This document shows positions 1 through 25,310 of a DNA stretch of 25,310 nucleotides, piece after piece. The position numbers were made by a program, and so were the translations under genes. The DNA comes from a virus: the IMG/VR virus record IMGVR_UViG_3300030333_003166, positions 1 to 25,310 of that record. One strand, given 5' to 3'. Position 1 is the first letter of the stretch. Every line of letters starts with the position of its first letter. Below the pieces are notes generated by a model, which was not told the DNA's origin, ran no database searches, and saw only the letters and a list, made by a program, of their open reading frames with translations.

Positions 1-18
1 TTGGCACGATTCTTGCAT
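1..18 (+). promoter_or_regulatory. sigma-54 (RpoN) -24/-12 promoter match, copy 1
   Basis: TTGGCACGATTCTTGCAT matches the published RpoN consensus YTGGCACG-N4-TTGCW at every defined position, with the invariant GG and GC at the required spacing. It starts on the first base of the window, so upstream activator sites, if any, are not visible. Confidence 0.65.
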
Positions 19-54
19 AAAGCTAAACATGAGAATAACTAATGTATTCTAAAG

Positions 55-72
55 TTGGCATGGTTCTTGCAT
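55..72 (+). promoter_or_regulatory. sigma-54 (RpoN) -24/-12 promoter match, copy 2
   Basis: TTGGCATGGTTCTTGCAT differs from the RpoN consensus only by T for C after GGCA. Spacing of the GG and GC elements is the same as in copy 1, whose start lies 54 bases upstream. Confidence 0.65.
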
Positions 73-105
73 TGGTTCAAAAAGTTTTTCATAAGTCAAC
101 AAAAG

Positions 106-123
106 TTGGCATGAATCTTGCAT
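106..123 (+). promoter_or_regulatory. sigma-54 (RpoN) -24/-12 promoter match, copy 3
   Basis: TTGGCATGAATCTTGCAT carries the same single departure from consensus as copy 2. The variable N4 positions differ between copies while the -24 and -12 elements do not, which is the pattern expected for real sigma-54 sites. Confidence 0.65.
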
Positions 124-130
124 AAGAAAC

Positions 131-148
131 TTGGCATGGTTCTTGCAT
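131..148 (+). promoter_or_regulatory. sigma-54 (RpoN) -24/-12 promoter match, copy 4
   Basis: TTGGCATGGTTCTTGCAT is identical to copy 2 and is the promoter match closest to the first gene. Transcription would begin near 158-160, leaving a leader of about 140 bases before the start codon at 298. Confidence 0.65.
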
Positions 149-297
149 TATGCAAATGTTGTGCCAAAGTAAACAAAAGTAAACAAAAGAAAACGTGAAT
201 ATTCACAAAGAAAAAATAAATAAAAAAGTTGACATGTGTGTGTCTACCTGGCATCCTATACACAAGTTAAACAAAGTAAACAAAGGAGCATTAAAAA
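149..297. promoter_or_regulatory. A-rich non-coding leader upstream of the first gene
   Basis: No ORF is supported here. The stretch holds short direct repeats of AAAGTAAAC (166-174, 176-184, 274-281 with flanks), a poly-purine run, a perfect 12-bp palindrome at 195-206 and an isolated TTGACA at 229-234 with no convincing -10 at 16-18 bases. A strong Shine-Dalgarno, AAAGGAG at 282-288, serves the gene at 298. The composition would also suit an AT-rich unwinding or origin region, but nothing proves that. Confidence 0.5.
195..206. promoter_or_regulatory. perfect palindrome, candidate operator
   Basis: GTGAATATTCAC reads identically on both strands (six-base arms, no spacer). It lies downstream of the four sigma-54 matches and upstream of the first gene, where a dimeric repressor or activator could act. 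No regulator gene was identified in the window. Confidence 0.35.
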
Positions 298-552
298 ATG
301 GACGTTATATTTTACGACAAACTTGCTTCAAAAGGTTTTTGGGGAATTCAAGATTCTGACAATGTAGGGACAAACATTGGATCGATCAAGAAAAAAAAGG
401 GGGGTGTTTTTTTGGTCAGTTTTAAGAGTCACACGTTTCCGCACCCAACTGGAAACAGAATTGTTAAAAAAGGATTCATGGTTAACTGTTTAAGTTTTAA
501 AAGTCTGGAACATGCAAAAGCATTTGCAATTAATCAACTAACTGGAAAATAA
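298..552 (+). CDS. hypothetical early phage protein (84 aa)
   Basis: I do not recognise a family. The start is set by AAAGGAG nine bases upstream of the ATG. The product is basic and has a KKKK stretch near residue 31-34, followed by a beta-rich middle (GVFLVSF) and a Lys-rich end; no membrane segment or signal peptide is visible. It is the first gene after the sigma-54-like array, so it is expected to be among the earliest transcribed genes. Small unknown genes in this position of phage genomes often act on host functions, but nothing in the sequence shows that here. Confidence 0.75.
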   Translation: MDVIFYDKLASKGFWGIQDSDNVGTNIGSIKKKKGGVFLVSFKSHTFPHPTGNRIVKKGFMVNCLSFKSLEHAKAFAINQLTGK

Positions 553-568
553 AAAGGAGTACTAAACA

Positions 569-793
569 ATGGAAATACTAACAAAAGACTGCGTTAAATG
601 TGTAAGAGGTAAAAATTCATACAATGGAAATCCTAGATATATATTTACGTTTTCAGATGAATCAGAAGTCAAAACAGAATCGGATTCCATGTTTGTGTAT
701 GGTCTAGCACCTTGCGACCATTATGAAAACAAAACTATAACTTTTAAATGTGCTTTTAATCACATCATGACTGATTTAATAGAGGAGCTTTAA
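569..793 (+). CDS. hypothetical small protein (74 aa)
   Basis: Unknown function. AAGGAG at 553-558 precedes the ATG. The product has a CVKC pair near residue 8-11 plus two later cysteines (about 49 and 60). Paired cysteines could bind a metal, but the spacing does not match a zinc ribbon I can name. The central segment reads as a beta-hairpin (YIFTFSDESEVKTES). It ends in EEL, and its last codons contain the Shine-Dalgarno for the next gene. Confidence 0.7.
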   Translation: MEILTKDCVKCVRGKNSYNGNPRYIFTFSDESEVKTESDSMFVYGLAPCDHYENKTITFKCAFNHIMTDLIEEL

Positions 794-800
794 AAAATGG
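782..800 (+). repeat. gene-junction motif, divergent copy
   Basis: GAGGAGCTTTAAAAAATGG joins the end of the 74-aa gene (EEL stop) to the next start. It is a diverged version of the junctions at 1043, 1336 and 1548, in which the Shine-Dalgarno is written inside the last codons of the upstream gene. Confidence 0.55.
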
Positions 801-1054
801 AAAACTTAAAACTTAAATCAATAGCAAAGAATCAAACAGAAGTCACCTTGAACGACGAAACAACGGTATTCTTTAGCTATGAAACACCAGTAGCGGCAAA
901 GTTGTCTACGGGGGTCACCGTCCGGACTTCAAAAAAATGGAGTCCAACCACTACCAGGCACATTAATAAGTGGTTAGAATCTCGAAATGTAGAGAAAAAT
1001 GAAGCTATAGAATTAAGTCAGGATTTTTTTAACAATTTACTAAAGGAGTGCTAA
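797..1054 (+). CDS. DUF8033-like small phage protein (85 aa)
   Basis: The pattern IAKNQTEVTL...FFSYETPVAA and the downstream WSPTTTRHINKW resembles a family of small proteins common in marine phages (DUF8033-type), whose function is unknown. The assignment rests on remembered sequence patterns, not on a search. GAGGAG at 782-787 lies nine bases before the ATG and overlaps the end of the preceding gene, so translation is probably coupled. The protein ends in KEC; those last codons contain the ribosome binding site for the next gene. Confidence 0.75.
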   Translation: MENLKLKSIAKNQTEVTLNDETTVFFSYETPVAAKLSTGVTVRTSKKWSPTTTRHINKWLESRNVEKNEAIELSQDFFNNLLKEC

Positions 1055-1060
1055 AAATGG
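1043..1060 (+). repeat. gene-junction motif, copy 1
   Basis: AAGGAGTGCTAAAAATGG joins two genes. It encodes the last residues EC and the stop codon of the upstream gene, provides the Shine-Dalgarno and ends in the next start codon. The copies at 1336-1353 and 1548-1565 are nearly identical. Confidence 0.6.
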
Positions 1061-1347
1061 ATAAGTATGTAGTGGTAAAGGTTCGCAAAAATGTCGATGG
1101 AAAAAGAGACTATCTACAGGTGGACTCTTGGGCCTGTGGTTCGCCAATCCTGGTAAATCAACAGGAAGCAGTCGAGACAGTTACCAGATTAAATGAGGAA
1201 GCGCACAACTCAAAAGGTTTTAAGGAAATTAATGGTGCATTTTCGATTTGCGTTGGAAGTGATAAAGCTTCGGAAGCAAAAGAGTTGGCTAGATCAATAA
1301 AATTAGTTTCAACCCTTCAATCCGCACAACTTCAAGAGGAGTGCTAA
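1057..1347 (+). CDS. hypothetical phage protein (96 aa)
   Basis: Unknown function. I take the ATG at 1057 over an in-frame GTG at 1048 because the Shine-Dalgarno AAAGGAG (1042-1048) overlaps that GTG and sits eight bases before the ATG. The N-terminus (KYVVVKVRKNVDGKRDYLQV) looks like beta strands and the rest is helical; no membrane segment is seen. It ends in LQEEC, the same three residues as the next gene's end. Confidence 0.7.
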   Translation: MDKYVVVKVRKNVDGKRDYLQVDSWACGSPILVNQQEAVETVTRLNEEAHNSKGFKEINGAFSICVGSDKASEAKELARSIKLVSTLQSAQLQEEC

Positions 1348-1353
1348 TAATGA
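1336..1353 (+). repeat. gene-junction motif, copy 2
   Basis: GAGGAGTGCTAATAATGA repeats the 1043 and 1548 junctions with one or two differences. It encodes EEC-stop and carries the next gene's ribosome binding site and start. Confidence 0.6.
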
Positions 1354-1559
1354 CATATCAACAATACAGAGAAAAGCTACGTGGCTATGGCAGACTATAT
1401 TATAGGGCTTACCATACGTTAGGGTCGCAATCATTTGCGACTAGATACTTTAGGCAAAAAAAGCGGGATTTGTGTAGCCAATACCCCGAACATGGCTATA
1501 GATATTCTTTATCGGTATTGATGCCGTCTAAATTAAAAGAATTAAAAGAGGAGTGCTAA
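1350..1559 (+). CDS. hypothetical basic Tyr/Arg-rich protein (69 aa)
   Basis: Unknown function. The ATG at 1350 is chosen over a GTG at 1341 that lies within the Shine-Dalgarno GAGGAG. The product is strongly basic and rich in Tyr and Arg (YRAYHTLGSQSFATRYFRQKKR), which fits a nucleic acid-binding or protein-binding role, but no fold is recognised. It ends in EEC and is coupled to the next gene through the repeated junction. Confidence 0.7.
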   Translation: MTYQQYREKLRGYGRLYYRAYHTLGSQSFATRYFRQKKRDLCSQYPEHGYRYSLSVLMPSKLKELKEEC

Positions 1560-1565
1560 AAATGG
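1548..1565 (+). repeat. gene-junction motif, copy 3
   Basis: GAGGAGTGCTAAAAATGG is the third copy and differs from the 1043 copy only at its first base. It encodes EEC-stop of one gene and the initiation region of the next. Confidence 0.6.
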
Positions 1566-1738
1566 ATCTTAAAACGACTAAAGGTAAAATAGATATGGAG
1601 CTTACTAATATGTTAGAAGAATTGGAGCAGGACATTGTACGCTTTAATATTCAACTTGAACGTTTGTCATGCGTTACGGACGAACCTATTCAAGTAACTG
1701 CACAAGAATCAAAGGAGGTAATACCAGGTGAATACTAG
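1562..1738 (+). CDS. hypothetical helical protein (58 aa)
   Basis: Unknown function. ATG at 1562 follows GAGGAG at 1548-1553; an in-frame GTG at 1553 lies inside the ribosome binding site and is rejected. The middle (MELTNMLEELEQDIVRFNIQLERL) has a heptad-like spacing of Leu and Ile that suggests a short coiled coil. The stop codon lies in the loop of the inverted repeat at 1720-1754. Confidence 0.65.
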   Translation: MDLKTTKGKIDMELTNMLEELEQDIVRFNIQLERLSCVTDEPIQVTAQESKEVIPGEY

Positions 1739-1754
1739 GTATTCCTGGAGTATT
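1720..1754. repeat. imperfect inverted repeat (hairpin) at a gene end
   Basis: GAATAC (1730-1735) and GTATTC (1739-1744) form a six-bp stem around the stop codon TAG as loop; flanking CCAG/CTGG and AATAC/GTATT extend it with small bulges. No T-run follows, so it is not a standard terminator. It runs into the -35 box at 1753 and includes the GGAG that would serve the micro-ORF at 1759. Confidence 0.4.
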
Positions 1755-1781
1755 TACAATGGGCACTAAACCCTGTATAAT
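1753..1781 (+). promoter_or_regulatory. sigma-70-type promoter (TTTACA-17-TATAAT)
   Basis: TTTACA (1753-1758) and a consensus TATAAT (1776-1781) are exactly 17 bases apart. Transcription would start near 1788, so this promoter would feed the genes from 1867 onward and exclude the start codon of the micro-ORF at 1759. Confidence 0.6.
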
Positions 1782-1860
1782 ATGTATTGTTTTATTTACG
1801 GTGTTATTAGTTTTGCATATTACAGAACTAATAGTTGACTTGTATCCTTACTGGAGGTAA
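1759..1860 (+). CDS. putative single-pass membrane microprotein (33 aa)
   Basis: Not covered by usual length cut-offs. ATG at 1759 is preceded by GGAG (1747-1750) at eight bases. The peptide begins MGTKPC and continues with a hydrophobic run of about 16 residues (IICIVLFTVLLVLHIT) ending near a Tyr/Trp interface, which is typical of a one-pass membrane peptide. The reading frame overlaps the sigma-70 promoter, so the two may be alternatives: a transcript from upstream could encode it, one from the local promoter could not. It may be a chance ORF. Confidence 0.4.
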   Translation: MGTKPCIICIVLFTVLLVLHITELIVDLYPYWR

Positions 1861-1866
1861 AAAAAA

Positions 1867-2034
1867 ATGAAATGTAGAATTACTGACGATGTTCGATACG
1901 ATCCAGAATACGAAGTTTTTGAGAAAGACCCATTGCTGGAGGAGGTGGACGTAATAGAAGCCTGGAAGCAGAGCCAAGAGTATTTTAATCTTAAATTTGG
2001 AGACAATAATAATGAAAATATCAACCACAGATAG
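1867..2034 (+). CDS. hypothetical acidic protein (55 aa)
   Basis: A short ORF with a strong Shine-Dalgarno (GGAGG at 1853-1857) and an ATG at 1867. The product (MKCRITDDVRYDPEYEVFEK...) is acidic in its first half, with a Trp-containing helix later. It ends by overlapping the next gene by 23 bases in another frame. No family recognised. The ribosome binding site, the preceding promoter and its place in the gene string support that it is real. Confidence 0.55.
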   Translation: MKCRITDDVRYDPEYEVFEKDPLLEEVDVIEAWKQSQEYFNLKFGDNNNENINHR

Positions 2035-2278
2035 ACAGCGTTTATTGAAGGCAACCAACAACTTAAAGGATATTCTATCAACAGCTTCGGATATGCACGA
2101 TTTATATTTATCGGACATTCCTAAGTTTGACTATGCTTTGGATGAATTTATTGACGTTTTGAAGTTTGCAGTCAGTGTAGACAAGGATGGCACAATTCGG
2201 AGTTACTCTGACTTAGTTCTACATGAAGCTAAAAACAGTTATCCAACGTACAAAAAAAAGCAGGAGGCCAACAAATGA
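2012..2278 (+). CDS. hypothetical helical protein (88 aa)
   Basis: Unknown function. ATG at 2012 is preferred over an in-frame TTG at 1997 because GGAG (1999-2002) lies nine bases before the ATG. The product is mainly helical (LLKATNNLKDILSTASDMHDLYL; FIDVLKFAVSV) and soluble. The stop codon overlaps the next start as ATGA, so the two are probably translationally coupled. Confidence 0.65.
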   Translation: MKISTTDRQRLLKATNNLKDILSTASDMHDLYLSDIPKFDYALDEFIDVLKFAVSVDKDGTIRSYSDLVLHEAKNSYPTYKKKQEANK

Positions 2279-2547
2279 GCAGTAATAACGACGATCATGC
2301 ATATAAAAAACCACTAACAGACTCAGACTTTGACGCATTAGGCGGTGAACCTGAAGTACCTGGTCCCGACAACATGAGCAGGGAGGATATGATTAACGAG
2401 CTTATTTTTCTTGAGAAGGATATAATTGCACAGAAAATAGATGAAATTAAGACCCTCTGTGAGCTTATAGAACCTTCTCTAAGAGCTAAATATGAAACCT
2501 ATAGTAACCTGGAACTTAAGGAACTTTTGTTCCCAATGGTCCACTGA
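2275..2547 (+). CDS. hypothetical acidic protein (90 aa)
   Basis: Starts within an ATGA overlap with the upstream gene, with AGGAGG-like sequence just before. The N-terminal 45 residues are acidic and Pro/Gly-containing (DSDFDALGGEPEVPGPDN), so probably disordered; the rest is helical. No known family. The stop TGA merges with the GAGGAG that serves the next gene. Confidence 0.65.
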   Translation: MSSNNDDHAYKKPLTDSDFDALGGEPEVPGPDNMSREDMINELIFLEKDIIAQKIDEIKTLCELIEPSLRAKYETYSNLELKELLFPMVH

Positions 2548-2560
2548 GGAGCTTACAGAC

Positions 2561-2713
2561 ATGATTAAGATAGAATTAGAGCTTTATACGGTAGACGGAG
2601 AACATGATGACGAAAGTTTGGTCAAAAGAGAAATATTAAGACAAATTGAACACGATATAATGGATTATAAAGTGGTGTACACAGACAGTGCACCCTCCAT
2701 TACCAGTACCTAA
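2561..2713 (+). CDS. hypothetical small protein (50 aa)
   Basis: The start is ATG 2561 after GAGGAG at 2546-2551; a longer frame beginning at 2492 would run far into the preceding gene and has no ribosome binding site. The product (MIKIELELYTVDGEHDDE...) has one beta segment and one helix, ending SAPSITST. Function unknown. Confidence 0.55.
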   Translation: MIKIELELYTVDGEHDDESLVKREILRQIEHDIMDYKVVYTDSAPSITST

Positions 2714-2735
2714 TACAACCAAGGAGGGTATGAAA

Positions 2736-2915
2736 TTGAGCAGATGTAAGGCGTGTGACAAGATCCTTGAATCGTCAGAAATGCGTAATTCCACTGAATT
2801 ATGTTGGGAATGTTTTAACATTTCTGAGGCAGTTATTAGGGATGAATACGAAACGTTTGACCTGGAGGAAGAGATTTTTGATGATGGCTTAACGATTGTT
2901 AATCCTGTAGATTAA
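2736..2915 (+). CDS. zinc-ribbon-like phage protein, TTG start (59 aa)
   Basis: The product begins MSRCKACDKIL and contains two CxxC pairs (C4/C7 and C26/C29 in CWEC), the pattern of a small zinc ribbon seen in many marine phages. I choose TTG at 2736: AGGAGG (2722-2727) is eight bases away, whereas an ATG at 2730 is only two bases from it, and relatives begin MSRCKAC. The C-terminal half is acidic. A nucleic acid- or protein-binding role is possible; no function is established. Confidence 0.7.
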   Translation: MSRCKACDKILESSEMRNSTELCWECFNISEAVIRDEYETFDLEEEIFDDGLTIVNPVD

Positions 2916-2950
2916 TTTTGTGAAATAGTTTACAGACTTTTTACTTGAAA

Positions 2951-2967
2951 TGTGGTATAATAATAGT
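2951..2967 (+). promoter_or_regulatory. extended -10 promoter upstream of the endolysin
   Basis: TGTGGTATAATAATAGT contains a consensus TATAAT (2956-2961) with the TGn extension directly before it. TTTACA at 2929-2934 is 21 bases away, too far for a normal -35, so recognition would depend on the extended -10. The same 17 bases recur exactly at 3508. Confidence 0.6.
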
Positions 2968-2991
2968 ACATAAGTTACTTTAGGAGTATTT

Positions 2992-3480
2992 ATGTTTAAA
3001 TCTTTTGTTATTATCATAATGATTAAATTAGTTTACTTTAGTAATACCTTAGTTGCTGAAATTGATGAGCAATTAGACCATGACGGATATTGTTTAGCTC
3101 AAGCAATGTACTTTGAAGCCAGGAATCAGTCTTTAGAAGGTCAAATAGCTGTAGGTTTGGTGATACTTAACCGTGTTAAGGATTCTAAATATCCTAATAC
3201 CGTGTGTTTAGTGGTTCAACAGGGTAAAAAGAAACCAAATGGAGGGTATTACTACGGTAAATGTTCCTTCAGTTACCTGTGTGACAATAGGAAACATGAG
3301 CTTCAGGACGCTAAAGCGTGGGTTCAGTCTAAACACCTGGCTTATGCTTTGATGACTGAGGAGCATCCAGATTTGACTGGTGGAGCTTTGTTTTATCATA
3401 CCAAAAACATTTTACCTTATTGGGCTAGTGCTTATAGACAGACTGTGGCAATCCAGGATCATGTTTTTTATGCAAGATAG
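2992..3480 (+). CDS. SleB-type cell wall hydrolase (endolysin) with signal peptide
   Basis: The product (162 aa) has the SleB/CwlJ hydrolase fold signature: YFEARNQSLEGQIAVGLVILNRV, then CSFSYLCD and GALFYHT. E42 in YFEAR is the likely catalytic glutamate. This family cuts peptidoglycan glycan strands. Residues 1-22 form a hydrophobic export signal with a plausible cleavage after LVA, so it may be sent out by Sec rather than released by a holin; it could also act as a signal-anchor. AGGAG precedes the ATG at 2992. It has its own promoter and sits in the replication strand, away from the membrane/lysis genes at 23-25 kb. Confidence 0.85.
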   Translation: MFKSFVIIIMIKLVYFSNTLVAEIDEQLDHDGYCLAQAMYFEARNQSLEGQIAVGLVILNRVKDSKYPNTVCLVVQQGKKKPNGGYYYGKCSFSYLCDNRKHELQDAKAWVQSKHLAYALMTEEHPDLTGGALFYHTKNILPYWASAYRQTVAIQDHVFYAR

Positions 3481-3488
3481 CAAGATAG

Positions 3489-3524
3489 TTTGCATTTAAA
3501 GCATTTATGTGGTATAATAATAGT
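3489..3524 (+). promoter_or_regulatory. extended -10 promoter downstream of the endolysin
   Basis: TTTGCA (3489-3494), an 18-base spacer and TATAAT (3513-3518) with the TGG extension. Bases 3508-3524 are identical to 2951-2967, and both copies also share ATAGTTT upstream. It would drive the SSB and replication genes. Confidence 0.6.
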
Positions 3525-3553
3525 GTAAGTTGTAAAAAAATAAGTTTAGTGGT

Positions 3554-3622
3554 ATGGTGTTGGCAGGTAGATTTAATGGTGATACTGCCGATGAATTTTA
3601 TACACGTTTAACTAACCAATAG
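3554..3622 (+). CDS. possible leader microprotein (22 aa)
   Basis: ATG at 3554 opens a 22-codon frame (MVLAGRFNGDTADEFYTRLT...) that ends just before the ribosome binding site of the SSB gene. There is no strong Shine-Dalgarno, so this is weak. Apart from this frame and the promoter, 3481-3634 shows nothing. Confidence 0.25.
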   Translation: MVLAGRFNGDTADEFYTRLTNQ

Positions 3623-3634
3623 TAGGAGAAATAT

Positions 3635-4003
3635 ATGTTAGCAACAGGTCAAGTAGCTTTTTGTCACCTTGCAAGCACTGAAATCTATGAGGGAAAGGAC
3701 ACTAATAAATGGAGTATTAGCTTAACCTTGTCGGATGAGGACGCTAAGTCTTTACAGGCAGCAGGGATAAAACTCCGGACTTATGAAGGAAAAAGCCAAC
3801 GTAAGTTTAGTAGTAAGTATCCGGTTAAGGTGGTTGATTTGAATGACCAACCTTTTGTCGGGGACATTACCAGGGGTTCAAAGGTGCGTGTTCAGTACAA
3901 ACAAGGTCCGGAACATCCTGTTCATGGTGTGAGTACTTATTTACAGCAAGCCCGTGTTTTGGAGTTGGCTGAAGATAACTCAGGAAGTGACGAAGGATTT
4001 TAA
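3635..4003 (+). CDS. single-stranded DNA-binding protein, T7 gp2.5-like
   Basis: 122 aa, following a good AGGAG site. It has an OB-fold-like strand pattern, with the segment VKVVDLNDQPFVGDITRGSKVRVQY resembling the nucleotide-binding strands of phage SSBs. The C-terminus is acidic and ends in Phe (DNSGSDEGF), the hallmark by which gp2.5-type and bacterial SSBs contact the replicative helicase and polymerase. Its stop codon directly abuts the primase-helicase start, matching the pairing of these proteins at the fork. Assignment is by tail, size and context; overall identity to T7 gp2.5 is low. Confidence 0.8.
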   Translation: MLATGQVAFCHLASTEIYEGKDTNKWSISLTLSDEDAKSLQAAGIKLRTYEGKSQRKFSSKYPVKVVDLNDQPFVGDITRGSKVRVQYKQGPEHPVHGVSTYLQQARVLELAEDNSGSDEGF

Positions 4004-5611
4004 ATGTCAAAATTCCTTAAACATGAGCCATGTCCTCGATGTGGCTCTAAGGACAATCTAGCCACCTACAGTGACGGAGGTAAGCATTGCTTTACACCCG
4101 ACTGTGGCTACCATGTATTTTCGGACGGGACTTCGGACATGATGGAAACAAATCCAAAACTCAACATGGAGGGTATTGTAGCGTCCATACCTGACCGTAG
4201 AATTTCACAAAGTACAGTAGCAAAATTCGGTGTTACTGTGGAGTTTGGACCGTCGGGCGAGATAGCTAAACACCACTACCCCTACTATTGTAAAGACACT
4301 GGTGAACTTAAGGGTTCTAAGGTCAGGACAGTTGAGGGGAAGGGTTTCCACTGTACCGGAGTGCTTAATGGTACTGGCTTGTTTGGGCAAAATCGTTGTA
4401 AAGGTAAAGGAAAATACATAACAATCACGGAAGGTGAGCTTGATTGTCTAGCGGTATCGGAAATGTTTGACCGAAAATGGGACGTAGTTAGTCTCAGGTC
4501 GGGTGCTTCTGCCTGTGTTACAGAGGTCAAAAGTTCATTGGAATTTTTGGAAGGATACGACAACGTGGTCCTATGTTTTGATAACGATAAGCCAGGTTTG
4601 GCCGCTGTGGACGCTGTAAAGGATTTATTTAGTCCACAAAAATGTAAGATATGTACTTTACCTATGAAGGACGCAGGTGAAATGTTACAGGCAAACAAGA
4701 TCAAGGAGTTTGTCAACGCATGGTGGTCTGCAAAAGTGTATCAACCGGACGGTATCATATCCGGTGTGGACACTTGGGAGGAGATTGTCAAAGCCAATGA
4801 TGTAAAGTCAATACCTTACCCTTGGAATGGACTCAATGAATATACAAAGGGCTTCCGACTAGGTGAGTTAGTGACCATTACATCAGGTTCAGGGATGGGA
4901 AAGTCCCAGTTAGTCAGGGAACTTGAGTTTTATTTGTTAAATGCAACTCAGGACAACATAGGTGTCATAGCGTTAGAGGAATCAATAGCCAGAACGTCAC
5001 TAGGCATTATGTCGATTGCTGCTGACACCCCGCTTCACTTGGAAGAGGACGTTGACCCCGACACACTAAGGCCATTCTGGGAGCAAACTTTGGGCACTGG
5101 AAGGTACTTTTTGTTTGACCATTGGGGATCAACAGCGGAGGACAACTTACTATCTAGGGTGAGGTACATGGCAAAAGCCCTTGACTGTAAATGGATTGTT
5201 CTTGACCACTTAAGTATAGTTGTGTCTTCTCAAGCAGACATCAATGATGAAAGGAAAGCCATTGACAGCATTATGACTAAACTTAGAACTCTGGTTCAGG
5301 AGTTAGGCATAGGTCTGTTCCTGGTTTCCCATCTCAGGCGTGTAACTGGAAAAGCACATGAGGACGGAGGTAAGGTCAGTTTGTCCGACCTCAGGGGTTC
5401 TCAGGCTATTGCTCAGTTGTCGGACATGGTGATAGGTCTGGAAAGAGATCAACAGGAGGAGGACGAGGAAAAACGTAACACAACCTGTGTGCGTGTCCTG
5501 AAGAATCGGTACGTTGGCATTACTGGACCTGCGGCATTCCTGAAGTACGACAGATTCACCGGAAGAATGTCGGAAGTTGCAAAACCAAAGGAAGCGGAGG
5601 CTGACTTTTGA
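4004..5611 (+). CDS. primase-helicase, T7 gp4-like
   Basis: 535 aa bifunctional replisome motor. Residues 10-34 form a zinc-binding primase domain (C10, C13, C29, C34). A TOPRIM fold follows, with E143 in TEGELD and the DND metal site at 193-195. The helicase domain starts near 285: Walker A GSGMGKS at 295-301, Walker B IVLDH at 398-402, then SHLRR and LRGSQAIAQLSD, typical of DnaB/gp4 motifs. It would unwind the duplex 5' to 3' and make primers for the polymerase at 6354. The end is acidic and terminates in Phe (EAEADF). All signature residues are present. Confidence 0.93.
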   Translation: MSKFLKHEPCPRCGSKDNLATYSDGGKHCFTPDCGYHVFSDGTSDMMETNPKLNMEGIVASIPDRRISQSTVAKFGVTVEFGPSGEIAKHHYPYYCKDTGELKGSKVRTVEGKGFHCTGVLNGTGLFGQNRCKGKGKYITITEGELDCLAVSEMFDRKWDVVSLRSGASACVTEVKSSLEFLEGYDNVVLCFDNDKPGLAAVDAVKDLFSPQKCKICTLPMKDAGEMLQANKIKEFVNAWWSAKVYQPDGIISGVDTWEEIVKANDVKSIPYPWNGLNEYTKGFRLGELVTITSGSGMGKSQLVRELEFYLLNATQDNIGVIALEESIARTSLGIMSIAADTPLHLEEDVDPDTLRPFWEQTLGTGRYFLFDHWGSTAEDNLLSRVRYMAKALDCKWIVLDHLSIVVSSQADINDERKAIDSIMTKLRTLVQELGIGLFLVSHLRRVTGKAHEDGGKVSLSDLRGSQAIAQLSDMVIGLERDQQEEDEEKRNTTCVRVLKNRYVGITGPAAFLKYDRFTGRMSEVAKPKEAEADF

Positions 5612-6354
5612 GGGTTATTTCTTGGTTTAGTTGCGGTGCTGCTAGTGCTTATGCTACTTTTTTAGCTAAAGAAAAATATAGTGGTAACCAGGAAGTTTCT
5701 TTTGAAGCTGTATACTGTAAAGTTTTAGAAGAACATCCAGATAATATGAGGTTTTTGGAGGAATATTCTAAACTTTTTAATATTCCAGTTAAAACTATAG
5801 GAAATGAAAAGTATGATTATTCTATATTTAACGTCTTTAAACAAAGAAGGTTCATTAAAGGACCGTCTGGAGCACCTTGTACTATGGTTTTGAAAAAAGA
5901 CGTTAGAAAAAAATATCAAAAACCGAATGATGTACATGTATTTGGTTACACTTGTGAGGAAGAAGGAAGAATTAACCGTTTTATTGATTCTAATAATGAT
6001 TTAGAAACAGATTTTATTTTGATGGCTAATAAAGCAACAAAAAAAGACTGTTTAGATTTTTTAGCACAATCAAACTTAACTATTCCTACTATGTATAAGT
6101 TAGGCTATAATAATAATAATTGTGTAGGCTGTGTTAAGGGAGGTATGGGTTATTGGAACAAAATACGAAAAGATTTTCCTGATGTATTTCTTAAGATGGC
6201 TAAATTAGAACGAGAATTAAACCATTCCTTAAATAAAGATAAAAATGGAAGTGTGTTTTTAGATGAATTATCGCCAGACAGGGGAAATTTTACTAAGGAC
6301 AGTCCATTATCTTGTGGTTTTACTTGTGAGTGGAAACAAAAGGAACTGTTTTAA
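5608..6354 (+). CDS. PAPS reductase-like (adenine nucleotide alpha-hydrolase) protein
   Basis: 248 aa. The N-terminus VISWFSCGAASA is the modified P-loop of PAPS reductase/ATP-pyrophosphatase-like proteins; phage members are common and mostly uncharacterised. Five cysteines are well placed for chemistry or metal binding: C91 (GAPC), C172/C175 (CVGC) and C236/C240 (CGFTC). True PAPS reduction is not assured; thiolation of nucleic acid or another adenylation reaction is equally possible. It begins at TTG in a TTGA overlap with the helicase, after GGAGG (5596-5600). The DNA is visibly more AT-rich than both neighbours (AAT-rich Asn run at 168-171), suggesting recent acquisition between helicase and polymerase. 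Confidence 0.75.
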   Translation: MRVISWFSCGAASAYATFLAKEKYSGNQEVSFEAVYCKVLEEHPDNMRFLEEYSKLFNIPVKTIGNEKYDYSIFNVFKQRRFIKGPSGAPCTMVLKKDVRKKYQKPNDVHVFGYTCEEEGRINRFIDSNNDLETDFILMANKATKKDCLDFLAQSNLTIPTMYKLGYNNNNCVGCVKGGMGYWNKIRKDFPDVFLKMAKLERELNHSLNKDKNGSVFLDELSPDRGNFTKDSPLSCGFTCEWKQKELF

Positions 6355-8078
6355 TGAGCATTTATCTCGACATTGAAGCAAATGGACTGAATCCCGACAC
6401 TATTTGGTGTGTGGTGACGAAGGACAACTGTAAGGATAGGGAAGGCACAACTATTGTCCATACTAGCCCTGATACCCTCCAGGACGCTCTGAGAGGCCGT
6501 ATGAGCGTAGTTGGACATAACCTCATAGGGTACGACCTCCCTGTGCTAAAATCGCTCTGGGGCGTTTCTGTGGAGCCTGAGAGGGTAATAGACACTTTAG
6601 TGTTATCCAGGTTGTCTAATCCATCCCGTGAAGGAGGACACAGTTTAAGAGCGTGGGGTGAGCGTTTGGGCTTTCCTAAAGGTGATTATAGTGATTGGTC
6701 ACAGTTAACTCAGGAAATGATTGACTATTGCATCCAGGACGTAAAAGTCACGGAGCATACCCACTTTAAGCTGATGACTGAAATGAGTGATTTTTCTCAG
6801 GAAAGCATTGATCTTGAACATAAGGTTCAATTTATCATACAGCAACAGATTCGCAATGGTTGGCTTTTGGATGAGCGTCAGGCATTTGATCTGTTAGCGG
6901 AACTAAAGGAGAAACAATTTGCTTTGGAGGAGGAAGTACATAAAACTTTCAAACCTCTGCCTACTTTTGTTAAACAGGTGAAACCTAAGTACAAGAAGGA
7001 CGGAAACCTGTCAACAGTAGGACTTAAATTTTTGGGTGATAACTGGCAGAACGTTTGCGGTGAGTTTAGCAGGATAGAATACATACCGTTTAACCTAGCC
7101 TCCAGAAAACAGATTGGCATACATTTAAAACGATTTGGTTGGAAACCTGAGACTTTTACGGAAACAGGCCAACCTATTGTGGATGAAGCTACTCTGTCTA
7201 AGGTCAAAGGCATACCGGAAGCCAAAATGATAGCGGAATATATTTTGGTTCAAAAAAGGATTGCTCAAGTTAAATCATGGGTTGATGCAATGGAACATGA
7301 CGGTAGAGTTAGAGGATTTGTTAATACAAACGGAGCAGTAACCGGACGTATGACACACTCTAAACCTAATCTTGCCCAAACACCTGCCAGTTATAGCCCG
7401 TTTGGAAAGGAATGTAGGAGTTGTTGGACTGTTCCTTTAGGACATAAGTTAGTAGGGGTGGACGCATCAGGTTTGGAATTAAGGATGCTTGCACATTATA
7501 TGAACGATCCAGAGTACACCAAGGAGATAGTCAATGGAGACATCCACACAGCTAACCAAAAAGCAGCGGGACTTCCAGATAGAGATTCAGCTAAAACTTT
7601 CATCTATAGTCTCATTTATGGGAGTGGGGATGAAAAACTTGGAAAGCTTGTCGGAGGATGTAGAAGTAGAGGCTCTGAACTTAGACAAAGATTCCTTGCC
7701 GCCACTCCAGCACTCTCTGATTTGCAAAAACGAGTTAGAAGAAAAGGAAGTGACGGAATTATTAGAGGGCTTGACGGAAGATTGCTCCAAGTTAGGTCAG
7801 AGCATTCAAGCCTTAATACTTTACTCCAAGCGGCCGGAGCAATAGTAATGAAACAAGCCTTGATACTTTTGGATAAGTTTGCTAAAGAATGGAACATTAA
7901 CTATAGCTTTGTGGGAAATATACATGACGAAATACAGACTGAAGTTAAAGCGGATCAAGCCGACAAGTTTGGTCACTTAGCTGTGTCATGTATTGAAGCG
8001 GCAGGTTTGCACTTTAACTTAAGATGTCCACTAACAGGGGAATATCATGTCGGAAATAACTGGTCTGAAACACACTAA
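6354..8078 (+). CDS. DNA polymerase, family A, T7-like with 3'-5' exonuclease
   Basis: 574 aa. ATG at 6354 overlaps the upstream TAA and follows AAGGAA; an earlier in-frame ATG at 6330 lacks a site and lies inside the preceding gene. The exonuclease has DIE (D6, E8), GHNLIGYD (D61) and a late YCIQD. The polymerase has motif A VGVDASGLELRM (D370), motif B AKTFIYSLIYG (K414, Y418, Y422) and motif C HDE at 524-526. Position 418, equivalent to E. coli Phe762, is Tyr, as in T7 polymerase. Size is shorter than T7 gp5, so the thioredoxin-binding loop may be small or absent. The last 13 codons are duplicated downstream of the methyltransferase. Confidence 0.93.
   Translation: MSIYLDIEANGLNPDTIWCVVTKDNCKDREGTTIVHTSPDTLQDALRGRMSVVGHNLIGYDLPVLKSLWGVSVEPERVIDTLVLSRLSNPSREGGHSLRAWGERLGFPKGDYSDWSQLTQEMIDYCIQDVKVTEHTHFKLMTEMSDFSQESIDLEHKVQFIIQQQIRNGWLLDERQAFDLLAELKEKQFALEEEVHKTFKPLPTFVKQVKPKYKKDGNLSTVGLKFLGDNWQNVCGEFSRIEYIPFNLASRKQIGIHLKRFGWKPETFTETGQPIVDEATLSKVKGIPEAKMIAEYILVQKRIAQVKSWVDAMEHDGRVRGFVNTNGAVTGRMTHSKPNLAQTPASYSPFGKECRSCWTVPLGHKLVGVDASGLELRMLAHYMNDPEYTKEIVNGDIHTANQKAAGLPDRDSAKTFIYSLIYGSGDEKLGKLVGGCRSRGSELRQRFLAATPALSDLQKRVRRKGSDGIIRGLDGRLLQVRSEHSSLNTLLQAAGAIVMKQALILLDKFAKEWNINYSFVGNIHDEIQTEVKADQADKFGHLAVSCIEAAGLHFNLRCPLTGEYHVGNNWSETH
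7534..7845 (+). other. nested +1-frame ORF inside polA with a good Shine-Dalgarno, probably not a gene
   Basis: 103 codons in +1 relative to polA, preceded by AAGGAG (7521-7526) at seven bases. The peptide is Lys/Glu/Leu-rich and matches nothing I recognise. AAGGAG here also encodes the conserved Lys-Glu of the polymerase, so chance is the simpler explanation. It is recorded as a control for the nested ORF at 8249. Confidence 0.15.
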
Positions 8079-8079
8079 A
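8036..8079 (+). repeat. 44-bp direct repeat, left copy (3' end of polA)
   Basis: Matches 9002-9045 at 43 of 44 positions, with 40 identical bases from 8040 to 8079. In the polymerase frame it encodes the last residues GEYHVGNNWSETH and the stop; in the next frame it opens MSEITGLKHTK of the methyltransferase. The two copies bracket that gene. Confidence 0.9.
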
Positions 8080-9003
8080 ATGAAGCATGTAGATGTTTTT
8101 AGTGGTATAGGCGGATTCCCGCTAGGCTTTGAGTGGGTAGGACTTAGCGAACCATCCATGTTTTGTGAGATTGAACCTTGGTGTAGACAAGTATTGAGAA
8201 AGCACTGGCCTACTGTACCTATAACAAATGACGTAAAGGAGTTAGCTAATGACCCAAGAAACCTTGTTCCCGACTGCGACATCATCACAGGAGGATACCC
8301 CTGTCAGCCGTTCAGTGTCGCAGGAAATCAAAAAGCGCATGAAGATGACAGACACCTCTGGCCGTACCTGTATCAAATTATTGCATGCAAAAGACCCACT
8401 TATGCAGTTCTCGAAAATGTTTATGGTCACATTGGATTGGGCCTCGACTCGGTGCTTCTTGACTTGGAAGCCGAAGGCTACTCCACAAGGACGTTTGTTG
8501 TTCCAGCTTGCTCCGTCAATGCTCCCCACAGAAGAGATAGATTGTGGATTGTGGCCTACTCCAACAGCAAGGGATTGGAAGGGTGGAAGGAAGCCAGAGA
8601 CTCTGAAGGCCAAGGGCAGACCTATAACGAACAGTCTACCAGATGCAGTGAGAGGAGAACTGTGGCCTACTCCAAGAAGCTCAAAGATCATGAACATGAC
8701 AATGGAGAGAGCACTCAACAGGATAGAAAACACAGGGTATCACAGCAACCTGGAGGAGAAGGTAGCCTTGGAGGAACAGAAGATGTGGCCGACTCCAAGA
8801 GCATCAACCAACGGACACGGAGAGGAGAGGGGAACTACCGAATCCGAATGGAATCGTGGGAGTCTGAACCCAACGTGGGTCGAGTGGCTAATGGGATACC
8901 CAGAAGGGTGGACAGACTTAGAGGATTAGGGAATGCGATTGTTCCGCAGATAGCTATGCAAATTGGGTTAACGATAAAGGAAATGGAAGCACAGCAAACA
9001 TAG
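8047..9003 (+). CDS. DNA (cytosine-5) methyltransferase
   Basis: 318 aa from ATG 8047 (an alternative ATG at 8080 lacks a ribosome binding site). All core motifs are present: I (DVFSGIGGFPLGFE), IV with catalytic C86 (GGYPCQPFS), VI (ENV, E123), VIII (RRDRLWIVA), and IX-X (RVDRLRGLGNAIVPQIA). It would transfer methyl groups from S-adenosylmethionine to cytosine. The target-recognition stretch between VIII and IX is built from three spaced copies of VA(Y/D)S and is rich in Gly, Arg and Gln. A second ORF lies wholly inside it in the +1 frame. No restriction enzyme is obvious, so protection of phage DNA from host restriction is the likely role. Confidence 0.9.
   Translation: MSEITGLKHTKMKHVDVFSGIGGFPLGFEWVGLSEPSMFCEIEPWCRQVLRKHWPTVPITNDVKELANDPRNLVPDCDIITGGYPCQPFSVAGNQKAHEDDRHLWPYLYQIIACKRPTYAVLENVYGHIGLGLDSVLLDLEAEGYSTRTFVVPACSVNAPHRRDRLWIVAYSNSKGLEGWKEARDSEGQGQTYNEQSTRCSERRTVAYSKKLKDHEHDNGESTQQDRKHRVSQQPGGEGSLGGTEDVADSKSINQRTRRGEGNYRIRMESWESEPNVGRVANGIPRRVDRLRGLGNAIVPQIAMQIGLTIKEMEAQQT
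8249..8929 (+). CDS. nested +1-frame ORF inside the methyltransferase gene (226 aa)
   Basis: It lies entirely within the methyltransferase gene but in the next frame. AAAGGAG (8235-8241) lies seven bases before its ATG, an optimal ribosome binding site. The product has a pattern I recognise from many database proteins associated with C5 methyltransferases: LTWKPKATPQGRLLFQL, three WPTP(T/R) motifs, and a C-terminal SLNPTWVEWLMGYPEGWTD. WPTP is the shifted reading of VAYS in the methyltransferase. Thus either both frames encode proteins or the apparent family is a frame shadow of conserved methyltransferase DNA. Function unknown. Confidence 0.5.
   Translation: MTQETLFPTATSSQEDTPVSRSVSQEIKKRMKMTDTSGRTCIKLLHAKDPLMQFSKMFMVTLDWASTRCFLTWKPKATPQGRLLFQLAPSMLPTEEIDCGLWPTPTARDWKGGRKPETLKAKGRPITNSLPDAVRGELWPTPRSSKIMNMTMERALNRIENTGYHSNLEEKVALEEQKMWPTPRASTNGHGEERGTTESEWNRGSLNPTWVEWLMGYPEGWTDLED
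8551..8798 (+). repeat. three 14-base direct repeats in the target-recognition region
   Basis: GTGGCCTACTCCAA occurs at 8551-8564 and 8662-8675, and with one change at 8785-8798. Start-to-start spacings of 111 and 123 bases keep both reading frames: VAYS or VADS in the methyltransferase, WPTP in the nested ORF. Confidence 0.8.
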
Positions 9004-9045
9004 GAGAATATCATGTCGGAAATAACTGGTCTGAAACACACTAAA
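9002..9045 (+). repeat. 44-bp direct repeat, right copy (start of the nuclease gene)
   Basis: Right copy of the sequence at 8036-8079. Here it supplies AGGAG, the ATG at 9013 and the first eleven codons of the nuclease gene. The single mismatch (A for G at 9005) improves the Shine-Dalgarno. Confidence 0.9.
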
Positions 9046-9369
9046 CTTACTAATGCTGAAATGTCAAGCAACCGTAAAGGAGATTTTGCAGAACTCTATG
9101 CAGTAACTTGGTTATGGGACCAAGGGTATGAAGCATTCAGGAACTATGGCAGCGATGGTCCTGTGGACATTATTGTCTGGAGTAGAAAAACAGGGGAGTT
9201 TATATTAGTGGACGTTAAAACCGGAAAGCCAAAATATAGGACAAAGACGGACGTTAACCCTACTGACCTTCCTGGACAAAGAACTGAAGAACAAAAAAAA
9301 CTAGGGGTTCGACGATTAGGTTTTAACCCTGTCACTAGAAAATGTTGGTGGGTGGAGCATAAAGAATGA
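9013..9369 (+). CDS. PD-(D/E)XK family nuclease (118 aa)
   Basis: The segment GDFAELYAVTWLWDQGYEAF...GPVDIIVW...FILVDVKTG carries the PD-(D/E)XK core: E27, D52, D67 and K69 (the acidic-x-Lys as DVK). Such small proteins act as Holliday-junction or restriction-type nucleases. AGGAG (9002-9006) favours ATG 9013, which adds MSEITGLKHTK from the duplicated polA end; a shorter start at 9061 (MSSNRKGDF) matches where relatives begin and may be the ancestral one. It overlaps the next gene by ATGA. Confidence 0.75.
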   Translation: MSEITGLKHTKLTNAEMSSNRKGDFAELYAVTWLWDQGYEAFRNYGSDGPVDIIVWSRKTGEFILVDVKTGKPKYRTKTDVNPTDLPGQRTEEQKKLGVRRLGFNPVTRKCWWVEHKE

Positions 9370-10238
9370 AAACCATAAATACATTGGTTCAGGACATCTA
9401 TAAATTGATGATGTCTAAACGTGTACCACAGGACGTTGACGCTGAACAAGTGATTGAGGAGTTTGGTGAAAACGTAAAAAAACTAATGCGTAAGGAATTT
9501 GTCAACAGGGATTACACTAGGTCAGGACTTAGATTATCCTCCAGCGGCAAAGGGTTACGTTATTTGTGGAATACTATTAACAGGGTTCCTAAAGAACGTA
9601 TATTACCTCATACATTAGTTAAATTCATGTACGGTCATTTGATTGAGGAAATGTTATTATGTTTTGTCAAGTTGTCAGGACATAAGGTTGAAGGAGAACA
9701 GAAAGTTTGTGAAGTAGCTGGAGTCAAAGGACACATGGACTGTCGCATTGACGGTACATTGGTTGACGTTAAGTCCACAAGTACCTATGGATTCAAAAAA
9801 TTCAGGGACGGTTCACTGGCTATGGACGATCCTTTTGGTTATGTGGCACAACTTAAAGCATACGCCCATTCAGAAGGTGACACCAAGATAGCTTGGTTAG
9901 CTATGGACAAACAGAACGGACATTTGGAGGTACTTCAATACGACCTGGAGGACACCCAAGCTCCAGTACATAAATACATGGATTATGATATAGAAGAAAG
10001 AATGGAAACAATTAAGAAAGCTGTGGAACAGGAGGAAGCACCGGAGCATTGCCATGAATTGATACCTGATGGTTCTTCAGGCAATATGAAACTTAGTTCC
10101 GGTTGTTCCTACTGTCAGTTTAAGCAGTCATGTTGGCCTGGTTTAAGGGCTTTTAAGTATTCAACAGGTCCAAGATTTTTAGGAGTGGTAAAGAATGAGC
10201 CGAAAGTACCGGAAATCCAATTACAGGAAGTTGCGTAA
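9366..10238 (+). CDS. Cas4/AddB-like Fe-S PD-(D/E)XK exonuclease
   Basis: 290 aa. The nuclease core shows GHMD (D125), VDVKS (D134, K136) and QLKAY (Q162), the RecB-family exonuclease pattern. The C-terminus has C247-x2-C250-x5-C256, the spacing of the cluster-binding cysteines in Cas4, AddB and Dna2; the fourth ligand may be C229 (just upstream) rather than the usual N-terminal cysteine. In marine podoviruses proteins of this type occupy the place of T7 gp6 and are thought to degrade host DNA and process ends. It overlaps neighbours on both sides (ATGA upstream, 44 bases with the resolvase downstream), so all three nucleases would be co-translated. Confidence 0.85.
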   Translation: MKTINTLVQDIYKLMMSKRVPQDVDAEQVIEEFGENVKKLMRKEFVNRDYTRSGLRLSSSGKGLRYLWNTINRVPKERILPHTLVKFMYGHLIEEMLLCFVKLSGHKVEGEQKVCEVAGVKGHMDCRIDGTLVDVKSTSTYGFKKFRDGSLAMDDPFGYVAQLKAYAHSEGDTKIAWLAMDKQNGHLEVLQYDLEDTQAPVHKYMDYDIEERMETIKKAVEQEEAPEHCHELIPDGSSGNMKLSSGCSYCQFKQSCWPGLRAFKYSTGPRFLGVVKNEPKVPEIQLQEVA

Positions 10239-10593
10239 CGTGTATCGTTCCGGACTTGAGAAAACATTTGCAACAGTAGTGCCTAAAGGGGAGTTTACCT
10301 ATGAACCTTTTGATGTACCTTATACGGTTTATCGTAAGTATAAACCTGATTTTGTACATAAAACTGGCATTATGATTGAATGTAAAGGTTATTTTAGGGC
10401 AGGTGATACACTTAAGTACAAATCCATCAGGGACACGGTGGACGCTGAACTGATATTTGTACTAAGTGATCCAAACAAGAAAGTAAGAAAAGGATCTAAG
10501 ATGACAATGGCTCAATGGTGTGAAAAGGAGAAGTTCAAATATTTCTCCGTTAGTGAGGTGGAGGAGTTGATGAATTATGTACACACTAGATGA
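10195..10593 (+). CDS. Holliday-junction resolvase, T7 endonuclease I-like
   Basis: 132 aa. RSGLEKTF...YKPDF...IMIECKGYF matches the T7 gp3 catalytic layout: E22, D52 and E62-x-K64. T7 endonuclease I resolves branched DNA before packaging and helps break host DNA. The N-terminus is basic, as in the T7 enzyme. AGGAG about ten bases upstream sets the start within the exonuclease gene (44-base overlap). Confidence 0.9.
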   Translation: MSRKYRKSNYRKLRNVYRSGLEKTFATVVPKGEFTYEPFDVPYTVYRKYKPDFVHKTGIMIECKGYFRAGDTLKYKSIRDTVDAELIFVLSDPNKKVRKGSKMTMAQWCEKEKFKYFSVSEVEELMNYVHTR

Positions 10594-10744
10594 ATTAAGA
10601 GAAAAACTGTTGACTAGATACGAAATAGATGATATAATAGAGTTATTAGATATTAATTCTGAAGAGTTAGTTGACAGATTTGAAGATAAAGTAATTAACC
10701 GTATTGAAAAAATACAACGGGAAATAGAGGAGATGGAAGCATGA
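10577..10744 (+). CDS. hypothetical acidic helical protein (55 aa)
   Basis: Below common length cut-offs. ATG at 10577, ten bases after GAGGAG in the resolvase gene. The product (MYTLDELREKLLTRYEIDDI...) has two amphipathic helices, with YEIDDIIELLDI resembling small helical proteins frequent in marine phage replication clusters. It ends in an ATGA overlap with the next ORF. Function unknown. Confidence 0.6.
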   Translation: MYTLDELREKLLTRYEIDDIIELLDINSEELVDRFEDKVINRIEKIQREIEEMEA

Positions 10745-10842
10745 ATGATGAAGACGATATTGATGTATGTATCCAGGATTTTGATGAATTAGTGGACGTA
10801 GAAACATTACCCGACAAGTACCAGAACGGATATTGGGAGTAG
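10741..10842 (+). CDS. acidic micro-ORF (33 aa)
   Basis: Starts in an ATGA overlap and is preceded by GAGGAG. The product is very acidic (MNDEDDIDVC...) and ends in NGYWE. No family. The coupled start and tight packing support translation; the small size keeps confidence moderate. Confidence 0.45.
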   Translation: MNDEDDIDVCIQDFDELVDVETLPDKYQNGYWE

Positions 10843-10845
10843 ACT

Positions 10846-10941
10846 ATGAAATTTCATAATAAAATGGCGTTGGGTATAATAATTGTTATGATATGTTTAT
10901 GGTATTTGTCCTTGATGGACTATAGTAGTAAAGTCTTATGA
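10846..10941 (+). CDS. single-pass membrane microprotein (31 aa)
   Basis: ATG at 10846 opens MKFHNKMALGIIIVMICLWY..., a basic N-terminus followed by a hydrophobic segment of about 17 residues, then a polar tail. GGAG at 10836-10839 precedes it, and it ends in an ATGA overlap with the DUF3310 gene. Function unknown. A TATAAT at 10875-10880 lies inside it but has no good -35. Confidence 0.45.
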   Translation: MKFHNKMALGIIIVMICLWYLSLMDYSSKVL

Positions 10942-11324
10942 GCATAGACAATGCTACACCGGAAGAATGGAATAGATTATCTCGTGGGCCAGATAAACCG
11001 GAGGATTGTTTAATGTCTGCACAATCAACTAAAACTATTACTGGATCTTTATATCATCCTTCGGACAGTTTGTTGGACAAACAAATGTTTCCAAAGGAAG
11101 AACCAAAAGACAATGTTAATCATCCACCACATTACAACAAAGGTGGACTTGAGGCGATTGATTATATTCAACAGCAACTTGGTGACGGGTTTGTGGACTA
11201 TATTGAAGGTAACGTAATTAAATACTTACACAGGTATAAGTACAAAAACGGGGCAGAGGATCTTAAAAAAGCCGAATGGTATTTAAAAAAATTAATAGAG
11301 GAGCATACATTTAATTATGGATAG
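10938..11324 (+). CDS. DUF3310 protein (T7 gp1.7-related)
   Basis: 128 aa. Residues about 58-120 carry the DUF3310 pattern: NVNHPPHYNKGGLEAIDYIQ, then EGNVIKYLHRYKYKNGAEDLKKAEWYLKKLI. T7 gp1.7, which has nucleotide kinase activity, is linked to this family, so a role in nucleotide metabolism fits the adjacent reductase; the activity here is unproven. The N-terminal 55 residues are polar and probably flexible. It overlaps the reductase start by eight bases. Confidence 0.85.
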   Translation: MSIDNATPEEWNRLSRGPDKPEDCLMSAQSTKTITGSLYHPSDSLLDKQMFPKEEPKDNVNHPPHYNKGGLEAIDYIQQQLGDGFVDYIEGNVIKYLHRYKYKNGAEDLKKAEWYLKKLIEEHTFNYG

Positions 11325-13185
11325 TTATCAACAGTACATACACAAGAGTCGCTATGCCCGATATCTGCCCACTGAAAACCGCAGGGAAACATGGGAAGAA
11401 ACCGTTGGCAGATACATGAATTTCTGGAAGAGTAGAGGCGTTAAGTTTAAGGCTAATGAAGCTGAAGAACTTGAGGAAGCTATCCTGGACATGGACATTA
11501 TGCCTTCCATGAGGGCGTTAATGACCGCTGGGGAAGCTCTGGACAGAGACAATGTAGCAGGGTTCAACTGCTCCTACATTACCATAGATAACCCTAGAGC
11601 CTTTGATGAAATGATGTACATCCTGATGTGTGGAACAGGAGTAGGTTTTAGTGTGGAACGTCAGTACATTAAGAAACTGCCGGAAATAGCGGAGGATTTC
11701 CATGACACCGACACTATCATACACGTTGCAGACTCAAAAATTGGATGGGCGAAATCGTACAGGGAATTGGTGTCGTTGCTGTATTCAGGTCAATTACCCA
11801 AATGGGACATCAGTGGAGTTAGACCTGCGGGTTCCGCACTCAAAACATTTGGAGGCAGAGCGTCTGGTCCTGAACCGCTTGTTGACTTGTTCAACTTTAC
11901 CGTGGGGGTATTTAAAGGAGCGGCTGGAAGAAAGCTTAACTCCCTTGAATGCCACGATATTTGCTGTAAAATTGCACAAGTCGTCGTGGTTGGTGGGGTC
12001 AGAAGGTCTGCACTAATTAGTTTAAGCAACTTGACTGACGATAGAATCCGTAGAGCTAAACACGGACAGTGGTGGGTTGATGAGCCACAGAGAGGTCTGT
12101 CCAATAACTCAGCCTGTTACACTGAAACGCCTGACTTTGGTGCGTTTATAAATGAATGGAGGAGTTTATATGAATCAAAATCCGGAGAAAGAGGAATCTT
12201 TAGCCGTATTGCAAGTCAGAAGCAAGCTGCAAGAAATGGTAGAAGAGATGCTGAAAGAGATTTCGGGACAAACCCCTGTTCGGAAATCATCCTCAGACCA
12301 AACCAATTTTGTAATCTTTCCGAAGTCGTTGTTAGACCGACAGATACATTTCAAAGTCTCCAACGAAAAGTACGAAATGCAACTATCCTTGGAACTCTCC
12401 AAGCTACCCTCACGGACTTTAGATACTTAAGGAAAGTCTGGGAGGACAACACTAAGGAAGAAGCATTACTGGGAGTGTCCCTGACGGGTATTCTGGACAG
12501 TTCTTTAATGAACTTAAGGAATAAAAACTTGCCTACTGTACTACAAGCACTTAGGGACGAAGCCATTAAAACTAATAAGGAATGGTCTAAGCGTCTAGGT
12601 ATTGCACAGTCTGCTGCTATAACGTGTGTTAAACCAAGTGGTACTGTGTCTCAGTTAGTGGACAGTGCCAGTGGTATTCACCCACGGTACAGTCAGTATT
12701 ACATCAGGAGAGTCAGGGCTGACATGAGAGATCCTTTGTGTAAAGTCCTGGAGGACGCTGGAGTGCCTTCTGAGGTGGACATAACGTCACCCTCTACCAA
12801 AGTATTCAGTTTCCCTAAAAAGTCCCCAAAGGACGCTGTGTTGGCTTCTGAGCAGAAAGCAAAGGATCAGTTAAAGTTATGGTCTATTTACCAGGAACAC
12901 TGGTGTGAACATAAGCCCAGCATTACCGTGTACTACAGGGACAATGAGTTCTTGGGTATCGGGGATTGGGTGTACAACAATTTTGATTCCGTCTCAGGTA
13001 TTTCATTTTTACCTTATTCGGATCACACCTATGAGCAAGCACCTTATGAGGAAATAACCAAGGACCAGTACAATAAAATGGTCAAGGGTTTTCCAAAGGA
13101 GTTTAATTGGGACATAGATGAGAGTCAGGACAATACTGAAGGAGCACAGACATTAGCCTGTGTTGGAGGAGCCTGTGAGCTATAG
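11317..13185 (+). CDS. nrdJ: adenosylcobalamin-dependent ribonucleotide reductase, class II monomeric
   Basis: 622 aa. It reduces ribonucleoside triphosphates to deoxy forms, using a radical made from adenosylcobalamin. Visible signatures: C85 in FNCSY (one of the active-site disulfide pair), C321 in NPCSEIILR (thiyl radical cysteine) followed by NQFCNLSEV, a VKPSGTVSQL strand, and the C-terminal redox pair C615/C620 in CVGGACEL. Length is somewhat below the bacterial monomeric enzymes. Class II needs no oxygen and no small subunit but depends on host B12. The Shine-Dalgarno of the next gene is written in the codons of the C-terminal GG motif. Confidence 0.93.
   Translation: MDSYQQYIHKSRYARYLPTENRRETWEETVGRYMNFWKSRGVKFKANEAEELEEAILDMDIMPSMRALMTAGEALDRDNVAGFNCSYITIDNPRAFDEMMYILMCGTGVGFSVERQYIKKLPEIAEDFHDTDTIIHVADSKIGWAKSYRELVSLLYSGQLPKWDISGVRPAGSALKTFGGRASGPEPLVDLFNFTVGVFKGAAGRKLNSLECHDICCKIAQVVVVGGVRRSALISLSNLTDDRIRRAKHGQWWVDEPQRGLSNNSACYTETPDFGAFINEWRSLYESKSGERGIFSRIASQKQAARNGRRDAERDFGTNPCSEIILRPNQFCNLSEVVVRPTDTFQSLQRKVRNATILGTLQATLTDFRYLRKVWEDNTKEEALLGVSLTGILDSSLMNLRNKNLPTVLQALRDEAIKTNKEWSKRLGIAQSAAITCVKPSGTVSQLVDSASGIHPRYSQYYIRRVRADMRDPLCKVLEDAGVPSEVDITSPSTKVFSFPKKSPKDAVLASEQKAKDQLKLWSIYQEHWCEHKPSITVYYRDNEFLGIGDWVYNNFDSVSGISFLPYSDHTYEQAPYEEITKDQYNKMVKGFPKEFNWDIDESQDNTEGAQTLACVGGACEL
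12170..12430 (+). other. nested +1-frame ORF inside nrdJ, probably not a gene
   Basis: 86 codons in +1 relative to nrdJ, with GGAGGAG (12158-12164) five bases before ATG 12170. The peptide is acidic and helical and matches no family known to me. The host frame around the radical cysteine is strongly conserved, and AT-poor GGAGGAG arises from its Trp-Arg-Ser codons, so this is likely fortuitous. Confidence 0.15.
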
Positions 13186-13561
13186 CGATAAAGTTTTAGA
13201 TCATTATGATAACCCTAGAAACGTAGGGAAACTTGATGAGAAGGACAAAGCTGTAGGAACTGGTATGGTTGGTGCACCTGCCTGTGGTGACGTAATGAAA
13301 CTACAGATCAAGGTGAATGACAGTGGGGTAATAGAGGATGCCAAGTTTAAAACTTATGGTTGTGGCTCCGCTATTGCCTCCAGTTCATTATTAACTGAGT
13401 GGGTTAAAGGTAAAAAACTTAGTGAGGCAGAGGACATTAAGAACTCTGAGATTGCACAGGAGCTTTCTTTACCACCCGTTAAAATTCATTGTAGTGTATT
13501 AGCTGAAGACGCTATTAAGGCGGCTGTGGCTGATCTCAGGAGGAAACAAAATGACACTTAA
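13175..13561 (+). CDS. iscU: IscU-type Fe-S cluster scaffold protein
   Basis: 128 aa from GTG 13175, which gives MSYSDKVLDHYDNPRNVG, the normal IscU N-terminus; GGAGG lies five bases upstream. All cluster ligands are present: C37 and D39 (GAPACGD), C63 (YGCGSAIASS), H105 and C106. The chaperone-recognition motif LPPVK (99-103), bound by HscA, is intact. IscU receives sulfur from IscS and iron and hands clusters to apo-proteins, so this would work with host IscS/HscAB. It overlaps nrdJ by 11 bases. The likely client within the phage is the Cys-cluster nuclease at 9366. Confidence 0.92.
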   Translation: MSYSDKVLDHYDNPRNVGKLDEKDKAVGTGMVGAPACGDVMKLQIKVNDSGVIEDAKFKTYGCGSAIASSSLLTEWVKGKKLSEAEDIKNSEIAQELSLPPVKIHCSVLAEDAIKAAVADLRRKQNDT

Positions 13562-13814
13562 GCAAATCACTGGCGGTAAGCCCTGCTTTAAGGAGGAAGT
13601 CATAGAGAACATAACCCAGACCTGTATGTACCAACTGGACAGGCATAGGTTGAACATCCAGGTACTAACGGAAAGCCCTAGTGGTACAGCGGATCATCCG
13701 TCAGTAGTGGAGTCAGTGGAATCTGAAGTTAAACAAATGGCTAAACTTATGGGTGTTATGGGAGCTATTAGTTATTTGAATAACGGAGGTATTATAGAGT
13801 TTGAACCTGAGTAG
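13551..13814 (+). CDS. hypothetical protein ending the plus-strand cluster (87 aa)
   Basis: Unknown function. AGGAGG (13538-13543) lies seven bases before the ATG, inside iscU (11-base overlap). The product has a helical N-terminal half (EEVIENITQTCMYQLDRH) and a second helix (VKQMAKLMGVMGAISYLNNGG). It is co-translated with iscU, so an accessory role is possible but not shown. Its stop codon touches the stop codon of the opposing gene. Confidence 0.7.
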   Translation: MTLKQITGGKPCFKEEVIENITQTCMYQLDRHRLNIQVLTESPSGTADHPSVVESVESEVKQMAKLMGVMGAISYLNNGGIIEFEPE

Positions 13815-15752
13815 TTAAACCATAGCTCTTGTTGTATTAGCCCTTCTTAATTTTTCAAAGGCTTCCGGATTAGCTTGTGCAAAACGCTCTAAGTTTCCAG
13901 ATTTTTCAAGTTTTGCCCAAGCTCTTTTTTGTTTACTTGTGTCTTTAGAATACGCTGTTTTATCATAAACAGTATCGTCTATAAAAAATCCAGGAGCAAC
14001 TTGATTAACAATACTGTCTAAAACAATTCCTAATTTTTTAGCTAGTTCTTCTCCTTCCGCTGTTATTTTTCCTTGCCTATCGTACAATGGACCTTTTAAT
14101 TTATCAGAAAAAGAAGGAAAAGAAGGCTCTTTAAAACGTAAAGACCAACCAGGATTTAAAATAAAGTCAACCATTTTATTACTTTTTCGTATTCCTACAA
14201 CATTAGTAACGGAATAAAAAGCTGCTGTTAATGCAGCACCTCTTTCTGCAACTTCTTCAGGTCTTTTTTTAACTCCTGTATTAGCAAGATTTTCAAATTG
14301 TTTTAACGCAGGAAGCATTTTTCTTAAAAATGCCATACGTTGTAAAGCCTCTTTTCTTGCTTTTTTATCAACCATATTTGCTACAGAGCGTTTAATTTCT
14401 GGATTTTCAAGTGCTCCTAAAATTACATCATAAGAAGTAATGTTATCAATAGTTTTGTCTCCTACTTTATCAATAATAGCTCTGTTTAAATCTTCAACAA
14501 TTTTATTTTTCTGAGAAAGAATCATGGCTTGGTCTAAAACTGGATTGGCTTTCCTCATTCGTTTTGTTAACTCAATAACTGCTTGTTGGTGTTTTTTACC
14601 TAATGCTCCTTGTGCTGGACTAGGTTGATATTTTCCTCCTTTAGTTGTGTCCTGTAACCAATCTCTAAACAACAAAAATTTTTCCGAATCACTTGGGCTT
14701 TGATCCCACAGTAATTTATATCTTTTATTGTTTAACATTTCGGTCATTTCTAATCTCAATAGAGGATGTTTACTAACCCAAGACCTAACACCCATCATAG
14801 GAGGAAATTTTTTCGCTGCTTCATATAATCCATTAGCATCGGAAACAGAACTATCTATATCTTTTATTAACTCATTTAAAAATACATCCACTTGTTCTCT
14901 ATTGGACATAGCAGTTTCAGTTAATTTGTTTTTATTTTTTGCTAGTGCAATATTAGCTGCTTCATCCGCTAACATTTTAGGATGTCCAGTAGGGTACAAA
15001 GGATTTCCTGAAGCGGTTGCTGGAGTTAGTTGTAATCCACCTTCTACAGCTTCCCTTCCTTTTTCGTACATAGCTTCAGTTACTTCAGGTCTAGGTACAG
15101 AATCAGGACCACCACCCTCAAATACATCAATTCCTGCCCGATTACCTTTTAGTTTATCCCACAGTCTTCCAACCGCAGGAAAAATTCCCGACAAAACTGT
15201 TCCTGTTCCACCACCTATAAGTGCGTCTGTGCCTCGTTTTACTCGACTCATAACCAGATCAGGATTTTCTTGGTATCTAAAATAACCAGAAACCGTTCCA
15301 CTTGCTCCTGAAATTCCCATAGTTGCTGGAATACTTTTACCTCTTGACAGTATTGTTTCAACGGATATAGGTATTAATTCAGCTACTAAGTCCCTAAAAA
15401 TTTGTTCCGTTGTTGTAGGATCTACTAAATGTTCAGTTTCCATTTGATTTACTTTATTAGTAAAATCAACTGTACTGTTTTCAGGAAGTTTTCCTGCTCT
15501 TTCCAATTCCGATATAAGGGCTTGAACGGGTCCGGCAACCATCCTAAGACCTCCAGCAGTAATAACATCAGTCCAATGATTTTGATTTTCACTAACGTCC
15601 TTAATGTTTTCTTCTTGCATCTCATCAAAAAAATCTATCAGTTCAGGAGACGCTTTGTTAGACTCAGAAGCATCATCTAAATTAACACTGTCTGGATCAG
15701 CTAATGGCGGTGCGTCTTCAAAAAGATCGTATGTTAAAGGAGTGGTAGCCAT
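13815..15752 (-). CDS. large helical protein, probable internal virion (ejection) protein
   Basis: 645 aa. I use ATG at 15752, with AAGGA just upstream and the preceding stop one base away; a TTG at 15776 would extend into the previous gene. Mostly helical and charged, with a Gly-rich segment around residues 140-190 (GISGASGTVSG; IGGGTGTVLSG) and LTPATASGNPLYPTG, similar in style to phage proteins injected with the DNA. No enzyme motif is seen. As the last gene of the tail block next to two similar large proteins, it occupies the position of ejection proteins in podoviruses. Confidence 0.65.
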   Translation of the reverse strand: MATTPLTYDLFEDAPPLADPDSVNLDDASESNKASPELIDFFDEMQEENIKDVSENQNHWTDVITAGGLRMVAGPVQALISELERAGKLPENSTVDFTNKVNQMETEHLVDPTTTEQIFRDLVAELIPISVETILSRGKSIPATMGISGASGTVSGYFRYQENPDLVMSRVKRGTDALIGGGTGTVLSGIFPAVGRLWDKLKGNRAGIDVFEGGGPDSVPRPEVTEAMYEKGREAVEGGLQLTPATASGNPLYPTGHPKMLADEAANIALAKNKNKLTETAMSNREQVDVFLNELIKDIDSSVSDANGLYEAAKKFPPMMGVRSWVSKHPLLRLEMTEMLNNKRYKLLWDQSPSDSEKFLLFRDWLQDTTKGGKYQPSPAQGALGKKHQQAVIELTKRMRKANPVLDQAMILSQKNKIVEDLNRAIIDKVGDKTIDNITSYDVILGALENPEIKRSVANMVDKKARKEALQRMAFLRKMLPALKQFENLANTGVKKRPEEVAERGAALTAAFYSVTNVVGIRKSNKMVDFILNPGWSLRFKEPSFPSFSDKLKGPLYDRQGKITAEGEELAKKLGIVLDSIVNQVAPGFFIDDTVYDKTAYSKDTSKQKRAWAKLEKSGNLERFAQANPEAFEKLRRANTTRAMV

Positions 15753-15753
15753 T

Positions 15754-17103
15754 TTAATTTCCTTGTTGCTTTGCAATAATTTTTAGATTTTTGTTAGAAA
15801 ACCTTTCTCTAGTCCAGTTTTTAAACGATAATTTTGTTGTTCCCTTTTTTCTTCCGTCTAACCAAATATCTTTTAAATCGTAGTAAGATACTATTTTAGT
15901 TGCTCCACCTTTTAATGACGCAACGTATGAAATTCTGTCATTCCAAAAATCTCTATTTATTTTGTCATCGTCTAAACTAATATTATCAGATAGAATTTTA
16001 GTTATTAATTGAGTTTGTTCAGGACTCATGTTTTGTACATCAAAACCATCAAAAAATTGAAATGTTTTTCTACTTCTGCCAAATAATTTCTTTGCTTCAG
16101 AATATCGTTTTTTAGCAGTTTCTTTTGAATTAGGACCAAATTCTGATGCAATGCTTCTTGCTTCGTTTATCATAGCTAATTTAGCAGCAGTTAAATTTCG
16201 TAATTTTGTTACTACTATCTTATAACCGTCTGGTTCCAAAAGTATATTTGGTACACTTTTCATAAACTCTTGAAATTCTCTATCTGAAATGGCTCCTTTA
16301 GTAGCTTCAAACCGTTCCTTTACAAAATTCATAGTTAATCTTCTAGCTTCATCAGCACCAATAGAAGTATCTTCTAATTTTCTTCTTGCTGTATCAGTTT
16401 CTGAAACACCTAAAGCGTTCATTAACCCTATTCCAAACTTAGCTAAAGGCACATTTACTGCTGCTGATGCACCAAAAATTGTCGGATTTTCTGTTACCAA
16501 ATCTAAAGCATCTCTAGTGGATAATAATGTTGTTTCTAAAGCATCGTAATTTTCAGCAGATAATTGTTCTGAAACAAAAGCTACGTCTGCTTTTGCTGCT
16601 GATTCTCCAAATTGTTTATCGTACGCACTTTCCGTTAATCCTTCAGGGTTGTTGTGTATTGTTACGCCTGATTTTTTTTCAACATGCCATTTTACTCCTG
16701 GCCCATATACTTCCTCAACAGTTTGTCCTTTAGAATTTACATATTGACCATCGCCTCTAGGTTGAAATGCAACTGGACCAATCTTCTTTCCATTTTTAAT
16801 AATTATTATATTTTCAGCTTTTCCTAGTTTCCTAAAATCACTTGACTTTTGAGTAAAGTCTTTTAAAGCCTCAGGACTTAGCATTTCCAATAAAGATTGG
16901 TTAGGAGTGGTAGTAATAGGAAGATTTTGTACCAGTTTTCCATACGCATTTGCAGACGCAATGGCTTCCTTTTTTTCTCTTTCCTCTTGACGGGCTTGCT
17001 TCATGGAAGGCATAATTTGTCCAAACGCTTGAGCAGCTAATCTAGCTGTAGGGTCTAAACTTAGTTGTGATAATAATCCTGGGTTTATTCTAGTAGCTGC
17101 CAT
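15754..17103 (-). CDS. helical structural protein, probable internal virion protein
   Basis: 449 aa, starting after AGGAG at good spacing. Residues 1-60 are Ala-rich and helical (LAAQAFGQIMPSMKQARQEEREKKEA), a coiled-coil-like start; the middle has repeated long helices (ARRLTMNFVKERFEATKGAISDREFQEF). No cysteine-rich, signal or catalytic motif. Together with its neighbours it forms a three-gene set expected for the inner core or DNA-ejection channel. Exact homology was not established. Confidence 0.65.
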   Translation of the reverse strand: MAATRINPGLLSQLSLDPTARLAAQAFGQIMPSMKQARQEEREKKEAIASANAYGKLVQNLPITTTPNQSLLEMLSPEALKDFTQKSSDFRKLGKAENIIIIKNGKKIGPVAFQPRGDGQYVNSKGQTVEEVYGPGVKWHVEKKSGVTIHNNPEGLTESAYDKQFGESAAKADVAFVSEQLSAENYDALETTLLSTRDALDLVTENPTIFGASAAVNVPLAKFGIGLMNALGVSETDTARRKLEDTSIGADEARRLTMNFVKERFEATKGAISDREFQEFMKSVPNILLEPDGYKIVVTKLRNLTAAKLAMINEARSIASEFGPNSKETAKKRYSEAKKLFGRSRKTFQFFDGFDVQNMSPEQTQLITKILSDNISLDDDKINRDFWNDRISYVASLKGGATKIVSYYDLKDIWLDGRKKGTTKLSFKNWTRERFSNKNLKIIAKQQGN

Positions 17104-17116
17104 TATATTCTCCTAT

Positions 17117-17953
17117 TTACAAATTTAACCAACCGTCATTACCAAATGCTGAACTTGTTGCACCACCTAACAAACCGGAACTAATTGAACCAATCAAATT
17201 AGCTATAGCTTGTCTAGCGGCTAGTTCAGTTTCCAAAGGAGTCATTTGGGCATCAGCCATATATTCAGCACCTTGAAGCTGTCCAGTTTGTGCTATGTTC
17301 TTTAAATTAACCGCAGGATTTAACATAGTTAATAAACCAGCTTGAGGTAATTGCATATTCTTCATGTACACAGAACCTAAGTTAGCCTGTTGTAACTGGT
17401 CTTGTCTAGCTTGCGTAATAGCGTCAACAGCGGCTTGGTTTTTAGCTTCCTGTATAGCTTGTTCCATTGCTAATTGTTCTGGAGTTCCACCAAACATGGA
17501 CGTTCTGACTCCTAATCTTCCTTGGTTAGCCAGTTGTTCCTGAAGTTCCATTCTTGCTCTTTCTTCTTCAGGTCTTTGTACTGCTCTAAGTGTTTCATAT
17601 AAAGCAGCTTGTCTATCGTCCAGATTTAACATACCTCTGTCAAAAAAGGTTTGTGCACCTGTTCCTAAAGAATCCTGAAGTGCCTGTTGTTCATCGCTTA
17701 AAGCTAAAGTTAATCCACCTTCAGGAGTTCCTGTGACTGTACCTAAACCGGAGGAAGTAACTGTAAAAGGTTTAAATTGAGAAGCTGCTGAAGCAATATC
17801 GCCTATTTCATAAGCTCCTTTTAAATCTCCTTGTGGTGTACTGTAACCGTACCCTGTTTTACCACCTAAGTCTTCAAATTTTCTTTTAGCATAATCAATA
17901 CCAGCAATGCCAGCAGCACCCGTACCTAAACCAAATAATGTGTCCCATCCCAT
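17117..17953 (-). CDS. structural protein, probable ejection or internal core protein
   Basis: 278 aa. It begins with a Gly/Ala-rich hydrophobic stretch (LFGLGTGAAGIAGIDYAK) and ends with another (AIANLIGSISSGLLGGATSSAFG), both able to insert in membranes. The centre is a long Gln/Ala-rich helix (ELQEQLANQGRLG...EQAIQEAKNQAAVDAITQARQDQLQQ). Such a layout is common in small ejected proteins of podoviruses. ATG overlaps the previous stop by one base (TGATG), so the two are coupled. Confidence 0.65.
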   Translation of the reverse strand: MGWDTLFGLGTGAAGIAGIDYAKRKFEDLGGKTGYGYSTPQGDLKGAYEIGDIASAASQFKPFTVTSSGLGTVTGTPEGGLTLALSDEQQALQDSLGTGAQTFFDRGMLNLDDRQAALYETLRAVQRPEEERARMELQEQLANQGRLGVRTSMFGGTPEQLAMEQAIQEAKNQAAVDAITQARQDQLQQANLGSVYMKNMQLPQAGLLTMLNPAVNLKNIAQTGQLQGAEYMADAQMTPLETELAARQAIANLIGSISSGLLGGATSSAFGNDGWLNL

Positions 17954-18186
17954 CAGTAAGTCCCTCCTTCAATAGCCCCTGCCGTGAGGGTTCCTGATAC
18001 ATTGACGGTAGTTGCCGTTACCGTTCCTGTTAACGTAGGACTAGCTGAATCCGCTTTAGTGGCAACAGCGGTTGCTATATTGTCAAATTCAGTGTCAATT
18101 TCTGCACCTTTAACAATTTTAGCAGCGTTACCGGATGCCAGAGAATCCTTAACAAGAAAATTTGTTGTCTTTGTGTAGTTACTCAT
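17953..18186 (-). CDS. small fibre-like virion protein (77 aa)
   Basis: The first 40 residues (FLVKDSLASGNAAKIVKGAEIDTEFDNIATAVATKAD) and the Thr/Val-rich tail (LTGTVTATTVNVSGTLTAGAIEGG) read as a short trimerising stem followed by beta repeats, like a trimmed head- or tail-fibre protein. Such sequences are frequent in marine podoviruses next to tail genes. It overlaps the upstream gene by ATGA and the downstream one by TGATG. Confidence 0.7.
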   Translation of the reverse strand: MSNYTKTTNFLVKDSLASGNAAKIVKGAEIDTEFDNIATAVATKADSASPTLTGTVTATTVNVSGTLTAGAIEGGTY

Positions 18187-19724
18187 GTCATTCTACCTAT
18201 CAATGCTTTAACATTCATTTGTTGTAAAGAGAGGGCATTATCATTAATAATTGCCTCTACTCCTACCTTAACTGATTTACCTTGTCCTGTGGTCTTAACA
18301 AAATCATCCGCAATAATAATACCACTGGAATATTCCGCAGCCGTATTGTATTCCGATACGTTGTACTCCGCTAAACTAACGTCAGCTATAGTAAACGATT
18401 GTTGGCTAAAGGCGTTTGAAAAATCATAAGCCCAGTTAGCTGTAGCGGTTACGTTTTGACCACCGACCATAATCAGGTTTATTTCCTTTAGTATCTTAAG
18501 TCTTGAAGGATCACCAAAGGATAATTCATTACTAAAATACCTCATGTGATACGTTGTTTCCGTACCGTCTATATATCCATCATATTCCGTTATACCTGCG
18601 GAACCTCCAAAATACAAAGTTCCGTCTATAGTTCTTAGTCCGTTTAACACTGTAGTGCTAGACCATGTTGTTGCCCTATGTGACCCGTTTTCCAATTTTC
18701 CCTTCATGTCAAAACAATAAATTAAATCACTGGTAGGAAAAATTAGTAAATAAATGGATTCTTCAGGACTAAATACTGCTTTAATTTTCTTTTTGTCCGA
18801 CTCTAGTGAAATATAGTATACAACGTCATCAGTAACAGTACCGGACACCGTATTAATAGGCATGGACTTTTCCTGTATAGTCCTTCCTAAACTCACTACT
18901 CCTGAACTGGATAAAAACAGTAAATCTGATCCAGTGGACTGCACACTGTCCCTACTTAAACATCCTACACCACTTATAGTGTCCAACAGGGACATGCTGG
19001 AGGGTGTTGTAGCTCCCTGATATATAATAATGGAATGTTTACCTAAAATAACTAAATAACCGTTCCATGCAGCTAGAGCTACTATTTCATCGTATCCATC
19101 AGGCCATACATTTGCTACATTAATAGAACCTGATGAACCTCCTGTCCACTTATGTCCACCTAATAAATCAGACCAGTACACTGTAGACTTATCAGCAGCA
19201 AAGTCAGCTACCCATAGTCTACCATAAGCACCTATAGCTTCATTAGCCTGTGGAGGTGTCCCTGCTGCACTGGTTACTGCTGACATCTTTTGTAAGCCAG
19301 CGGAGTTAGAGTAGACTAAAGGCTCATAACCTTGTTGAAAAAAGTAAGCACTACTATTAAAGTTTACAATCTTCCAGTTATTAGCTGATACTGTATAACT
19401 TGTGGGTAAAGTCACTTCAGTCAACACTGTATTAGTGGACGTACCTTTAAATATTTTATTGTTACCACCACCAAAAATAAGGTTATTTCCTCCAGAGTCC
19501 AAAAATTCTCCTAAAGACTCAAGACCTGCACTGGAACCTAAAGGAGTTAAACTAGCTGTAACTGTTTTAATTCCTTTTCTAGCACCAATACGACCATATT
19601 TGTCAATAATACAATTTTCTGCTACTGAAGCAAAAGCAAAGTCATCATTAACAGGAGAATCCTGTGTGTTGACTCCTTTAAAACCTGGAGCCGTAATTGC
19701 TAAGTTTTGTAATTCTTGGGCCAT
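18183..19724 (-). CDS. tail nozzle-like structural protein (513 aa)
   Basis: ATG at 19724 overlaps the previous stop (TAATG); a TTG at 19739 is rejected. The protein is almost all beta, starting APGFKGVNTQDSPVNDDFAFASVAENCIIDKYGRIGARKG, then repeated strand-turn units (LIFGGGNNKIFKG, YGRLWVADF, WNGYLVILGKHSIIIYQG), which suggests a beta-propeller. This N-terminus is typical of podovirus tail nozzle/stabilisation proteins (positional counterparts of T7 gp12 and P22 gp10). It follows the adaptor-like gene, as in those phages. Confidence 0.7.
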   Translation of the reverse strand: MAQELQNLAITAPGFKGVNTQDSPVNDDFAFASVAENCIIDKYGRIGARKGIKTVTASLTPLGSSAGLESLGEFLDSGGNNLIFGGGNNKIFKGTSTNTVLTEVTLPTSYTVSANNWKIVNFNSSAYFFQQGYEPLVYSNSAGLQKMSAVTSAAGTPPQANEAIGAYGRLWVADFAADKSTVYWSDLLGGHKWTGGSSGSINVANVWPDGYDEIVALAAWNGYLVILGKHSIIIYQGATTPSSMSLLDTISGVGCLSRDSVQSTGSDLLFLSSSGVVSLGRTIQEKSMPINTVSGTVTDDVVYYISLESDKKKIKAVFSPEESIYLLIFPTSDLIYCFDMKGKLENGSHRATTWSSTTVLNGLRTIDGTLYFGGSAGITEYDGYIDGTETTYHMRYFSNELSFGDPSRLKILKEINLIMVGGQNVTATANWAYDFSNAFSQQSFTIADVSLAEYNVSEYNTAAEYSSGIIIADDFVKTTGQGKSVKVGVEAIINDNALSLQQMNVKALIGRMT

Positions 19725-20371
19725 TAAGGTGTATACCAAATAGTTTCTTCAGGATGTTTAGACGCATCAAAAGCAATAGCGTCCGTTAAATATTTATTTG
19801 CTAAATTAAAATATTCCGCTGCTGTTGTTCCTCCGGTTTCCCCCCGTTCTCTAGCCAACAAAGCTACAGCCATGTGTATTACGGGCGTATGGGGAATTGC
19901 CATTGTGTCCGTTTTAGCTGATAACGCTACAGGCTTTTTAATTACTGTAAAGACTACTGATTCAGTGGCATTAGGTTTTGGATAAAGTTTTACTTTAGTA
20001 TCGTCACTGGAATCAAGACCGTCAAACGTATAATAATTAGGGCTTCCGTCTGCTGGAGTTGCTATGGAATACTTATCGTCAAACCATTTTTGTGTCTGGT
20101 ACTCCATAAACCAATTCTTTGTATCGTTTAAAGCATGTAGGACTTTAGTGCTTTCACCACTGTTTGTTAAGGAATAACTGGATGTACCACTTGATGTAGT
20201 GACTGTTATGTCCGTCCGTAATGCTGACCAATCCCAAGAGTCCTCACACAATTTTTTAGCGTCATTAACAAAATCACCTACCATAGTGGAATAGGTTGTT
20301 TCAGTAATGTCGGAAACTGTGGATTCTCTTAACCGTCTTAGTGTATTATTTACTATATCTAAATATGTCAT
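19724..20371 (-). CDS. tail adaptor (T7 gp11-like tail tubular A) protein
   Basis: 215 aa. The start MTYLDIVNNTLRRLRE, then MVGDFVNDAKKLCEDSWDWSALR, matches the helical N-terminus of gp11/adaptor proteins that join portal to tail; the following strands and a helix-rich end (VIHMAVALLARERGETGGTTAAEYFNLANKYLTDA) also fit. It abuts the 880-aa gene directly. No portal gene is in the window, so its partner lies elsewhere on the genome. Confidence 0.8.
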   Translation of the reverse strand: MTYLDIVNNTLRRLRESTVSDITETTYSTMVGDFVNDAKKLCEDSWDWSALRTDITVTTSSGTSSYSLTNSGESTKVLHALNDTKNWFMEYQTQKWFDDKYSIATPADGSPNYYTFDGLDSSDDTKVKLYPKPNATESVVFTVIKKPVALSAKTDTMAIPHTPVIHMAVALLARERGETGGTTAAEYFNLANKYLTDAIAFDASKHPEETIWYTP

Positions 20372-23014
20372 TTATCCACGACCTTGATTTAAAAAATTAA
20401 AAAAACTAGCTGGAGCTACAGCGTATTGATTGTAAGCGTTGGCAAATTGATTTCGAGCGTCCAACATGCCTGGTTGTTGTCTTTGAGATTGATTAAAAGC
20501 TGTTTGTTGAGGTTGTCCTTCCGTAGAACCTCCTAATAAACCTTGTAAAAATCCTTCAGAACTCATCATTGACATAGGTAAAGCAGCTAAACCTATTTTT
20601 GCTGGGTTCCATTGTGGACCGCCAGTAAACGGAGTAAAGTTAGTTTGACCACTACCTCCACCACCGCCACCGCTTAAATCTAAATCATCCTCGTCATCGT
20701 CACTAGGGGTTCCTGGTCCTGATCCTTTAGGAATACAAGAATCATGTGTTGGTGAGCCATCAACGGTATCAAAAATATAACCTTCTTTACAAGGACCACA
20801 ACGTCCGTCTTCCAAAACTGTTGCATTAGGGTCAGAACAAGTGTATTTAAAGGGTACACAATTTCCTTCTCCGTCTTCCTTATAGCCGCTAATACATTGA
20901 CCACAGCTAGTTTCTCCGGCTCCTATTCCTCTATCTCCAGTTGAAACAGTTACTCTATTTTGTGCTGCACAATCAGGATCAGTGTTTTTACATTCCTCTG
21001 GATTTGCCGCAGCATACTCTGGATTACTACAGTCTTGAACTGGAGTATCAGTATCAGGTACACATAAATCCGTTTCATTTCTATTGTACCCTGAATTACA
21101 TTCACCACAACTTCCGTCAGCATTAACTTGGGAATTAGGATCAGAACACGTTTGTTTTTCTACACACACTCCATCTATATCTACAAAATTTCCTAAACAC
21201 CCACCGCAAGTTGTTGGATCAGCAGGGTTGTCTTGCCTATTTTGTTCGGCACAAGAAGTTCCTTCTACGTCAGGAACACATTTATCTAAAACTGGATCAC
21301 ATTTGTAAGGTACTCCGTCTACGTCAGGACAACCGCCTTCAGGACAACCTAAACTTTGCTCACACACTAAATCAGCATCAATCCAACCACCATTACAAGG
21401 TTTTTCACATCCAGAAGGAGAACTATCGTTTTCTCTTGCTCCTTCACCGTATGTATCGGAACAATAGTTTTCTGTAGGGGTATCTGGAAGCTCACAGGAA
21501 GTTCCATTCCAAGTTCCTCCCCTTTCCGCACATTCTTCTTCTTCAGCAGTTAAATTGGTTTTTGTTACAAGTCCACCTAATACGGAAGAACCAATTATTG
21601 CCCATACCCAAGGAGGCCATTGGCTTGCGTCTGGACCAAATATATCCATAAGGTCATCTAATACTTCCTTAGGTAAATCAGCCCAAGTACATTCTTTAGG
21701 AGTTCCATCAGGTTCTTTACAATTTCCAGTTAAAATATCACCGTATTTTCCTGCTCCTGTTATTTTATCTTCTAAAGTTTCAATTTTACCTATAACTTGT
21801 CCAAGAACGTCTGTACCAATGCCTACAACAGATCCAATAGCACCACCTATTAAATCTCCAGGACTACAAGTATCACTTATACAACAATCTGCGTTTGGCT
21901 GTAAAACACATAAACTATTTGAAATACGTTCCGTTGCTGTACAATCTCTTTCATTTCCATCATCGTCTATTTTTGTACATTCTATTTTACCGGAAATAGT
22001 ATCAAATATACCTCCAACTTTTTGCATCATTTCCCAAATACTAGGAGTTTTAAATATGCCTACACCTAATATTTTAGCCCATTCAGGTAAATTAATAATG
22101 GAAGGAAACATAATCCTAAGATTATCTAAAATTGCTTCAGCATCACAATCACGACCTAGAACACACTCAGCAAAAATGTTATCTAACTCAGCCCAAATAC
22201 CTACATCGTTAGTTATTGGAAACTGTCCATTAGCCTCAACCCAAGAAGCTAAATGTGGATTGTTTTTCATGTCCGGATTATTATTTAATAAATCCGCTAA
22301 TTCATCTACGCTAGTAGCATCTAAAATTTGTTGTCCAAAGTCAGCAGCTTCTTGTTTAGCTACAGTATCACCACCAGAATCCCAATCTTCAACATTTCCA
22401 CCAGCATTAATAAAATCTTGAAACTCATCAATTTTATCGGCAAAGTCAGGATATTGAGATTTAATTTGATTTAGAATGTTAGGTAAAACAGTTTTTTCAA
22501 ACCATTCTCTACCTCCTTCCTGAGTCATTATTTCTTCAATCCATTTAGGAGTACCGCTGAGACTTCCTTGTCCTAACAATCTTCCTAAAGCTTCCCAATC
22601 AGGTTTTCCTTCAGGGAAAAATTCCTTTGAAGTATAACCTATGTTTAAATAATCCCAAATTGCAGGAAATTTATTTACATTGCCTAATAAGTCTGTCCAA
22701 TAATCGTTATTTGGACCATCATAATAACCAGAAGTATCATCAATAATAGTATTTACATTAGCAGGAATATTATTTAATGACGATGCAGGAGATAACATAC
22801 CTGTTGATCTACTTTGTTTGTTTGTATTAGTGTTGGTATTAGTTGCTCTAGTATTAGGAACATTTGTTACAACATTTGGCAAAACAACAGGTACATTAGG
22901 TACAACGGCTGAAACATTAGAAACAGCTTGTGGAACATAAACAGGAATATTTTGACGAACATCAGGAATCCTGTTGTTTAATATTTGCTCTATGTTAACT
23001 GGAAGCCAAGCCAT
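20372..23014 (-). CDS. large cysteine-rich virion-type protein (880 aa)
   Basis: Four zones are visible. Residues 20-75 are a Val/Pro/Asn low-complexity stretch. Residues 110-465 hold a mixed domain, followed near 466-485 by a hydrophobic segment (WVWAIIGSSVLGGLV). Residues about 491-761 hold 28 cysteines, including four repeats of the form C-x(n)-CGxC-x2-G(Y/F)-x(n)-C, similar in spacing to EGF/TNFR-like modules. Then come an acidic linker, SGGGGGGSG and a Gln/Asn-rich end. It is not a known family to me. Its position between holin candidate and adaptor suggests a surface or tail component, perhaps an adhesin; disulfides would form outside the cytoplasm. Confidence 0.6.
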   Translation of the reverse strand: MAWLPVNIEQILNNRIPDVRQNIPVYVPQAVSNVSAVVPNVPVVLPNVVTNVPNTRATNTNTNTNKQSRSTGMLSPASSLNNIPANVNTIIDDTSGYYDGPNNDYWTDLLGNVNKFPAIWDYLNIGYTSKEFFPEGKPDWEALGRLLGQGSLSGTPKWIEEIMTQEGGREWFEKTVLPNILNQIKSQYPDFADKIDEFQDFINAGGNVEDWDSGGDTVAKQEAADFGQQILDATSVDELADLLNNNPDMKNNPHLASWVEANGQFPITNDVGIWAELDNIFAECVLGRDCDAEAILDNLRIMFPSIINLPEWAKILGVGIFKTPSIWEMMQKVGGIFDTISGKIECTKIDDDGNERDCTATERISNSLCVLQPNADCCISDTCSPGDLIGGAIGSVVGIGTDVLGQVIGKIETLEDKITGAGKYGDILTGNCKEPDGTPKECTWADLPKEVLDDLMDIFGPDASQWPPWVWAIIGSSVLGGLVTKTNLTAEEEECAERGGTWNGTSCELPDTPTENYCSDTYGEGARENDSSPSGCEKPCNGGWIDADLVCEQSLGCPEGGCPDVDGVPYKCDPVLDKCVPDVEGTSCAEQNRQDNPADPTTCGGCLGNFVDIDGVCVEKQTCSDPNSQVNADGSCGECNSGYNRNETDLCVPDTDTPVQDCSNPEYAAANPEECKNTDPDCAAQNRVTVSTGDRGIGAGETSCGQCISGYKEDGEGNCVPFKYTCSDPNATVLEDGRCGPCKEGYIFDTVDGSPTHDSCIPKGSGPGTPSDDDEDDLDLSGGGGGGSGQTNFTPFTGGPQWNPAKIGLAALPMSMMSSEGFLQGLLGGSTEGQPQQTAFNQSQRQQPGMLDARNQFANAYNQYAVAPASFFNFLNQGRG

Positions 23015-23361
23015 TATTTCTTACCCCAATTAGATAAACTCTTAAGTCCAAAACTAGCGGCTATAGCCCCACCTAAGAAAGCCTTGTAGTAATCAGGCAT
23101 AGTTTCAAGAACAGCAAACCCACGTTCCACATAAGGAACGATGTCAGGAATAAAAGCCCCAATAAGAGGCAAGCTAAGAATGACAGCAAACCATTCATCC
23201 TTCCAACTATTAGTTGACGCATCTGCTTGTATGGCCTCCCAATCGGCATCAGCTTCTATACGTCTCATCTTGGACGCATGTACAGCCTGTTTTTCCTCAT
23301 GTTTATTCTTTAGGTATCCACCTACAAGATTAGCTACAGGTGATATTAACGTTTGCCACAT
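23014..23361 (-). CDS. putative holin, GTA_holin_3TM-like
   Basis: 115 aa. The N-terminal half is charged and helical (KNKHEEKQAVHASKMRRIEADADWEAIQADASTNSWKDEW), followed by hydrophobic segments FAVILSLPLIGAFIPDIV and YKAFLGGAIAASFGLKSL. This charged-helix plus membrane-pair layout is that of the holin family first described with gene-transfer-agent release. It would permeabilise the inner membrane at lysis. Its start overlaps neither side except for TAATG with the next gene. No muralytic enzyme lies beside it; the SleB enzyme is 20 kb away on the other strand. Confidence 0.7.
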   Translation of the reverse strand: MWQTLISPVANLVGGYLKNKHEEKQAVHASKMRRIEADADWEAIQADASTNSWKDEWFAVILSLPLIGAFIPDIVPYVERGFAVLETMPDYYKAFLGGAIAASFGLKSLSNWGKK

Positions 23362-23362
23362 A

Positions 23363-23548
23363 TTAGTCCCTAAATATTGTTGTTTGTGGAACCATAACAG
23401 GTTTACAGTACGCTGTTACTTTAGCTTCATTGTCTTCCAATCTATCCGCAAAATATCTACAACGGTTAATGTCTCTAAAGTGCATGTTTCTGGTTCTAAC
23501 TTCTTCACCGTCTATAATAACCATAAGTAAAAAAGCCATTGTACTCAT
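23363..23548 (-). CDS. hypothetical small phage protein (61 aa)
   Basis: Begins MSTMAFLLMVIIDGEEVRTRNMHF and continues RDINRCRYFADRL. This sequence type recurs in marine phages near lysis or tail genes but has no assigned function. A hydrophobic N-terminal stretch of about nine residues is too short for a clear membrane segment. It overlaps the upstream gene by ATGA. Confidence 0.65.
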   Translation of the reverse strand: MSTMAFLLMVIIDGEEVRTRNMHFRDINRCRYFADRLEDNEAKVTAYCKPVMVPQTTIFRD

Positions 23549-24018
23549 CGTGAAAAGTTCATTAGTAAATCATAAAAACCGTATATAATCGCACCACTAA
23601 TAAACAAACCAATAGCTATTGTAATAAAATCTAAAACATTTCTTCTTCTGCGTCTTTGTGCGTACACTAGCTTTTCTCTTTTAGCTTTAATGTCCTTACG
23701 CATCTGGATCATTTCACGGTACGTTTCTATTCCGTACCTGATAATTAATAGATCCCTTATTTGTCTCTCCTGTTCCTCTAGTTTCTTTTTCACTATAATG
23801 GAATTTAGAGCCTCTTGTTCAACACTTCCACTGTCAAGTAGTTTACGAAATATAGGTGGTTTTTTGGATTCCTTTTCAGCTTCCTTTATGTCTGAGGCGT
23901 ATCCGTACCACCTTCCAAGCTGGACTGCAACGTCCTCAATTTCCCTACCTCTCGCAACGAGCGTTTGAACGCCCTTAAACGCTGTTGATGCCATACTAAG
24001 GGCAGTAATCGGGTCCAT
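23545..24018 (-). CDS. coiled-coil membrane protein, spanin- or tail-associated candidate (157 aa)
   Basis: Residues 1-60 start MDPITALSMASTAFKGVQTLV and contain IEDVAVQLGRWYGYASDIKEAEKE, a pattern I know from marine phages. Residues 70-120 are a long charged helix (KKKLEEQERQIRDLLIIRYGIETYREMIQMRKDIKAKREKL), then an Arg-run (RRRRR) and a membrane segment near 130-150. Topology suggests a cytoplasmic coiled coil anchored at the C-terminus, which is unlike a normal i-spanin. Function unknown; it clusters with membrane and lysis-type genes. Confidence 0.6.
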   Translation of the reverse strand: MDPITALSMASTAFKGVQTLVARGREIEDVAVQLGRWYGYASDIKEAEKESKKPPIFRKLLDSGSVEQEALNSIIVKKKLEEQERQIRDLLIIRYGIETYREMIQMRKDIKAKREKLVYAQRRRRRNVLDFITIAIGLFISGAIIYGFYDLLMNFSR

Positions 24019-24040
24019 CTAAGCCTCTCTAGTAACATGG

Positions 24041-24298
24041 TTATTTAGGCCATTCATGTAAATACACCGCTGCACCTATAGCTCCTAAGACAACTAAAGT
24101 TATTGCTTTAGTTACGGTACTAATAATACTATTTTGTATTGATCTATAGGTGGATAATAAAGAATGTAACTCATGTACATCCTTAGTAGATAAACCTAAA
24201 TCTACCATAGAGGCTTTTACAGCCTTCTTAGCTGCCCTGTCAATCAATGCTTCTATAACAGGATGCCCTAGTTCAAATTCTTCATCATTTTTTGCCAT
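24041..24298 (-). CDS. small single-pass membrane protein (85 aa)
   Basis: Soluble charged helix first (LGHPVIEALIDRAAKKAVKASM), then a C-terminal membrane segment (ITLVVLGAIGAAVYL) ending in HEWPK. It resembles small phage membrane proteins sometimes annotated as holin-associated, but I cannot assign a family firmly. A second holin or antiholin is a reasonable guess. A 22-base gap separates it from the next gene. Confidence 0.55.
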   Translation of the reverse strand: MAKNDEEFELGHPVIEALIDRAAKKAVKASMVDLGLSTKDVHELHSLLSTYRSIQNSIISTVTKAITLVVLGAIGAAVYLHEWPK

Positions 24299-24300
24299 AG

Positions 24301-25059
24301 TTATTTAGGACACACAGGTAATTCTGTATTTATACCGCCAACACCTATTACTCCATTGTTAGTAGAGTTCACACAATTAACACCTGCAACCCATACTGTA
24401 TTGGAATTGTTTAGTTGTGTTAATATTTCTTCAAGTTTTGCATCGTAATTAGGTACTGAAATATTACCAATGGCATTAAGGATACTTTGGAAATTACTGG
24501 TGTAGTTTATATTGTTTATAGCTTCTAGCACATTTGAATTATCGCCACCGGAAACTCCATTTATACTTGCTAGACCCAATTCTACACTTTGCGCTCCTGC
24601 TTCATTTACAGCGTCAAAGCCACCTAAACCAAGATTTAACATGTTGTCATTGTTTGACCCTAGCATTTCATATAGGGCTGTAGTCTTGTTTCCTTCTTGC
24701 TCTATCCTGGCTAAATTAGAGGTCATAGCGTGTCTAGCAGTTGTCTTTTGTGCGTCTGAGCTTATCCACATAGCTCCTAGTGAACCTACAACTGGTAAAA
24801 CTGCTTTAGACCACTCAAGTGCTGCTGACTGCTGTGGAATAACATTCATATTAGGAGACTGCATTAACGCTAACGCCATGACTGCTGAACCTGCTGCGCT
24901 GTTGTCTCCACTAGCGGCTATTTTACTAAGGGCTTCAGACTTTGCTTGTTGAGCTTGACTCTGAGCAATCGCAATCTTTTCTACAGCTTGGTAATATTCC
25001 ATACCTGCTGTCTGACACCCTGTTACAAATACAATTAATAGTAATCCTAAAAATTTCAT
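24301..25059 (-). CDS. phage-encoded lipoprotein (252 aa)
   Basis: The N-terminus MKFLGLLLIVFVTGC is a lipoprotein signal with lipobox VTGC, so C15 would be lipidated after cleavage. The following 60 residues form an Ala/Gln-rich helix (AIAQSQAQQAKSEALSKIA), then a hydrophobic stretch near 85-100 (VLPVVGSLGAMWIS), an Asn/Gly-rich part and two C-terminal cysteines. It could be an outer-membrane spanin component, although it is longer than usual, or an exclusion lipoprotein. AGAGGA eight bases before the ATG supports the start. Confidence 0.65.
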   Translation of the reverse strand: MKFLGLLLIVFVTGCQTAGMEYYQAVEKIAIAQSQAQQAKSEALSKIAASGDNSAAGSAVMALALMQSPNMNVIPQQSAALEWSKAVLPVVGSLGAMWISSDAQKTTARHAMTSNLARIEQEGNKTTALYEMLGSNNDNMLNLGLGGFDAVNEAGAQSVELGLASINGVSGGDNSNVLEAINNINYTSNFQSILNAIGNISVPNYDAKLEEILTQLNNSNTVWVAGVNCVNSTNNGVIGVGGINTELPVCPK

Positions 25060-25062
25060 TGG

Positions 25063-25287
25063 TTAATCCTCTTTAGGCCAATCTTGTCCTGCCATGACTG
25101 TTGCCAATGCGTCTACATCTGATGCATTAGCTATTGCTGTTTCTAGTCTTGCACATTCTGTTATTACTGCTGCACGATAGGTAGCTGTTGCAGACGGTAT
25201 TGCTACGTCACGTTCTGCTTTTCTGATTACCATCCAATCTGTTTTGGCTAGTAGTTTGTTTGCTGTATCTTTGACTTGAGCAGTCAT
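25063..25287 (-). CDS. tail-assembly-chaperone-like protein, possibly partial (74 aa)
   Basis: The segment ANKLLAKTDWMVIRKAERDVAIPSATATYRAAV follows the LLxxTDWxxxR...YRxAL pattern of phage tail (fibre) assembly chaperones (XkdW/Phage_TAC-like). ATG at 25287 has only a distant AAGG. The frame stays open upstream to the end of the window with no stop, so the real start may lie outside and this entry may be the C-terminal part. Its presence suggests tail-fibre genes just beyond 25310. Confidence 0.6.
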   Translation of the reverse strand: MTAQVKDTANKLLAKTDWMVIRKAERDVAIPSATATYRAAVITECARLETAIANASDVDALATVMAGQDWPKED

Positions 25288-25310
25288 TACAGTTTTTAAA
25301 CCTTGGTTGA

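Follow-up and report, generated by a model that had tools for sequence, protein, structure and literature searches.

The methyltransferase gene of a virus recorded in IMG/VR appears to encode one heterodimeric DNA cytosine-5 methyltransferase in two overlapping reading frames, of the M.EcoHK31I kind, with a catalytic chain in the outer frame and a chain responsible for recognition and carrying motif IX in the nested frame. We consider this reading to be highly probable (about 85%). The window analysed is a stretch of 25,310 nucleotides, in which the C5 methyltransferase ORF (8047-9003) holds a 226-codon ORF in the +1 frame (8249-8929). The outer protein is named alpha and the nested protein is named beta. 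Beta is almost certainly a real gene and, as it provides motif IX and very probably also target recognition, both frames together would make one enzyme. To our knowledge, bacteria and phages rarely have long, deeply conserved overlaps on one strand in which selection acts on both proteins.

The nested ORF had been noticed in an original prediction made from the sequence of the window, and the layout described there is confirmed. The ORF is present on the plus strand, starts with ATG and lies in the +1 frame within the methyltransferase ORF, and the motif AAAGGAG precedes its ATG with a spacing of exactly 7 nt. The nested-frame peptides quoted at that time, LTWKPKATPQGRLLFQL, three copies of WPTP and NPTWVEWLMGYPEGWTD, are all present. 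The statement that the catalytic gene is dual-coding over almost its whole length is approximately correct, since 681 of 921-957 nt are shared, but the beginning of the gene with motifs I-III and most of motif X lie outside the overlap. The range in length reflects the start of alpha, which is either 8047, with AGGGGA upstream, or 8083, where homology to relatives begins. The features of the locus are as follows.

8036-8079, plus strand: left copy of a 44-nt direct repeat that bounds the inserted cassette; it carries the Shine-Dalgarno sequence (SD) and the upstream ATG of alpha.
8047-9003, plus strand: alpha, catalytic chain of an m5C DNA methyltransferase (PF00145, PHROG 363, AlphaFold/Foldseek to M.HhaI).
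8235-8241, plus strand: SD of beta, AAAGGAG, within the alpha codons V-K-E (codon usage in 124 alphas).
8249-8929, plus strand: beta, nested +1-frame ORF of 226 aa with an ATG start, comprising modules and motif IX (conservation, dual-frame constraint, PHROG 1008).
8293-8316, plus strand: motif IV of alpha, GYPCQPFS, with the catalytic Cys (from the sequence; G71, P73, C74 and S78 invariant in 75 alphas).
8456-8518, plus strand: hairpin core of beta, FLTWKPKATPQGRLLFQLAPS (AlphaFold strands 70-77 and 83-90; block pLDDT 86-88).
8527-8556, plus strand: motif VIII region of alpha, HRRDRLWIVA (H149, R151 and R153 invariant; aligned to a canonical methyltransferase).
8552-8662, plus strand: module 1 of beta, WPTPTARDWKGG... 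(common to loci L011, L015, L138, L019, L003 and L001).
8663-8785, plus strand: module 2 of beta, WPTPRSSKIMN... (common to L001 and L002).
8786-8863, plus strand: module 3 of beta, WPTPRASTNGHG... (no close partner found in the module comparison).
8864-8920, plus strand: motif IX in the beta frame, LNPTWVEWLMGYPEGWTDL (aligned to canonical motif IX and to the alpha-frame motif IX of L239).
8914-8973, plus strand: motif X in the alpha frame, RLRGLGNAIVPQIAMQIG (R278, G283, N284 and P288 invariant).
9002-9045, plus strand: right copy of the 44-nt direct repeat; it carries the SD and ATG of the downstream ORF.

Alpha exhibits the catalytic fold of C5 methyltransferases, with motifs I, IV (PCQ), VI (ENV), VIII and X. 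PF00145 matches residues 12-229 only (E = 7e-38), PHROG 363 matches as well, and the catalytic domain is predicted by AlphaFold with a pLDDT above 90, with Foldseek matches to M.HhaI (E = 3e-13) and also to M.HaeIII. The original prediction had placed motifs I-X in this frame, which is wrong: alpha comprises motifs I-VIII and X, and at the place where motif IX is expected its sequence is EPNVGRVANGIPRRVDR. Alpha also has no folded TRD between motifs VIII and X in its own chain, this segment (residues 169-272) being predicted to be disordered, with a pLDDT of about 40.

Motif IX is found in the beta frame. The C-terminal sequence at residues 206-224 of beta aligns with the canonical motif IX, LTPMECERLMGFPDNHT, of single-frame relatives. 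In a comparison with the canonical motif IX profile, hhalign gave an E-value of 0.003 and a probability of 9.7%, which is low because the match is only 25 columns long. In the bacterial loci L233 and L239, motif IX (LNPDWVEWLMGFP...WTE) is located in the frame of alpha, just ahead of motif X, and the +1 ORF terminates before reaching motif IX; the alpha-frame motif IX of L239 is identical to that of the beta of the window at 14 of 19 positions. This comparison offers the strongest link of the end of beta to what is probably its motif IX. Among the viral alphas of the beta-bearing set, none has a motif IX of its own. The presence of this motif in one frame, and never in both, is as expected if alpha and beta form one enzyme. 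Motif IX has also switched frame between lineages, as seen from its location in the two bacterial contigs.

The modelling of beta alone was less informative. Its AlphaFold model is poor (pLDDT 65), save for the hairpin and helices, the hairpin core being the most confidently predicted portion. With Foldseek, no PDB fold matched beta better than E = 0.6, the model being too uncertain; comparison of its sequence with the PDB, as a single sequence and as a profile, gave nothing significant; and comparison with Pfam gave no family, only sub-threshold chance matches. A poor model of the lone chain is as expected of a chain that would fold only with its partner, which is not positive evidence, and a TRD fold of beta is a prediction. 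As no fold or Pfam family is recognised for beta by itself, and as its association with alpha is itself deduced, it could be a real overprinted protein with a separate function, for example anti-restriction or regulatory, instead of a methyltransferase subunit. We consider this unlikely in view of the lack of motif IX and of a folded TRD in alpha, the presence of motif IX in exactly one frame, L233 and L239 included, and the occurrence of alpha and beta together throughout the alpha-selected viral set.

Because loci retrieved by means of beta itself would be biased, viral and bacterial collections were queried solely with the 55 residues of alpha that precede beta. In the set selected in this way on the N-terminus of alpha, a +1-frame ORF matching the beta profile was present in 74 of 74 complete viral loci and in 64 of 76 bacterial loci. 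Viral contigs, phages of Firmicutes, Bacteroides and enterobacteria, and the genomes of bacteria from many phyla all contain beta-bearing loci, most of which are annotated in one frame only. The Sphingomonas locus L206 differs from the usual full nesting in that beta extends past the stop of alpha (beta to 4940, alpha to 4666). Five other loci (L087, L181, L182, L254 and L088) exhibit the start of alpha and the end of beta, or the start of beta and the end of alpha, in one frame, as if joined by an indel; these may be broken genes, assembly errors or single-chain variants. Stops that were apparent in alpha in eight loci proved to be upstream of the true alpha start.

The +1 frame is open to an unusual extent in these loci. 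Its median open fraction was 0.91, compared with 0.41 (viral) and 0.48 (bacterial) after synonymous-codon shuffling. Stops were counted over fixed alignment columns, not over the longest open run. Over the fixed interval, the nested frame of the window alpha has no stops, compared with 7.6 expected after synonymous-codon shuffling, and 66 of 73 viral homologues, picked blind to the nested frame, have none, with 6.2 expected per locus. Frequent nested-frame stops in homologues, which had been named beforehand as evidence against a second gene, are therefore not the case. A related clade of single-frame enzymes (L090-L100), which carry motif IX in alpha and served as a negative control, has 11-18 stops in the +1 frame, so that an open +1 frame is not general to such genes. 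Nevertheless, +1 frames are naturally fairly open, as the codon-shuffle null leaves 0.4-0.5 of the interval open, and PHROG 1008, which matches 85 of 85 aligned betas, is itself labelled 'DNA methyltransferase'. Both points would fit a shadow ORF, in which translation is confined to the methyltransferase and the nested family is conserved DNA read in the other frame. Against this explanation stand the substitution patterns in the two frames and the signals at the start of beta.

As the sequences share ancestry, we put weight on effect size and on sharp borders, not on p-values; the homologues are not phylogenetically independent, which leaves the rate ratios firm and simple p-values not. Among 124 distinct viral alphas, the third-position diversity of alpha was 0.576 before beta, 0.402 over motifs IV-VIII, 0.36 at the end of beta and 0.652 past its stop. 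The proposed check of synonymous sites revealed a strong excess constraint, with 0.43 differences per site outside the overlap and 0.17 inside. In 51 disjoint pairs, the rate of changes that are synonymous in alpha and nonsynonymous in beta was 0.433 before, 0.169 inside and 0.420 after the overlap, and that of beta-silent, alpha-nonsynonymous changes rose from 0.084 to 0.21. Alpha-synonymous sites are thus depleted inside the overlap only, which a shadow ORF does not account for. The overall ratios were 0.445 for beta (dNN/dNS; bootstrap 0.367-0.523) and 0.551 for alpha (dNN/dSN; bootstrap 0.488-0.612), and purifying selection acts on both frames. No comparable signal was seen in the +2 control frame (dNN/dNS 0.93-1.79).

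The contribution of each frame depends on the region. The dNN/dSN of alpha was 0.19 over motifs IV-VIII, 0.92 in the variable part between motifs VIII and IX, and 0.48 at motif IX, and the corresponding dNN/dNS of beta was 0.38, 0.46 and 0.29. For the variable part, DNA matches were picked blind to the frame, in place of pairs chosen by beta identity. Beta was the best-conserved frame in 1057 of these 1058 matches, and the differences fell on positions 1, 2 and 3 of the beta codons in proportions of 22, 13 and 65%. These values are close to the textbook signs of an interval in which beta is the selected frame, with a nearly neutral alpha passing through as filler. A neutral alpha, together with the 65% of differences at third positions of beta, is again contrary to a shadow ORF.

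The start of beta is conserved at the expense of the codon usage of alpha. Among 124 alphas, the Lys codon that forms the AAGG of the SD of beta is AAG in 117 and AAA in 1, compared with a background of 258:213 in non-overlapping alpha, and the Asn codon that makes the ATG of beta is AAT in 85 and AAC in 0 (background 174:123). An SD core is found ahead of beta in 116 of the 124, and beta starts with ATG in 97, GTG in 17 and TTG in 10. As the alpha codons are fixed so as to keep both SD and ATG, independent initiation, which AAAGGAG had been predicted to permit, is the likely route by which beta would be produced. The fixation of these codons against background usage, and the +2 frame without such a signal, make a shadow ORF extremely improbable, unless something other than coding, restricted to the borders of beta, produces these patterns. 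The original prediction had also set out the opposing view, that the second family is only a shadow of conserved methyltransferase DNA; this view is rejected, and the dual-coding reading is supported by the stop counts in homologues and by the excess constraint at alpha-synonymous sites, every computable sign that could have spoken against it having failed to appear.

The position of the variable part, which is selected in the beta frame directly after motif VIII, would also be compatible with a programmed +1 frameshift that fuses the catalytic part of alpha to the beta-frame recognition part in a single chain, and in L087 and L182 the start of alpha and the end of beta are indeed in one frame. 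However, the first 100 codons of beta would be absent from such a product and are constrained (dNN/dNS of 0.38 over motifs IV-VIII), and the frameshift fusion is rejected on this ground. The fixed SD and start codon of beta, and motif X, which stays in the alpha frame past the stop of beta, also render it very unlikely.

In the preferred reading of two chains, the recognition part of beta appears to be modular. Between the hairpin and motif IX, beta comprises 1-5 units, each starting with W-x-TP, whose median length is 42 aa; the beta of the window has three, starting at 8552, 8663 and 8786. By sequence similarity, the units form 45 clusters. Similar units of different loci occupy a different ordinal position, or lie in betas that differ in their number of units, in 1356 of 1897 pairs. 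Among 965 pairs in a gapless subset, module identity exceeded backbone identity by at least 0.2 in 434, and some pairs show 81% module identity on 17-23% backbone identity. As far as sequences can tell, such sharing of units at differing positions is the behaviour of exchangeable recognition domains, and exchangeable units of about 40 aa between motifs VIII and IX, by which tandem-TRD methyltransferases are recognised, are found in beta. At the DNA level, a 24-nt repeat, TGTGGCC(T/G)ACTCCAA..., at 8550-8573, 8661-8684 and 8784-8807 underlies the WPTP units of beta and VAYS/VADS in alpha.

What appears to be new here is the mosaic make-up of beta, whose 1-5 modules of about 42 aa are common to otherwise distant betas. 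By analogy, each unit may read its own target. Beta could then be an overprinted modular specificity subunit, with each module of about 42 aa a separate TRD that phages gain, lose and exchange, a proposal for which we judge the odds to be even. If true, a phage would alter its methylated motifs by swapping DNA that the catalytic frame reads as a neutral linker.

The small chain of M.EcoHK31I is likewise encoded in an alternative frame within the gene of the large chain, and methylation in vitro by enzymes of this type depends on the two polypeptides together. In this enzyme (YGGCCR; Lee et al. 1995, as cited in PMC3404938), motifs I-VIII and X are on the large chain, motif IX is on the small chain, and the predicted TRD is on the large chain. 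By published motif layout, our locus is similar, with motifs I-VIII and X but no motif IX in alpha, and with a separate small chain, beta, that carries motif IX. In contrast to M.EcoHK31I, the evidence presented here puts the TRD on beta, since the region between motifs VIII and IX is selected in beta, which makes a TRD on the small chain probable, and beta is here a variable string of modules. A plasmid search for an EcoHK31I-like restriction-modification system retrieved only 18 distant records, none of them enterobacterial. The M.EcoHK31I plan was therefore known, and a version of it in which the recognition chain is modular seems to be widespread among phages and bacteria.

In M.AquI, a single C5 methyltransferase is naturally divided into two polypeptides, with motifs IX and X on the small chain and the variable region divided between the chains (PMC3404938). 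Our locus resembles it as one C5 methyltransferase in two chains, whereas here alpha retains motif X and the two chains are separated by means of overlapping frames. The tandem TRDs of the Bacillus-phage enzymes sit between motifs VIII and IX. Phage SPR, phage H2 and their relatives encode such multispecific m5C methyltransferases with several TRDs in tandem (PMC8936443). The 1-5 tandem units between motifs VIII and IX of a phage methyltransferase are a shared trait, but those enzymes are single chains in a single frame, and the putative recognition units described here are in a separate, overprinted +1-frame chain. In the ShiLan element, an HNH endonuclease is found out of frame inside a phage methylase gene (PMC11855218), which is also a second protein in the other frame of such a gene. 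Unlike this inserted homing nuclease, beta is co-extensive with the catalytic and recognition region of the methyltransferase itself and does not represent an insertion into it.

One annotated case is gp51 of Paenibacillus phage Redbud (AJK27910.1), which belongs to the same family, has the same nested layout and is annotated 'g50 internal gene'. The records of Redbud gp51 and PHROG 1008 read 'hypothetical protein' or simply 'DNA methyltransferase' and state no role in motif IX or as a recognition chain. In four other phage records examined (C72C1, R9.1, ESSI2_ev129 and BKO1-TP3), only the outer frame is annotated and beta is unannotated.

In the proposed mechanism, alpha, with motifs I-VIII and X, would bind S-adenosylmethionine, flip the cytosine and attack it via the catalytic Cys, and its segment between motifs VIII and X would serve as a disordered read-through linker. 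Beta, starting at its own SD and ATG inside alpha, would complete the small domain with its helical/hairpin N-terminal part, its exchangeable modules and motif IX. Motif IX would stabilise the small domain, and one or more modules would contact the major groove. As a result, the phage genome would be methylated and presumably resist restriction by the host. Within this scheme, we infer that the chains assemble, that beta sets the specificity and that phage DNA is thereby protected from restriction. The two-chain reading would explain why many 'DNA cytosine methyltransferases' seem to have neither motif IX nor TRD. It also carries a warning, since the enzyme would be lost if the annotated gene were cloned with its codons recoded, and the locus would provide a recognition chain for m5C methylation that is natural, modular and separable.

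The methyltransferase forms an inserted cassette that separates polA from a PD-(D/E)XK-like ORF and is flanked by the 44-nt direct repeat. A relative with a 98% identical polA has no insert and another relative has the methyltransferase; in other relatives a different small gene occupies this site, and two of these relatives share the flanking duplication. The site is empty in L267, L269 and L270, the methyltransferase is present in L268, and L273 and L274 carry a different ORF, of 113 aa, that has the duplicated leader too. The polA/PD-(D/E)XK junction is an insertion hot spot, and the 44-nt repeat gives an SD and an ATG to both the insert and the downstream gene.

Two other genes of the window were recorded. 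On the minus strand, 20372-23014, in the structural region, encodes an 880-aa cysteine-rich, repetitive protein that looks EGF-like, with no convincing Pfam family. A phage-encoded iron-sulphur scaffold protein of the NifU_N/IscU type (13160-13561; PF01592, E = 4e-54) directly follows a ribonucleotide reductase gene with domains of the B12-dependent type (11317-13185).
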